NCBI RefSeq assembly: GCF_030407815.1
Contig: NZ_JASDCS010000006.1
Coordinates: 248,001-312,000 of the forward strand
Direction: 5' to 3'
Origin: Psychrobacter sp. APC 3281
Lineage (GTDB): Bacteria; Pseudomonadota; Gammaproteobacteria; Pseudomonadales; Moraxellaceae
Length of the DNA: 64,000 bases
Below are positions 1-64,000 of the stretch, piece by piece. Positions within the stretch are counted from its first letter, which is position 1, and each line of letters starts with the position of its first letter. The notes beneath the pieces were generated by a model. The model saw nothing but the letters and a program-made list of their open reading frames with translations, was not told where the DNA came from and made no database searches. A program made the position numbers and the translations under genes.

Positions 1-1
1 C

Positions 2-319
2 GTACCGTTCTTGAACTGGGCAGGGCTTCCGATGAAACAATCGGTCGGCACGTCAGCAGCATGCGGTCTACCAATTGCCTTGGCTGGAGCAGCAGGCTTT
101 GCTTGGTTCGGTCAAGACGTGGTCAATCTACCTGAGGGCACAATAGGATTTGTCCATGTCATAGGATTCTTGTTTATTTCAGTTGCCAGCTTTGCGATGG
201 CAAAAGTTGGCGCCAAGCTCGCCCATATTTTACCTGCGCTGATGCTTAAGCGCGCGTTTGGCGTATTGCTAATATTTGCTGGAGGACAGTTGTTATTAAG
301 TGGATTAGGTGTTTTATAG
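2..319 (+). CDS. TSUP (TauE/SafE) family permease, C-terminal part
   Basis: This is the last ~105 residues of a membrane protein that begins before the window. The open frame runs in from base 2, so the ATG or TTG codons inside it are probably not the start. The sequence GLPMKQSVGTSAACGLPIAL, followed by two strongly hydrophobic segments and a short tail, matches the second half of sulfite exporter TauE/SafE (TSUP) transporters, where a G-x-P-M-x-x-A/S-V-G-T-S motif repeats. The family exports or imports sulfonates, sulfite or other organic anions across the inner membrane. The substrate cannot be read from this fragment. Family confidence is good; specificity is unknown. Confidence 0.75.
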   Translation, partial: VPFLNWAGLPMKQSVGTSAACGLPIALAGAAGFAWFGQDVVNLPEGTIGFVHVIGFLFISVASFAMAKVGAKLAHILPALMLKRAFGVLLIFAGGQLLLSGLGVL

Positions 320-370
320 CAATAATGAGTTTTTATAAAATTAGTATGCAAACCGTGAGACATTATTAGT

Positions 371-1312
371 ATGAAAGCTGCAGAAAAATACCGCCGTGTT
401 TTCGGCTCAATGAATCATCTAAAAGACCAGTTATCATGGACGACGGGTCTCTCTAATATGGTAGAGTTTTTGGCATGGGAGCCGCAGCGTATTTTAGGCA
501 TCACTAAAAAGCAATACGTACGCCAAATCATCGAGTGGGCGGCCCACCCAGAGTTAAAGGACAAAAATATAGAAGAGATTGAGCAATCAGTCATCAAAAA
601 GCTCAATACAAAAATGAATGAAACTGAGCAGCTAGAGACGTATTCAACGCAAAAGATGGGTATCTGTAATGCGAGAGAAGCCGTGCGCCGCGTAACATTC
701 TTTTCTGAAGACTATCTCAATAAAGAATTCGATATCTTTTTGAGTTTGTGCAGTGATGTTTATCTAAACTTATTTTATCAGCAATTTATTAGCTTTGAGC
801 TGAGTGAATCATGGTCGACACATGGTAATAGCGGCATGTTTGAAAACAGTACAGAGCTAAAAGCAATGTACATGGACAACCTAGCCTATAACCATCAGGC
901 AAATGTGCTGATAGCAAATGAGCTAAAACTCGCTGGCCGTAAAAACCCAGACCAAATCCTAAAGTACTGCTTGATGTATGAGCACTTATTAGAAAAAGGC
1001 TTTATCGATAAAGGGGCAAAGTTTTTGCTGTTGTTTATCGGTGGTGACGCGCTAAAGCAAAACAAGCAAACGCTCGTAGATCGGGAGCTGGCTCTGTGTC
1101 ATAAACGGCCAAGGAAGTATCAGCATCTACTAAGACCAGAGCTGTTAGAAATAGTCGATCATTTAGCAGTGGCAAGTATCTCTTGGTCAGCCTTTATCGA
1201 GTTTAATAATCGCTATTTAGCAGAAAATAGCGTCTGCCAAGTGGAGCAAAAACTGCTACGAGGGTTCCATCAAAGCCTTGAATCAAAATCGTTTATGCAG
1301 TTAGCCGTTTAA
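371..1312 (+). CDS. Conserved-looking protein of unknown function
   Basis: This is a 313-residue soluble protein with no signal peptide or membrane segment. I do not recognise the family. It is mostly charged and apparently helical, with several Trp residues near the N-terminus (LSWTTGLSNMVEFLAWEPQR) and no obvious nucleotide-binding or metal motif. The start is uncertain: no strong Shine-Dalgarno precedes the ATG at 371, and a second in-frame ATG lies at 410. It sits 66 bp upstream of smc in the same direction without a clear terminator between them, so the two may be co-transcribed. Codon use resembles the neighbours. Expression is likely because the frame is long and uninterrupted. Confidence 0.7.
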   Translation: MKAAEKYRRVFGSMNHLKDQLSWTTGLSNMVEFLAWEPQRILGITKKQYVRQIIEWAAHPELKDKNIEEIEQSVIKKLNTKMNETEQLETYSTQKMGICNAREAVRRVTFFSEDYLNKEFDIFLSLCSDVYLNLFYQQFISFELSESWSTHGNSGMFENSTELKAMYMDNLAYNHQANVLIANELKLAGRKNPDQILKYCLMYEHLLEKGFIDKGAKFLLLFIGGDALKQNKQTLVDRELALCHKRPRKYQHLLRPELLEIVDHLAVASISWSAFIEFNNRYLAENSVCQVEQKLLRGFHQSLESKSFMQLAV

Positions 1313-1378
1313 CCCTAAAAACCTACTACAATTTCAGGTAGAATAGCCGCCTGTTTTTGCTAAGTTTATTGACTCTTC

Positions 1379-4300
1379 ATGCGTTTAAAATCTCTAAAGC
1401 TGGCAGGCTTCAAATCCTTTGCCAATCCAACAACCTTTACTTTTCGTCATGGTATCACCGCCATCGTCGGGCCGAACGGCTGTGGCAAATCCAACGTGAT
1501 TGATGCCATCCGCTGGGTGCTGGGCGAAACCTCAGCCAAACAGTTACGCGGTGGGGCGATGAGTGATGTTATCTTTGCCGGTACGCAAGATAAGACAGCC
1601 AAAAGTGTCGCCAGTGTTGAACTGACATTTGAGCATACCCAAGATGAGCAGACTGGCATTCGCCACGAGTTTAACTTGTACCAAGAGCTATCGGTTCGCC
1701 GTCAGGTAAATAAGGATGGCCGCTCAGATTATTTTATCAATGGTACGCGTTGTCGTCGCCGCGATGTAGTCGATGTGTTTCTAGGTACCGGACTGGGTGC
1801 ACGTAGCTATGCGGTGATTGAGCAAGGCATGATTGGTCGCATCGTTGAGTCTAGTCCCATGCAGCTGCGTGAGTTTATTGAAGAGGCGGCAGGTGTCTCG
1901 CGCTATCAGGCTCGCCGTGAAGAAACGCAGAAGAAGTTAGAGAAGACAAGGGACAATCTAGCGCGTCTGCACGATATGCAAAGCGAACTACTACGCCAAC
2001 AAAAATCACTGTCTAAACAGGCGGCTAGTGCGCAGCGTTACGAAGAATTGGCGTTAACACTAGCTGATATCGAGCAGCAGCTTGCTATTCAGCAGCTTTA
2101 TCAAGCCAAGCAAACGCATCAACAGCAGAAAGTAGCGCATGAACGTAGTGCTACTGAGGTGTCGACACTTCAAGCTGACTACGACATGCTCAAAGCTCAG
2201 CAAGACAAGCTCACTGCGCGTATTAACCAAGAGCAATGGCTCAAAGACGATGCCCAGAGCGCTCACTATCAGCAGCAGCTCGGCTATCAACAAGCGGAAC
2301 ATCAATTGAGCGATGCTAATTCACAGCTGGCTACTATCGAGCAGCAACTGTCTGGCTTGGCTCAGCAGCGTGCGCAATCACTCGCTGATATCGAACGGCT
2401 CAACGCTGAACAAGCTGAGCAGAATCAAGCGCTAGAATCGTTGCGTCCGCAGCTGACTGAGCTAACTGATAAACGCGATAACTATAAGCGCAATGAGCAG
2501 CCACTACAACGCGCGTGGCATGAAGCGCAAAACAATCTGTCACGCTTACAAGATAAAGCCCGTTCGCTTGAACAGCAGCAAGCTATTAACGCTCAAGCAC
2601 AAAAACGCCATCAGCAAAGCCATGATAAATGGCAACGCCGCGAGCAAAACTGGCAAAACCTGTGGCAGCAATTACAGCAGTCTATAGCGCCATCTGCATC
2701 TGACAGTACTGATGTGAGTAAGACGGATAAGATGCAAGATCTTAGTCAGGTGCTAGGACAGCAAGTCACTGAGCTAAACACGCAGTTGCAGCAGATTGAG
2801 CGTCAACGCGAAGCCGTCGATGAACGATTATCCGAGATACAACCGCAAGCGAATAGCTTGCAACAGAAATTAAGCTCACAACAGAGTGAGTTGAGTGATT
2901 ATGAAAAGCGTCATGCGCTGCTGGCAGGCGAATACGATACTCTGCATCAGATACTGCATCCGAAACCTACACAACAGCAATCAGCAAAGACCCAAACTAC
3001 TGCGACGGATAATGCAGATAACGATGGCATACATCATCAGCCGTTAGCCATCGCGACGTTACGTGAGCAGATTGAGCTAAGTGCGAAAGGACAGGAGTAT
3101 GCGTCGCTACTCGATAGTATCTTAGCATTATGGCTAGACAGCCATGTGCTGACATCTATTCCACAAGCTAACCAACAAGCGAATCAAATCAAGCAATCAG
3201 ACGCTAATAATGCTAACAGCATTTCTCAACAAGCGAATAGCCTATGGCAAGTGCTTGAGCATGACGTTGCAGATTTACTGACTTATCAAACGGCACAAAA
3301 TACACCTGCCAGTGCAAATGATAAAGCTCTAATAGAGACAGGTCATAGCCTATGGTTGCCCGCGGCGCAAAGTGCTATTAGTGACCAAGAGTTTGTCAGC
3401 GAATTGCCAGATAGTTTAATTGATAGAGTATTGCCGGTAACGCAGTTGATTACTCAGCCACTACTCTCGCTATGGCAGCAGTGCTATATATATACAGCGC
3501 AGCTTGAGACCAGTCAGCAGCATGAAATTGACACACTTACTAACGTACTAAGGTCATTACCGCCGTCCGCTATTTTACTTACCGAAGATGGTTGGCTGAT
3601 CAGTCGTCATGGGACGATTAACTTAAGCAAATTTGCTGGGGCACAGGATGAGCAAAACGATAGCAATAGCCAATTCCTCACGCAGCGTCTGCAACAGCGT
3701 ACGCGTCTACAAGCGTTAGAAGACTTGCTTGATGAGTTTGAAACCAAAATACAAGATCAGCAAAAATCTATTGCAAAAGACCAGCGCGATTATGATGCGT
3801 TGTTAGTTAGCTTGGAAGAAACGCGTGCGCAAGCTGAGCAGTTAACCCGTGATAAGCACAAATACCAGCAGCAGCTGACGACCGAGCGAGCCAACGCTGA
3901 GCGCTTGCAAGCGGATAGCCAACGGCTAAACGCTGATAAAGTAGCGCTTGAGCAGGAAAAGCAAGAACTGGCGCAAGAGCAACAAACCCTTGAGCAAGAA
4001 CAACAGCACATTGAAAGCGAGATTGCTACGCTAACGCCGCAAATAGTAGAAGCACGAGCGACAACTCAGCAACTGCAAGCTGAGCGCAGCGAGCTAAACC
4101 GTGCGCGTCAAGCTGATGATGACGCATGGCAAGCATTGCAGCTGCGTATTCAGCAATACGAGATGCGTTTAGAACATAGTGTTAGTAGTCTAGCTCGTAC
4201 GACTGAGCAACATGATAAGTCGTTAGAGAATGAGCAAAGTCTACAGACGCGTCACGAGCAGCAGCAGACTAAATTGCCAGAGCTACAAGCAGCTTTGCAG

Positions 4301-5335
4301 TCTGCACAGGTAACGCGCGATGAGCAGCAAGTGCTATTGAACGAGCGCGATACTGCGCTAATGGCATTAAAACAAACGTACGGTGAGCAACAGACAGCAT
4401 TTGATACGTTGCAAAATACATTACAAACGCAGCAAAGCGAGCTTGCCCGTCATGCTACTGAGTTGGCATTAAGCGCTGCACGGTTAGAGGATGCTAGCAC
4501 ACACACGCAGAGCGCTTTAGATGCTTATTATCGTGTAAGTCATAAATATAAAGTGCAAGCAGAGCAACCGCAACAAAGCATGAGCGTCTCAAACTTGCTA
4601 GCAGATTTCATCGCTCATGATCGCCGCGTCCGTCCAGACAAAATCGCTGAGCTTGAATCTGAGCGAGCCAAGTTGACCCAGCAGTTGAGCAAGATTGGGC
4701 CAGTCAATTTAGCAGCGGTCGCAGAATTGGCCGAGGTAAACGAACGCCTAGAGCCACTCGCACAGCAAACGGCAGATATCGCGGCCAGTATGCAGACATT
4801 GACCGAAGCGATTGCCTCTATTGATGAGACGACCAAGACGCTATTTATGCAGACGCTTGATGCGGTCAATAATGAGCTGGCCAGTTTATTTGCCAAAGTC
4901 TTTGGCGGTGGACAGGCTAGTCTGACGTTGAACACTGACGAGATGCCAGCCAATACGCCAAAGTCAGAGCAGTGGCGAGCAGGGCTTACCTTGATGGCGC
5001 AGCCCAAGGGCAAACGTAATAGTCGCTTAGCGGTATTATCGGGCGGTGAAAAAACCCTTACAGCGCTGAGTTTGATTTTTGCGATATTTAAGCAGAATCC
5101 TGCACCGTTCTGTGTGCTTGACGAGGTCGATGCACCGCTTGATGATGCAAACGTTGCGCGCTTTACCAGTCTCATCCATGAGCTAGCAGATGATTTACAG
5201 TTTATCTTTATCAGCCATAATAAATTAACGATGCAAATTGCTGATGAGCTAAAAGGTATTACCATGCCAAGTGCGGGCATTTCTACACTCGTCAGTGTGT
5301 CGCTCGATGAAGCCGCACGCTACGTAGAGAGCTAA
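1379..5335 (+). CDS. smc: Chromosome partition protein SMC
   Basis: SMC forms a V-shaped ATPase dimer that, with ScpA and ScpB, organises and separates newly replicated chromosomes. The N-terminal head shows the opening MRLKSLKLAGFKSFA and Walker A GPNGCGKSN (residues 31-39). Long Gln/Glu-rich coiled coils follow. The C-terminal head carries the signature LSGGEKTLTALSL (about 1219) and Walker B VLDEVDAPLDD (about 1245). At 1318 residues it is longer than the ~1150-1190 usual for bacterial SMC; the extra length lies in the central hinge and flanking region (roughly 540-760), which has Gln/Asn/Ser-rich low-complexity stretches. Having SMC instead of MukB fits Pseudomonadales. zipA and ligA follow, the gene order known from Pseudomonas and Acinetobacter. 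Confidence 0.98.
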   Translation: MRLKSLKLAGFKSFANPTTFTFRHGITAIVGPNGCGKSNVIDAIRWVLGETSAKQLRGGAMSDVIFAGTQDKTAKSVASVELTFEHTQDEQTGIRHEFNLYQELSVRRQVNKDGRSDYFINGTRCRRRDVVDVFLGTGLGARSYAVIEQGMIGRIVESSPMQLREFIEEAAGVSRYQARREETQKKLEKTRDNLARLHDMQSELLRQQKSLSKQAASAQRYEELALTLADIEQQLAIQQLYQAKQTHQQQKVAHERSATEVSTLQADYDMLKAQQDKLTARINQEQWLKDDAQSAHYQQQLGYQQAEHQLSDANSQLATIEQQLSGLAQQRAQSLADIERLNAEQAEQNQALESLRPQLTELTDKRDNYKRNEQPLQRAWHEAQNNLSRLQDKARSLEQQQAINAQAQKRHQQSHDKWQRREQNWQNLWQQLQQSIAPSASDSTDVSKTDKMQDLSQVLGQQVTELNTQLQQIERQREAVDERLSEIQPQANSLQQKLSSQQSELSDYEKRHALLAGEYDTLHQILHPKPTQQQSAKTQTTATDNADNDGIHHQPLAIATLREQIELSAKGQEYASLLDSILALWLDSHVLTSIPQANQQANQIKQSDANNANSISQQANSLWQVLEHDVADLLTYQTAQNTPASANDKALIETGHSLWLPAAQSAISDQEFVSELPDSLIDRVLPVTQLITQPLLSLWQQCYIYTAQLETSQQHEIDTLTNVLRSLPPSAILLTEDGWLISRHGTINLSKFAGAQDEQNDSNSQFLTQRLQQRTRLQALEDLLDEFETKIQDQQKSIAKDQRDYDALLVSLEETRAQAEQLTRDKHKYQQQLTTERANAERLQADSQRLNADKVALEQEKQELAQEQQTLEQEQQHIESEIATLTPQIVEARATTQQLQAERSELNRARQADDDAWQALQLRIQQYEMRLEHSVSSLARTTEQHDKSLENEQSLQTRHEQQQTKLPELQAALQSAQVTRDEQQVLLNERDTALMALKQTYGEQQTAFDTLQNTLQTQQSELARHATELALSAARLEDASTHTQSALDAYYRVSHKYKVQAEQPQQSMSVSNLLADFIAHDRRVRPDKIAELESERAKLTQQLSKIGPVNLAAVAELAEVNERLEPLAQQTADIAASMQTLTEAIASIDETTKTLFMQTLDAVNNELASLFAKVFGGGQASLTLNTDEMPANTPKSEQWRAGLTLMAQPKGKRNSRLAVLSGGEKTLTALSLIFAIFKQNPAPFCVLDEVDAPLDDANVARFTSLIHELADDLQFIFISHNKLTMQIADELKGITMPSAGISTLVSVSLDEAARYVES

Positions 5336-5550
5336 GCGTGAAATAGTCGATACTAAAAGTGCTATGAGAATCAGCGCGATGCAAATATAATCAATCAATT
5401 GGCATAAATGCAAATAAGCTTGACCTCAGTCCAGCATACTGGTTATAAAGTACACAATGTGGTGACGATATAGGTCAGCCATGCTAGAATATTGCCATTT
5501 ATGCTCGTTTGTGTATTCCCTTTTGTTATATATACTAGGATGTATTTATC

Positions 5551-6567
5551 ATGACCGTTATTCAGTTTATATTGATTGCCATTGCCGCGTTTATCGTGCT
5601 CGCAGGGCTGTTTATGGTCATTCGTAGCTTTAAGCGCCGCGGTGCTACCGAAGCTGCTGCGGTCAATTATGATAAAAATGGTATTCCGATCATACCGCGT
5701 CACGAGCGCAATATCGTCGATCAGCCAGATCTTGATGATACGGTCGCAGGCGAGACGAGCATCGGTCCAGATCGTAGCTACTTGGATGCCGTCGTTGAAG
5801 AAGAGCCATTGACGCAAACGCATACCAACGTTGATGCTCAACTAACGGCTGAGCGTGGCCATGTAGCAGCTGACGATCATGACGTCATCGATGAAGCGGA
5901 CTACGCGCGCTGGCAAGAAGAGCAGCGCCGTGCCAATAGTGCTGAGTTTGTAGAAGTCGCAGATCAGATGCATATCGAGCAAGAGCCTGATGCGTTCTCT
6001 AGCCTAATGTCAGCGACCGATAGCCTGATGCCAACCATTGATACGGCAGAAGAGCCAAGCTTCGATGACAACAGCCCGATACTGGATCAACATCTATCAG
6101 AGTCAGGTGATGACGCGCAAAACGGTCCATTGATCAATGCCAAAGACAATATCAATATCACCATCTTGCCGCACCAATATCGTGACCGTCCAGCGGCGAT
6201 TATCCGTGGCCGTGACCTATTAGCGTTGATTGATAAATATGGCCTACGTTATGGCGCGATGAATATGTTCCATCGCTACGAGCAAAAAGACGGTACGGGT
6301 ATGCTGTGGTTTAGCATGATGGGCATCACCGATAGCGGTATTGCGCCGTTTGATCCGCATAGTGTCGCGACCAACACTTATAATGGTGTCGTCGTATTCT
6401 TGTCACTGCCGCATCCACAAGCCGTACGCAGCTTTGATAGTATGATGAGCATTGCTTACATGATGGCAAGCGACCTTGACGCGATTATGCTGGATGAAGA
6501 GAACGAACCAATCACGCCTGAATACAAGCAACAGCTACGTAACCAAGTCCGTGATTATGAGGGCTAG
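5551..6567 (+). CDS. zipA: Cell division protein ZipA
   Basis: ZipA anchors the FtsZ ring to the inner membrane during early division. The 338-residue protein has the expected layout: an N-terminal membrane segment (about residues 3-25, FILIAIAAFIVLAGLFMVI) followed by basic residues, a long acidic linker, and a C-terminal globular FtsZ-binding domain from about residue 200. The linker is rich in Asp and Glu rather than the Pro/Gln of the E. coli protein. AGGA lies 10 bases upstream of the ATG. It sits between smc and ligA in the same direction and is followed by a hairpin terminator, so smc-zipA may form one unit and ligA another. Confidence 0.93.
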   Translation: MTVIQFILIAIAAFIVLAGLFMVIRSFKRRGATEAAAVNYDKNGIPIIPRHERNIVDQPDLDDTVAGETSIGPDRSYLDAVVEEEPLTQTHTNVDAQLTAERGHVAADDHDVIDEADYARWQEEQRRANSAEFVEVADQMHIEQEPDAFSSLMSATDSLMPTIDTAEEPSFDDNSPILDQHLSESGDDAQNGPLINAKDNINITILPHQYRDRPAAIIRGRDLLALIDKYGLRYGAMNMFHRYEQKDGTGMLWFSMMGITDSGIAPFDPHSVATNTYNGVVVFLSLPHPQAVRSFDSMMSIAYMMASDLDAIMLDEENEPITPEYKQQLRNQVRDYEG

Positions 6568-6606
6568 CAGTGTAAAGGCTAAAAGCTGATTAATAGCAGA
6601 AATCAT

Positions 6607-6646
6607 AAAAAGGGCAAATAGCGATTAACGTTATTTGCCTTTTTTA
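6607..6646 (+). terminator. Rho-independent terminator after zipA
   Basis: The arms GGCAAATAGCG and CGTTATTTGCC pair with one mismatch and are followed by six T, just after the zipA stop codon. Confidence 0.75.
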
Positions 6647-6770
6647 ATGGGCTATAGTTTCCGCAAAGTGCTAATCATAGTAGACTGAGCAAGCCTGACA
6701 TAGTATTTGATTTATATAGGATTGACTATACCGAGCTTCCTACAAACTTGTTATCATATCGACATCTTGA

Positions 6771-8915
<2,145 letters not shown>

Positions 8916-8918
8916 ATT

Positions 8919-11114
8919 ATGAATATTGATGACATGGAAGGTTTGGACGAAGAAGCTCGGAAAGAAATTGAAGAGTTTCAGAAAGTGACACGTGAAGAAG
9001 ATGGAGATCAAGATTATGCAAAATCTCAATATAGCATTGGAAAGATTTGTGCCACTAAAAATTTCCTGTTGGAAGCAAAAAAGGCTTGGGCAAATATACA
9101 AAAAAATGATGATCCTGAAATTTATAACAAGGCTTTATACAGTCAGGGTTTAGCGTCTGCAATGTTGGAAGATAGAACACAGGCTATATTTTTTTGGAAT
9201 AAAGTGAAACGTAAGTGGGGTAAAGAAACGTTCGTAGATTCAAAGTTTAACTTAGGAACAGTCTATGCTCAAATGGAAAATTATGATGAAGCTTTAAAGG
9301 CTTGGGATAAGATAAAAAAGACTGATGATTTTAAAACCTATATTGATTTACAGATTCATATAGGTGTTGCTTATTATAAAAAAGGCGATGTAGATAGAGC
9401 TATTAGTATACTCGAAAGCGTTGATTTAAAAGATGGTTTGGAAGTATATGCAGAGGCACAGTTACGTTTAGGGATTATATGTTACAAATTAAATTTAATT
9501 GAAAAATCAATACGATATTTCTCTAGAGTCAAACGAGAGTATTCTCCTGTGGTTTTTAGTTCAGCAGCTTTTCATCTGGGTCTGACAATTCTTGAAAAAA
9601 GACAGGAGGTAGATAGCGCTTTGAATGCTTGGCATTCGATAATACGTGAAGACGATTCTACATTTTATGCAGAAGCACAGTTTAATATAGGAATCGTACA
9701 CCTCGAACTAGGAAAAAAAGAAGATGCATTGAATATACTAGGAAATATAAGGATTGAAGATAATGAAGAAGCATATAGTAAGGCTCAACTACATATAGCT
9801 GACTTATATGCTAGTCAAAATGATACTGATACAGCAATTAAATTCTGGAAAAATATAAAATTACAATATTCTTATGAACATTATTTAACTGCTAAACGTA
9901 ATATCGGAATGTGCTATTTTAAAAAAGGTGAAATTAATAAAGCAGTTAGCATATGGAAAGAACTTAGTGGAAGCGTTAAGTTCGGTGAGTATTCATTTAA
10001 GATAGACTGCTTTAGAAAAATTAACGATTTATTTAAATTGGATATAAATTCAGAAATAGGCAATGGCTTTCTTATATCTTTTATGCTAGTTCTAGATATC
10101 TATTCAAAATATCTCGATAGTATTACAAAAGCCCCTGAACGTAAGTTTGCGCACTATACTAGTACCTATGTAACTGATTTACTTTTGAAACATGATTATA
10201 AAGATCACAGTTGCAAGTTAGGAAGTAAATTTCGATTAAATACTATCAATAATGTTAATGACCCAAGTGAAGGATTAGTGCTTTCCAACTATTTAACTCA
10301 AGGTAATATAAATACTCTGAAATTTGAAAAGAATAACCAAGTATTCGTAAGTTGCTTTACTTTCAATCATGATAGTCTCAACCAGTTTCGATTATATGGT
10401 AAAGAAAATAACAAAGAAGCATCAGGTGTTAGTTTAATTTTTAAAAATAGTTATTTTCGAACTGACTACTATAATGAAGTCAGCAACTTTGAATTGCCTC
10501 GAAGGTTGAATGATTCTCTCGAAGTTAAGAATAATAGTAAAGATAATTCTTTTCTTTCAAAACAAATTTTATTGCGCTGTGTATATCTTGAGCCTAATAG
10601 TGGTTATATTAGATTAGCTCAAAGAGATAAGCTAACGTTTTATCGTGAATTCAGCGATAAGCAAGATGCTCAACAGCGTTGGGAAACTTATCAGAAAGAA
10701 ATAGATTCTAAAACTGATAAGGTTCAAAGCTTGCTTACTGATTTAAAAAATAGCTATTTAGGTATTACTAATGCTAAAAATCAGACTCTTGAAGAAAACC
10801 CTAAGCTAGGTAAGGATTTAGAGGTTCTTCGAGATGAAATTTTACTGCCTCTAAAATATCTAATCAAAAATTCTGCATTTCAAGAAGAGCAAGAATGCAG
10901 AATGATGTATATAACTACAATCGATAATTCGAAAGTTCAGATGGTATATGGACAAGCTTTATATATAGAATATGAAACGGATATTAAAGATAATCTTGAT
11001 AAAATCTATATTGCACCAGCAGCTACCCAGTATCAGCCTTATTTAGCAAAGTTACTTTGCGATACTGATGTTAAAATCGAACTCTCTAACAATCCTTACC
11101 GCCAAACTTCGTAA
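8919..11114 (+). CDS. TPR-repeat protein with DUF2971-like C-terminal region
   Basis: This 731-residue protein has no signal peptide or membrane segment. Residues about 15-380 are tandem TPR/Sel1-type helical repeats of roughly 34-38 residues, each with an A-x-x-x-x-G/A-x-x-Y/F pattern (for example AQLRLGIICYKL and AQFNIGIVHLELGKKEDAL). From about residue 405 the pattern changes. HYTSTYVTDLLLK, then FRLNTINNVNDPSEG and VSCFTFNHDSLNQFRLYG, then a late EEQECRMMY, resembles DUF2971 (typically Y-x-Y..., FNDPFE..., CFS...W..Y, ...E-x-E-x-R). The function of DUF2971 is not established. The gene is visibly A/T-rich with AAA/ATA codons, unlike ligA 3 bp upstream, which suggests horizontal acquisition. 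The DUF2971 assignment is by eye and moderate. Confidence 0.85.
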   Translation: MNIDDMEGLDEEARKEIEEFQKVTREEDGDQDYAKSQYSIGKICATKNFLLEAKKAWANIQKNDDPEIYNKALYSQGLASAMLEDRTQAIFFWNKVKRKWGKETFVDSKFNLGTVYAQMENYDEALKAWDKIKKTDDFKTYIDLQIHIGVAYYKKGDVDRAISILESVDLKDGLEVYAEAQLRLGIICYKLNLIEKSIRYFSRVKREYSPVVFSSAAFHLGLTILEKRQEVDSALNAWHSIIREDDSTFYAEAQFNIGIVHLELGKKEDALNILGNIRIEDNEEAYSKAQLHIADLYASQNDTDTAIKFWKNIKLQYSYEHYLTAKRNIGMCYFKKGEINKAVSIWKELSGSVKFGEYSFKIDCFRKINDLFKLDINSEIGNGFLISFMLVLDIYSKYLDSITKAPERKFAHYTSTYVTDLLLKHDYKDHSCKLGSKFRLNTINNVNDPSEGLVLSNYLTQGNINTLKFEKNNQVFVSCFTFNHDSLNQFRLYGKENNKEASGVSLIFKNSYFRTDYYNEVSNFELPRRLNDSLEVKNNSKDNSFLSKQILLRCVYLEPNSGYIRLAQRDKLTFYREFSDKQDAQQRWETYQKEIDSKTDKVQSLLTDLKNSYLGITNAKNQTLEENPKLGKDLEVLRDEILLPLKYLIKNSAFQEEQECRMMYITTIDNSKVQMVYGQALYIEYETDIKDNLDKIYIAPAATQYQPYLAKLLCDTDVKIELSNNPYRQTS

Positions 11115-11123
11115 TAAAATAGT

Positions 11124-11156
11124 AGCGTGTGTCACATAAATCAAAACACACGCTAT
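11124..11156 (+). terminator. Hairpin between convergent genes
   Basis: The perfect 10-bp arms TAGCGTGTGT and ACACACGCTA enclose a 13-base loop. The following run is only T/A mixed (TTAACTATTAA), so termination efficiency is doubtful. It could serve both the TPR gene and the converging lipoprotein gene. Confidence 0.5.
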
Positions 11157-11169
11157 TAACTATTAACTT

Positions 11170-11706
11170 CTACTCCGCCATCTCTCCATGTGTCTTCACA
11201 TCACCTTTCTTACCATCTGGCTGAATCACGATAGGTAATACCAATCCTTTGGCAAAGTCATCAGACAGCACATAATCATAGCGACTGGCAGCGACATCGG
11301 GCGTGGTATGAATGATAAGCGTCATCTCATTGCCATCGGTTAGCTCGTGTGAGACATAGGTTTCGCTGAGTTGGTCTAATGCTTTCGATAGCGCTTCGTT
11401 ACTTGCCATGCTCACCGTCAGATTATGCTGAGCGGTTGCAGCGTCCACTTTGAAGTAATCTGCATAGTCTCGGACGTTTTGACTATCGATCGCAAACGGA
11501 TATTTATAATTGGTAGGGTCAGCAGGCTTTGCACCGCTATCTACCAGTGACCAGTCGATGGTATCGGCTGTCGATGCAGATGGATCTGCTGCTGTCTCCG
11601 CAGTTTGCTCAGTGGCATCGACAGAATCGGTAGCGTTATCGCAGCCTGTCAGCGCCCACATGCTTGCCGTTGCAATTACCATCATACTTATCAGACGCTT
11701 TGCCAT
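11170..11706 (-). CDS. Putative lipoprotein, function unknown
   Basis: This is a 178-residue exported lipoprotein. The start chosen is the ATG at 11706 (MAKRLISMM...), which has AAGGG seven bases upstream; the frame is open to an ATG at 11733, but that would place a polar tail ahead of the signal peptide. A type II signal sequence ends in the lipobox ALTGC, followed by a Thr/Ala/Asp-rich linker. The C-terminal ~110 residues form a small domain I do not recognise. It has one DYADYFKVD helix-like stretch and no cysteines after the lipidated one. Asp after the lipid Cys (C-D) would retain it in the inner membrane by the E. coli +2 rule; whether that rule holds here is unknown. Confidence 0.8.
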   Translation of the reverse strand: MAKRLISMMVIATASMWALTGCDNATDSVDATEQTAETAADPSASTADTIDWSLVDSGAKPADPTNYKYPFAIDSQNVRDYADYFKVDAATAQHNLTVSMASNEALSKALDQLSETYVSHELTDGNEMTLIIHTTPDVAASRYDYVLSDDFAKGLVLPIVIQPDGKKGDVKTHGEMAE

Positions 11707-12047
11707 CGAGTTACCCTTTTGATTGTTGGTCATGATTGATTCGCTCTATCTGCTATTTTGACAGCTTTCTTTGTGCTTCTCTAGCGAAATACATCAGATG
11801 GTAAGTTTTGATATAGCCTAATTCTCTATAAAAGAATGACAGCGTCATCCTCGCTAAGCATACTAATGTATAACTTACACTCGGTTTCCTTGTATCAAAA
11901 TTATATTAAACTGACTATACAACTATCTATCTGATACTATTTTTTATAGCCATCTTTATACACATATCAAACGACCACGCATAAAAAAGCAGCCACTATA
12001 TAATGACTGCTTTTTGTCTATTACGATATGAGCGTATCTCTAACTGA
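11707..12047. other. Intergenic region between two lipoprotein genes
   Basis: This A/T-rich region of about 340 bp is upstream of the minus-strand lipoprotein at 11170-11706. It contains the terminator of the next minus-strand gene at 11983-12016. I see no other gene or strong promoter match in it. Confidence 0.5.
11983..12016 (-). terminator. Rho-independent terminator of the MliC-like lipoprotein gene
   Basis: On the minus strand, AAAAAGCAGTCA pairs with TGGCTGCTTTTTT around a short A/T loop, 30 bp after the stop codon of the gene at 12048-12458. Confidence 0.75.
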
Positions 12048-12458
12048 TTAGATTTGGCAGTTTACTTGGTATTCTTTACCATCAGCCCATTTCATCGCAA
12101 AGATACCTTTGTCGCCTTTCATGTGCCATGCATAGACGACCTCTGGGTTTGAGTCGTTTACGTAGCTTGCGACTTCGCCTTTCACTTTACCGTTTAGGAT
12201 GATTGGCTGCTCGGCCCATTTTACTTTTGGTAGGGTAGCGTTGAGCATCACTTGTTCTTTATTGATAGATTGCTTTGCCATGATTTTGCTGTCATCGGTG
12301 CAGGTGTATGGTGCTGGTGCCATACGATCATAGGCGGCGGTTACTTTTTCTGGAACTGGCGTATCAGTTGCATCTGAGGTAGTTGGTGCGGTAGTCGCAC
12401 AAGCGCTCAATAGGGCAAGGACTGGTAGAGTGGTTACAATTTTAGTTATCATTTTCAT
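12048..12458 (-). CDS. Small lipoprotein with an MliC-like C-terminal domain
   Basis: This is a 136-residue lipoprotein. The ATG at 12458 (MKMITKIV) is preserved as the start because GGAGAG lies six bases upstream; the longer frame begins at a TTG that overlaps this ribosome binding site. The signal peptide ends in lipobox LLSAC. After a Thr/Ala/Asp linker comes a compact domain that begins YTCTDDS and ends WHMKGDKGIF...WADGKEYQVNC. This arrangement of an early Cys, a W-x-x-K-G-D turn and a closing Y-x-V-x-C resembles MliC/PliC membrane-bound inhibitors of C-type lysozyme. The similarity is weak and read by eye. The two Cys would form a disulfide in the periplasm. It has its own terminator and appears monocistronic. 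Confidence 0.8.
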   Translation of the reverse strand: MKMITKIVTTLPVLALLSACATTAPTTSDATDTPVPEKVTAAYDRMAPAPYTCTDDSKIMAKQSINKEQVMLNATLPKVKWAEQPIILNGKVKGEVASYVNDSNPEVVYAWHMKGDKGIFAMKWADGKEYQVNCQI

Positions 12459-12771
12459 AGTGCTCTCCAAAGCTTTTCGCTGTTGTCATTTACTTGTTCT
12501 TAATGATGCGTTTAACATATGAGGGTTATAGTAGCGAAAACGAACCATTTCAATGTTAGAAATTGTTCGTTGCCTGTTAGCTTCGTTACCCAACCGCTGT
12601 CTAATGTAACTTGTAATCTGAGACAGGGTGAAAAGTAAGCAGGATTAATTATGAAATCTGCGTCTATAAACTCGGTGCATAAAAAAGCGCCTATCACCGA
12701 GTGGCTGATAGACGCTTTTTTGTTTTACTTAACATGCTCTAGATTGAGCGTGTACTTTTATATTATAAACA
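12459..12771. other. Intergenic region with one terminator
   Basis: These 313 bp separate the MliC-like lipoprotein gene from ygiQ, both on the minus strand. It holds the ygiQ terminator (12681-12721) and presumably the promoter of the lipoprotein gene. A short open frame at 12512-12697 has no ribosome binding site and was not accepted. Confidence 0.5.
12681..12721 (-). terminator. Rho-independent terminator after ygiQ
   Basis: On the minus strand, AAAAAAGCGTCTATCA pairs with TGATAGGCGCTTTTTT around a nine-base loop, ending in six T about 50 bp after the ygiQ stop. Confidence 0.85.
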
Positions 12772-15219
12772 CTACTTGGTTTTACGTGGTGGCAGACCAG
12801 TATGCTGAGTCTGGAAATTGCCTTTGCTAACTTTCTTCTTACTGTTTTTACCTGCTGCACCTTTAGCTGACGCACTGTTGTTTGACGAGCCATTACTGCG
12901 CTTCACTGAGTCATTGCCAACACGGCTATTCTTTTTGCGCGCTGACTGATAAGTATCTTGCGCGGCATCACGCCCTTCTAAACTGGCGTTAAATGGTGGA
13001 ATCAAACAACCCCGGTTTTTACCAATCAAGTCACTACGACCCATGTCTTGTAAGGCTTTACGTAATAATACCCAGTTTTTTGGATCATGATAGCGTAAGA
13101 ATGCTTTATGCAATTTGCGCTGCTTGCCAGACTTGACGATATCCATGTCACCTTCATCACGACTGACTTTATGTAGCGGATCTTTGTGCGTGTGATACAT
13201 GGTAGTCGCGGTCGCCATTGGGCTTGGATAAAACGCCTGTACTTGGTCAGCGCGGTAGCCATTACTTTTGAGCCAAAGGGCAAGGTTCATCATATCTTCA
13301 TCCTTGGTACCCGGATGGGCGGCGATGAAGTAAGGAATCAGATATTGCTCTTTGCCCGCTTCCTGGCTGAACTGCTCAAACATGGCTTTGAATTGATCAT
13401 AGCTGCCCATGCCAGGTTTCATCATCTTCGATAGCACGCCTTCTTCAGAGTGCTCAGGCGCAATCTTAAGGTAACCACCGACGTGATGACTGACCAATTC
13501 TTTGACATATTCAGGATCTTTCACTGCCAAATCATAACGTAAGCCTGAAGCAATCAGGATTTTTTTCACGCCTTTGATATCACGTGCTTTACGATATAGC
13601 TTAGTCAAATTACTATGATCGGTAATCAAATTTTCACAGACGTCAGGATAGACACAAGACGGCTTACGGCAGTTCTTTTCAATTGTCTCATCTTTACAGC
13701 TGAGGCGGTACATATTGGCTGTTGGGCCACCAAGGTCAGATATCACACCAGTAAAGTTCGGTGCGGTATCACGAATTGCTTCTACTTCGCGCAAGATTGA
13801 ATCTTCTGAACGGCTCTGGATAATACGGCCTTCGTGCTCAGTGATCGAGCAGAAGGTACAACCGCCAAAACAGCCGCGCATGATATTGACCGAAAATTTA
13901 ATCATGTCATAAGCAGGGATACGCGCATCGCCATAGCTTGGATGCGGCAGGCGTGCGTACGGCAAGTCAAACACATAATCCATCTCCTCTGTTGAGAGTG
14001 GGACTGGTGGTGGATTGAGCCAAACGTCGATAGAAGTATGCGAGTTACCAGCACCGCTACTATGACGCTGCACAAGCGCACGGGCGTTACCTGGATTGGT
14101 CTCTAAATGCAGGATACGACTTGCATGAGCATAAAGCACAGGGTCAGATTTGACATGCTCGTAATCAGGCAGACGAATAACAGTTTTTTCACGTGGTGGC
14201 ATTTTTAGCTTATGCTTACGTGCGGTCATTGGCTTATCAAAGCCGCGCATTTGTACCACTTGCGTCTCTTCATCGACTTGTTCAGCGTTGATGACTTTAT
14301 TGGCAACTGGTTCTGCAACAAAGCCCTGATATTGCGATGACATAGATGAAGGCATGGCTTGGCCAACAGGCGAGTCCGATGGTTTGTTCTGCTCAATTGA
14401 ACAGCTATCAACGTCTTCGGTCATTACATAAGGGTTGATGATTGGATCGACACGGCCAACGGTATCGACATCGTTACTCGCGACCTCGGTCATATCTTCT
14501 TGCCAATGGCGACGGGTCGGGGTCAATAAGTAAGCCGTACCACGCAGTTTGCTCATCTGCTCAAAGCTATAGCCTTTAGACAGACCATGTACCACGTCGA
14601 CGATCGCACGCTCAGCATTACCATACAGTAAGACATCAGCACGCGCATCCAACAAGATACTACGGCGGACTTTGTCTGACCAGTAATCATAATGGGCGAT
14701 ACGGCGCAGACTGCCCTCGATACCGCCTAAAATAATAGGCACATCAGGATAGGCTTCACGGCAGCGCTGGCTATAGACGATAGCGGCGCGGTCAGGGCGT
14801 TTGTTTGCCACGTTGCCTGGAGAGTAAGCGTCATCGCTGCGGATTTTACGATCTGCCGTGTAGCGGTTGATCATGCTATCCATGTTGCCCGCGGTCACGC
14901 CATAAGCATAGACAGGTTTGCCCAGTTCCATAAAGGCGTCTTTGCTCTTCCAATCTGGCTGAGCAATGATACCAACACGGAAGCCTTGAGATTCTAATAG
15001 GCGACCAATAATCGCCATACCAAAGCTTGGATGATCGACATAAGCATCACCTGAGATGATGATGACGTCACAAGCATCCCAGCCCAGATCATCCATCTCT
15101 TTGCGGCTCATCGGCAGATAAGGCGCTGGCTCGTAGCAGCTCGCCCAGTGTTTGTCATAATCATAAAGTGGCTTGGTGCCTTGTTTAAAGGCAGTGCGGG
15201 CGATGGTATCGGCAGACAT
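12772..15219 (-). CDS. ygiQ: YgiQ-family radical SAM protein (UPF0313)
   Basis: This is a large radical S-adenosylmethionine enzyme of 815 residues whose substrate is not established. An N-terminal cobalamin-binding-like fold ([20 protein letters not shown] near residues 56-75) precedes a radical SAM core with the cluster ligands C450, C454 and C457 in [10 protein letters not shown]. The C-terminal tail is Lys/Ser-rich, typical of the family. Residues about 250-335 form an inserted low-complexity linker that is longer than in E. coli. It is monocistronic with its own terminator and faces away from amt across a 500-bp divergent region. Family assignment is firm because the opening motif and the cysteine spacing match; the reaction is unknown. 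Confidence 0.95.
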
Positions 15220-15720
15220 GGGCGGACCTGTTAATTAGAAAAATGGCACTAAAAATACAGCCCTTATTACCCAATGATAATAAAGGCGAATTTAAAAGCG
15301 CTCATTTTAACATGAATCGCCTTCACTATGCGACCTATTCTATTAGGGACGATTGCCGATAAGTTATTGATAGCGTGAGATAAACTGCTCATGCAAAGTA
15401 AGCTATCCGCACAGCAAAATAATGGCAAAAACAGTCTAGACAGAACAGTCACATTATTAGTTCAATCAAACTTACTTCCAACAATCATTCTCTACCCTAG
15501 TTCAATTTATAGCTACATTCTCGCAAACGTAGTAGTCAAAATACCGACTTGGCTGCTACTGGTCATTTGTTTTCTTATATTTATGACTTCCTTCAATTTC
15601 TAATAAGAGGTTTTGGCACAGGTTTTGCTCCACCCTTGTTAGGGCTTATTTGTGTGCATTGATGAGTAAAAATAGTGCACCGATAAAATTTGAACGGATA
15701 GATAAGTGTTTGGAGATAAA
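15220..15720. other. Divergent intergenic region between ygiQ and amt
   Basis: About 500 bp must hold the promoters of both flanking genes. A 70-codon frame at 15391-15603 with a hydrophobic end was considered and not accepted because it lacks a convincing ribosome binding site. I see no glnK-like gene, hairpin or RNA gene. Confidence 0.5.
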
Positions 15721-17118
15721 ATGAGAACATCATCTGTTGGACTGGACACGATAAAGACATTATTAAAACTATTACAACCATCAAAACTATTGCTAAGTAA
15801 TAGGCTGGTGCTAAGTACAGTATTGTTTGCAATGATGGGTAGCGCCCAAGCCGCTGGGACCGACACATTGACAGTAGCACAGCTGCTCGAATATCAAAAT
15901 ATCGCTTGGATAATCTGGGGCGGGGTATTGGTGTTCTTTATGCAGGCAGGTTTTGCTCTACTTGAGAGCGGATCAGTACGAGCGAAAAACGCGTTAAACG
16001 TGATGATGAAAAACTATACCGATATGTGCATCGGTGGTCTGGCGTTCTACTTAGTTGGTTTTGGGCTGATGATGGGTACTAATAATTCAGGCTTTGTCGG
16101 TACGGATCATTTTATGCCAGTCGCGTTGTCCAATATGGACTGGGCGTTGATGTTCTTTCAGATGATGTTTGCAGCGACAGCGGTGACGATTGCAAGCGGT
16201 GCGATGGCAGAGCGCGTTTCCTTTATCGGCTATGCGGTGGCGGCCTGTTTGATTTGTTTGTTTATTTATCCCGTGTTTGCCAGTTGGGTATGGGGCGGTT
16301 ATTTCGGCGGTACAGGCTGGCTAGCTGAGCTTGGCTTTATTGATTTTGCTGGGTCTACTGTTGTGCATTCTATCGGTGGCTGGTTGGCATTGGCAGGTAT
16401 TTTGGTTATTGGCCCAAGGCTAGGCCGCTTTGCACCTGATGGTACCCCAAGACTCATCGCAGGGCATAACATGACGTTGCTGGCGTTAGGCGGATTTATC
16501 CTATGGTTTGGCTGGTTCGGCTTCAATGCTGGGTCGACGTTATCTATCACTGGCAATATTGGTTTAATCGCAGTCAATACTTTTGTCGCTGCAGTGAGTG
16601 CGGTGGTGAGCTATATGTTGATCTCCCGATCGCTCAACAAAGCCATTTTGCTGAGCGATAGTGTCAATGCCAGTTTGATTGGTCTGGTATCGATTACTGC
16701 AGGCTGTGCGACCACAACGCCTGTATTTGCCATTATTATCGGTGCGGTCGCTTCAGTGGTGTATATCTTATCATCGCAAGCGCTATTAAAATTCAAAGTA
16801 GACGATGTGGTCTCGGCAGTGGCAGTACATGGTTTTGGCGGGGCATGGGGTACGCTCGCCGCAGGATTGTTTTATACAGGAGATTTGTTTAACTTATCGC
16901 GGCTAGGCGTGCAAGCGCTGGGCGTCGGTGTAGCGTTAGGCTGGGGACTGGGATTGGGGCTAGTGATGTATAAGCTGATTGATCTAAGCTTCGGGTTAAA
17001 AGCAAGCCGCTTACATGAGCAGCGCGGCCTTGATTATACCGAGCATGCAGAGCTTGGTTACCCTGAATTTCAGAAGCAAATGTTTGATTCCAAGAGTTTA
17101 ACCGAGCGGCATTTATAG
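15721..17118 (+). CDS. amt: Ammonium transporter, Amt family
   Basis: Amt channels bring ammonium/ammonia through the inner membrane as trimers. The start is ATG 15721, since GGAG lies five bases upstream; an in-frame GTG at 15706 sits upstream of that site. The protein has 465 residues. An N-terminal signal sequence ends near SAQA (residue 44), then come about eleven membrane segments. Both pore histidines are visible, in STVVHSIGGW and VAVHGFGGAWG, and the motif WGGVLVFFMQAGFALLE opens the first helix. The C-terminal tail with HAELGYPEF is the usual PII-contacting end. No glnK neighbour is present. A 210-residue unknown protein follows 10 bp later and is probably co-translated. Confidence 0.96.
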   Translation: MRTSSVGLDTIKTLLKLLQPSKLLLSNRLVLSTVLFAMMGSAQAAGTDTLTVAQLLEYQNIAWIIWGGVLVFFMQAGFALLESGSVRAKNALNVMMKNYTDMCIGGLAFYLVGFGLMMGTNNSGFVGTDHFMPVALSNMDWALMFFQMMFAATAVTIASGAMAERVSFIGYAVAACLICLFIYPVFASWVWGGYFGGTGWLAELGFIDFAGSTVVHSIGGWLALAGILVIGPRLGRFAPDGTPRLIAGHNMTLLALGGFILWFGWFGFNAGSTLSITGNIGLIAVNTFVAAVSAVVSYMLISRSLNKAILLSDSVNASLIGLVSITAGCATTTPVFAIIIGAVASVVYILSSQALLKFKVDDVVSAVAVHGFGGAWGTLAAGLFYTGDLFNLSRLGVQALGVGVALGWGLGLGLVMYKLIDLSFGLKASRLHEQRGLDYTEHAELGYPEFQKQMFDSKSLTERHL

Positions 17119-17128
17119 GAGAGAGCTG

Positions 17129-17761
17129 ATGAATATTGATACTCAATCCGTAGACCAAGCTGTGACTGCGATGGCAGAAGTACTTGCCGACTATCTACAT
17201 CCTGAAGAGGTGCGACTGCTTAAATCACAGTGGCAGCGTTACTCGACGGTCTCCGTAAAAATGATGCAACAGTGCGTCTTGGATGCGACAAGGCGCTATC
17301 CTGAGCTGCAAGCTTATAAGTCTGATATTAGGAAAGGCTTTTGGGCTACGTTGCAAGCGGACAGTCAGCAAACAGTTGAGGCTAATAGTCATAATGGTCA
17401 TAATGAAACAGTTAAAGTGCCAGTCCCTGTCTCTGAGTTGGTTCTGGCGTTTTATACCGTCATAGAAGCGCTGCGCAGTCAGCTATCAGAAACAGAAAGT
17501 CGCAACCTATTTCTGACCATGCACCAAACTGTTTCGCAAGAACGCACCTTCAAAGGGCATAGTCTTAACATTAGTCAATTTTTAGAAGGCAATCGGCCGT
17601 CTGTACCTGATAATGAGCACCTGTTAAATAATTTGATGCAGTTGGCTTATGTATGCTTATGTGATGTTGCAGGCCCTGTCGAAGCAGATGAGATGATGTT
17701 TCGAGCGGCAGAGAAAGCAAAACAAAACTACCCGAAAACATTGGTCGAAAAGTTATTCTGA
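17129..17761 (+). CDS. Unknown protein co-transcribed with amt
   Basis: This is a 210-residue soluble protein without signal or membrane segments. I do not recognise the family. It is helical and rich in Gln, Glu and His, with a central QQTVEANSHNGHNETV stretch that looks like a flexible loop. AGGAGAGAG precedes the ATG at ideal distance, and the start lies 10 bp after the amt stop codon, so the two genes are almost certainly one operon. The association suggests a role linked to ammonium uptake or nitrogen status, but it has no PII-like or uridylyltransferase-like motif, and this remains a guess. A hairpin follows the gene. Confidence 0.8.
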   Translation: MNIDTQSVDQAVTAMAEVLADYLHPEEVRLLKSQWQRYSTVSVKMMQQCVLDATRRYPELQAYKSDIRKGFWATLQADSQQTVEANSHNGHNETVKVPVPVSELVLAFYTVIEALRSQLSETESRNLFLTMHQTVSQERTFKGHSLNISQFLEGNRPSVPDNEHLLNNLMQLAYVCLCDVAGPVEADEMMFRAAEKAKQNYPKTLVEKLF

Positions 17762-17772
17762 AATGTTGAGTA

Positions 17773-17815
17773 GGCACGTTACGGTTGGGTGCGGAATACT
17801 TTCCGATAACGTGCC
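17773..17815 (+). terminator. Hairpin after the amt operon
   Basis: GGCACGTTA and TAACGTGCC pair perfectly around a 25-base loop. The following bases (TTATATAAAG) form only a weak T-run, so it may act as a stabilising hairpin or a weak terminator. Confidence 0.45.
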
Positions 17816-17828
17816 TTATATAAAGGGG

Positions 17829-17884
17829 CTTTTATAACGTAGCTTTTATAACGTAGCTTTCAAGATGTAGCTTTCATGGCGTAC
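17829..17884. repeat. Four degenerate 14-bp tandem repeats
   Basis: Four copies lie head to tail: CTTTTATAACGTAG twice exactly, then CTTTCAAGATGTAG, then CTTTCATGGCGTAC. They fill the space between two convergent genes, beyond the hairpin. Confidence 0.8.
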
Positions 17885-17932
17885 CTTGAAACTTGATACT
17901 AGTCGATGAGCGGTCTAATAGTATTTAGCTAT

Positions 17933-18697
17933 CTAGTCCAATAGCTGAAGTGGGAAAGTAACCACGTCAAAGGCGAGGGCAAAGGGTAGCAGTACTAGCT
18001 TTTGTGCGCCATTTGGACCGCTACGAGTGAAGACATCCTGCTGAGTTTGTGTATAAAAACTCACCGTATATGGTTTAGTCAGTGCGCGATAGTTTGACTG
18101 AATTAACCCCAAGTTACTAACTTGCGGATAGATAGCGCCTTTGACAGGAACGCTAAAACAAAAACGCTGAGCATTGATACGTTGATCGCTCGCGGAGGTA
18201 CACTCTTGACCGTTATTTTGCAAAAAGAACTGATAGTCTGAGCGCCCAAACTCATCTTTTAATTTGGCATAAGACAATTTCATCTCACCTTGGAAGTACC
18301 CATCATTATTGGGTACATGAAAGCTCATGTCGTTATCCACTTGAATATTTTTTTGCGTGAGGTTACTCAGTAAGTTCACCATCTCTGTCCCACCTTGGGT
18401 AAGGACGTAGCTGTTTTTTTCTCCTACGATAACCATTGACGCGTTTGGCATTTTTGGTAACGCCTGCGCAGGACGACCAAAAGCAACAATTTGATCTTCA
18501 GACAGTATTTGCTTCGTTGTGTTCGTAGTGACATGCCCGCTATTGTCTAACAATGAGCTAGTCGCACAGCCTGAGCTGGCTAGTACCGTAGCAAACAAAG
18601 CGCCTGCTATCACCTTTTTTGGATTTAATGGTTTTAGGTCTAACAGTTTTAGTGACGCTTTCATATTCTTGTTAGCAGCATTTGTGTGGTCAGTCAT
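17933..18697 (-). CDS. Putative lipoprotein, function unknown
   Basis: This is a 254-residue predicted lipoprotein. The start at 18697 is supported by AAGGAAG about nine bases upstream. It gives an unusually long N-region (about 28 polar or basic residues) before the hydrophobic core and lipobox LASSGC; an internal ATG at codon 12 would be more conventional but lacks a ribosome binding site. The mature part has two cysteines (CTSASDQ and RFCFSV) and a C-terminus ending in LLPFALAFDVVTFPLQLLD, a hydrophobic stretch shared in style with other exported Moraxellaceae proteins. I cannot name a family. It converges on the amt operon and appears monocistronic. Confidence 0.75.
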   Translation of the reverse strand: MTDHTNAANKNMKASLKLLDLKPLNPKKVIAGALFATVLASSGCATSSLLDNSGHVTTNTTKQILSEDQIVAFGRPAQALPKMPNASMVIVGEKNSYVLTQGGTEMVNLLSNLTQKNIQVDNDMSFHVPNNDGYFQGEMKLSYAKLKDEFGRSDYQFFLQNNGQECTSASDQRINAQRFCFSVPVKGAIYPQVSNLGLIQSNYRALTKPYTVSFYTQTQQDVFTRSGPNGAQKLVLLPFALAFDVVTFPLQLLD

Positions 18698-18861
18698 GAT
18701 TAGGCTTCCTTGTCTAATAAATGGGCTTACGAAACTAACTATCGAGTTTTTATTTCTTCTCGGATGTCTAGTGAATATCGTACAGGGTTTAGAGGTAACT
18801 TAGCTACTCATCATCCATTGTCATATGATCTGTAAGTTTAGCTGAGATGGATTAATTATAA

Positions 18862-19329
18862 TTAATCTAGGGTGATTTTAGTTCCACTCTTAGTGAAGTT
18901 CATCACAAACTGGCTTTTGAAGTTGCGCACATTATTTTCGTAAGTCAGTAAGCTGCGAGTGAACTGATGATAGTCGCTCATATTCTTTGCATTGACCATC
19001 AGCATAAAATCAAAATCGCCTGATACTTCATAGCAGCTCATGATACGTGATTGCGCATCCATCAAGCGCTCAAACCGATGCTGCATTGAAGTGTTAGAGC
19101 GCTCCATTTCTATCATCACTACGGCTGTCAGGCCATAGCCCACTTTGTCAGGATTGACGATGGCCACTTGTTTGGTAATCACATCACTATCTATCAGCGC
19201 CTGTATGCGCCGCTGCGCCGTCGCGATAGATACATGCACTTGCTCTGCGACAGTTTTAAGCGGTAATGTCGCATCATCTTGCAGCAAGTTCAAAATGGCT
19301 TTATCAATATTATCTAAAGTATGGCTCAT
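18862..19329 (-). CDS. Lrp/AsnC-family transcriptional regulator
   Basis: This is a 155-residue DNA-binding regulator. An N-terminal winged helix-turn-helix opens with LDNIDKAILNLLQDDATLPL and SIATAQRRIQAL (recognition helix). It is followed by the ligand-sensing RAM domain, whose hallmark GDFDFMLMV lies near residue 107. AAGGATG sits seven bases upstream of the ATG. Family members bind amino acids and change oligomeric state to activate or repress nearby genes. The gene is divergent from an EamA-type exporter 240 bp away, a common Lrp-regulator/exporter arrangement, so control of that exporter is the likely task. The ligand cannot be read from the sequence. Confidence 0.95.
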   Translation of the reverse strand: MSHTLDNIDKAILNLLQDDATLPLKTVAEQVHVSIATAQRRIQALIDSDVITKQVAIVNPDKVGYGLTAVVMIEMERSNTSMQHRFERLMDAQSRIMSCYEVSGDFDFMLMVNAKNMSDYHQFTRSLLTYENNVRNFKSQFVMNFTKSGTKITLD

Positions 19330-19571
19330 ATCAGGACATCCTTAATAGTAGAGTCTTCTATCTGTTTTTATAAATATTATCACTAAAAATACTAATATAA
19401 GAAAATAATCATTTATACGACAACTATTTGATATTTTTATTCATAAAGACATTTATATAGAGATAATATATCAAAGCACCCTAGTAAAATAGACCATACC
19501 AATCAGAGCTGCTTTAAAAAAAAATCTAGCAATTGGTTTTCTATCATCTATTAATAGCTACGGTGCTTATC

Positions 19572-20594
19572 ATGTCTATCTCACTGCTCTCCAATGTATT
19601 CGCTAATACGCTAGCAACGACTGCTGCACGTTTGCCACTACCTGCGATTTGGACGACAGGTAGCGCACAACAACGCACATTAATACTAGGGGTGTCTTTT
19701 GCCATATTATCCAATGTTCTATTTGGCGTACTCTATGCGTATAGCAGTTTTTTGTCGCCATTATCAGGGACGCAAGTTTTTATCTGGCGCATGCTCGCGA
19801 TGTGGGCAGCGTTGGTCGGATACCTGATGGTAAGTGGACGTCTGGGATTGCACATTGATAAATTGAAAGTGATAAAAGGCGCTAAGCAGTGGGCTTGGCT
19901 GCTATTACCTACACCGATATTTCTCAGCCAGTTTTGGTTATTTATGTGGGCGCCAGTGAATGGGCAAGGTGTGCAAACCGCAATGGGGTACTTCTTATTC
20001 CCATTAATGATGGTGGTGTTTGGTTGTGTCCTCTTTGGCGAAAAACTCAGCCGTTTGCAATGGTTGGCAGTGGCCTTTGCTGCATTGAGCGTAGGTAGCG
20101 AAGTTATCCGTACGCAAAGTGTCTCTTGGGCGACGCTATGGGTATGCGGTACGTATCCTATTTACTACATTTTACGCCGACTGCAGGGAATTGGCGCAGT
20201 AACTGGATTATTGGTTGATTTAACGATATTTTCGCCTTTTGCTCTTGCTTACTTGTTCTTCTTTGCCCCAAGCAGTTTGGCATTGGTTAGCGGCTCTGGT
20301 TTCTTTATCATGATGCTAGTAGGTTTAGGTGTGCTCAGTGTCTTGGCGATGAAGACCAATATTGATGCCAGTCAAATGCTACCAGTCAATGTCTATGGCA
20401 TGATGAGCTATTTGGAGCCTGCGTTGCTATTTATCTTGGCAGTGACCGTACTAGGTAACCCATTTGAGTCAGCGATGATCTATAGCTATGGTCTGATTTG
20501 GCTAGGTATTGGGTGTTTGATTGCACATGGTGTTAGACAATTGCGTCAGGCTAGTAGAAAGACAGCAGCATCTCTAGAAGAGCAAATGGCATAG
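19572..20594 (+). CDS. EamA/DMT-family transporter (RarD-like)
   Basis: This is an inner-membrane transporter of 340 residues with about ten hydrophobic segments. It has the RarD-type opening ILGVSFAILSNVLFGVLYAY followed by LSPLSGTQVFIWRM. The frame is open from a TTG at 19533, but the ATG at 19572 is the more plausible start; its ribosome binding site is weak. DMT exporters move amino acids, metabolites or toxic analogues. E. coli RarD is linked to chloramphenicol tolerance by name, but substrates in this branch are not established. The divergent Lrp-type regulator suggests an amino-acid-related substrate and inducible expression. It is followed by a strong bidirectional terminator. Confidence 0.88.
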   Translation: MSISLLSNVFANTLATTAARLPLPAIWTTGSAQQRTLILGVSFAILSNVLFGVLYAYSSFLSPLSGTQVFIWRMLAMWAALVGYLMVSGRLGLHIDKLKVIKGAKQWAWLLLPTPIFLSQFWLFMWAPVNGQGVQTAMGYFLFPLMMVVFGCVLFGEKLSRLQWLAVAFAALSVGSEVIRTQSVSWATLWVCGTYPIYYILRRLQGIGAVTGLLVDLTIFSPFALAYLFFFAPSSLALVSGSGFFIMMLVGLGVLSVLAMKTNIDASQMLPVNVYGMMSYLEPALLFILAVTVLGNPFESAMIYSYGLIWLGIGCLIAHGVRQLRQASRKTAASLEEQMA

Positions 20595-20692
20595 AAAGCC
20601 ACTGGCTAGATGCTATAAAGATGGCTATTTTGCAAAGTCTATTTTTACCAACTAGCGTTTAAAATAGTTATTGATAAAATGTTGTAAACAAC

Positions 20693-20732
20693 AAAAAAGG
20701 ACGGCTCAGTAAATATTGAGCCGTCCTTTTTT
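20693..20732. terminator. Bidirectional terminator between the exporter gene and smpB
   Basis: AAAAAAGGACGGCTCA and TGAGCCGTCCTTTTTT form a perfect 16-bp stem with an eight-base loop. A-run and T-run on both sides allow it to serve the two convergent genes. Confidence 0.92.
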
Positions 20733-20750
20733 ATATAGATTAAATAGTGC

Positions 20751-21227
20751 TTAATCTAAATGCTGTTTGAAACCGCGCTGCTTATCACGTTCCCAGTCAC
20801 GATCTTTTAGTGTTTTACGCTTATCATGTTGCTTTTTACCCAAGGCTAGGCCAATTTGGCATTTCACCAGTGAGTTTTTCCAGTAACAAGACAACGGTAC
20901 ACAAGCGTAGCCTTTCTGGTTGATTGCCCCAGATAGTTTTTCGATCTCACGACGGTTCAGCAGCAGTTTACGGGTACGAATACTGTCTGGACTAACGTGC
21001 GTTGAGCTCGATAGCAATGGCTGAATGTGCGCCCCAAACAAGAAGGCTTCGTTATTACGGAATATGACGTACGCTTCAGTAATCGTCATTTTTCCTGCAC
21101 GAATGGCTTTTACTTCCCAACCTTGTAATGCCAGTCCTGCCTCAAAGGTTTCTTCGATAAAATACTCATGACGCGCCTTTTTATTGGCGCAAATCTGATT
21201 ATCTGGCTTTTTTGATTTTTTTGACAT
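20751..21227 (-). CDS. smpB: SsrA-binding protein SmpB
   Basis: SmpB binds tmRNA and delivers it to stalled ribosomes for trans-translation. The 158-residue protein carries the family landmarks [33 protein letters not shown] and the C-terminal [18 protein letters not shown], whose basic tail enters the empty mRNA channel. GGAG lies upstream of the ATG. The length is normal. It converges with the exporter gene across a shared terminator and is divergent from coaD, with about 250 bp between. No tmRNA gene is seen in this window. Confidence 0.98.
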
Positions 21228-21427
21228 AATTTCTCCATAAGGATGACCTAAGACACAGGCTCCTTATTTAATCAGTCCCACTAATTCCTCATCCTAATCC
21301 AATAACTAGTCTTGTTTTTTATTTCGATTATGAGATGGATGAGTCGAACTGCCTATTGTATCAAAGCCTCTGATGAAAAGGTAAATCAGCTGTTAGGACA
21401 AATGTAGCAGATAAGTATTAAGTTTGA

Positions 21428-21997
<570 letters not shown>

Positions 21998-22065
21998 AAG
22001 ATGCTGTATCAAAGATATGCTGCTAGCACTTGCTAAAACAGTAAGGAGCAGCCATATATGACTGA

Positions 22066-22341
<276 letters not shown>

Positions 22342-22396
22342 AGTATCTATAAGCGATTGATGACGTTTGGATTTACAACGTTTTAGGGACAACACG

Positions 22397-23737
22397 ATGA
22401 CCATGGAAACAATAACCACGCAAGCAACAACCACGCAATCTATCCAAGTCACAAACGACTTTGATCAGCAACATCTTTGGCACCCTTATGCTAGCCTGCC
22501 CCCCACTTATTCTAATATCGTAATCGATCGAGCTGAAGGTATTTATATCATCACCGAAGATGGCACGCGCCTGATCGATGGTATGTCATCATGGTGGGCG
22601 AGCGTTCATGGTTATAACCATCCAAAACTAAATGACGCACTGACTAAACAGTTGGGTAAAATGGCGCATGTCATGTTTGGTGGATTGACTCATCAACCAG
22701 CGATAGATTTGGGTAAAAAACTGCTCGACATTGTACCTACGGGACTTGATGCAATTTTTTATGCGGACAGTGGCAGTATCGCGGTAGAAGTGGCACTAAA
22801 AATGGCGCTGCAATATCAAGTAGCGTCCAAGCGTCCAATTAAGCAGCAGTTTGCATCAACCCATTCAGGGTATTACGGAGATACATGGCATGCGATGAGT
22901 GTCTGTGATCCTGTTAATGGAATGCATAGCTTATATGGCAAGCAATTACCGATGCAGCATTTCGTCCCTGCGCCGCCACTTGGCTTTGATCGCGCCTTGA
23001 CAGTAGATGAGCGTGAATCGTTGGCTCAGTTTTTTGTAAAGTATGGCGAGCAGCTGGCGGGGTTTATCATTGAGCCGATTATTCAGGGCGCAGGCGGGAT
23101 GCGTTTTTATAGTCCTGAATATCTACAATTGCTGCGTCAACTGTGCGATGAGCATGATGTACTATTGATTGCGGATGAAATCGCCACTGGGTTTGGTCGT
23201 AGTGGTAAATTATTTGCGTGTGAACATGCAGCTATTAGCCCTGATATCATGACCATTGGCAAGGCGCTAACGGGTGGCTATATGACTTTTGCCGCCACGC
23301 TATGTACCCGCAAAATTGCCGATACCATTCATAATAGTGACTATCCAGCGCTGATGCATGGCCCAACTTTTATGGGCAATCCACTGGCCTGTGCAGTTGC
23401 ATGCGCATCGATTGATTTGATTATGTCTTATGATATCGAAGCGCGTACCGCAAATATGCAACGCATTATGGCGCAACAACTAGCGCCTGCTGAGTTATTA
23501 GACGGTGTTGCCGAGGTGCGTTGTTTGGGGGCAGTTGCTGTGATTGAGTTAGATGACGCCGTTGATATGCCCATTTTTCAGTCTTTATTGATTGATAACG
23601 GTATCTGGGTCAGACCCTTTGGTAAGTTGGTGTATATTATGCCACCTTACGTAATTACTGATGATGAACTGACCACCTTATGCCAAGCGCTCCTAAAAGT
23701 AGTGCGTACGTATTTAGAAGACCGAGGTCAATCATGA
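22397..23737 (+). CDS. bioA: Adenosylmethionine-8-amino-7-oxononanoate aminotransferase BioA
   Basis: BioA uses SAM as amino donor to turn 8-amino-7-oxononanoate (KAPA) into 7,8-diaminopelargonate in biotin synthesis, with PLP as cofactor. I took ATG 22397 as start because AGGG lies eight bases upstream; the frame is open from a TTG at 22367. The 446-residue protein shows LWHPYASLPP, GMSSWWASVHGYNHP, the aspartate motif LLIADEIATGFGRSG and the PLP lysine K289 in MTIGKALTGGYM. The stop codon overlaps the bioD start (ATGA), so translation of the two is coupled. bioB, bioF and bioC are not nearby, as is common in Moraxellaceae. Confidence 0.97.
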   Translation: MTMETITTQATTTQSIQVTNDFDQQHLWHPYASLPPTYSNIVIDRAEGIYIITEDGTRLIDGMSSWWASVHGYNHPKLNDALTKQLGKMAHVMFGGLTHQPAIDLGKKLLDIVPTGLDAIFYADSGSIAVEVALKMALQYQVASKRPIKQQFASTHSGYYGDTWHAMSVCDPVNGMHSLYGKQLPMQHFVPAPPLGFDRALTVDERESLAQFFVKYGEQLAGFIIEPIIQGAGGMRFYSPEYLQLLRQLCDEHDVLLIADEIATGFGRSGKLFACEHAAISPDIMTIGKALTGGYMTFAATLCTRKIADTIHNSDYPALMHGPTFMGNPLACAVACASIDLIMSYDIEARTANMQRIMAQQLAPAELLDGVAEVRCLGAVAVIELDDAVDMPIFQSLLIDNGIWVRPFGKLVYIMPPYVITDDELTTLCQALLKVVRTYLEDRGQS

Positions 23738-24450
23738 GTGTTCTATTTGTTTCTGGTATCGATACCGATATCGGTAAAACTTATGCTACTGGGCTGCTTG
23801 CTAAAGCCCTTATGCAGCAAGGCTTAAATGTCATCACTCAAAAGCTAGTACAAACGGGCGTATCGATAAATCCAGATAATGGTGAGATGAATATCGCTGA
23901 TGATATTATTACGCATCGTCAATTAATGGACATACCTCTGCAGCCATGTGACCTCGATTTTACGACTTGTGCTCATCGTTATAAGAAGCCTGCGTCTCCT
24001 CATCTGGCTACTAAGTTATCAGGAGAGATACTTGATCCTGATATGATTACTAACGCTACCAAGCGACTGCAATCTGAGTATGAGCTGGTACTACTAGAAG
24101 GTGCAGGTGGCTTACTTGTGCCGATTACAGAGAATCTACTGATATTAGACTATATTGCTGAGCAAGGTTATCCTATCGTCTTGGTCACCTCTGGTCGATT
24201 GGGCAGCATCAATCATACTTTGCTGAGTTTAGAAGCCATAAAATCGCGCGGATTAATGGTACATAGCATAATTTATAATCATATTCATGATGATGCTGAA
24301 CAAACGGATACTGAGATCGCAAATAGCACTATTGAGTTTCTAAGAAAATATTTAGACAATCATTATCCCAAATCGCATTGGCTACAGATACCATATCTAA
24401 AAGATAATGTGATCGGTAATATTGAAACACTCCCAGAAAATTTTGTTTAG
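23734..24450 (+). CDS. bioD: ATP-dependent dethiobiotin synthetase BioD
   Basis: BioD closes the ureido ring: it carboxylates diaminopelargonate and forms dethiobiotin with ATP. The 238-residue protein starts at the ATG overlapping the bioA stop by four bases, with GAGGT just upstream; the longer open frame into bioA is an artefact. It has the P-loop GIDTDIGKTYA, the segment KLVQTGV (Lys that contacts the substrate) and the later EGAGGLLVPI motif. The 30-residue insert with YNHIHDDAEQTDTEIA lies in the variable C-terminal half. bioA-bioD form a two-gene operon; RNase P RNA follows under its own promoter. Confidence 0.96.
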   Translation: MSVLFVSGIDTDIGKTYATGLLAKALMQQGLNVITQKLVQTGVSINPDNGEMNIADDIITHRQLMDIPLQPCDLDFTTCAHRYKKPASPHLATKLSGEILDPDMITNATKRLQSEYELVLLEGAGGLLVPITENLLILDYIAEQGYPIVLVTSGRLGSINHTLLSLEAIKSRGLMVHSIIYNHIHDDAEQTDTEIANSTIEFLRKYLDNHYPKSHWLQIPYLKDNVIGNIETLPENFV

Positions 24451-24488
24451 CTTATTTATGTTGTCCACAAAAATAAATCCAAAAGACA

Positions 24489-24517
24489 TTCGCAGGCAGT
24501 CATAAGTTTGCTATACT
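24489..24517 (+). promoter_or_regulatory. Sigma-70 promoter of rnpB
   Basis: TTCGCA (24489-24494), a 17-base spacer and TATACT (24512-24517) match the consensus -35 and -10 at four and five positions. The expected start, about seven bases downstream, coincides with the 5' end of the RNase P RNA near 24524. Confidence 0.75.
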
Positions 24518-24523
24518 AGCGCG

Positions 24524-24890
<367 letters not shown>

Positions 24891-24969
24891 TTTTTTATCG
24901 TTTGTTGTAGTAATAGTTGCAATTAATCTGAATTAAATCCGTTTTTTTGCAAAAAATGCTTATTAGGGG

Positions 24970-24998
24970 TTGACGGCAGTCAACAGCTTGGGCATAAT
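24970..24998 (+). promoter_or_regulatory. Sigma-70 promoter of the tRNA gene
   Basis: TTGACG (24970-24975), a 17-base spacer and CATAAT (24993-24998) match the consensus elements at five of six positions each. The tRNA begins 14 bases further on. Confidence 0.85.
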
Positions 24999-25012
24999 GT
25001 GCAGCCTAAAAC

Positions 25013-25089
25013 GGCGATGTAGCTCAGCTGGTTAGAGCGCATGACTCATAATCGTGAGGTCAAGAGTTCAAGTCTCTTCATCGCCACCA
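25013..25089 (+). tRNA. tRNA with CAT anticodon, probably elongator tRNA-Met
   Basis: This 77-nt tRNA has the CCA end encoded. The acceptor arm GGCGATG pairs with CATCGCC, the D-arm is GCTC/GAGC, the anticodon arm CATGA/TCGTG holds loop CTCATAA (anticodon CAT), and the T-arm loop is TTCAAGT with AAGAG/CTCTT stem. It is not an initiator, since the 1-72 pair is a normal G-C. A CAT anticodon could also be tRNA-Ile modified to lysidine by TilS; the acceptor and anticodon arms do not settle this by eye, but elongator Met seems more likely. The gene stands alone with its own promoter and terminator. Confidence 0.93.
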
Positions 25090-25103
25090 TATATAGCAGT
25101 ACG

Positions 25104-25137
25104 AAAAAAACCAATCTATCGAGATTGGTTTTTTTTT
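25104..25137 (+). terminator. Rho-independent terminator after the tRNA
   Basis: AAAACCAATCT and AGATTGGTTTT pair around the loop ATCG, followed by a run of T, 15 bp after the tRNA. Confidence 0.92.
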
Positions 25138-25469
25138 GGCTAGGATAAATAATCTTCTCAAGATTTTCTATCAGTTCTTGATATACTAGACATCCTCTAT
25201 AAGTATTAAGTTTTTTTCATTTCATCTGTAAGTCACATCTCTTCTAACAAAATCGCCTTACTTTGCAGTGGAAAACTGCTAGAATACTCTTTTATGTCTG
25301 CGCATTAGAGTTAATGTGCTTGGCTATAGGTTTTAGACGGTGGTATGAGCCCAATCGGCTTGTTATAACGTTTAACCTTCAAAGAAGTACAAGCACGTTA
25401 TCAATTGCATCTGACAGTATTTATTTTTTAGTTTTATTATTCTATCACCCTTAATTTAGTAGGCGCTTT
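25138..25469. other. Intergenic region upstream of lepA
   Basis: About 330 bp lie between the tRNA terminator and lepA. It should carry the promoter of the lepA-lepB cluster. A 63-codon frame at 25263-25454 starts at TTG without a ribosome binding site and was not accepted. Confidence 0.5.
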
Positions 25470-27269
25470 GTGACTGCATTAGCCAATATTCGTAACTTTT
25501 CAATCATTGCCCACATTGATCATGGCAAGTCGACCCTTGCCGATCGTTTTATTCAAATGTGCGGTGCCTTGCAAGATCGCGAGATGCAGGCGCAGGTGCT
25601 CGACTCAATGGATATTGAGCGTGAGCGCGGTATCACTATCAAAGCACAGTCAGTAACACTGTTTTATGATCATCCAAATGGTGAGCGCTATCAGCTTAAC
25701 TTTATTGATACCCCTGGTCACGTCGATTTTTCATATGAAGTTTCGCGTTCATTAGCAGCTTGTGAAGGTGCGCTATTGGTTGTTGATGCCGCTCAAGGCG
25801 TAGAAGCGCAGTCAGTAGCCAATTGCTATACAGCCGTTGATCAAGGCTTAGAGGTCATGGCGGTGTTAAATAAGATTGATCTGCCGCAAGTTGAGCCTGA
25901 GCGCGTCATCCAAGAAATTGAAGATATTATCGGTATCGATGCAGTTGATGCACCGCGAGTATCAGCCAAATCTGGTCTTGGTGTTGATAAGCTGCTAGAA
26001 GCGCTAGTAGAGTTTATTCCGGCACCAACTGGTGATCGTGAAGCACCACTGCAAGCACTAATTATTGACTCTTGGTTCGATAATTATTTGGGCGTAGTCT
26101 CATTGGTACGGGTGCGTGAAGGTACTATACGTAAAGGTGATAAATTATATATCAAATCGACTCAAGAGGCACATCTGGTTGGCTCGATTGGTGTCTTTAC
26201 GCCTAAGCCTGTAGATACGGGTGTTTTAGAAGCAGGGGAAGTCGGATTTGTTATTGCGGGTATTAAGGATATTGCCGGAGCACCAGTAGGCGATACTATC
26301 ACTCATGCTAAGACCCCTGATGTGGATCGTATCCCAGGCTTTAAACAAGTCACGCCACAAGTCTATTCTGGTATGTTCCCAGTAGATTCGAGTGATTTCG
26401 AAAAATTCCGTGAAGCTTTGCAAAAACTGCAAATCAACGATGCGTCACTGTTTTTTGAGCCAGATACGTCGGATGCGCTTGGCTTTGGTTTCCGCTGTGG
26501 CTTCTTGGGTATGCTGCACATGGAGATTATCCAAGAGCGTCTAGAGCGTGAATATGATCTAGATTTGATTACTACAGCGCCCTCAGTTATTTACGAAATT
26601 GAGAAAAAGAACGGTGATGTAATCTATGTAGATAATCCATCACATCTACCTGAGCCAAACAACATTGAAGAATTCCGTGAGCCAATTGCCCGCTGTCAGA
26701 TTTTAGTACCGCAAGAATTCTTAGGCAATGTAATGACGCTATGTATTGAGCGTCGTGGCGTTCAGGTTGATATGCGTTTTATGGGTCGACAAGTACAGCT
26801 GATATTTGATATCCCAATGGGCGAAGTGGTCATGGATTTCTTTGATCGCCTAAAGTCAGTCTCACGTGGTTTTGCATCGCTAGACTATAACTTTGAACGT
26901 TATCAAGCCGATAAGTTGGTGAGAGTTGATGTACTAATCAATGGCGATAAAGTTGATGCCTTAGCGATGATTGTGCACGAAACCCAATCACGTTATCGTG
27001 GTAATGCACTGGTTACGAAGATGAAAGAGTTGATTCCGCGCCAAATGTTTGATGTTGCCATTCAAGCCGCTATCGGTAGCCAAATCATTGGTCGTAGTAC
27101 GGTAAAAGCCATGCGTAAAGATGTACTAGCAAAATGCTATGGCGGCGATGTGTCACGTAAGAAAAAGCTATTGTCTAAGCAAAAAGCTGGTAAAAAACGT
27201 ATGAAACAAGTAGGTAATGTGGAAATCCCGCAGGAAGCCTTCTTAGCTGTGTTGCAAGTTGATAGCTAA
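25470..27269 (+). CDS. lepA: Elongation factor 4 (LepA)
   Basis: LepA is a ribosome-bound GTPase that acts under stress and in initiation/back-translocation. The 599-residue protein starts at GTG 25470, with AGGCG close upstream. G1 is [11 protein letters not shown]2 lies in [12 protein letters not shown]3 is DTPGHVDF and G4 is NKIDLP. The C-terminal LepA-specific domain ends with [20 protein letters not shown], a basic tail for rRNA contact. lepB follows after about 100 bp; lepA-lepB-rnc-era-recO-pdxJ is the standard gammaproteobacterial order. Confidence 0.98.
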
Positions 27270-27371
27270 TTGCTAAACGTAACTCAAGATAGTCATTGTA
27301 GATAACAGTCAAATGTAGTGAGTCTTATCGTAAAGGTGTTAGATAAGCCGCTCGTTAATAGGCAATTTGGT

Positions 27372-28274
27372 ATGGATTTTGATTTTAATTTAATTTTAGT
27401 GCCGTTAACTATAGTCCTAGGAACTGTTTGGCTGTTAGATAAGCTAGCGCTCAAACAGCGCAAAACTCGTGGTCGAGGTCAAGAAGGCTTACTAGTGCGC
27501 TGGGCTTATGACTTTTTTCCTGTGTTAGCAGTGGTATTGATAGTACGCTCATTTTTAATTGAGCCATTTAATATCCCATCATCGTCTATGGTGCCGACGC
27601 TATATACGGGTGACTTTATTGCTGTCAATAAGTATGCATATGGCGTGCGCCTGCCGCTAACTTATAATAAGGTACTAGATACTGGTGAACCTGAGCATGG
27701 TGATGTGGCGGTGTTTCGCTATCCTGAAAACCCGAGCATTTATTATATTAAACGCGTTATCGGTTTGCCTGGTGACACCGTAAGCTATAGCCAAGGCACG
27801 CTGTCTATCAATGACATACCTATTGAGACTAAGTCTGTAGATTTCGCGGCAAATGCTGAATTGACTTCACAGCTATACTTACCAGGTCAGGTCGGTCCAG
27901 GTCAAGTACTGACTGAGGAGAGTGCTTCTGCAATGGGTCAGCAAGAAGAAGATGCGGCACAATATTTTGAAGAAGTACAAGGTGACAACAAGCACCTCGT
28001 GCGCTATTTAGACGGTATGAACAGTTCACAGTACGCGCCATTTTTGCAGCAACAATCACCAGAAGTGGTTGAGTCAGAGGGTACTGAGTGGCGCATTGAC
28101 GTACCAGAAGATCAGTATTTTGTGATGGGTGATAACCGAGATCGCAGTGCAGATGGTAGATTTTGGGGATTCGTTCCTGATGAAAACCTAGCAGGTAAGG
28201 CAGTTTATATTTGGATGCATAAGCCACCTGGTCTTAACCTACCGACCTTTGAGCGTAATGGTACTATCAATTAA
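27372..28274 (+). CDS. lepB: Signal peptidase I LepB
   Basis: LepB is a membrane-anchored Ser/Lys protease that removes signal peptides from exported proteins. I chose ATG 27372 (MDFDFNLILV, 300 residues) over a GTG at 27318 because this opening matches LepB of Acinetobacter as I know it. Two N-terminal membrane segments (about 5-22 and 47-62) precede catalytic Ser72 in NIPSSSMVPT and catalytic Lys127 in YYIKRVIGLPGD. MGDNRDRSADGR is box E. A 70-residue acidic/Gln-rich insertion (GQQEEDAAQYFEEVQ) sits between boxes D and E, as in many gammaproteobacterial enzymes. Confidence 0.96.
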   Translation: MDFDFNLILVPLTIVLGTVWLLDKLALKQRKTRGRGQEGLLVRWAYDFFPVLAVVLIVRSFLIEPFNIPSSSMVPTLYTGDFIAVNKYAYGVRLPLTYNKVLDTGEPEHGDVAVFRYPENPSIYYIKRVIGLPGDTVSYSQGTLSINDIPIETKSVDFAANAELTSQLYLPGQVGPGQVLTEESASAMGQQEEDAAQYFEEVQGDNKHLVRYLDGMNSSQYAPFLQQQSPEVVESEGTEWRIDVPEDQYFVMGDNRDRSADGRFWGFVPDENLAGKAVYIWMHKPPGLNLPTFERNGTIN

Positions 28275-28405
28275 GATTATGAGATTGTCTAGAGATTGAT
28301 TGGTTGATAATGGTTTTATGCTAATATCGTTGATAAATAATCACTAGCTATTTATTATTTATACACTTATTCAAAATAGTCGTTTATCTTTAGAAGGATA
28401 TCATA

Positions 28406-28798
28406 ATGCAGCAACTATCTGGTTTGGCTATGCAGCGCGGTGCCAGTGTGACAAACATTGTTCTCATTATTATGCTTTTGGGTATTGCGACTAAGTTGAC
28501 AGTAGCTATCGTACCGGCTCAGATTGGTGATTATCAATTGACCAAGGTATTAAGTGCACAGCTAAAAGAAGCCAATAATAATAACGAGACAGCTAAGCAA
28601 TTCGTTGAACGTGTCAACAAACAGTTATCAATTAACGCAGATTACGATACTAAAGCCGAAGATGTATTTACCTTTACGGATAAAAAAACAGGTCAATTGG
28701 CTATTTATAAAGAATATGCAGTAACTAATAACTTTTTTAGCAATGTCGACATCATAAACCGTTTCGAAGGTAACATTGAAATGGCAACAGCAGAGTAA
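28406..28798 (+). CDS. DUF4845-family membrane protein
   Basis: This is a 130-residue protein with a single N-terminal membrane segment (VTNIVLIIMLLGIATKLTVA) and a C-terminal periplasmic domain. It is the DUF4845 protein that lies between lepB and rnc in Pseudomonas and Acinetobacter; the position and the A-x-x-x-R-G-A/S-S start agree. AAGGATATCATA gives a good ribosome binding site. The function of DUF4845 is not established. It may be co-transcribed with lepB across a 130-bp gap. Confidence 0.88.
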   Translation: MQQLSGLAMQRGASVTNIVLIIMLLGIATKLTVAIVPAQIGDYQLTKVLSAQLKEANNNNETAKQFVERVNKQLSINADYDTKAEDVFTFTDKKTGQLAIYKEYAVTNNFFSNVDIINRFEGNIEMATAE

Positions 28799-28900
28799 GC
28801 CATCATAGTACGACATAGCACCTTCATTATTTCATAAAATGTATCAAATAATATTATTAAACTAAATCTGTCAAGCAGAAGGGATAACCACAAACCACGC

Positions 28901-29698
28901 ATGAAACCAACTTCGCACCATTCCCAAGCGGTTCCTACTTCCCAAAAAAATAGTACGTCTGTTGACACGCTTGTTGTTAGCTCAGAATTTATTCAGCGGT
29001 TAGCAGTATTAACGCGTAAGTTAGGCTACGAGTTCAATGACTTGAGTCTACCTAAACTTGCGTTAACGCATCGCTCATTTGATAGCAAAAAAAACTATGA
29101 GCGCCTAGAGTTTTTAGGTGATGCACTGTTAGGGATGATTGTGGGTGAAGCTTTATATCATCGTTATCCTAGTCAAAATGAAGGGCGCTTAACGCGTATG
29201 CGTGCGACATTGGTACGCCAAGAATCGTTGGTAATTATCGCTCAAAACTTAGAGCTGTCTAACCATCTTATATTAGGAGTAGGTGAGCGAAAAGGTGGCG
29301 GTCGCAATCGTGCTTCCATACTGGCCGATGCGGTAGAATCTCTGATCGGTGCGATCTATTTAGACAGTCAAGATATGGATATTACTCGTAAATGTGTTCT
29401 CTCTTGGTATGGCGATCTGATTGATAATGTCAATGACCAAAAAGCGCTAAAGGACGCCAAGAGTCGGTTACAAGAGTGGCTACAATCTAAACAGTTTGAC
29501 TTGCCTAATTACGAGCTCATGGAAACGCGTGGTAATGCACCGCATCAAATCTTCGTTGTACGTTGCCATGTAAATATCAATAACTGCCCTGATATTACTG
29601 AATCTGGTGAGAGCCGCCGTATCGCTGAACAGAAAGCAGCAGAGCTTATGATTAACCAATTACATAAATTGCCAGGATCTGCCAAAAAACGTGTATAG
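28901..29698 (+). CDS. rnc: Ribonuclease III
   Basis: RNase III cleaves double-stranded RNA, including 16S/23S rRNA precursors. The 265-residue protein has the catalytic motif YERLEFLGDALLG with E70 and D74, plus ADAVESLIGAIYLD with D143 and E146. A double-stranded RNA-binding domain occupies roughly residues 188-258. The N-terminus carries a Ser/Thr/Gln-rich extension of about 28 residues compared with E. coli, and the AAGGGA upstream is too far (about 17 bases) to be ideal, so the true start is open. Era follows after 195 bp. Confidence 0.96.
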   Translation: MKPTSHHSQAVPTSQKNSTSVDTLVVSSEFIQRLAVLTRKLGYEFNDLSLPKLALTHRSFDSKKNYERLEFLGDALLGMIVGEALYHRYPSQNEGRLTRMRATLVRQESLVIIAQNLELSNHLILGVGERKGGGRNRASILADAVESLIGAIYLDSQDMDITRKCVLSWYGDLIDNVNDQKALKDAKSRLQEWLQSKQFDLPNYELMETRGNAPHQIFVVRCHVNINNCPDITESGESRRIAEQKAAELMINQLHKLPGSAKKRV

Positions 29699-29893
29699 CC
29701 GATGTCTATTAATGCATTTTTAGATGCAGAGTATTAGCTTAGATTGGTTGTAGCTTGCAAAACATACATTAAAACTACCTCACATATTATTTATTTTAAA
29801 ACTTTAAATGTCTCTAGCCTGTTTTTAATGGTGACTGAATAAATTTGGCATCAACGACTGTTCGGCTAGACACAAACCCTATAGGATTAACTT

Positions 29894-31009
29894 ATGAGCA
29901 ATCATACTGATTTGCCATCAAACAATGAAGATAGCACCCAAAATTTGGGTGAAAATACAGATATTGATTTAAGCCAAAATAATATTGAAGTTACTGAAGA
30001 GACTCATGGTATTGATGCAGAAGGTATTGCATTAGACAATGATATGGCTATTGAAGAATTTTTCGCGCCAAGTGGTAATGCTCGTATGGCTGATGATTTT
30101 AGAGCAGGTTATGTGGCCATTGTTGGACGTCCAAATGTGGGCAAGTCAACTTTGATGAATCACTTATTAGGTCAAAAGCTGTCTATCACTTCACGCAAAC
30201 CGCAAACTACCCGTCATCGTATCCATGGCATTTTATCAAACCATGAAATGCAAGCGGTGTTTGTTGATACACCAGGTATTCACCGTAACGAAGTACGTGC
30301 TATCAATGAACGTATGAATAAAGCGGCGGTATCGGCGTTAGTAGATGTAGATTTAGTACTGTTTGTTGTTGATTCAGATCAATGGCGTGACGATGATTTA
30401 TTGACCTTGCAAAAGCTCGGTGAGACCAATTTAACGGTCGTCTTGGTTATCAATAAGTCAGATACTCTAAAAGATAAAGGCAGCGTGCTACCACTTATCG
30501 AAACTTTCAACGATAGTTTCGATTTTGCTGATATCGTTCCTGTATCTGCACTAAAAAATCAAAACTTAGATCGTTTGCAAGAAGTGATTGCCTCACATTT
30601 ACCAGTCGCTGCGCCTATTTACGATACAGAACAAATCACAGATCGCTCTGAGCGATTTTTGGCCAGCGAAATCATTCGCGAAAAAATCATGCGTAGTGCG
30701 GGTGATGAAGTGCCATATGATTTAACCGTACAGATTGATGAGTTTAAAGACGAACCTGCCCATACTGATCCAAAAACAGGGCGTCCACGCAAAGCTTGTA
30801 CTTTCATCGATGCGACTATCTATGTTGAACGCGGTGGTCAAAAAGCCATCGTTATCGGTGACAAAGGTCAGCGTATCAAACAAGTTGGTATGGATGCTCG
30901 TAAAGATATGGAGCAGTTGTTCGGTAAAAAAATTATGTTAACTTTGTGGGTTAAAGTGAAACGTGGCTGGTCTGATGATGAGCGTGCGTTGACCAGTTTG
31001 GGCTATTGA
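29894..31009 (+). CDS. era: GTPase Era
   Basis: Era is a GTPase that binds 16S rRNA near its 3' end during 30S maturation. G1 is GRPNVGKST (residues 78-86), G3 DTPGIH, G4 NKSD, and a C-terminal KH RNA-binding domain contains ERGGQKAIVIGDKGQRIK. The 371 residues include an acidic N-terminal extension of about 65 residues before the usual start. AGGATTAACTT supports ATG 29894; an internal ATG at codon 65 (MADDFRAGYVAIVG) has no such site, so I keep the long form. The extension has no recognisable domain. recO follows 63 bp downstream. Confidence 0.97.
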   Translation: MSNHTDLPSNNEDSTQNLGENTDIDLSQNNIEVTEETHGIDAEGIALDNDMAIEEFFAPSGNARMADDFRAGYVAIVGRPNVGKSTLMNHLLGQKLSITSRKPQTTRHRIHGILSNHEMQAVFVDTPGIHRNEVRAINERMNKAAVSALVDVDLVLFVVDSDQWRDDDLLTLQKLGETNLTVVLVINKSDTLKDKGSVLPLIETFNDSFDFADIVPVSALKNQNLDRLQEVIASHLPVAAPIYDTEQITDRSERFLASEIIREKIMRSAGDEVPYDLTVQIDEFKDEPAHTDPKTGRPRKACTFIDATIYVERGGQKAIVIGDKGQRIKQVGMDARKDMEQLFGKKIMLTLWVKVKRGWSDDERALTSLGY

Positions 31010-31072
31010 TAGCGGTTAAAAACGAACGCTTCAAAAGCACTGTCTGCCTTTTAGCTATTTAGGTAATAAAAA

Positions 31073-31894
31073 ATGCGTAATGAAGCGCTCGTCGGGTATT
31101 TATTGCATCAGCGTCCTTATCAGGAAAAACGCGCTTTGTATTATCTTTTTTCTCAACAACACGGTGTGATACATGGTGTTGGGAAAAAAGGCGCGCCACT
31201 ATTTATGCCGTTACAGCTTTTTGCTACTGGTAAACGTGATCTAAAAACCTTTAGTCAAATTAATATTGCCTCGCAAGATACGACTCAAGCTGACAGTGTT
31301 CAAAAAGACAGTGTTCAAAAAGACAGTGTTCAAAAAGACAGTGTTCAAAAAGATAGTACATCTGCTGTCTTGGAAGCCGTACCTTACGCCAATATCAGCG
31401 GCCAACATCAGTATGCCGCACTATATATAAACGAGATTCTGTGGCGGCTGTTACCTACTGAAGACCCAATGCCTATATTGTGGCAGCATTATCAAATCAG
31501 TCTACAACAACTCAAGCAGCCCTTGAGTAATAGCGAGCTTCGTCTCTGTCTACGTCAGTTTGAGCAGTATCTATTTACCGAATTAGGATTCACTTTAACG
31601 TTAACGCATGACAACGTTGAAGATCCCATCGAGTATGATTGTACTTACCGCTTTTTACCGGATGTAGGTTTGCTCCCTATATTAGTACATAATGAAGAGT
31701 CTGAGCATTTAGCCAGTGAGTCTGGACAGACTGTTTTTAAGGGTGCGGATATCATAGAAATGGCACGTTTAGGTATTACTGAGCAAACGCTGAGCCATTG
31801 GTCAAAACTACATCGACATCTTATTGATCATTTGCTTGATTATCAGCCGCTACAAAGCCGTCTATTATGGCAGCAGCAGCAGCGCTATCAATAA
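31073..31894 (+). CDS. recO: DNA repair protein RecO
   Basis: RecO helps load RecA at gaps, with RecR. The protein has 273 residues, an N-terminal OB fold beginning RNEALVGYLLHQRPYQEKR and a helical C-terminal part with the family pattern ALYINEILWRLL and LCLRQFEQYLF. The zinc-binding cysteines of some RecO proteins are absent. Between the OB fold and helical domain lies a 15-bp tandem repeat that encodes four copies of DSVQK, a length-variable linker not expected in RecO. Position between era and pdxJ confirms the identity. Confidence 0.93.
   Translation: MRNEALVGYLLHQRPYQEKRALYYLFSQQHGVIHGVGKKGAPLFMPLQLFATGKRDLKTFSQINIASQDTTQADSVQKDSVQKDSVQKDSVQKDSTSAVLEAVPYANISGQHQYAALYINEILWRLLPTEDPMPILWQHYQISLQQLKQPLSNSELRLCLRQFEQYLFTELGFTLTLTHDNVEDPIEYDCTYRFLPDVGLLPILVHNEESEHLASESGQTVFKGADIIEMARLGITEQTLSHWSKLHRHLIDHLLDYQPLQSRLLWQQQQRYQ
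31292..31351 (+). repeat. Four exact 15-bp tandem repeats inside recO
   Basis: GACAGTGTTCAAAAA is repeated four times without change (31292, 31307, 31322, 31337) and is followed by a partial fifth copy (GATAGT). It keeps the reading frame and encodes DSVQK units. Confidence 0.97.
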
Positions 31895-31957
31895 AGTCTC
31901 AAATATTATCGTAGTATTAACTATATAAGTTAGGCTTAATTGCCCAAAGGATTTTTT

Positions 31958-32731
31958 ATGAGTATCTCTGTATCTACCTCATCTGAAAACAATTCAAAAA
32001 AACCTTTGCTAGGCGTGAATATTGATCACGTGGCAACATTGCGTCAAGCACGCGGTGTAAATTATCCGAGTCCTTTAGCTGCTGCATTATTGTGCGAAAA
32101 GGCAGGGGCAGATGGTATCACTATACATTTACGTGAAGATCGTCGTCATATACAAGATGCGGATGTTTATGAAATGGCAGGGCAGTTGTCGACAAGAATG
32201 AACTTAGAGATGGCGGCAACGGATGAGATGCTTGCAATTGCCTGCGAAGTTAAACCTTTTTGGGTATGTCTAGTACCTGAAAAGCGTGCAGAGTTAACGA
32301 CAGAAGGCGGTCTTAATGTTGCAGGGCAAGTCATATCTCTAAAAGAGTATGTTTATAAACTGCAAGATTCTAATATTAAGGTTTCTTTATTTATTGATCC
32401 TGATGACAAGCAGATTGCAGCCGCAATAGAGTGTGGTGCAGATGCAATAGAATTGCATACAGGTGCTTATGCCGAAGCAGGCTTAGCAAATGATACTGAC
32501 GCACAGTTAGCTGAGCTTAAAAGAATTGAACATGCAGTAGCTACAGCACAGAGCCTAGATGATAAGTTGCTTATTAACGCGGGTCATGGCTTAACGTGTG
32601 ACAATGTTAATGCCATTGCAAAGATTGATGGTATATATGAATTAAATATCGGTCATGCACTTATTGCAGATGCGGTGTTTGTAGGGTTAGAAAGCGCTGT
32701 GACAATGATGAAAGAGGCTATGTATAAATAG
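31958..32731 (+). CDS. pdxJ: Pyridoxine 5'-phosphate synthase PdxJ
   Basis: PdxJ condenses 1-deoxyxylulose 5-phosphate with 3-amino-2-oxopropyl phosphate to give pyridoxine 5'-phosphate, the last step of de novo vitamin B6 synthesis before oxidation. ATG 31958 was chosen because AAAGGA lies six bases upstream; the frame opens earlier at a TTG. The 257-residue TIM barrel has [15 protein letters not shown], the [14 protein letters not shown] signature, SLFIDPD and HTGAYAEA, and [10 protein letters not shown] near the end. It closes the lepA cluster. The next gene is convergent. Confidence 0.97.
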
Positions 32732-32744
32732 GTTTGCATATCTG

Positions 32745-33473
32745 TTAACCATTACATTTCGTAGGGTGGTCTGCATTAAGTTTATGTTTGACGATACCGG
32801 ATTGGTTAAAAGAAATTTGGTACATTGACTTGTTATAAGAAGAGGTAGGGCAGTATTTTATATGGCCGAAGTGTCCTCGCGGTCTGCCACTATCACCCCA
32901 AAATTTAGTATAGTGACGCCTACCGCCAACTCTTAATTTCACTGTACTATATCTTAGGTTTAAGGATTGCTGTGTTAATAAGGTATCTACTTGAGAATCA
33001 AAATGCTTATTGTTATTTTTATCTACGAATAGCAGAAGCGTTTTATCGCTATTCCTATGACATTGCTGTGCATCATTCGATAAACAAACCAAGACATCCT
33101 GCCGACTTATATAACTTTCGGCCTTTGCTAAGGATAAAGTGTTCTCTAACTGATGCTTGACACGTTGCGCCTCCATTCGTGCTAAGTGCGTTAAGATGCT
33201 TGGCGCTGCAATAGCTGCGATAATTCCTAATACCATTGTCGTCACAATTAGCTCAACGAGAGTAAAGCCGTTTGATTGCTTAGTACTGAGAATGTTATTG
33301 TTCTGAAGGAATGATTTCCTATAACTGACTAACTTCAGTAGTTCATCAAGTAACCTATATGCAATGGTTAAAAACTTACCAACTCTATATCTGTCTTTTC
33401 TGTGAATAGATATATAAAGAACAAAAGTTACTATTCTTCTATAACTGGCTAGTACCTTATTAAGTAAGTTCAT
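32745..33473 (-). CDS. Type IV pilin-like protein (FimT/GspH pseudopilin)
   Basis: This 242-residue protein carries a prepilin cleavage motif NGFTLVELIV (cut after G69) followed by a hydrophobic helix (VTTMVLGIIAAIAAPSIL), then a GspH/FimT-like C-terminal part with CLSNDAQQC, a possible disulfide, and a second pair (YCPTSS...KCNG). Minor pseudopilins help start or regulate assembly of type IV pili or a type II secretion fibre. The leader before the cut site is 69 residues, far longer than the usual 6-25; no internal ATG, GTG or TTG lies close to the site, and AGGATG lies upstream of the long start. The gene is alone, without fimU/pilV/pilW/pilX/pilE neighbours. Confidence 0.8.
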   Translation of the reverse strand: MNLLNKVLASYRRIVTFVLYISIHRKDRYRVGKFLTIAYRLLDELLKLVSYRKSFLQNNNILSTKQSNGFTLVELIVTTMVLGIIAAIAAPSILTHLARMEAQRVKHQLENTLSLAKAESYISRQDVLVCLSNDAQQCHRNSDKTLLLFVDKNNNKHFDSQVDTLLTQQSLNLRYSTVKLRVGGRRHYTKFWGDSGRPRGHFGHIKYCPTSSYNKSMYQISFNQSGIVKHKLNADHPTKCNG

Positions 33474-34056
33474 AATGCGCTACATCCTATAGCTGTTTGT
33501 CATTCAAGTAAAAAACAACGTCTCACACATCCTTGTGTTGACTATCTTTCAAGCACACCAATTGTCCAGATTCTTTCAATTTTCTCTGACTTAACTTTAT
33601 ATAAGACAGATCCAATTGCTAATTAATTGATTTTCAGAAGAATATTGGTTTTTTACAATATATATGTAATATATAGCGACTGTCAAAAAATGTTTCAATT
33701 AGTGAAAGAACGATATTACCAATAGAGAAAAAATTCTAATTGTAATAAAATGCTTCAAGAAATAGCTGTTAATGAACTATTCATCTATCGCAAATTGCAA
33801 TGTAAAAGATAAGAAGCGTAAGGTGTGTTAGTTCTGGGTAACTTAGCCTGTTTATTGTGTTTTAGTTACAACATTATCGTGTAATAATGTGTAGCTCGTT
33901 AACGAAAAAAGTTGTAAACTGAATTAATAATCGCTAAGCTACTCTCTAATTGGTTTTGCTTTGTAACTTAAAATGCGTAAGAGATGTCTATCTTAGTACG
34001 TCTTGAGAATCGGTTTTGCTTAATGCATCACTAAAATTATCCTTTGGAGGAAGTCC
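33474..34056. other. Long A/T-rich region upstream of ompA
   Basis: These 583 bp have no convincing gene. They separate the pilin gene (minus) from ompA (plus). Two direct repeats AATTGGTTTTGCTT (33948) and AATCGGTTTTGCTT (34008) lie 60 bp apart just before ompA. A GGAGGAAG ribosome binding site precedes the ompA ATG. Confidence 0.5.
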
Positions 34057-35241
34057 ATGAAATTGAATAAAATCGCTCTAGCCCTGTTCGCTGTAACAGC
34101 GGCTCCTTTAGCAGCTAATGCTGGTGTTACTATCAGTCCATTATTACTAGGTTATCATTACAGCGAAGGTGCTGATGACGATCAAGCTGACTTGTTAAAA
34201 GATTATAGCGGCAATGGTGATAGCTATTACAAAGAAGATGGTTTATATACTGGTGCTGCGCTAGGTATCGAGCTTACTCCTTCAACTCAGTTCCAAGTAG
34301 AATATGGTGTTTCAAATACTGATGCTATTCGTCAGGATGGCTCTGACTCTTTTGATGCAGAGCAAGAAATGATTTCTGGTAACTTCTTAATTGGTACTGA
34401 AGAATTTACTGGTTACACTGATAATGCATTGAAGCCTTATGTACTAGTTGGTGCGGGTCGCTCAAAGCTTGATATTGAGAACCGCGCTGGTGACAAAGTT
34501 GCAAACTCTACAGACACTATCGGTAACCTAGGTCTAGGTGCTATGTATCGCATCAATGACGCGCTAAGCCTACGTGGTGAAGCTCGTGCGATTCATAACT
34601 TTGACAACAACTGGTGGGAAGGCATGGCTTTGGCCGGTCTAGAAGTAGTACTAGGTGGCCATTTAGCACCTACAGTAGCAGTACCTCCTATGCAAGAGCC
34701 AGTAGTTGACAACACTCCAGTAGTCGTTGTTGAAGCTGATCTTGATTCTGACGGTGATGGCGTACCTGATAGCATCGATGCATGCCCAGGCACTCCAATG
34801 AACGTTGTAGTTGATGAGCGCGGTTGCCCAGTACCAGTAGACATTACTGACGAACTAAAAATGGAACTACGTGTATTCTTTGATAACGACAAGTCAGCTA
34901 TCAAAAACCAGTACAAGCCAGAAATCGCTAAAGTAGCAGAGAAGATGCGTGAGTATCCTAACTCTACAGCTCGTGTAGAAGGTCATGCTTCTAAGACTGG
35001 TCCTTCAGCACGTTATAACCAACGTCTATCTGAAGCTCGTGCCGTTGCTGTTAAATCTATGCTAACTAACGAATTCGGTATTGCTCCAAACCGTCTATCA
35101 ACTGTAGGCTATGGTTATGACAACCCAATCGCTTCAAACGACACTGAAGAAGGTCGTGCTATGAACCGTCGTGTTTATGCCATCATCACTGGTGACAAAA
35201 CAATGACTGTTGAACAAACTAAAGATATGGTTGTTCAGTAA
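34057..35241 (+). CDS. ompA: OmpA-family outer membrane protein
   Basis: This is an outer membrane protein of 394 residues. The signal peptide ends in LAANA (about residue 22). An eight-stranded barrel follows, starting GVTISPLLLGYHYSEG. A Pro/Val linker then precedes a thrombospondin type 3-like calcium-binding repeat (DLDSDGDGVPDSIDACPGTP), and the C-terminal OmpA/MotB peptidoglycan-binding domain contains VEGHASKTGPSARYNQRLSE and NRRV. This is the arrangement of OprF/Omp38-type proteins in Pseudomonadales; these stabilise the envelope and can act as slow porins. A strong ribosome binding site and terminator fit high expression, and codon use looks optimised. Porin activity cannot be inferred with certainty. 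Confidence 0.95.
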   Translation: MKLNKIALALFAVTAAPLAANAGVTISPLLLGYHYSEGADDDQADLLKDYSGNGDSYYKEDGLYTGAALGIELTPSTQFQVEYGVSNTDAIRQDGSDSFDAEQEMISGNFLIGTEEFTGYTDNALKPYVLVGAGRSKLDIENRAGDKVANSTDTIGNLGLGAMYRINDALSLRGEARAIHNFDNNWWEGMALAGLEVVLGGHLAPTVAVPPMQEPVVDNTPVVVVEADLDSDGDGVPDSIDACPGTPMNVVVDERGCPVPVDITDELKMELRVFFDNDKSAIKNQYKPEIAKVAEKMREYPNSTARVEGHASKTGPSARYNQRLSEARAVAVKSMLTNEFGIAPNRLSTVGYGYDNPIASNDTEEGRAMNRRVYAIITGDKTMTVEQTKDMVVQ

Positions 35242-35280
35242 GTATTAGCAAAATAACCTTATAGTTAAATATACAGTTAC

Positions 35281-35312
35281 AAAAAAAGCCACCCAATGGG
35301 TGGCTTTTTTTT
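35281..35312 (+). terminator. Rho-independent terminator after ompA
   Basis: AAAAAAGCCACCC pairs with GGGTGGCTTTTTT around a three-base loop, followed by further T, 40 bp after the stop codon. Confidence 0.93.
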
Positions 35313-35590
35313 ATTTATGTATTGAGAAAAGTGAGTTATTACATAAATTTATGAATCAATAATGTTATACTAGCCACCCAAACATTCTGTAAATTAACAG
35401 TATGTACATTAGCATAGCAATCTGTATGATGAATTCGTCAGTATAGATATTTGATTGTATTGAACTTTTTTATTTGATAGCATTCTTTTTTGCGTCATCT
35501 TAGATTCAATATCTATCTGATTGATGATGAAAGTTTATTCAGCAGCGCTTACTGCTACTGCATTTTTTTAAGACGAAACGAGCATTTTAT
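35313..35590. other. Upstream region of typA
   Basis: About 280 bp between the ompA terminator and typA. A TATACT-like element lies at 35367 (TTATACTAG), but no good -35 partner at the right spacing is seen. No gene is visible. Confidence 0.4.
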
Positions 35591-37441
35591 ATGGCGAACG
35601 ATATCAAACACCTGCGTAACATTGCAATTATTGCCCACGTTGACCACGGTAAGACAACTTTGGTTGATAAGTTATTACATCAGTCTGGTACTTTTGGCGA
35701 CCGTGCAAACATTGCTGAACGTGCAATGGACTCAGGTGATATTGAGCAAGAACGTGGTATTACCATTTTGGCTAAAAACACAGCTATCCGCTGGACAGAT
35801 AAAACTTCAGAAACCGAATACCGTATCAACATTGTGGATACCCCAGGTCACGCCGATTTCGGTGGTGAAGTTGAGCGTGTAATGTCTATGGTTGACTGCG
35901 TACTTTTGGTTGTTGACGCTGTTGATGGGCCAATGCCTCAGACTCGTTTTGTGACGCAAAAAGCATTCGAACAAGGTCTAAAGCCGATCGTTGTTATTAA
36001 CAAAATTGACCGTCCTGGCTCACGTCCTGATTGGGTAATGGATCAAATCTTTGATTTGTTTGACAACCTAGGTGCAAACGATGAGCAGCTTGATTTCCCA
36101 GTTGTTTATGCTTCAGCATTGAACGGTATCGCAGGTCTAGAAGCAGATGATTTAGCTGACGACATGACCCCATTGTTCAAAACTATCGTTGACGTTGTTC
36201 AGCCTCCACAGGTTGATGCTGACGCTCCGTTCCGTATGCAAATCTCAAGCCTTGACTACAACAGCTTTGTTGGTGTTATCGGTATTGGCCGTATTCAGCG
36301 TGGTAAAGTTAAACTTAACACGCCAGTAACTGTCATTGACAAACATGGCAAGACGCGTAACGGCCGTATCTTAAAAATCATGGGTTACCATGGTCTTGAT
36401 CGTATTGACGTTGAAGATGCGCAAGCAGGTGATATCGTTTGTATCACAGGTATCGATGCGCTAAACATCTCTGATACTATTTGTGATCCTAACAATGTTG
36501 AAGCGCTACCAGCACTAACGGTAGATCAACCTACAGTATCTATGAACTTCCAAGTAAATAACTCACCATTTGCTGGTCGTGAAGGTAAGTTTGTGACTTC
36601 ACGTAACATTCGTGAGCGTCTTGAGCGTGAGTTGATTCATAACGTAGCATTACGTGTAGAAGACACTGAGTCTCCTGACAAATTTAAAGTATCAGGCCGT
36701 GGTGAGCTTCATTTATCAGTACTTATCGAAAACATGCGCCGTGAAGGTTTCGAGCTAGGTGTTTCTGGTCCAGAAGTTATCGTTAAAGAAGTTGATGGTA
36801 AGCTACAAGAGCCGTATGAAAACGTTGTCTTCGATATCGAAGAAGAGCATCAAGGTTCTATCATGGAGCAAGTTGGTCTACGTAAAGGCGAGATGACTAA
36901 CATGGAGCTGGACGGTAAAGGCCGTATGCGTATCGAGGCGACCATACCAGCGCGTGGCTTGATCGGTTTCCGTTCTGAGTTCCTAACCCTGACTTCAGGT
37001 AGTGGTATCATGACCTCGAGCTTCTCACATTACGGTCCACAGAAGATTGGTGATGTTGGTGGTCGTTCTAACGGCGTATTAGTTTCTATGGCAAATGGTA
37101 CTTGCCTAGGTTTTGCTCTATTTAACCTACAGAAACGTGGTAAGTTGTTTGCTGAACCACAGCTTGAAGTTTATGAAGGTATGATTGTTGGTCTTAACTC
37201 TCGTAACGATGATATGACTGTTAACCCAACGACTGCTAAACAGCTAACCAACGTACGTGCTAGTGGTACTGACGAAGCATTGACGTTGACGCCAGCAGTG
37301 AAGTTCACTCTTGAGCAAGCGCTTGAATTTATTCAAGACGATGAGCTAGTCGAAGTAACGCCAAAAGCGGTACGTATTCGTAAGCGCTACTTGACTGAAA
37401 GTGAGCGTAAGCGTCACGGCCGTGGTAAAAAAGGTGCTTAA
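35591..37441 (+). CDS. typA: Ribosome-associated GTPase TypA/BipA
   Basis: BipA/TypA is a translational GTPase that assists 50S assembly at low temperature and under stress. The 616-residue protein begins [19 protein letters not shown], has the switch region [19 protein letters not shown] and NKIDRP, and a C-terminal BipA-specific domain ending [18 protein letters not shown]. Nothing is missing. It is a free-standing gene with a terminator downstream. A function at low temperature would suit a psychrophile but was not tested here. Confidence 0.98.
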
Positions 37442-37537
37442 TATCAATAAGTGAGTTACTGAGTAATTCATGATATTGATGTTTGACGCAAACACTTAGT
37501 GTCAGTAGTTTTACTGGCACTAAGCGGTTAAGAAATG

Positions 37538-37587
37538 AGCAGTATAAGGTGAGCTATTAGTGGTTCACTTTATACTGCTTTTTTTTG
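37538..37587 (+). terminator. Rho-independent terminator after typA
   Basis: AGCAGTATAAGGTGA pairs with TTCACTTTATACTGCT (one G-T pair) and is followed by eight T. Confidence 0.88.
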
Positions 37588-37720
37588 TGTTGTAATCTTG
37601 GAAAAATACAGACAGAATGAATAGTGGTATTAATGCATTCAATTATTAACATGCAAGCTAGATGTGATACTAATTATATAAATATCCATTTGTATATAGA
37701 TAAATTTTGAGGAAAAAACA

Positions 37721-38176
37721 ATGAGTATGGTTTCAGAGTTTAAAGAGTTCGCTGTCAAAGGTAATGTGATGGATTTGGCAGTCGGTGTCATCATCGGCGG
37801 GGCTTTTGCTACCATCACAAAATCTTTGGTAGATGATATTATTATGCCGATTGTCGCTTTTATTTTTGGCGGCGAGATTAATTTTGAAAACATGTTCTTA
37901 GTTTTAGGCGATGTACCTGACGGTATTGCTATGACTTATGATGCGCTCAAAGAAGCAGGTGTACCTGTATTGGCTTACGGTAGTTTTATTACCGTACTTA
38001 TTAACTTCCTAATCTTAGCTTTCATCATCTTTATGATGGTTAGAGGTGTCAATAAAATGCGCCGTGCTGAAGAAGTAGAGGAAGTTATAGAAGAAGCAAT
38101 AGAAGAGCCATCAGAAGAAGTGAAGTTGCTGCGTGAAATCAGTGCCAAATTAAGTAATACCAGTATTATGAAATAA
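37721..38176 (+). CDS. mscL: Large-conductance mechanosensitive channel MscL
   Basis: MscL opens under membrane tension and releases solutes in hypo-osmotic shock. The 151-residue protein has the classic N-terminus [25 protein letters not shown] and a second membrane segment [20 protein letters not shown], plus a C-terminal acidic coil with repeated EE ([17 protein letters not shown]), a little longer than in E. coli. GAGGAAAAAACA is a strong ribosome binding site. It is monocistronic with its own terminator. Confidence 0.98.
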
Positions 38177-38196
38177 ATTATCAACTCGTTGACAAT

Positions 38197-38226
38197 AAAA
38201 AAGGCTAACTTCTCGTTAGCCTTTTT
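38197..38226 (+). terminator. Rho-independent terminator after mscL
   Basis: AAAAGGCTAAC and GTTAGCCTTTT form a stem with a five-base loop, ending in a T-run. Confidence 0.92.
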
Positions 38227-38288
38227 GCTATGAAGTAGTCACAGTCATTTTTTGTGAACTATTTGATGTGCCTACTAAAAGCAAATTG

Positions 38289-38729
38289 TTATGGAGTGAC
38301 CACTACATAGTCATTGGTGTTAATCAGAATTTCTGATGGTTGATCGACAACGATACGTACCACGTTATTATCAACGACTTGAGATTTGTAATAGTTGTCT
38401 TCTGCAACTGTGCAGCCTAAACAACGTCCCATAGCATCCCAAGGTTCAACAAATAGCTTCTGCTGTGCTTGATCTGCATTACCACCAATAAGTGAAAAAG
38501 GTAAGCTAACGATATAAGCTGCCGTACCAGCAACAGCATTCACGAGTTGCAGTGGCTTACCAACAATCGTATCGACTACCATCGTCTCGTATGAAGGACC
38601 GAAATCCGTTTCATCAATTTCTATAGCTGCAAAAGTAGGCTGAATGGTCGCAACTACCAATCCTAAAGTTGCCAATACAGTAAAAAATCTCTGCTTAACT
38701 GTGCGTTGAGTTTTTGCTTTAACAGTCAT
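38289..38729 (-). CDS. Small exported protein, unknown function
   Basis: This 146-residue protein has a Sec signal sequence that ends near QPTFA (residue 34). The mature part contains the hydrophobic stretch AVAGTAAYIVSLPFSLIGGNA, a short C-L-G-C pair (residues about 103-106, MGRCLGCTV) and an acidic, polar tail. I do not recognise a family, although the GTAAYIVSLPFSLIGGN feature resembles other small exported proteins of Acinetobacter and Psychrobacter. The C-x-x-C pair could form a disulfide or bind a metal, but it is not in a thioredoxin context. It is convergent to mscL. No operon partner is seen. Confidence 0.75.
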   Translation of the reverse strand: MTVKAKTQRTVKQRFFTVLATLGLVVATIQPTFAAIEIDETDFGPSYETMVVDTIVGKPLQLVNAVAGTAAYIVSLPFSLIGGNADQAQQKLFVEPWDAMGRCLGCTVAEDNYYKSQVVDNNVVRIVVDQPSEILINTNDYVVVTP

Positions 38730-39019
38730 AACGATATCCTGAAACTCATAGTAGTATGATTAATGGCTGCTGCTATCTTCACACAGGAATCTTGCGGCAA
38801 CAATAGTTAGGCTAAATATTACAGAAAAATAAATGATACGCACTATTTATGTAAGCGCTAGCACTATTAAAGCAAGATGTGCGCTAATAAGCAACAAAAA
38901 TGAGAATAATCTAGGTATAGCTTTGGCAATATTCGATACTTTTAAAAATAGATACGCTGTCTAGATATTAGCTTCATTTAATCTAAATATACTATAAGCA
39001 AATAGATATCAGTTATTAG

Positions 39020-39961
39020 CTATTTTAACGGCTGACAACTTGGACAATAAACACTAGCTCTACCAGTAAGCTTGATGTTTTCTAGTGTCGTACTGCAATG
39101 TAGACAGCTTTCTCCTTGTCTACCGTACACATTTAGGGTTTGCTGAAAGTAACCAGTTTGACCACTGGCTACTGTGAAATCTCGTAGTGTCGAACCGCCC
39201 AATTTTATCGCTTTCTTTAGAATTTCTTTAATATGATTCACTAAAATGACAATCTGATCGTATGAAAGTTGATTGGCTGGCGTAGCAGGGTAGATGCCGG
39301 ACAAGTACAGACTTTCAGTCGCATAGATATTGCCAACACCGACTACGACTTCTTGTTCCATGATGACAGATTTAATCGCTCGGGAAATGGGTTTTAGTCG
39401 CTTATTCGTTTTAGTATTATCTGACGATGACCCATTGCTATCTTGACTAGATAAATCAATACGCTGGATTAAGCTGTATAAATAGTCTGCGGTAAAATCT
39501 TTTGAAAGTGGTTCAGGACCTAGATGGTCTAGTAGTTTATTGCCGTAATCTTCATGCCATAGTACTGAACCAAAACGTCTTGGATCATAGTAGTGTAACT
39601 GAGATTTTTTGTTAGCAGTATCATTAAAAACGACGACCAAATGGTCATGTTTACGCTTATCAGTACCGTAGTTATGTTGCTGTAAGCTACCTGACATTCC
39701 TAAGTGAATAAGAAGTTGACGCGGTTCAACTTTGCTGGCTGACATGGGAGCGTTATTCTGTGCAACTGCTGGCAGAAAATTAAGAATCAGATACTTTGCT
39801 CGGCGCTCAACACTATCTAATGTGTAATTAACCAGCTCGTCTAAGTTATCTGGCATCATCCATCGCAGCTTTGGTTGAAATACTTTAACATCAACTACCT
39901 GTTGCCCCAATAATGGAGCAAGACTGGCTTTAGTGGTTTCTACTTCAGGTAATTCAGGCAT
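39020..39961 (-). CDS. mutM: Formamidopyrimidine-DNA glycosylase MutM
   Basis: MutM removes oxidised purines such as 8-oxoguanine and nicks the DNA by beta/delta-elimination. The ATG at 39961 is required, because the catalytic residue is the N-terminal proline (P2) in MPELPEVET; the open frame reaching back to a TTG would block it. E3, LIHLGMSGS, the helix-two-turn-helix (VGNIYATESL) and the zinc finger CLHC...CPSC are all present. An insert of about 15 residues (SSQDSNGSSSDNTKTNK) lies ahead of the H2TH. Length 313. It ends the minus-strand block that starts at cysM, 55 bp downstream of relA. Confidence 0.97.
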   Translation of the reverse strand: MPELPEVETTKASLAPLLGQQVVDVKVFQPKLRWMMPDNLDELVNYTLDSVERRAKYLILNFLPAVAQNNAPMSASKVEPRQLLIHLGMSGSLQQHNYGTDKRKHDHLVVVFNDTANKKSQLHYYDPRRFGSVLWHEDYGNKLLDHLGPEPLSKDFTADYLYSLIQRIDLSSQDSNGSSSDNTKTNKRLKPISRAIKSVIMEQEVVVGVGNIYATESLYLSGIYPATPANQLSYDQIVILVNHIKEILKKAIKLGGSTLRDFTVASGQTGYFQQTLNVYGRQGESCLHCSTTLENIKLTGRASVYCPSCQPLK

Positions 39962-40016
39962 AGTATTTTTTGACAACTCTATTATGGAATAAACAACGAC
40001 TGACTTAACGTTTTAT

Positions 40017-42554
40017 TTACACGACTGCACGGCGCGCGTGCAAAATACCATGTTGCTGTTCTAATTTTGCGAGTAACTTAGACAAATGCGCTAATCCTGA
40101 GACTTCAATATGGAACTTTAAAAAAGCAATATTGTCGTCATTACTTAACGTTTGAACTTGGCGAATATTGACGTTTTCTTTATCAATTATCTGAGTCAAA
40201 TCACGTAGCAAACCGCGTCTGTCATATGCTTCGACATGAATATCAACAGGCTGATAACGACCAGTCTGTACTTGCCAAGCGGCTTCTATCTTGCGCTCAG
40301 GATCGCGCTCGACCAGACGTAAGTACTCTGGGCAGCCTCGATTATGCACGCTAACGCCACGCGATAAAGTGATGTAGCCAGCTATCGGTTCGCCATGCAC
40401 AGGATGGCAACAACCTGCCAAATTGATTTCGATATTATCCAAGCCATCAATATGGATTTTATACGCATCGAGCTTACCTGTATCTCGGTTATCTACATGC
40501 GGTACAAAGCTCTCTGGTGGTATCTCAGGTTCAAGATGCAGCTGACGTGAGATATGACTGGTCAATTGATTCAGGCCGATATCGCCTGTCACTAGACCCA
40601 CGATAATATCATCGGTCGTATTGACATGAAAATGCTGAATATAGTCGTTTAGATCAATACTATTAGGATGCACAGATAGGCGCTCAAGCTCTTTACTAAG
40701 CATTTGGCGACCTATTTCAATATTCTTATCACGGTCTTGCTTATTAAACCACTGGCGCAGTTTTGAACGGGCGCGATTGGTATGAATATAACCTAACGAG
40801 GCTACCAACCAATCACGATTGGGCTCACGCGATGCCTTAGTGATAATCTCAACTTGCTCACCTGTTTTCAACTGATAGGTCAGTGGCACATAGCGCTGAT
40901 TGACACGGGCTGCCTGCGCACGGTTGCCAACTTGAGTATGCACATAGTAGGCAAAATCGAGAACGGTCGCGCCTTTTGGTAGTTCGGTAATGTCGCCATC
41001 ACGACTAAAGATATAAATACGTTCTAGCTCATCAAAATCAACGAGTTGCTCTTCTTCGTCAAACTCGATATCGTCTATCTCTTCGCCCGCTACAACAGCT
41101 GAGCGTGGCTGATTACGTGTCTCATTATTGATAGATAATAATTGGCGTAATGAGCTGATTCTTTGATTCAGATAATTGTCTTTCTTGTTCTTTAGTCCTT
41201 CTTTGTAATTAACGTGCGCACACATGCCAAGCTCGGCCTCAAAGTGCATCTCATGAGTACGAATTTGGACTTCAAGTGATTTGTTTTCCGCGATTACAGC
41301 AGTATGTAGTGAGCGATAGCCATTAGACTTAGGGTTGGTAATATAGTCATCAAACTGCTCAGGAATATAACGCCATAAGCCATGTACTAGGCCTAAAACG
41401 TGATAACAGTCAGAAGGGCTATTAACCAAGACACGTAAAGCGCGAATGTCATAAAGCTGATCGAAAGATAAGCCTTTGAGCTTCATTTTTCGATAGATAG
41501 AGTAGATATGTTTGACGCGACCAGATACTTCGCCTTCAATACTGGCATCTGCTAGTGATTCATTTAATTTGTCTTGTACGCGCTGAATATAGGACTCGCG
41601 TTCGCTACGTTTTTCTGACAGCAGCTTAGCAATTTCTTTATAGCGGTCAGGCGCTAAATAACGGAAAGCCAGATCTTCGAGCTCCCATTTTAGCTGTGCA
41701 ATGCCTAGGCGATGCGCTAATGGCGCATAAATAGTCATGACTTCACGTGCGACACGCGTTTGACGTTCTGGCCTAGAAAACGTCAACTCACGCATGGCGA
41801 AAGTACGTTCAGCCAGTTTTATCAGTACCACACGCACGTCGTTGGTGACAGAGATGAGCATGCTATAAATATTTGATAGCTGATCACGTTGATTATTGAC
41901 GAAATGGTCTTCTAAGCGCTTGTTACTCTCAATAATCTCCGACAGCTTACCCATTGCAAGGGTGTCTTTAACAAGCGTCAAAATATCTGGACCAAAGTTT
42001 TTTTCAACTTCAGCGAGACTAATGATTGATTTGCGCGCACTGCGATACAGCATGGCCGCGACCAATGCGTCTTCATCTTGGTAAAGATAGGTCAAGATAT
42101 CAGTCATACCAATACCGGTCACATAAGCGCCTGAACGCTCAGATTCACTGGTATTCATATGACTACGAATAAACTCGCAAGCTGCACTTAGGTTGGGTAC
42201 TGACTCTTGTCCAATACGCTTGGCCACATTATCTAGCCAAGTAGGTACGTCGATATTGGCTTGGTCTAAGTCGACTGCCTCAAGCTCTTCGTTTGATAGC
42301 GGATTGGTATCATCCAAATACTTGTCTTCAGTGTGAGGGTCATGCAAATGATAAGTGTGTGCAGCTGAACGATCAAAAGTAGTATGTAGCTTGTGGGTTG
42401 CCAACTGGTATTTGATGTCGAGGGGAATTTGGGCATAGCTATTGGCTGACTGGTGAGAGCGTTGGCTCGCCACCAGTTGCGCCGCAAGTGTTGCACTATC
42501 GGCCTGCGTGGTCTGTCCATCCACCAGCGGTAATCCTTCACGAATTTTTACCAT
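40017..42554 (-). CDS. relA: GTP pyrophosphokinase RelA
   Basis: RelA makes (p)ppGpp from ATP and GTP/GDP when uncharged tRNA stalls the ribosome. In order, the 845-residue protein has a degenerate HD domain (the HD-x-x-E-D hydrolase motif is replaced by YRSARKS near residue 170, so hydrolysis is unlikely), the synthetase domain with RVKHIYSIYRKM (346-357), GYRSLHTAV and VQIRTHEMH, a TGS domain (about 525-585) and a C-terminal ACT domain. In the acidic/basic switch motif it reads QFDD (400-403), matching E-F-D-D of synthetase-only RelA rather than R-F-K-D of SpoT; the first position is Gln. It has a 50-residue N-terminal extension. A separate SpoT is expected elsewhere. Confidence 0.96.
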   Translation of the reverse strand: MVKIREGLPLVDGQTTQADSATLAAQLVASQRSHQSANSYAQIPLDIKYQLATHKLHTTFDRSAAHTYHLHDPHTEDKYLDDTNPLSNEELEAVDLDQANIDVPTWLDNVAKRIGQESVPNLSAACEFIRSHMNTSESERSGAYVTGIGMTDILTYLYQDEDALVAAMLYRSARKSIISLAEVEKNFGPDILTLVKDTLAMGKLSEIIESNKRLEDHFVNNQRDQLSNIYSMLISVTNDVRVVLIKLAERTFAMRELTFSRPERQTRVAREVMTIYAPLAHRLGIAQLKWELEDLAFRYLAPDRYKEIAKLLSEKRSERESYIQRVQDKLNESLADASIEGEVSGRVKHIYSIYRKMKLKGLSFDQLYDIRALRVLVNSPSDCYHVLGLVHGLWRYIPEQFDDYITNPKSNGYRSLHTAVIAENKSLEVQIRTHEMHFEAELGMCAHVNYKEGLKNKKDNYLNQRISSLRQLLSINNETRNQPRSAVVAGEEIDDIEFDEEEQLVDFDELERIYIFSRDGDITELPKGATVLDFAYYVHTQVGNRAQAARVNQRYVPLTYQLKTGEQVEIITKASREPNRDWLVASLGYIHTNRARSKLRQWFNKQDRDKNIEIGRQMLSKELERLSVHPNSIDLNDYIQHFHVNTTDDIIVGLVTGDIGLNQLTSHISRQLHLEPEIPPESFVPHVDNRDTGKLDAYKIHIDGLDNIEINLAGCCHPVHGEPIAGYITLSRGVSVHNRGCPEYLRLVERDPERKIEAAWQVQTGRYQPVDIHVEAYDRRGLLRDLTQIIDKENVNIRQVQTLSNDDNIAFLKFHIEVSGLAHLSKLLAKLEQQHGILHARRAVV

Positions 42555-42977
42555 AGCCGACTCCTCTTAGCTATTTTGAATTGATTATAACCTCATCTAC
42601 TATGCACACACTCTGAATTAACGATCCATAAAGTGTCAGCTATAAACCAATACAACTGCTAAAAATGTTATTTTTAGCAGCTATAAAATGCGCGTAAAAT
42701 ATATAAAGCTATGAGTGCAAATGCTTGCTATGTAGCGATTGGAAACATCATCAAAAACATAGGAAGATTGTTTACTATTATCTCATTTTAAAGTGACAAA
42801 TCAAGCGAGCCTCTGTACGGCTGTGGTCAATTACGCTAAATAATGGCTATTTATTAGCACAAACTTATCAAAGCTTTAAGTTAACTTAGATAATTGTAAT
42901 AACGCTTAATTGTCTCTTTAATCAGGTTTAACTGTTAGTCATTCTCAGCTGTTAATCATTTTTGAAAATTAATAACG
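42555..42977. other. Intergenic region between relA and rlmD
   Basis: About 420 bp of A/T-rich DNA lie ahead of relA. No gene, hairpin with T-run or RNA is visible. The relA promoter should lie here on the minus strand; its length suggests relA is transcribed separately from rlmD. Confidence 0.5.
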
Positions 42978-44549
42978 TTAAACCGCTACCTTCTCGAAAC
43001 GAGCGATAGATTCAACATGACCCGTATGGCAGAACATATCCATTACGCCGGCATGAGTCAGACGATAGCCTTGTTCTAACAATGCTTTTGTATCACGAGC
43101 AAGGGTGGCTGGATTACAAGAGACATAAACAATGCGCTCAGCATTAAATTTTGGCAAATATTGCATAATTTCCCAAGCACCAGAGCGCGGTGGATCAATC
43201 AACAGTGCATCAAAACCTTGGTTGGCCCATGGCTTATCAGTACAGTCTTGAGTCAAATCTTGACTATAAAACTCAGTATTGTTGATACCGTTGCGACGAG
43301 CGTTGTCAGCAGCACGTTCGGTCATGGCTTCACTGCCTTCGACACCGACTACTGAGCCTGTCTCGCCAACGAGGCGCGCTAGCGGTAAGCTGAAGTTACC
43401 CAAGCCACTGAATAAATCTAATACGCGTTCGCCTGCTTTTAAGTCCAACAAGTCACAAGCAAGCTTGGTCATCTGACGGTTCACAGATAGATTTACTTGA
43501 GTAAAGTCAGTAGGGATAAATTCAAAAGTCAGATCATACTCTGGCAATTGATAATATAAACGCCCAAATTGCTTGCTCAAATCATCAGCGTCTGTCAAAG
43601 CAATACGTTGGATGCTATCAACGCCTTTCGACTGCAAATATAGCTGCCAATTACGCGCTGCGAAAAAGACTTTTAGTTTGTCTATATCAGCGTCTGACAA
43701 TGGTTCTAAATTACGTACGATGAGCGCAACTGGCTGATTGCCATCAGGTAGTTCTGGCAGTTGCTCACCCATTGCAAGCTCAAGCTGGGCAATTTTGTCA
43801 CGGCTCTCTAGGGTACTAATAAGCGTTTTTAGGTTTTCAATCTCGAAACCAATACGCGGATCTAAGATATGACATTCATTTAGCTCTGCCAAGAAGTTAC
43901 TTGAACGCTCGCGGAAGCCGACAAGCGCAGTTTCTTTTTTGACGACATAGCGCACGCCCAAACGTGCTTTGGTACGATAACCAAGACGATCGCCGACCAC
44001 AGGAGGGAGCCAATTGTCAGGTTCCGCGTTGGCTTGGTGCATTAGCATTTCAGCCAGTACCGACTGCTTGAAGTTTATTTGTCCATCTGGCTGCCAGTGC
44101 TGCAAGTTACAACCACCACAAGTACCGAAATGCGGGCAGGGTGGTACAGCACGTTCAGGGTTTGGGTTGGCAGTGATACTAATAGCATCGCCTTCTTCAA
44201 AGCTAGCACGGCTGTTGGTTATTTTTACTAAGGCGCTTTCACCTGGTAGAGCAAAGCTAACAAAGATTTTTTTGCCGTGTTTGTCTTCAGCATGGCCTTC
44301 CGCAACGTCAAAACCATTACCATACACAGCAACACCGCGACCATCATGTGATAAGCCATCAATATTAAATGGGATTGGCTCTGCATCTTTTAGACGACGA
44401 CGTGTCTTTGATGATGGCTTTGATTTTTTCTTACTAGGCGGAATGACAATCGTTTGGATGTCGTTGGTTTGAGCTTCATTCGTTTGAACGTTGCTGTTTT
44501 GCGCTGCCGTATCAGATGCTGTAGATGTTTTTGAATCGGTGGGTTGCAT
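42978..44549 (-). CDS. rlmD: 23S rRNA (uracil(1939)-C5)-methyltransferase RlmD
   Basis: RlmD methylates U1939 of 23S rRNA using SAM. The 523-residue protein opens with a Lys-rich linker ([16 protein letters not shown]), then a TRAM RNA-binding domain, an Fe-S cluster site with C138, C144 and C147 in [10 protein letters not shown] plus C226, a SAM-binding fold ([16 protein letters not shown]) and the catalytic C478 in [11 protein letters not shown]. The N-terminal 50 residues are Thr/Gln-rich and low-complexity. It lies in the expected cysM-rlmD-relA order, with an exonuclease gene inserted between cysM and rlmD. Confidence 0.97.
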
Positions 44550-44611
44550 AAACCTGCCTTAATAATAAATAACTAGAAGAGGGGAATAAAAAACTACTAA
44601 TAATGCGAATT

Positions 44612-45436
44612 CTATAATTCGGGTGCCGATGACCAGTCAGCGATAAACTCTTGATGTCGCGGACTACCGTCAGCTTGGGTATACTTTGCCAGATAGTCAT
44701 AGCTCTGCTGCTGCCAAGCATCAAAATCTTGTGAAGATAATTGTCCTGTCAGACGTAACCAGCGTAAATAAATAAGCCAAGTGTTCATAACATCAGACTC
44801 ACAGTATATAGATAAGGTCTGCCAGTCACCGCTACTAACAAGCGCGCCGACCATGCTGCCATCTACATCAGTTTTACCGGGTAATCCGTACAGACTTGCG
44901 ACGATATCCATCGCTTCACGGCGACTAGCACCGTACTGGCTAAATCGATCCATCAAGTCTAGATGACGCGTATGAAAGCGATTAACATAATTGTCAAAGC
45001 GCATGTTTTTAATACGCTCGCCTTCTTCGAACAGCCATGGTGCTGACAAATCATATTGCATGGCACGATATATCAGTACAGGTATGTCAAAGCCTGAGCC
45101 ATTCCAGCTAATAAGTTGCGGCAGTGTCTCAATGTCGTTAAATGCTCTAAAGAATTTGGCTAGGATTTCTTTTTCACTAAATTTATCGGCAGTCAAAGAA
45201 AATAGCGATAACTTCCCATCCTTGATATACAGAGCTGAGATACAGACGATGCGCTGTAGTGGCAAGCGCATAAAGTCGTGCCCTGCCTCTTGTGTACGTA
45301 TCGCTGTCAGCGCACTTAATGCATCCGCATCGTTAAGATCGGCCAATTGCGGATAGATACGGCGTGCTGCATCGACATCGGCGACAGTCTCGATATCAAA
45401 AACCAATATAGGGTCGGATGGTAGCGCTTGTGACAT
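44612..45436 (-). CDS. Predicted DEDD 3'-5' exonuclease (PolB exonuclease-like)
   Basis: This 274-residue protein resembles the exonuclease part of B-family DNA polymerases (the stand-alone PolB-like exo2 group). The three Exo motifs are visible: VFDIETV with D14 and E16, SWNGSGFDIPVL with an N/D, and a Y-x-x-x-D-like YCESDVMNTWLIY. A role in DNA or RNA 3'-end trimming is plausible, but the physiological substrate is unknown. It sits between rlmD (62 bp away) and cysM (147 bp away) on the same strand. No DNA polymerase domain follows. Confidence 0.85.
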   Translation of the reverse strand: MSQALPSDPILVFDIETVADVDAARRIYPQLADLNDADALSALTAIRTQEAGHDFMRLPLQRIVCISALYIKDGKLSLFSLTADKFSEKEILAKFFRAFNDIETLPQLISWNGSGFDIPVLIYRAMQYDLSAPWLFEEGERIKNMRFDNYVNRFHTRHLDLMDRFSQYGASRREAMDIVASLYGLPGKTDVDGSMVGALVSSGDWQTLSIYCESDVMNTWLIYLRWLRLTGQLSSQDFDAWQQQSYDYLAKYTQADGSPRHQEFIADWSSAPEL

Positions 45437-45583
45437 AGATAATCCTGACTATTTATGAGCTTATAGTTAATTCATTATAAAAGAATAACAGCGTTAACAT
45501 TGCTTGAAGTATTACGTTTACATCTGCACTTGGTCGCTTTGCACTTTTTTAAATTAACGATACTAAATGGTATTTCTTATGCA

Positions 45584-46555
45584 TTAATTAACTTCTGCAC
45601 TGCTGTTATCTGTATTGCTATCGTCAACGTTATATAAACCCGTTGATAAATAACGATCGCCACGATCGCAGACAATAAAAGCAATAACAGCATTAGGATT
45701 TGCTTTTGCCACTTGGGTCGCTGCCCACGCAGCTGCGCCCGAAGATACTCCAGCAAAGATACCTTCAGTCTTCGCCAATTTACGCATATAGACTTCGGCA
45801 ATACGCTGATCGATATCCATCATTTCATCAATCAAGTCTGCATCAAAAATACCTGGCATATAGGCAGCAGGCCAACGGCGAATGCCAGCAATAGAGGCTT
45901 CTTCGTCAGGCTGTAGGCCAATGATTTTGACGTCTGGATTTTGCTCTTTTAAATAACGTGACACACCGGTAATCGTACCTGTCGTGCCCATCGAGCTAAT
46001 AAAATGCGTAATTTTACCTTCTGTCTGTGCCCATAGCTCAGGGCCTGTAGTCAGGTAATGTGCTTGGCTATTGTCAGGATTATTAAACTGATCTAATACA
46101 ACCCCTTTGCCATCTGCTTGCATCTGTAATGCCAAATCACGCGCAGCTTCCATACCTTCGTCTACTTCAATCAGCGTTGCGCCATAAGCAATCATGGCAT
46201 CTTTACGTTCTTGGGTAGAGTTGGTTGGCATCAGCAATGTTATTGGGTAGCCACGCATTGCAGCGACCATGGCCAATGCAATACCAGTATTGCCACTAGT
46301 GGCTTCAATCAACATGTCGCCAGGCTTAATATCACCGCGTTGTTCTGCTTGATAAATCATATTAAAAGCAGGGCGATCCTTTACAGAACCCGCTGGATTA
46401 TTGCCTTCAAGCTTAGCTAGTACTGTGGCACCATTGGCAATGTGCTCTTGCTCAGGCAGGCGTTGAAGTTTCACCAATGGCGTTTGACCAACGCAATCAG
46501 CGAGGGTAGTGATTTGAGTAATGAAGTTAGCATTTGACATGGCCGTAGTGGACAT
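45584..46555 (-). CDS. cysM: Cysteine synthase B CysM
   Basis: CysM is a PLP enzyme that makes cysteine from O-acetylserine and sulfide or thiosulfate. The 323-residue protein has the PLP lysine K59 in NNPAGSVKDRPAF and the phosphate-binding loop EATSGNTGIALAM, plus ISSMGTTGTITGVSRYL. AGGA lies upstream of the ATG. CysM-type features (K-D-R-P-A after the lysine, the short C-terminus) separate it from CysK. It begins the minus-strand block leading to relA and is divergent from gacS/barA, an arrangement shared with Pseudomonas. Confidence 0.96.
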   Translation of the reverse strand: MSTTAMSNANFITQITTLADCVGQTPLVKLQRLPEQEHIANGATVLAKLEGNNPAGSVKDRPAFNMIYQAEQRGDIKPGDMLIEATSGNTGIALAMVAAMRGYPITLLMPTNSTQERKDAMIAYGATLIEVDEGMEAARDLALQMQADGKGVVLDQFNNPDNSQAHYLTTGPELWAQTEGKITHFISSMGTTGTITGVSRYLKEQNPDVKIIGLQPDEEASIAGIRRWPAAYMPGIFDADLIDEMMDIDQRIAEVYMRKLAKTEGIFAGVSSGAAAWAATQVAKANPNAVIAFIVCDRGDRYLSTGLYNVDDSNTDNSSAEVN

Positions 46556-47147
46556 AAAGTATCCTTTTCTATTTTTTAAATATGTTTTTAATGGCTTGTT
46601 TTTGATGGAAGCGCTGTTTTTATTGTTTGATCATAATTTTAGACAGTCGCTTGGGTTATAGGTTTACGGTGATAAGCGAGCTAAAAACGAAAGGCATTAG
46701 AGTGCGCTCTCATATGTTATGACTATGAGCGATATATTGTGGTAAATAAAAAGTGGCTTTATTATATCATTTTGTTTTCAGCTGCGCTTATCGCATCAAG
46801 GATTAATAGTCACTGTATCAGGTCAATGTCAATATTACGTTGAGGGTTGCAAAAGTAGAGTTGATAGCTTAAAGCCATATTCTCTTTAACATAGAGTGGT
46901 GGGCACTTTAATTATAACGTTGTTCATCACATGGAATGCCTAACCAGAACTTAGAGAATCCTGTTAAGATAATCTTGAGCTGTACAGTAGTTGCCCCGTC
47001 AAAATCAGTTAATTTATTAACGATTAATAGCTTCATTAAGAGTAGCGCCTTACCCAGATGCTCTAATACGACACGCTACAAGTATCACGAATACTGACAT
47101 TATCACAAAAATTCACGGCAAGAACCTTAGTAGAGAGTAAACCCAGC
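46556..47147. other. Divergent region between cysM and gacS
   Basis: About 590 bp without a gene that I can support. It should contain the promoters of cysM (minus) and gacS/barA (plus). I found no CysB-type site or tRNA; no palindrome stands out. Confidence 0.5.
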
Positions 47148-50100
47148 ATGGCATATAAAAAACGTTTCGATACCAGTAGTGCTTATGGTCAGCTGATCAT
47201 ACTGGTGTTTTTGCCTATCTGTGTGTTGGCAGCAGTAGGCGGCATCTTGGTATTTCACGAAACCATGCGTGCGAGTGACTCGGAGCAAGAAGTATTGGCT
47301 GAAGCAGTACTTATTCGCTACACACCAGTCATAGCTGAACTGATTCCTGAGCTGCTAGAACAAGAGCGCCAACAAGTAGGGAGTAGTGCTGAGAGGACCC
47401 AGCAAGCGGCAATGACGACGCTAGAGGGTATCCAAGATAAGCTTGGACGTATGCAGTCTGAGCAGCATGTACAGCGCATTGCTATTATTAATGAAGGCAA
47501 TCAAATACTGGCAACAGTCGGTTATGGTCTCAATGAAGAATGGCCGCTAATCAGTGATTCCGCAAGCTTTTTGTCACAACGACCAACACCTGTAGGTACA
47601 GCGTATGGCAGTGTATTGGGAGAATTTGAAGGGCAGACATTGTGGCTGCTCGTCGATATGGATAATGAGCCGCTCTATATTGCACGCTACCGTATTGCGA
47701 TGGCGTTAGTGATTACTGGTTTATTTACTATCCTGATTCTACTACTGAGCCTAAATATCTATTCAAAACGTTGGATTGCCCCCATTTATGAGCTGCGGTT
47801 GCAGTTGCAACGTACCCATGTTGATAATTTATACCAACCTGTACCCGTTGAGTCAGATGGTGAGCTGAATTTATTACAGCAAGATCTGGTCAGAACATTG
47901 CGCCGCTTACATAGAAGCTTTCAAGAGCTCAAAGACCATGCCGAGCAGACTGAGGATGATTTACGGTTGGCATTTGATGAGATGGAGATGCAAAACATTT
48001 CTATTCGAAATGCACGTGATGCAGCAATTTCAACCAGCCAAGCAAAGTCTGCATTTTTAGCCAATATCAGTCATGAACTGCGTACACCATTGAATAGTAT
48101 CGATGGTTTTATTAACTTGCTGGCACGTCACGGTGAGCTTAATCCCGAGCAGGACTTGTATGTACAGACCATACGTAAGTCCTCAGCACACTTGCTCGCT
48201 TTGGTAAATGATGTCTTAGATTTTTCTAAGATTGAAGCAGGCAAGCTGGTATTGGATCGCCATGAGTTCGATCTCTATGACACCATTTATGATGTGGTCG
48301 ATATGCTATCTCCTGTCTCTGCGGAGAAGGGTTTACGCATGGCGGTGCTTTTTTACAATGATGTGCCGATGCGTATCAACGGCGATGCGTTACGTCTCAA
48401 GCAAGTATTGACCAATATCGTTGGTAATGCCATTAAGTTTACCGATAGTGGTGATGTGGTGGTGCGTGTGAGCTTAGATGACCACCGTGATAATTATCTG
48501 ATGATTAGCGTGCAAGATAGTGGAAAAGGTATTTCTCTGGCAGATCAAAAAATGCTGTTCCAAAGCTTTAGCCAAGGCGATCCATCAATCACGCGTCAGT
48601 ATGGCGGTACAGGGTTGGGTCTGGTCATCTCCAAACAGTTAACACGCTTGATGGGCGGTGATATTGGGTTTCATGATAATGCTCAAGAGAATATTGCCAA
48701 TCAAGGTGCGACATTTTGGTTTCGCATGCCAGCCCATGTTGATGTGTTAGAGGCAGCCACAGGGCAGACGATTGAATTGCCAGTATTGGCGCCACTGGCA
48801 AGCGAGACCGATGAATTTAATGTACTGGTTTGGATCAATCATACCGCTTCGATACAGGTACTCAAGGCCAGCTTGCAGTATTTACCAATTAAATTGACTC
48901 AAGCCAACTCATTACCGGGTGTACTTGAGTCATTAAAAGAGCACGGTAATTATTGGGATTGGGTCATCGTTGATGATGATACCCAAGACGATATGATGGC
49001 GCTCCTCAAGCAAATTCGTCTGCATTATCAAGGTAAGCTTGCTGTGTTTGGCTACCAAGTGGCGGCCGATCAAGCGCTACTCAACCGCTATCATGCCAAC
49101 ATACTGTATGAGCCATTAGACAAAAGACAGCTATATGCAATGCTCGATACTCAAAGCCGTAGTACGCCGCAAAGCCTGCAGGAACCACGCTGGAAAGGGG
49201 TCACGGTACTGGCAGTTGATGACCATTTGCCCAATTTACTAGTGCTTGATGCTCTACTGAGCGAGCTAGGGATTCAGGTAGTTACTGCGAGCAGTGGGTT
49301 TGATGCTATTGAGATAATCAGTAAACAACAAACCAAAAACATCAAAACTGCTAAGAGCGATAAGCAAAGTCTATCGAATAAAACGCAACTCTCTAAAGCA
49401 GAAACACGTGATGAGATAAACAAGAAAACAAATAGCGCGTTCTATCATGAGGACACGAGCGCTGAAGATAAAGCAGCTACGCAAGACAAAGACAAAGACA
49501 ATATTGATTTGATATTTATGGATATTCAAATGCCGCGTATGTCAGGTCATGAGGCAGCTAAGCAGATTCGAAATATCGAAAATGCGGATAGTCGTATCCC
49601 TATTATCGCTCTGACAGCTCACGGGTTAGCAGATGAACGTGACAAACTTATAGCCAGCGGTATCAATGACTATGTCGGCAAACCTATTAGCCAACCTCAG
49701 TTATTGCAAGTGCTACAGAAATGGCTTGGTCGTAAGAGTACCATACCACAATTGACCGCGTTGCCCGATACAGATTTGCAGAGCTTTGGCTTACAGCATC
49801 CTGACTTACAGGGTGATAACTTACAAGGTGCTAATGTACAGGATGCTAATGTACGGGCTACCGACTCATCAGAGGCTGAACTAACTGCTATAGACTCGCT
49901 GCGCGGTTACTCAATCAACGATAATGGTTTATCGAACGACTTACTCCCTAACAAGGTAAATAATAAAGAGTCTCAAGCCAGTTCAGGTATGTCTTCAGAT
50001 GACTCAACCGCTACTTATCCAATAATAAGAGGAGACGGGGTAGATCGTAATAGTACTTCTGTCAGTAGCGAGCCAAAAATTACCCGTCCATTATCCTTGA

Positions 50101-50783
50101 AAAAAATCCGTGATGATTATTTGCGTGATAGCCAGCCTCGTGAAAACTATAGACGAGATGCTGCGCGTGATATTCAACCGCGCTATGAGAGCTTACGTCT
50201 ACAAAAACAAGGTCAGTCGCCACTACTACAATCAACAACAAAGTCTATCGACAAATCTCAAGATGAAAGCCCTCAAGACCAAAGCTTTCAAGATAGGACA
50301 GCTAATTCTAACTCGATTTTACACGAGCAAATCAATAATGACCTTAGCAACAATAATATCAGCAAAAGTGATACCTCAAACATTTTAGATTGGCAAGATG
50401 CGCTCACTCGTTCAGCGAACAAACCTGAATTGGCGGCCAAGCTTATTATCATGATGATCGATACTATCAATGATGAAAAACAGGCACTCATTCAGGCATG
50501 GGAAGCGCATGACCGCAATATGCTGGCACAGATTGCCCATCGTATACTGGGTGGGAGTCGATATACAGGTGTACCACAATTGCGTCAGGCTAGCCAAGAT
50601 TTAGAAGATAAGTGCTTGCTGAATGTACAGCATACAACACCTGTGCAATTTGCAATGATTGAGCCATATTATGAGGCATTATTAACGGCGCTAGACAACT
50701 TGCAAAAGGTAGATTTATCTTCTTATCCGCAGCTTAATTATCATCGCTTAAGCGAAAATGATATGACGTGGAAAATGATATAA
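47148..50783 (+). CDS. gacS: Hybrid sensor histidine kinase GacS/BarA
   Basis: This is a tripartite hybrid kinase of 1211 residues, the sensor of the GacS-GacA (BarA-UvrY) system that controls Rsm/Csr small RNAs. Two membrane segments (about 16-37 and 183-204) flank a periplasmic domain. HAMP, HisKA with H309 in SHELRTPLNSI, and an HATPase with NIVGNAIKF, DSGKGIS and GGTGLGL follow. A degraded receiver-like segment (about 555-670) precedes a receiver with D792 (MDIQMPRMSG) and an HPt with H1131 in IAHRILGGSRYTGV. Two oddities: a 55-residue polar insert splits the receiver (about 727-783), and a 200-residue Ser/Asn/Gln-rich linker (870-1076) precedes the HPt. Function is inferred by family. 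Confidence 0.95.
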   Translation: MAYKKRFDTSSAYGQLIILVFLPICVLAAVGGILVFHETMRASDSEQEVLAEAVLIRYTPVIAELIPELLEQERQQVGSSAERTQQAAMTTLEGIQDKLGRMQSEQHVQRIAIINEGNQILATVGYGLNEEWPLISDSASFLSQRPTPVGTAYGSVLGEFEGQTLWLLVDMDNEPLYIARYRIAMALVITGLFTILILLLSLNIYSKRWIAPIYELRLQLQRTHVDNLYQPVPVESDGELNLLQQDLVRTLRRLHRSFQELKDHAEQTEDDLRLAFDEMEMQNISIRNARDAAISTSQAKSAFLANISHELRTPLNSIDGFINLLARHGELNPEQDLYVQTIRKSSAHLLALVNDVLDFSKIEAGKLVLDRHEFDLYDTIYDVVDMLSPVSAEKGLRMAVLFYNDVPMRINGDALRLKQVLTNIVGNAIKFTDSGDVVVRVSLDDHRDNYLMISVQDSGKGISLADQKMLFQSFSQGDPSITRQYGGTGLGLVISKQLTRLMGGDIGFHDNAQENIANQGATFWFRMPAHVDVLEAATGQTIELPVLAPLASETDEFNVLVWINHTASIQVLKASLQYLPIKLTQANSLPGVLESLKEHGNYWDWVIVDDDTQDDMMALLKQIRLHYQGKLAVFGYQVAADQALLNRYHANILYEPLDKRQLYAMLDTQSRSTPQSLQEPRWKGVTVLAVDDHLPNLLVLDALLSELGIQVVTASSGFDAIEIISKQQTKNIKTAKSDKQSLSNKTQLSKAETRDEINKKTNSAFYHEDTSAEDKAATQDKDKDNIDLIFMDIQMPRMSGHEAAKQIRNIENADSRIPIIALTAHGLADERDKLIASGINDYVGKPISQPQLLQVLQKWLGRKSTIPQLTALPDTDLQSFGLQHPDLQGDNLQGANVQDANVRATDSSEAELTAIDSLRGYSINDNGLSNDLLPNKVNNKESQASSGMSSDDSTATYPIIRGDGVDRNSTSVSSEPKITRPLSLKKIRDDYLRDSQPRENYRRDAARDIQPRYESLRLQKQGQSPLLQSTTKSIDKSQDESPQDQSFQDRTANSNSILHEQINNDLSNNNISKSDTSNILDWQDALTRSANKPELAAKLIIMMIDTINDEKQALIQAWEAHDRNMLAQIAHRILGGSRYTGVPQLRQASQDLEDKCLLNVQHTTPVQFAMIEPYYEALLTALDNLQKVDLSSYPQLNYHRLSENDMTWKMI

Positions 50784-51006
50784 GTTGAGGGTAAGGCAAA
50801 ACAGACAAAATCATTCAGGTTCAGAGAGCGATAGGTAATCTTGTTAGATTTGCTTATCGCTGTTAGCTAGGTGCTCTGTGTCTGCTGTATATGAAATTGA
50901 CTATAGTATCGTGGCAGTCAGTTATTACTACGGTACAACAAAGACAAGCCTGCTAATATTGTGAATATCAGCACCATATTTATTTTATTCATTAATAAGG
51001 ATTGTT

Positions 51007-51819
51007 ATGAACGCGATTGCAAGTTACCAGTATGAGACCTTACAAGTTAGTATTACAGACAACATACTGACGGTTACCTTAAATCGTCCACATAAAAAAA
51101 ATGCCATGAGTTTTCAGGTAATCAATGAGCTGATTAAGCTGGCAGGTCGCATTAGTAAGGATAGAACCATACGAGCAGTCATTCTAAATGGGGCAGAGGG
51201 AACGTTTTGTGCAGGTATTGATTTAGGAGACTTAAATCATCCAAAAAACACAGCATTTGCGCTTTGGGAATTGATTAAGCCATGGCAAAGTGCGTTCCAA
51301 CGGGTGTGCTTGGTATGGCGTGATCTGCCAGTACCTGTCATAGCCGTATTAGAAGGATATTGTATCGGCGCTGGGTTACAGTTGGCGTTGGCTTGTGACG
51401 TACGTATCAGTCATCCTGATTGTCAATTATCTATTATGGAAGCTAAATGGGGGTTAGTGCCAGATATGGGACTGACTCAATCGGCATTTGGGGTCCTACG
51501 AGAAGATACTCTAAAAGAACTCGCCATGAGCGCTCGTATCATCGATGCTAATGAAGGCAAAGAGTTAGGCTTGATTAGCCACTGTAGTGAGGCGCCTCTT
51601 GAACAAGCACAAAAGCTTGCTGCCGAGTTTGCAGAGCGCTCTCCTGATGCGGTGCTAGCAAGCAAACGTGTGATAAATGCGATGTATGATCAACCTGCCA
51701 AGACTTTATATAAAGAAAAAGCATGGCAGCTTAAAATGATGCTTGGTCGCAATCGTAAGCTTGCCCTCAGAAAAGCAAAGCAGGCCAGCACTTTATTTGG
51801 CAAACGTCAATTCCGCTAA
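51007..51819 (+). CDS. Enoyl-CoA hydratase/isomerase (crotonase) family protein
   Basis: This 270-residue protein has a crotonase fold: LNRPHKKNAMSF, the oxyanion-hole loop FCAGIDLGDL, CIGAGLQLALACDVRI and a C-terminal helical part. In catalytic enoyl-CoA hydratases two glutamates follow the G-A-G-x-x motif. Here MEAKWGLVPDMGLTQ carries one E and a D-M-G pair, a pattern shared by delta(3,5)-delta(2,4)-dienoyl-CoA isomerase-type or 1,4-dihydroxynaphthoyl-like members. The substrate is not clear. It is monocistronic and follows gacS by 220 bp in the same direction. I assign only the family. Confidence 0.9.
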   Translation: MNAIASYQYETLQVSITDNILTVTLNRPHKKNAMSFQVINELIKLAGRISKDRTIRAVILNGAEGTFCAGIDLGDLNHPKNTAFALWELIKPWQSAFQRVCLVWRDLPVPVIAVLEGYCIGAGLQLALACDVRISHPDCQLSIMEAKWGLVPDMGLTQSAFGVLREDTLKELAMSARIIDANEGKELGLISHCSEAPLEQAQKLAAEFAERSPDAVLASKRVINAMYDQPAKTLYKEKAWQLKMMLGRNRKLALRKAKQASTLFGKRQFR

Positions 51820-52173
51820 ATTTTTGCTATCAGTAAACTTTCTAGTGTTATTTTCGTTTGATTCATTCTGATAAAAGAAATTGCCATCTAAAAAAACCAG
51901 ATATATTTTGGTAAATTATTTTAACAGGTTTAATTGTTAGCGGTTGTTTCACCAATATCTTATAGCCATTGAAATGCAAGCAGATAGCACGATATAGCAT
52001 TGTCTGCTTGCACCGATGTGGGTAAAGATGCACTATTGTTGTTAAAGGTATCTATTTTGATTACTGGATAAGCCTGTGAAATGATGAAAGCCTACCTAAC
52101 AACACATGCAAGCAATTAAACGTCGAAAAATAAAATATTAAAAATAATAGCCACTATATAAAACGGTCTAAAT
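51820..52173. other. Intergenic region upstream of the Bcr/CflA exporter
   Basis: About 350 bp, A/T-rich, without a supported gene, hairpin terminator or obvious operator. Confidence 0.45.
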
Positions 52174-53433
52174 ATGTCTGCTTCAAAACCCTCCCTTCCA
52201 AACAAACCTATCGCTTCTGAGCGAGTGCGCTCTGCTGATTTGCCTGTTGCATGGATTATGATGCTTGGGCTGATGGTTGCGGTAGGGCCATTATCGATTG
52301 ATATGTATCTGCCAGCATTGCCATCGATGGCCGATGATTTCGGTGTCTCAACGGCCTTTATGGCCAACTCTGTCCCTGCATACTTTTTAGGTTTGGTATT
52401 TGGGCAACTATTTTACGGACCTTTTAGTGACCGTGTTGGCCGTGTCAAACCTTTATATATAGGTATGACGCTGTATGTTATCGCTTCTATTCTTTGTGCG
52501 ACTACTGATAATGAGTACGTACTGTTTGCAGGCCGGACCCTACAAGCTCTGGGCGCATGTGTCGGTGCAGTAGTTACTCGCGCTGCGATTCGAGATCGCC
52601 TCACTGCCAAACAAACGGCAAAAGCTTTCTCCATTATGATTTTAGTGATGGGGTTAGCGCCCATATTGGCACCGTCGCTTGGCGCGCTATTCTTACAGTT
52701 TTTTGATTGGCATTCTATCTTTTGGTTTTTAGCTGCATTTGGCGCTCTAAACTTGCTACTTACCAAGTTTTTCTTTTTTGAAACTTTGACCGAAGAAAAT
52801 CGCAATGTACGCCCTGCAAGAGAAGTGCTCAGTCAATATTGGGATTTATTAAAAGACCCGACTTTTAACTATCCAGCAATTGGTGGCGGTTTGTTAATGG
52901 GAGCAATGTTTGTCTATATCAGCTCGGCTTCTGAGCTAATTATGGATACTTATGGCGTCTCAGCGACACATTTCGCTTGGTTGTTCGGAATGAATGCGGC
53001 AGGTTTTGTAGGTTTGACTCAGTTAAACCAATGGCTTACCAATCGCTTTCGAATACTAAGTATTTTGCGATTTGGGGCGATGATGCAGGTTATCTCTGCG
53101 GGTTTGCTATTCGCGATCGGCTTGCTTCTAGGGACGGACGCTTGGTTACCACTGGTGCTGGCTTGTATTTTCTTTTGTATCGCAGGATTGGGTCTGACCC
53201 AGCCCAATGCTTCTGCAATTGCGCTCGCTTTTCAGAAACGCCGTGCTGGTATGGCAAGTGCGCTACAAGGTTCGCTAATGTTTTCAGTCGGTATCTTTGG
53301 CGGTTTGTTATTGAACCTATTTCCAGTCAATCCAGTTCTCAAAGTTGGTATTGCCCTGTTCTCACTAATGAGTTTCGGTTCTTTCCTGATTTGGAAAATT
53401 GATCGTGATCTAAATTTGGACGATGCAGAGTAA
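52174..53433 (+). CDS. bcr: Bcr/CflA-type multidrug efflux MFS transporter
   Basis: This is a 419-residue inner-membrane protein with 12 predicted membrane segments. GPLSIDMYLPALPSMADDFG at residues 37-56, then the MFS motif GQLFYGPFSDRVGRVKPL in the loop after TM2, and RAAIRDR after TM4, are features of the Bcr/CflA family of proton-driven exporters (bicyclomycin, chloramphenicol and other hydrophobic drugs). The specific substrate is unknown. A polar 30-residue N-terminus precedes TM1. It stands alone with a strong terminator. Confidence 0.93.
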   Translation: MSASKPSLPNKPIASERVRSADLPVAWIMMLGLMVAVGPLSIDMYLPALPSMADDFGVSTAFMANSVPAYFLGLVFGQLFYGPFSDRVGRVKPLYIGMTLYVIASILCATTDNEYVLFAGRTLQALGACVGAVVTRAAIRDRLTAKQTAKAFSIMILVMGLAPILAPSLGALFLQFFDWHSIFWFLAAFGALNLLLTKFFFFETLTEENRNVRPAREVLSQYWDLLKDPTFNYPAIGGGLLMGAMFVYISSASELIMDTYGVSATHFAWLFGMNAAGFVGLTQLNQWLTNRFRILSILRFGAMMQVISAGLLFAIGLLLGTDAWLPLVLACIFFCIAGLGLTQPNASAIALAFQKRRAGMASALQGSLMFSVGIFGGLLLNLFPVNPVLKVGIALFSLMSFGSFLIWKIDRDLNLDDAE

Positions 53434-53464
53434 CAGCGCCTCTATTTTAAGTTAGCTGTATTTT

Positions 53465-53504
53465 AAAAAGCACTCATACGTTCACAGCGTATGAGTGCTT
53501 TTTT
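53465..53504 (+). terminator. Rho-independent terminator after the Bcr/CflA gene
   Basis: AAAAAGCACTCATACG and CGTATGAGTGCTTTTTT pair around a seven-base loop, followed by a T-run. Confidence 0.95.
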
Positions 53505-53784
53505 ATGTTGAATACTTATTCAGTTAAGAATCAAGTCTTATAGAGACTTTAAGTAGCAACGGTTATCAGACTTTAGTAAACATAAGTTGTTCCGAATTAT
53601 ATGCTGTATTTTTTATATATAACTAACTCTAAATAATGCCCAAACATAATTATTGCAATCGCAAAATTAGGTAAGTATTATCTAACGTAACTTTCTGTAA
53701 GTGAATATGTATAGACATTGCTTAACCTTGCTAGATTGTCAATTAATTAAAATGTAAAACAACGTTAGGTTTCAAGGATAGATT
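53505..53784. other. Upstream region of the CheA-like gene cluster
   Basis: About 280 bp of A/T-rich DNA. The promoter of the cluster at 53785-58300 probably lies here, since no promoter-sized gap precedes the later genes except 82 bp before the kinase. I could not pick a single convincing -35/-10 pair. Confidence 0.45.
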
Positions 53785-54648
53785 ATGAAGCAGTTATATC
53801 GAGCGTTACCGATTTTGTTGAGTGTTGGCCTATTTGGCTGTGGTAATTCTGCTACTCAAGAAAATGCAAGCGCCCCAGTAAAGGAAAACACAGATAGCTT
53901 TGTGAGTAATTTGCCTGATACGGCTCCAGTTATTAAGGTCGGTACTGAAGCCAATTATGCTCCTTATGAATTTAAAGATGAATATGGAAATGTAACAGGC
54001 TTCGATATAGAACTGATGCAATATATTGGTGAAAATCAAGGTTTTAAAGTTGAAGTTTATAATGATCCTTGGGAAGGATTGTTTGATAACTTGGATAATA
54101 AAAGCCGAGATATGGTAGCAGCAGGTCTTACTTACAGTAGCGAGCGTGCTAGCAAATATCTGCTTTCAGATGCTTATGCGCCTCTTCCTACTAGCCTTGT
54201 ATATTTAGACGAGTCATTAAATATTAAGTCATTAGATGATTTAGGTACTTTAAGAGTAGGTGTATTGACCAGTTCAGAACCTTATGAATACTTCGCACAA
54301 GGTAAATATAAATTAGGTTCTTTAGAGCAATATCCGACTACATTTGCAGCGGTAGAAGCGATGGCACAAGACAAAGTTGATGCTGTCGTAGATGATTCTG
54401 GTGTACTCCGTTATACATTAAATGATCTACCCAGTCTGCAGCCACAATACTTTGACTATGAAAGCATTAGAGCGGACGGTGCTCGCAAAGTATTTCTAGT
54501 AGATAAAGCTCAGCCTGACCTGCTGAAAAAAGTGAATACAGGGTTAAAAGGGTTAAAAGAAGACGGTACTTACGCAAAGTTAACGACCAAATGGTTTGGT
54601 ACAGATTTGACAAAAGCATCTTTGCAGCAACAGGAAATGTTGCAGTAA
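53785..54648 (+). CDS. Solute-binding lipoprotein (SBP_bac_3-like)
   Basis: This 287-residue periplasmic binding protein is lipid-anchored. The signal ends in lipobox LFGCGN (C19) and a Ser/Ala/Asn linker follows. The binding domain reads IKVGTEANYAPYEFKDEYGNVTGFDIELMQYIG, the amino-acid-binding (family 3) opening, and later AAGLTYSSERASKYLLS, DAYAPLPTSLVY and KLTTKWFG. Family members bind polar amino acids or related ligands. No ABC permease or ATPase gene is present, and the next gene, 82 bp on, is a membrane-bound CheA-like kinase. A sensory partner role is therefore more likely than transport, though a distant transporter cannot be excluded. Confidence 0.9.
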   Translation: MKQLYRALPILLSVGLFGCGNSATQENASAPVKENTDSFVSNLPDTAPVIKVGTEANYAPYEFKDEYGNVTGFDIELMQYIGENQGFKVEVYNDPWEGLFDNLDNKSRDMVAAGLTYSSERASKYLLSDAYAPLPTSLVYLDESLNIKSLDDLGTLRVGVLTSSEPYEYFAQGKYKLGSLEQYPTTFAAVEAMAQDKVDAVVDDSGVLRYTLNDLPSLQPQYFDYESIRADGARKVFLVDKAQPDLLKKVNTGLKGLKEDGTYAKLTTKWFGTDLTKASLQQQEMLQ

Positions 54649-54730
54649 CCCTAAGCGTAGTAGTTATGGAACGTATTATTTTTAAACAACCATAAATATA
54701 AATTTATCTATACATTGAAAGGACTATGCT

Positions 54731-56914
54731 ATGACTATATCAACTCAAAACGGTAACTCGCGTTATCGTGGTTTGATCTTGTCGATTGCTGCCTTCTTGG
54801 CATTGATTGGGATACTGCTTGCATTTACGTTTTATACTTCAAGTGTTCTTGAACGTAACACCACATTGGTAAATATATCTAATAAAACAGCTAATAACGC
54901 TCAAGCTATCATCAAAGACTTGTTCGACTTACAAGGTAGTATTGGTGAACATATTAATTCTCCTCACCAGAAGCGTGTAAGAGAAAGACTAGACAATAAT
55001 ACCCAAGGTATTGATCAATTACTTTCTAGTATGCGCGAAGGTTCGGAGTACATTGACGATTCTGGAAATGCTCATAAAATTCCAAGTATTAAAACATCAA
55101 CTGAATTGGCAGCCTTAGAAAGAGCACAGCAAGATTGGAGTGAGCTAAAACCACTAATTGCAAATTACCTTGAAGGTGCTGGTGATATTCGGATAGATTC
55201 TTCAGACGAGTTGGCATTAGCATATGAACAGGCAAAAACTTCTAGCTTGAGTATGAACGATGCGCTTGATGAGCTGACTAATGAAGTTTACGAAGAAACA
55301 AAGCGTCAAGCAACTACCATTCGTCTTATTCAGGTACTTGGTGTTGCCGCTATCTTTACCTACTTCCTAATCTTCGTATTCTTCTTTGTACGTCGTCTAC
55401 GTGAGACGGATGCTGAAGCTCTTGCCGCTCGCCAAGAAACGCAAGAAATTATGGAAACGGTAAATACGGGTCTTTTCCTGCTGGATAAAGACTTGAATAT
55501 TGGTCAACAGCATTCTCGCGCGCTGAATAATATTATCGGCTCTGATCGCTTGGCAGGGGAAAACTTCACCAATGTCTTGCGTGGTCGTATCTCTGATAAA
55601 GACCTCAAGACCACACAGCAATTCATTGAGCAGCTCTATAACCCTCGAGTTAAAGAAAAGCTGGTAGATTCACTTAACCCGTTAAACAAAGTCATGCTGC
55701 ATAATCTGTCTGACGACAAGAGTCTTGATAATCGCTTCTTGGATTTTAAATTCTCACGTGTTTATGATAATAAAGACATTGCCCGTATCTTGGTCAATGT
55801 GAATGATGTATCAGATGCAGTCTATTTAGAACAGCGCCTAGAAAAAGAGCGTTCGCAAAACGATATGCAGATTGAGATGTTAACGACTATCTTGAATGTA
55901 AATCCAAAGATTATTAATGAGTTTATTGGTAATACCCAAGCACATATCGAGAAGATGAATAACATCTTGAAAAATCCTGGTAGCTCGCAGTATGAGCTTG
56001 AAGGTAAATTGAAAGCTATTTATCGTGAAATGCACAGCTTAAAAGGTGAAGCATCAGCACTAAAACTACATAGCTTTACGAAGATTGCTTCTGATGCTGA
56101 AGACAAGTTACATGCATTACAAAACCAAGGTCAGTTGTCTGGTAATGACTTCTTACCATTGGCAGTACATTTGGATGACTTGCTCAGCTTATCGAACACG
56201 ATTGCGACGTTGGGCGAACGTATCAACCGCTCAGCACCGACAGTAGCTAAGTCGTCAACCGTACAAGCACCAGTCGCTACTCAAAATCCAGTAGCAGATC
56301 ATACAGCTGGCAATGCTGACTTCGATGGTGGGCTAGATATCGACTTAGACAATGAAGCAGATGACGATTTATTGTCTTTTTACAATGAGTTTACAAAAGA
56401 GATTGCTGCAAGACAAGGCAAGCTAGTACAGCTAAAAAGTACGACGCTGACCCAAACGAGCATTCCGGCGCATCTTGCAAAGCCAATCAAAGAAATCAGT
56501 ATCCAGTTGCTGCGTAACGCGGTGGTACATGGTATCGAGTCACCAAGTGTGCGTCATACTACTGGCAAAACTGACATTGGGACTATTGATCTGGAAGTGC
56601 AAGACAACGGTTCAAACTTTATGCTGGTTGTGCAAGATGACGGACAAGGTATCAACTACGACAACATCCGTAATAAGCTGATTGAAGAAGGTCGTTTCGG
56701 TGCAGAAGAGGCAAATCAGCTTAGCAAAGGCGACTTACTCAAACAGCTGTTCTCTTCTGGATTCTCTACTAAAGAGCACGCAGATGAAGACGGTGGCCGC
56801 GGTGTTGGACTTGATATCATCAAAGCAAAAGTAAAAGAGTATGATGGCAAGCTTAACGTAAATAGCGAGCTAGGTCAGATGACACGTTTTGTCATTACTT
56901 TACCTAAAGCTTAA
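54731..56914 (+). CDS. Membrane-bound CheA-like histidine kinase with HPt
   Basis: This 727-residue hybrid of sensor kinase and CheA has membrane segments at about 15-37 and 199-221 that enclose a ~160-residue periplasmic domain. A PAS-like segment (about 235-365) follows. The HPt domain has H435 in MHSLKGEASALKL (CheA P1 has H-S-x-K-G). The ATPase is of CheA type: RNAVVHGIE (N-box, N596), DDGQGI (G1), LFSSGFSTKE (F-box) and GGRGVGLDII (G2). There is no dimerisation P3, no CheW-like P5, and a Val/Ala/Thr linker joins HPt to ATPase. The HPt is mid-protein rather than N-terminal. Signals could enter through the periplasmic domain; its partners should be the CheY-like and CheX-like products downstream. 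Confidence 0.9.
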   Translation: MTISTQNGNSRYRGLILSIAAFLALIGILLAFTFYTSSVLERNTTLVNISNKTANNAQAIIKDLFDLQGSIGEHINSPHQKRVRERLDNNTQGIDQLLSSMREGSEYIDDSGNAHKIPSIKTSTELAALERAQQDWSELKPLIANYLEGAGDIRIDSSDELALAYEQAKTSSLSMNDALDELTNEVYEETKRQATTIRLIQVLGVAAIFTYFLIFVFFFVRRLRETDAEALAARQETQEIMETVNTGLFLLDKDLNIGQQHSRALNNIIGSDRLAGENFTNVLRGRISDKDLKTTQQFIEQLYNPRVKEKLVDSLNPLNKVMLHNLSDDKSLDNRFLDFKFSRVYDNKDIARILVNVNDVSDAVYLEQRLEKERSQNDMQIEMLTTILNVNPKIINEFIGNTQAHIEKMNNILKNPGSSQYELEGKLKAIYREMHSLKGEASALKLHSFTKIASDAEDKLHALQNQGQLSGNDFLPLAVHLDDLLSLSNTIATLGERINRSAPTVAKSSTVQAPVATQNPVADHTAGNADFDGGLDIDLDNEADDDLLSFYNEFTKEIAARQGKLVQLKSTTLTQTSIPAHLAKPIKEISIQLLRNAVVHGIESPSVRHTTGKTDIGTIDLEVQDNGSNFMLVVQDDGQGINYDNIRNKLIEEGRFGAEEANQLSKGDLLKQLFSSGFSTKEHADEDGGRGVGLDIIKAKVKEYDGKLNVNSELGQMTRFVITLPKA

Positions 56915-56975
56915 TTAAAATAGTAATTATATTGTCAGGGACGACAAGCACTTCATTAAAGGTAGTAGATAAGTT

Positions 56976-57338
56976 ATGCATAAGTTAATGATTGTTGATG
57001 ATTCAAATATTATTAGAAACCGTATTCAGCGCGCATACGATTCAGGAAAGTTCATGTTGGTTGCGACAGCGACTAGCGGTGTTCAAGCTATCGAAAAGTT
57101 CAATGTCCATCGTCCTGATGTAATCACCATGGACCTAACCATGCCACAAATGGATGGGCTAGAATGCATTGAAAAAATCATAGCGATTGATCCTGAAGTA
57201 CGCATTTTAGTGGTATCAGCGTTATCGGACAAAGCCACCGGCATCGAAGCATTGTCACTAGGTGCCAGCGGGTTTTTGTGCAAACCTTTTTCGGAAGAGG
57301 AGCTTGTAGAGTCTTTGTATGAGCTGATGCAAGACTAA
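56976..57338 (+). CDS. CheY-like single-domain response regulator
   Basis: This is a 120-residue stand-alone receiver. D8 and D9 (VDDS), phosphoacceptor D53 (VITMDLTMPQMDG), S81 (VVSALSD) and K103 (LCKPFS) complete the acid pocket. No output domain follows, so it acts by binding a partner, as CheY does on flagellar switches. The gene lies 60 bp after the CheA-like kinase and 30 bp before the CheX-like genes, so it is the likely phosphate receiver from H435 and the substrate of the phosphatases. The downstream target is unknown. Classic CheY motifs for FliM binding cannot be judged by eye. Confidence 0.95.
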   Translation: MHKLMIVDDSNIIRNRIQRAYDSGKFMLVATATSGVQAIEKFNVHRPDVITMDLTMPQMDGLECIEKIIAIDPEVRILVVSALSDKATGIEALSLGASGFLCKPFSEEELVESLYELMQD

Positions 57339-57368
57339 TACCATTCATCGACCAAAGCAGATGTCATT

Positions 57369-57818
57369 ATGAAAGAGCAAAAGCTACAGATTTTTTTAAG
57401 TATTATTAGTAATTATTTTGACCAGTTTGGGGGAGAAGAGCTAATTGCTGATACCCCTTACTTACTAGAAAACAAACAGCCAAAAGTCCACGATTATACG
57501 GGCGTGATTGGTATATCTGGTGGCCAAAAAGGAGTGGTATATTTTTCGGCGACGCGTGACTTGCTGTCTTCAATATTAGACAGCATGGGCGAAACCGATA
57601 AAAGTGAAGAGAACTATGTAGACCTGGCTGGGGAAGTGGCCAATACCATCGCAGGCAATGCACGCAAAGAGTTTGGCTCAGAATTCCATATCTCTGTACC
57701 ATTTGTGTTCAAAGGTGCACCGCAAAGTATTGTATTGCCGAACGATGAGCGTTCTTTTATCATCCCCATCACTTGGCATTCTCAAGTAGGCGAGATTGTG
57801 GTTTGTTTGCAAGATTAA
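57369..57818 (+). CDS. CheX-like phosphatase, first copy
   Basis: This 149-residue protein resembles CheX, the phosphatase that dephosphorylates CheY-P. The active-site signature is DLAGEVANTIAGNARKEFG: E89 and N92 of the E-x-x-N-x-x-x-G helix. The CheX domain is otherwise a beta sheet with the opening VIGISGGQKGVVYFS. It starts 30 bp after the receiver gene without an obvious ribosome binding site and ends 35 bp before its paralogue. The likely job is to terminate the receiver signal; whether it is an active enzyme or an adaptor is not known. Confidence 0.88.
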   Translation: MKEQKLQIFLSIISNYFDQFGGEELIADTPYLLENKQPKVHDYTGVIGISGGQKGVVYFSATRDLLSSILDSMGETDKSEENYVDLAGEVANTIAGNARKEFGSEFHISVPFVFKGAPQSIVLPNDERSFIIPITWHSQVGEIVVCLQD

Positions 57819-57853
57819 TGCTGCCACGTAATACAGATGGATATTAATATATT

Positions 57854-58300
57854 ATGGTTAAAGTAGAAAAATTGGGTGTATTTCTAAGCTCGATCAATGC
57901 GTTTTTTGCGCAAATCGATGGCTCAGAAGTGTCAATTGATACCCCTTACTTGAACAACAAAAGCGCGATTGGCTTTGATTATAGCGGTGTCATTAAGATA
58001 TCAGGGCCTTTGGAAGGCTGCGTCTATGTCAGTGCACCAAGCGTGATGTTGCGAGAAGTCATCAAAGTGATGGGCGAGCCTGACTCTTCAATTACTATGA
58101 TGAAAGATTTATTGGGTGAAATGGCCAATACAATCTCAGGTAATGCTCGGACAGAGTTTGGTTCAGAGTTTATTATCTCTCCGCCGCACATTGTGGAGAG
58201 TGCGCCAAGCGTGTCTTATTTGCCTAAAGATCGTCAAAGCTATATCACACCATTTACGTGGCGTGGTTACAAGGCGGTCATTGGTATTTGCATTGCATAA
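57854..58300 (+). CDS. CheX-like phosphatase, second copy
   Basis: This 148-residue paralogue of the preceding protein is clearly related but diverged. The two start at the same register (KLQIFLSIISNYFDQF against KLGVFLSSINAFFAQI) and keep E89 and N92 at identical positions (LLGEMANTISGNARTEFG). The pair arose by tandem duplication and both retain the catalytic residues, so neither is an obvious pseudoenzyme. They may form a heterodimer, because CheX is dimeric in other species, or one may have become specific for another receiver. No gene follows in this direction before the terminator at 58393. Confidence 0.87.
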   Translation: MVKVEKLGVFLSSINAFFAQIDGSEVSIDTPYLNNKSAIGFDYSGVIKISGPLEGCVYVSAPSVMLREVIKVMGEPDSSITMMKDLLGEMANTISGNARTEFGSEFIISPPHIVESAPSVSYLPKDRQSYITPFTWRGYKAVIGICIA

Positions 58301-58392
58301 ATTATAGTCAATCCTCTGTAAACGAGTGATAACTATAAAAGAGTGACGGCGGTAACCCTGCTTGAAAAATAGCTATTAAAAAGACAATCATG

Positions 58393-58423
58393 AAAAAAGC
58401 GATGCAAATGTGTCGCTTTTTTT
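58393..58423 (+). terminator. Rho-independent terminator after the CheX genes
   Basis: AAAAAAGCGA and TCGCTTTTTT enclose an 11-base loop and are followed by T, closing the cluster about 90 bp after the second CheX stop. Confidence 0.9.
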
Positions 58424-58764
58424 GTTTTATTATCGCCATATTTTGTTTTTATCTTATTGATACGCTACAAACAAACTGCTGGAGATTCCAAGACGTTATG
58501 TGATAAAATACAGCGCAGCTATTTTTTATAATTCACTTTATAGTTTAGATTTAGGCATTTGCTTCGATCTAGCGATAGCTTCTTTTTTTAAACCAACCAA
58601 TGACACACACATCATGGCAAAAAATTGCTGGGTGTTTGGCGACTTGATTAATTTGTGATCTGTTAGTGCTTTACTAATGAAAACTAACTGGTAGCAGATG
58701 CGTGTCGCTAAATAGGCTGTTTTTGTGATGTGGAGGCATAACCCAACCAATAGGATATATTCTC
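58424..58764 (+). promoter_or_regulatory. Upstream region and leader of rpsB
   Basis: These 340 bp precede rpsB. A TAAAAT element (58504) is a possible -10 but has no clear -35 partner at standard spacing. rpsB leaders are known to carry autogenous control of S2 in other gammaproteobacteria. I do not see a definable conserved motif here, so this is an unconfirmed regulatory region. Confidence 0.35.
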
Positions 58765-59556
58765 ATGGCTACAAAGAATCCAACCAAAATCGAAATGCGC
58801 GACTTACTACAAGCAGGCGCTCACTTTGGTCACCAAACACGTTTTTGGAACCCAAAAATGGGTCCATACATCTTTGGCGCACGTAACAAAATCCATATCA
58901 TCAACTTAGAGCACACTGTAAAAGCGTTCAACGAAGCGTTGACTTACGTAAACGGCCTAGCTGCTAAGAAAAACAAAGTATTATTTGTTGGTACTAAACG
59001 CGCTGCAAGCGGTATCGTACGTGAGCAAGCAGCTCGCGCTGGTATGCCATACGTTGACCATCGCTGGTTAGGTGGTATGTTGACTAACTGGAAAACTCTA
59101 CGTCAGTCAATCAACCGTCTAAAAGAGCTAGAAAAGCAAGCAGAAGACGGTACTTTCGCTAAGCTAACTAAGCGTGAAGCGCTAGAGCGTACTCGCGATA
59201 TGGAAAAACTTGAGCGTTCACTAGGTGGTATCAAAGACATGGGCGGCCTACCTGACGCTATCTTCGTAGTAGACGTAGATCACGAAGCTATCGCTATCAA
59301 AGAAGCCAAAAACCTGGGTATCCCAGTTATCGGTATCGTTGATACTAACTCTAGCCCAGACAACGTTGACTACATCATCCCAGCTAACGATGATGCTATC
59401 CGTGCTGTGACTTTGTACGTAACTTCTATGGCTGATGCTATCATCGCTGGTAAAGAATACGCACAAACTCAAGCTGGTGGTAAAGCTGAGCAAGCACCTG
59501 CTGCAACTGAAGAAGCGCCAGCTGCAGAAGAAGCTGCTGCAACTCCAGCAGAATAA
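58765..59556 (+). CDS. rpsB: 30S ribosomal protein S2
   Basis: S2 is a late-assembling protein of the small subunit. The 263-residue protein opens [20 protein letters not shown] and has [34 protein letters not shown] and [18 protein letters not shown]. The C-terminus is a Glu/Ala-rich tail ([15 protein letters not shown]) of about 20 residues that is longer than in E. coli. Codon use is strongly biased, as expected of a highly expressed gene. tsf follows after 373 bp in the same direction, the standard rpsB-tsf pair. Confidence 0.98.
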
Positions 59557-59929
59557 GTAGCTGACTTAAAAAGTTTAACTTTGTAAGGATGCCTTGATAG
59601 TGTATTTATCAGCATTCATATAATGTTTTGAACAGCGTATAAGCTCATAATAGGCATGATGTAGTTTTACTCGTCATGCCTTGTTATTGAATAAAACCTT
59701 ATTAATATGCCATTCGTAGAGCGAGCAGCTATCGGGCGAGTATTATCGCTCCTACTAGTCATATCGCTATATTATAGAGATGTTATTTGTTTGACATCAT
59801 CTATGGCTATATTAGTAATCGTTCAGAACGAGCTGTCTGCTAGATTTTAAGTAAGACTAAGATATCGAATAGAAATACAGCATTTAGAAATACAGCACTC
59901 CTATACATAACTATACTAAGGTGACTCTT
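59557..59929. other. rpsB-tsf intergenic region with hairpin
   Basis: About 370 bp, unusually long for this pair. AGGCATGA (59652) pairs with TCATGCCT (59674) in a hairpin with a 14-base loop, followed by a weak T-run (TTGTTATT), so it may be an attenuator. Near the 3' end the 13-base direct repeat TAGAAATACAGCA occurs at 59870 and 59885. No gene is seen. Confidence 0.55.
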
Positions 59930-60811
59930 ATGACAGAAGTAAAAGTATCTGCCAAAATGGTAAAAGAATTGCGTGACCGTACTGGTCTTGGCATGATGGA
60001 ATGTAAAAAAGCGTTAGAAGAATCAAACGGTGATGTTGAAGTTGCCATTGATAACCTACGTAAATCTGGTCAAGCTAAAGCAGCTAAAAAAGCGGGTAAC
60101 ATCGCAGCTGACGGCGCTATCATCATCGCTCAAGGCGAAAACAAAGCATTCTTGTTAGAAGTTAACTGCCAGACTGATTTCGTTGCAAAAGATGACAGCT
60201 TCACTGCATTTGCAGAAAAAGTTGCTAACCTTGCACTAGAAAACAACGTAACTGACGTTGCTGCTATCTCTGAATTGTCTTATGGCGAAGGTCAGACTGT
60301 TGAAGAAGCACGTGTATCTCTAGTACAAAAAATCGGTGAAAATATCCAGATTCGCCGTGTTGAAACACTTGAAGGTGCTAACATCGCTGCATACCGTCAT
60401 GGTCTACGTATCGGTGTAGTTGTATCTTTTGAAGGCGGCGACGCTGACACTGGTAAAAACCTTGCTATGCATATCGCTGCATTTAACCCTGTTGCTGTAG
60501 ATGACGAAGATGTTGCTGCTGACGTATTGGCACGCGAAAAAGACATCATCGAAGCAAAAGCTCGTGAGTCTGGCAAGCCTGACAACATCGTTGAAAAAAT
60601 GATCGAAGGTGGCCTACGTAAGTACCTAGACGAAGTAACTTTACTACGTCAGCCATACGTTATGGACAACGACAAGAAAGTTGGTGAAGTCCTAAAAGCT
60701 GAAGGCGTAAAAGTACTTGGCTTCAAACGTCTAGAAGTTGGTGAAGGCATCGAGAAGAAGCAAGAAGACTTCGCTGCTGAAGTTGCTGCAACTCAGGCCG
60801 CTAACAAGTAA
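59930..60811 (+). CDS. tsf: Elongation factor Ts
   Basis: EF-Ts recharges EF-Tu by catalysing GDP release. ATG 59930 ([19 protein letters not shown]) is the start, because AAGGTGA lies five bases upstream; the frame is also open from a GTG at 59921, which is part of that ribosome binding site. The 293-residue protein has the N-terminal [16 protein letters not shown] and [10 protein letters not shown], then the core domain with [12 protein letters not shown] and a C-terminal [19 protein letters not shown]. Length and motifs are standard. A strong bidirectional terminator follows. Confidence 0.98.
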
Positions 60812-60909
60812 GTATCAAATAGTGTTGGAATAGGCTGTGAGTCCTTAATTGTGGCTCATAGTTTGGCTTTATTACTCTTAATGCATCAAGATATAAAGCA
60901 TCCAAACAT

Positions 60910-60943
60910 AAAAAAGCCCATTAATTCGTTAATGGGCTTTTTT
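60910..60943. terminator. Bidirectional terminator between tsf and the transglycosylase gene
   Basis: AAAAAAGCCCATTAA and TTAATGGGCTTTTTT form a perfect 15-bp stem with loop TTCG. A-run and T-run on both sides allow it to serve both convergent genes. Confidence 0.95.
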
Positions 60944-60967
60944 ATGCCTGACTTTTAGATAATTGGC

Positions 60968-61774
60968 TTAGCGTAAAGCCGCATAGGCTGAGTTGGCATA
61001 GCTGGCACTATTCACATTGCTGCTAGTGCCATAACTGACATTTTGTAAGCCATTACTTGTACTGGTGCTACTGGTTTGATTGTTAGCACTGATACTCGCA
61101 CCAAACAGTCCTGTATCGTTCTTATACAAGCTATGATAACGGCTCATCACTCTTTGAACATAGTTACGTGTTTCTTTGAACGGAGGGATGCCACCGTATT
61201 TATCGACATTGCCTTCACCTGCATTGTAGCCTGCGACAGCATGTTCGACATTATTGTTGAAGCGGCGCATGAGCCACGCGATATATTTGGCTGATCCTTC
61301 GATATTATCTGCAGGGTTCCAAGGATTGCTGACATTGAAACGGCGCGCAGTCGCTGGCATTAACTGCATAAGGCCTTGTGCACCCACTGGTGAGCGTGCG
61401 TTTGGATTAAAAGCTGATTCGGTATGCATCATCGCTTTCATAAGGGCAGGGTCCACACCGTTGCGCTCAGCGGACGCACGAATGTAGCTGTCGTAAGAGT
61501 TGCGACTTCCGCTATTGCTAGCGGCACTGCTACCATAGCTATCGCTGCTTCCGTCATACATCTTGGAGTCTTTATAATAAGTGACTTTTACTTTTTTCGT
61601 AAACTTATCAAAATTTCCACTAGGATTGACATTGGTCAACAGTACTTGCCCACCTTTGTCTTTGTAGATATACATGTTGCCTGCATTGGCAGCGACAGAA
61701 AAGGTCGAAAGAGCAATTGCACTTAGTAAAAGGGGGGATAAGCAGCGAGTCATCAAAGTAGCCGTATTTATCAT
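60968..61774 (-). CDS. Lytic transglycosylase (SLT domain)
   Basis: This is an exported peptidoglycan lyase of 268 residues that makes 1,6-anhydro ends in the glycan. A signal peptide ends near SVAANA (residue 31). A short N-terminal region beginning MYIYKDKGGQVLLTN resembles DUF4124-type domains and is followed by a Ser-rich linker. The SLT domain has the catalytic Glu in AMMHTESAFNPNA, then SPVGAQGLMQLMPATA and VAGYNAGEGNVDKYGG, and ends ETRNYVQRVMSRY. A Ser/Asn/Thr/Tyr-rich tail of about 45 residues closes the protein. The ribosome binding site is weak. Which cell process it serves cannot be read from context. Confidence 0.93.
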   Translation of the reverse strand: MINTATLMTRCLSPLLLSAIALSTFSVAANAGNMYIYKDKGGQVLLTNVNPSGNFDKFTKKVKVTYYKDSKMYDGSSDSYGSSAASNSGSRNSYDSYIRASAERNGVDPALMKAMMHTESAFNPNARSPVGAQGLMQLMPATARRFNVSNPWNPADNIEGSAKYIAWLMRRFNNNVEHAVAGYNAGEGNVDKYGGIPPFKETRNYVQRVMSRYHSLYKNDTGLFGASISANNQTSSTSTSNGLQNVSYGTSSNVNSASYANSAYAALR

Positions 61775-62259
61775 AGTAAAATCACTTTTTATCGAATAAC
61801 AGCAAATTATTTTGCCTACATATGCATTGATTTAGGCGCTTAAGCGGTTACTGATTTTGCTGAATTATTTAGCTCACTGTGAGGACAGCAGCTTAGCAAT
61901 TATCACTTTCAATAAGGAACCACTTGCAATAGATACAAAAAATAATAGTTGCTTACTATAACATATAATAACTTTTTGGCGCATCAGATTGACAAACTAA
62001 GTTGTAAAATCAGATTTCTATTATTAAATAATCTTAGAGAAATCAATATACTAAATTTTCTAAGTGACTTAATGAGCCATTTGTAGTCGGTTTTTTCGTT
62101 TATGAATTCAGATAAATAAAGTGTCTCAATTTTTTAAGAAATAATAATGACATTTGAATAGTCGAGGTGATTTTCAATCTTAAATTGACAGTAGATAAGC
62201 CTATTAATGGTTAGGTTTTTAAAAATATAAGAGTAGTTTAGGTAGACTTTCAGTGATGA
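61775..62259. other. A/T-rich intergenic region between lrgB and the transglycosylase gene
   Basis: About 485 bp separate the transglycosylase gene from lrgB, both read on the minus strand. It must hold the transglycosylase promoter. I see no gene, RNA or convincing terminator for lrgAB in it. Confidence 0.45.
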
Positions 62260-62949
62260 CTAGATACCAATAGCGCTGATAAAGATAGGCACCCAAACCG
62301 CAGTAACCAACCCGTTCACTGCTAAGCCAAATGCAGCGTAACGTCCTGCTGTGTGACTGATTTGCCATGCCTCTACAGTACCAAATGCGTGGGCCGCTAA
62401 CCCCAGTGCTAGGCCTTTGGCACGGTCATCATTGATACCGCGGAACAAAAAGCGCGCGACCGTACCACCTATCAGACCTGAGACGATGATAATTAGGTTA
62501 GCCATTGCCAATGGTGCTTTGATTAAATCTGCGACACTCAAGCCAATCGGCGTAGTCACAGAACGGGTAGCGAAAGCCAATAGGGTCTCATGACTGAGCG
62601 AAAATAAGTAAGCCAACGACATGGGCAGTAATGCACCAACGACGCTAGCAATAGCGACAATTAGAGTGAGTTTTTTGACTGGTAAGCCTTTAAAGTTCAT
62701 CGCCGCTAATGGCACAGCCAAGAGTACTGTCACATATCCCAACAGATGGTCAAATACAGGTTTTGCCGCGCTGTAATAGTTGTTGTAATCCCACTGCAGT
62801 ACAAATAGGAAAACAAGTACTAGGACAAGTGCGGTAATGACCATCGGTAACCATGATAATTTACGTGCCAATACACGTGCAATTACGTGTGCTGCTAATG
62901 TCAATAATATTGCGGCTAGGGTTGCCATAAATACGCTGTCAAAAGTCAT
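62260..62949 (-). CDS. lrgB: LrgB/CidB-family membrane protein
   Basis: This is a 229-residue integral membrane protein of the LrgB/CidB family, with six to eight hydrophobic segments and the conserved ALLPMSLAYLFSLSHETLLAFATRSVTTPI and AHAFGTVEAWQISHTAGRYAAFG stretches (only parts are cited here by family pattern). In Staphylococcus, Lrg and Cid act with holin-like A subunits in autolysis control. Plant and other bacterial homologues move glycolate and other carboxylates. The role here is open. The start lies 16 bp after the lrgA stop codon, so both form an operon. Confidence 0.93.
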   Translation of the reverse strand: MTFDSVFMATLAAILLTLAAHVIARVLARKLSWLPMVITALVLVLVFLFVLQWDYNNYYSAAKPVFDHLLGYVTVLLAVPLAAMNFKGLPVKKLTLIVAIASVVGALLPMSLAYLFSLSHETLLAFATRSVTTPIGLSVADLIKAPLAMANLIIIVSGLIGGTVARFLFRGINDDRAKGLALGLAAHAFGTVEAWQISHTAGRYAAFGLAVNGLVTAVWVPIFISAIGI

Positions 62950-62965
62950 AATATCTCTCCGCAGC

Positions 62966-63400
62966 TCACGGCTGTCCCTTTTGCTCAGTGGTAGTCGTAC
63001 TATCAGTGTTTGCAGCGTGGTTGAGCCAGCGGTTGGCCAGTAATGCCAGTCCCCACAGTGGTATGAGCGTACTAATAATCATCGTTATCATCACACCCAG
63101 TAGCTCATCTCCTAGAGCAAATAGCAACAGGCCTGCACCAGCAGAAACTGGTAAAAAGGCAAAACCACTATCGACTAGTAACGTATTACTGGCCTGTGTG
63201 AGCCAGCTCGGTAATCCCTTGAGCAATCGCCACGCCATCAAAATAACAAACATCGCAACTAAGCCGACAATATTGGCCGCTTTTTCGATGCCTGCCATTT
63301 GACAGAGAACAACCGCCGTTTCTCGAACAACGATGACCATGGTCAACGTTAGAATTAACGCAAGCCATAGTGGGAGATGGGGAGAGTGAGCAGGCTTCAT
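62966..63400 (-). CDS. lrgA: LrgA/CidA-family holin-like protein
   Basis: This is a 144-residue small membrane protein with four hydrophobic segments. ATG 63400 (MKPAHSPHLPLW) is the better start; the open frame begins 14 codons earlier at a TTG without a ribosome binding site. The central AWRLLKGLPSWLTQASNTLL and the FLPVSAGAGLLLFA segment match the LrgA/CidA pattern, where a V/I-P-A-G-V/A-G element follows the third helix. It is upstream of lrgB in one operon. No LytSR or LysR-type regulator gene is beside it. Confidence 0.85.
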   Translation of the reverse strand: MKPAHSPHLPLWLALILTLTMVIVVRETAVVLCQMAGIEKAANIVGLVAMFVILMAWRLLKGLPSWLTQASNTLLVDSGFAFLPVSAGAGLLLFALGDELLGVMITMIISTLIPLWGLALLANRWLNHAANTDSTTTTEQKGQP

Positions 63401-63776
63401 AAGCAATTCTGGCCAAGTCAGATATAAATGGATGGTGTACAAAACAAAATGCGTGATCGCACCAAGAACACAACGTAGAAAATGATGCTATGCATACTGA
63501 TAGTAGCAATGATTCACTTTTAAAGTATTAACGCTATCTATCAATATTTGTTGAATGTATAACAGGCGATTATATAGAGAGTGAGGCAACTAATAAAGCC
63601 TATGCACCGTGACTCGTCATATCCAAAAAAAATAGACGATATCACTGGATATCGTCTATTCTATTTTAACGTAATATATAAGGGTCTGTGGGCTAAAAGT
63701 ATGAATCAAATGCTCATTCAATTACTGCCGCAAATGATTCACTTTCATAATAGTTGTTATTTTACAGGAACAACGA
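63401..63776. other. Region between lrgA and the last partial gene
   Basis: About 375 bp; contains the minus-strand terminator at 63625-63660 and presumably the lrgAB promoter. An overlapping plus-strand frame (63581-63940) was rejected. Confidence 0.5.
63625..63660 (-). terminator. Rho-independent terminator of the last minus-strand gene
   Basis: AATAGACGATATC and GATATCGTCTATT are perfect 13-bp arms with a four-base loop. On the minus strand it is followed by a T-run (A-run at 63625-63630 on the plus strand), about 115 bp after the stop codon at 63777. Confidence 0.9.
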
Positions 63777-64000
63777 TTATTTTTCTGAATCAGCTGTTTC
63801 TGAGTGTAATGCATCAAACTCGTCAAACGCTTTTTCTTCAGCCTCTGTCATGGTTGGCTCTTCAACGTCATCAACTTTTTCAAACTCTTCGAGTACCGGC
63901 ATCAGCAGTGTTGCTTGTGCAAGCGGCAACACATCGATAGGTTTCAAGTTTGCTTGACCCAGTAGCTGTCTTAGACGGTCACTTGGCAACCGAATCGTCA
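63777..64000 (-). CDS. C-terminal end of an unknown protein, cut by the window edge
   Basis: This is the last ~74 residues of a protein whose start lies beyond the window. The frame is open through base 64000 (TIRLPSDRLRQLLGQ...), so the TTG at 63989 is unlikely to be the start. The end is strongly acidic (EEFEKVDDVEEPTMTEAEE...), and the piece RLPSDRLRQLLGQANLKPID could be a helical segment. I do not recognise the family. The terminator at 63625-63660 supports transcription on this strand. Confidence 0.6.
   Translation of the reverse strand, partial: TIRLPSDRLRQLLGQANLKPIDVLPLAQATLLMPVLEEFEKVDDVEEPTMTEAEEKAFDEFDALHSETADSEK

Follow-up and report, generated by a model that had tools for sequence, protein, structure and literature searches.

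LuxP–LuxQ and TorT–TorS each pair a separate periplasmic binding protein with a sensor kinase; the LuxQ and TorS kinases are HisKA/DHp hybrids. The outer domain of TorS is described as all-helical (PMC8534201), as is that of the kinase modelled here. In CheA, the dimerisation domain (P3) and the CheW-like domain (P5) are counted as part of the core (PMC10542144). For the staphylococcal agr system, a hypervariable stretch is described that takes in both the signal part and the kinase's sensor part, set in an otherwise constant core (PMC10482373). Within Psychrobacter itself, a 2016 genome paper lists cheY and cheX in 16 strains and gives the other chemotaxis and flagella-assembly genes as absent (PMC4754876).

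We analysed a window of 64,000 nucleotides from Psychrobacter sp. APC 3281, in which five ORFs lie on the + strand in the order lipoprotein, kinase, receiver, CheX 1 (CX1) and CheX 2 (CX2), with gaps of 82, 61, 30 and 35 bp, as the preliminary description had stated. The features are as follows.

53470..53504, + strand: perfect inverted repeat and T run just 3' of the MFS gene (direct reading of the sequence)
53785..54648, + strand: SBP_bac_3 lipoprotein, 287 aa, lipobox LFGC with Cys19, sensor type A (Pfam, alignment)
53925..55310, limits approximate, + strand: sensor cassette, here of type A (comparison of loci)
54731..56914, + strand: membrane kinase, 727 aa (Pfam, structure model, alignment)
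56976..57338, + strand: single-domain receiver, 120 aa, with D8, D9, D53, S81 and K103 (Pfam, alignment)
57369..57818, + strand: CheX-family protein 1 (CX1), 149 aa, with E89/N92 (Pfam, alignment)
57854..58300, + strand: CheX-family protein 2 (CX2), 148 aa, with E89/N92 (Pfam, alignment)
58390..58425, + strand: weak terminator-like hairpin 3' of the operon (pattern scan)

No extra gene lies amid the five (gaps of 30–82 bp), which hence come without a self-made signal peptide, and there are no CheW, MCP, CheR or CheB genes between them. Within the window, the operon is flanked by an MFS gene upstream and rpsB downstream. The inverted repeat at 53470..53504 is likely the terminator of the MFS gene, which would set that gene apart from the operon; it is absent from the list produced by a pattern scan. 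Since the terminator and promoter counts of the scans (6 sites versus a mean of 4.3 in shuffles, and 19 versus 15.6, respectively) are close to those of shuffled sequences, they were excluded from the evidence. The operon is chromosomal, a plasmid origin being rejected with zero matches among 72,556 plasmid records. No description of the operon or of cassette exchange was found in the largely open-access papers searched.

The domain identities given by the preliminary description were borne out by Pfam, with all matches above curated cut-offs: SBP_bac_3 in the lipoprotein (3.6e-35), HATPase_c (1.3e-15) and Hpt (4.2e-07) in the kinase, Response_reg in the receiver (1.7e-28), and CheX in CX1 (7.6e-21) and CX2 (6.1e-19). 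In the lipoprotein, pocket residues T116, R121 and D204 align with solved amino-acid-binding relatives. We take these residues and the lipobox to have the meaning usual in the family, and the predicted ligand is an alpha-amino acid or a small molecule resembling one.

The kinase is indeed a membrane protein, as had been proposed, and its catalytic motifs are intact. In the structure model, for which pTM is only 0.47, a helical and putatively periplasmic outer domain (approximately residues 32–197) and a PAS-like fold (approximately 246–359) precede an HPt domain carrying H435, a variable linker (approximately 503–543, low model confidence) and a CheA-type ATPase at 546–725. Across 55 aligned kinases, 28 of which come from outside Moraxellaceae (approximately 29–36% identity), H435-K438-G439, N596, D636-D637-G638-G640 and G689/G691/G693 are invariant. 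The ATPase matches the solved CheA P4 domain 1i58 both in sequence (1.6e-27) and in the fold search (1i58_A, TM 0.78). A WalK model had the top E-value in the whole-protein fold search and was set aside since its TM was only 0.15–0.17; the CheA P4 matches are the meaningful ones. The kinase is nevertheless not a CheA, because it lacks the dimerisation and CheW domains: there is no Pfam match to P3 up to E 1, the model shows a single helix (546–562) before P4 and no helical pair, and the protein ends with P4 at 725–727, with no P5.

Downstream, the receiver residues D8, D9, D53, S81 and K103 are invariant among 80 sequences. E89 and N92, which we take to be the ExxN catalytic pair, are kept in 78/78 CX1 and 70/70 CX2. 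A search of the genome gave no CheX match other than these two proteins. CX1 has solved CheX relatives and is the copy that also occurs outside Moraxellaceae; the best matches of CX2 were found only in Moraxellaceae loci among those examined. The operon is likely the home of the cheY and cheX noted in 16 Psychrobacter strains, to which it supplies a kinase and an input.

We compared 67 related loci from Psychrobacter and Moraxella. Kinase and receiver occur together in all of them, with two CheX genes in 64 and a single one in 3, while a lipoprotein adjoins the kinase in 55 and is missing in 10, the remaining 2 loci ending at a contig edge. The whole operon is absent between the same flanking genes in 11 genomes, and at least 10–13 changes of presence or absence are needed on the flank-gene tree; having been lost many times, it is dispensable. 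The expectation that the five genes stay together was thus right for kinase and receiver and for the loss of the operon as a whole, but not for the lipoprotein, which is exchanged or absent, or for CX2, which can be dispensed with. Likewise, the idea of a self-contained circuit stands for the kinase-receiver-CheX core and only in part for the lipoprotein. Outside the genus, the kinase-receiver-CheX triad was found in 8 of the 25 CheX loci kept. The operon is independently absent many times and decayed in a few genomes (G020 and G030), which could indicate a degenerate or non-functional chemosensory remnant. We regard this reading as highly improbable given that catalytic residues are invariant in every intact copy and that the receiver is 93–100% identical across most of the genus.

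Our main new result is the co-exchange of the lipoprotein and the kinase outer domain. Judged from the compared sequences, the two behave as a single exchangeable cassette on a nearly constant core. This cassette runs from approximately codon 45–50 of the lipoprotein gene through the intergenic gap and takes in the kinase's first transmembrane helix and its outer domain. It comes in types A, B and C, the last without a lipoprotein and with an outer domain unrelated to the others (11–16% identity). Loci L036 and L079 differ by 0.004 in the core and by 0.485 in the outer domain, and L081 and L097 by 0.016 and 0.836, respectively. Cassette type changes 9 times on the core tree versus 2 times on the outer-domain tree (both excluding L053, L075 and L098, where the kinase is partial or broken, while L099 was dropped for lack of a single kinase ORF above 300 bits). 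The core rejects type A (L003, L035 and L036) as a clade with p-AU 1.8e-8, and type C (6 rows) with p-AU 1.4e-81. We predict that the stimulus sensed by the cell depends on which cassette it carries.

Lipoprotein distances track those of the outer domain far more than those of the core, which supports signalling from lipoprotein to kinase. Excluding L041 and L044, which have short lipoprotein ORFs, the partial correlation between lipoprotein and outer domain given the core was 0.89 in 53 loci and 0.57 in the 47 type-B loci, with 0/999 permutations as high in either set. The corresponding values for core and lipoprotein given the outer domain were 0.06 and -0.03. In the 43 type-B loci with every neighbour gene complete, weak non-zero partial correlations with the lipoprotein were seen for the upstream MFS gene (0.19, 9/999) and the core (0.12, 10/999). 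Tight linkage could mimic such co-variation. Because the lipoprotein and the outer domain are encoded side by side, and types A and B share too little sequence in them for a crossover between the two parts, joint exchange may reflect linkage alone. Under that view, the lipoprotein might be a standard binding protein for amino-acid uptake, or an orphan one, and no more than a neighbour of a kinase that senses something else directly. Consistent with this, A/B-like outer domains occur without an adjacent lipoprotein in L080, L083 and L086, as do type C outer domains, and the triads of other families have no matching lipoprotein beside the kinase. We nevertheless find this reading rather doubtful: the window shows no gene for an ABC permease or ATPase alongside the lipoprotein, the outer domain of type C, where the lipoprotein is gone, is an unrelated one, and in type B, which recombines more easily, the lipoprotein still follows the outer domain and not the core. 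Additional lipoprotein genes lie upstream in seven loci, and some of them are of type A next to a type B kinase; an ORF search between these extra lipoproteins and in type C gaps yielded nothing convincing.

Our preferred reading, which we hold to be reasonably probable, is a small closed phosphorelay. Once loaded with ligand, the lipoprotein would dock on the outer domain of the kinase and thereby alter kinase activity. The kinase would autophosphorylate at H435, and D53 of the receiver would then accept the phosphate. Its removal by CX1 and CX2 would let the signal fade with no need for the CheR/CheB methylation that classic chemotaxis uses. The phosphorylated receiver would have a target encoded elsewhere than in the operon; a first, weakly supported guess is the type IV pilus machinery. 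That every step of a phosphorelay is encoded, as the preliminary description had it, was an overstatement, since there is no output gene in the operon. Gene context gives no output either, because the loci in other families have unrelated neighbours. Flagellar genes are absent from the operon, and a search of the genome for FliM/FliN gave no match.

CheW, MCP and CheR, correctly reported as missing from the operon, are encoded in a separate region of the genome (contig C25 at 116.7–126.3 kb, with CheW at two places and MCP and CheR once each). The genome also has PilB- and PilT-family matches. The operon might thus be an accessory of a Pil-Chp-type pathway, with its kinase feeding PilG/PilH-type receivers and its CheX proteins dephosphorylating them; in line with this, the kinase bears a PilJ-type outer domain in many relatives outside Moraxellaceae. 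Co-occurrence with PilB/PilT seemed striking at first, as the CheX system was found in 0/8 Psychrobacter genomes without PilB above the cut-off and without a full PilT-size match. However, these 8 genomes form one clade, with one change on the flank-gene tree, and count as one event, for which reason this co-occurrence was rejected as evidence for the output. Moreover, 12 other genomes have PilB/PilT without an intact CheX system, CheW is kept in 5 of the 8, and the operon receiver is only 26–31% identical to the receivers beside CheW, which makes such an accessory role improbable. In G032 and G639 (89% and 85% complete, respectively), the CheX system is present without a full PilT match.

If the closed phosphorelay is correct, CheX would work outside receptor-based chemotaxis, and the operon would be a compact natural case of a binding protein and a kinase outer domain traded as a unit, for which the near-isogenic pairs L036/L079 and L081/L097 would suit sensor-specificity experiments and kinase engineering. 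More tentatively, it is possible that this is a minimal chemosensory pathway without receptors, CheW or methylation, where strains trade ligand-specificity cassettes for nutrients or other small molecules in an agr-like manner. In these bacteria, which lack flagella, the invariant receiver and the two CheX proteins would then govern surface behaviour, pilus-driven or otherwise.

How does this operon compare with known systems? It is not a classic chemosensory pathway (CheA, CheW and MCP). With CheA, whose P4 domains are its best solved relatives, the kinase shares the HPt phospho-acceptor and P4-type ATPase, but it is membrane-bound, has an outer domain and a PAS-like domain of its own and lacks P3 and P5; by its make-up it needs no receptor array. 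CX1 and CX2 resemble the CheX phosphatases (3iic, 3hm4, Thermotoga CheX) in their Pfam match and in the E89/N92 of every aligned copy, but occur as a tandem pair in an operon that lacks both CheW and receptors, and their phosphatase role is a prediction. The triads of other Pseudomonadales (Spongiibacter, Reinekea, Hahella, Cellvibrio and others) have the same kinase plan and gene order, with receivers 49–69% and CX1 38–53% identical, but differ by a PilJ-type outer domain (PF13675), a single CheX and no matching lipoprotein alongside. As in the agr specificity groups, a signal part and a sensor part are co-exchanged on a constant core; the agr signal is a self-made peptide, whereas this operon, which contains no quorum gene, encodes a protein presumed to bind a small molecule. 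As in LuxP–LuxQ and TorT–TorS, a separate periplasmic binding protein is encoded beside the kinase, both in the window and in most related loci, and it evolves with the outer domain (partial r 0.57–0.89, with linkage possible). What sets the operon apart from both is the combination of HPt with a CheA-type ATPase in the kinase, along with the exchange of binding protein and outer domain from strain to strain.

The five open reading frames, their strand and the gaps between them agreed exactly with our ORF reading of the window, as set out in the preliminary description, and in a Pfam check all five carried the expected domain, each above cut-off. The nearest named relatives of the genome place it in Psychrobacter. 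The operon and its neighbors are arranged as follows:

Upstream of the operon: MFS gene, followed by a hairpin and a T run read in the sequence
53785-58300, plus strand: operon encoding, in order, an SBP_bac_3 lipoprotein, a membrane kinase (727 aa), a receiver (120 aa) and two CheX-family proteins, CX1 and CX2
Downstream of the operon: rpsB and tsf

A genome-wide search found no CheX match beyond the operon's two, and a FliM/FliN search of the genome gave no match. CheW matches in two places, together with a single MCP and a single CheR, all lie in one separate region on contig C25. We interpret this region, which includes a large CheW-bearing ORF of 2294 codons, as a Pil-Chp-type cluster. 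The window also encodes a BarA-like hybrid kinase two genes before the MFS gene (47148-50783; HisKA, HATPase_c, receiver and HPt), in which a long stretch around residues 880-1080 is highly variable among relatives.

The sensor half of the operon has clearly been exchanged, an event of which we found no earlier description in the open-access literature searched. When compared with locus L037 from another genome, the window is ~92-98% identical in DNA on either side of a segment from ~53,974 to 55,320, across which identity is 33-64%, with a block of intermediate identity preceding the drop at 53,974. The same drop pattern is seen in L036 versus L079 and L035 versus L039. This cassette (lipoprotein plus outer domain of the kinase) is bounded at about codon 45-50 of the lipoprotein and about codon 190-195 of the kinase, where the outer domain ends. 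At the protein level, L037 is 44% identical to the window in the lipoprotein and 48% in the outer domain, versus 99% in the PAS, 100% in the HPt and 97% in the ATPase domain, while the values for L036 are 85% for both lipoprotein and outer domain, 40% for the linker and 81% for the ATPase domain. Besides type A (the cassette of the window) and type B, a type C cassette occurs in six loci (L081, L084, L088, L091, L093 and L100); these lack the lipoprotein, and their outer domain is an unrelated one (11-16% identity), joined near codon 233. On a tree of the nearly constant core (64 rows, the window copy and 63 loci), the three cassette labels require 9 changes, with many shuffles equally good; on the outer-domain tree they require 2, the minimum. 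The core data reject a type A clade (three rows, L066 left out; p-AU 1.8e-8) and a type C clade (six rows; p-AU 1.4e-81), for groups chosen after the identities were known, a choice against which the authors of the test caution. As a separate observation, the cores of L081 and L097 differ by only 1.6% in protein, whereas DNA identity is only ~67-90% in the MFS gene directly upstream, a hint at transfer of the core itself.

Joint exchange is the outcome expected if lipoprotein and outer domain have to fit each other, but tight linkage would give it too, because between the lipoprotein and kinase genes types A and B have too little sequence in common for a crossover. The partial correlation between lipoprotein and outer domain given the core was 0.89 (53 loci) and 0.57 within type B (47 loci), with 0/999 permutations as high, versus 0.06 and -0.03, respectively, between core and lipoprotein given the outer domain. 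In a control with CX2 held constant (43 loci), correlation with the lipoprotein was 0.58 for the outer domain, 0.19 for the upstream MFS gene and 0.12 for the core, with 9/999 and 10/999 permutations as high for the latter two. The type B correlation argues for fit rather than linkage, as does type C, where the lipoprotein has gone together with the change of outer domain. Three loci (L080, L083 and L086) combine an A/B-like outer domain with the lack of a neighboring lipoprotein, which argues that fit is not obligatory or that the partner is encoded elsewhere. Extra lipoprotein genes lie upstream in seven loci (L071, L072, L073, L077, L082, L054 and L098), with as many as three in tandem in L082, and some of them are type A or A-like although the kinase is type B; they may provide additional inputs or be remnants of exchange.

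The best solved relatives of the lipoprotein are amino-acid-binding proteins and reconstructed ancestors of these. Its T116, R121 and D204 align with conserved residues in these relatives that contact the ligand through its carboxylate and its amino group. Since type B lipoproteins keep S/T, R and D at the equivalent positions, the ligand of both types is predicted from sequence to be an amino acid or amino-acid-like, with a differing choice of side chain.

How well the set holds together was assessed in named genomes, in a search that reached close relatives only and gave 67 loci (64 Psychrobacter and 3 Moraxella). Kinase and receiver occur together in 67/67 loci and at least one CheX is always present (two in 64, one in 3), as a stable set would have it; the lipoprotein departs from this, with an adjacent copy in 55 loci and none in 10, the remaining 2 ending at a contig edge, as does the second CheX, missing in 3. 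In the family, CX1 matched in 98/299 genomes, 84 of them within the genus. We examined the rpsB-tsf region in the 20 genus genomes listed without a CX1 match. In 11, the MFS gene and rpsB are direct neighbors 312-449 bp apart, and nothing of the five genes is seen; the other 9 have a different arrangement of the region, from which loss is not readable. Of two genomes with weak matches, G020 retains a CX2 fragment alone at the site and G021 none of the operon genes there. G030, with one CX1 match (59% identical), has a decayed copy. A flanking-protein tree (94 rows) gives 13 changes between presence and absence or decay, 10 of them forced by starred branches, and does not distinguish gain from loss. 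The scars and conserved flanks favor loss. With its conserved togetherness and its whole-operon absences, the core acts as a single unit that is dispensable.

Across the order, CheX matched in 82/390 genomes. Of 25 CheX loci retained from other genera, 8 have the kinase-receiver-CheX triad, the others lying beside hybrid kinases or having no relatives of the operon genes. Because a further CheX locus (L148) lies inside a cluster with an MCP gene, CheX in this order serves other systems too. No match to the window lipoprotein was seen in the non-Moraxellaceae loci fetched, and this protein was apparently added within the Moraxellaceae line.

None of the operon genes carries an output domain. 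The pilus output, raised as speculation in the preliminary description, stays a first guess, based on plausibility, distant kin and one clade. The 120 relatives listed for one triad kinase have a PilJ-type outer domain (confirmed for two); they come from Spongiibacter, Zhongshania, Reinekea, Hahella, Cellvibrio and Agaribacterium, among others. Eight genomes forming one Psychrobacter clade without the operon (G005, G023, G035, G501, G504, G507, G591 and G619) have no PilB match above cut-off and no full-size PilT match, and three of the eight also lack CheW. Twelve other genomes keep PilB/PilT and lack an intact CheX system.

The operon is built from ordinary parts in an unusual assembly. Receiver residues D8, D9, D53, S81 and K103 are invariant (80 receivers), and E89/N92 are kept in 78/78 CX1 and 70/70 CX2. 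CX1 is the copy common to other families, and CX2 is the best match in Moraxellaceae loci only; the single CheX of the Moraxella loci L083 and L086 matches CX2 best, and that of L099 is CX1-like. In the kinase, 55 aligned relatives show no variation in the HPt motif (H435, K438 and G439) or in the motifs of the ATPase (N596, D636-D637-G638-G640 and G689/G691/G693). Two kinase genes are not read in one piece. In genome G002 (contig C1, 61043-65144), ~1.9 kb separates a part coding for residues 8-573 from one coding for residues 571-727, a layout that resembles insertion of an element at the ATPase domain. In L154, from another Moraxellaceae genus (10078-12269, minus strand), sensor-HPt and ATPase are read as two ORFs 18 bp apart, either a true gene split or a frameshift.

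In an AlphaFold model of the kinase (mean pLDDT 77.5, pTM 0.47), the outer part consists of long helices and is followed by a PAS-like alpha/beta domain, a helical HPt bundle, a linker modeled with low confidence (503-543) and P4; neither a two-helix dimerization domain nor a CheW domain is present. Both in sequence and in fold, the ATPase has matches among solved P4 domains of CheA. According to a CheA survey (PMC10542144), HPt, dimerization, ATPase and CheW domains form the core of every CheA in that survey, by which standard the kinase is CheA-like and not a CheA: HPt and P4 are common to both, whereas the dimerization and CheW domains of CheA are missing from the kinase.
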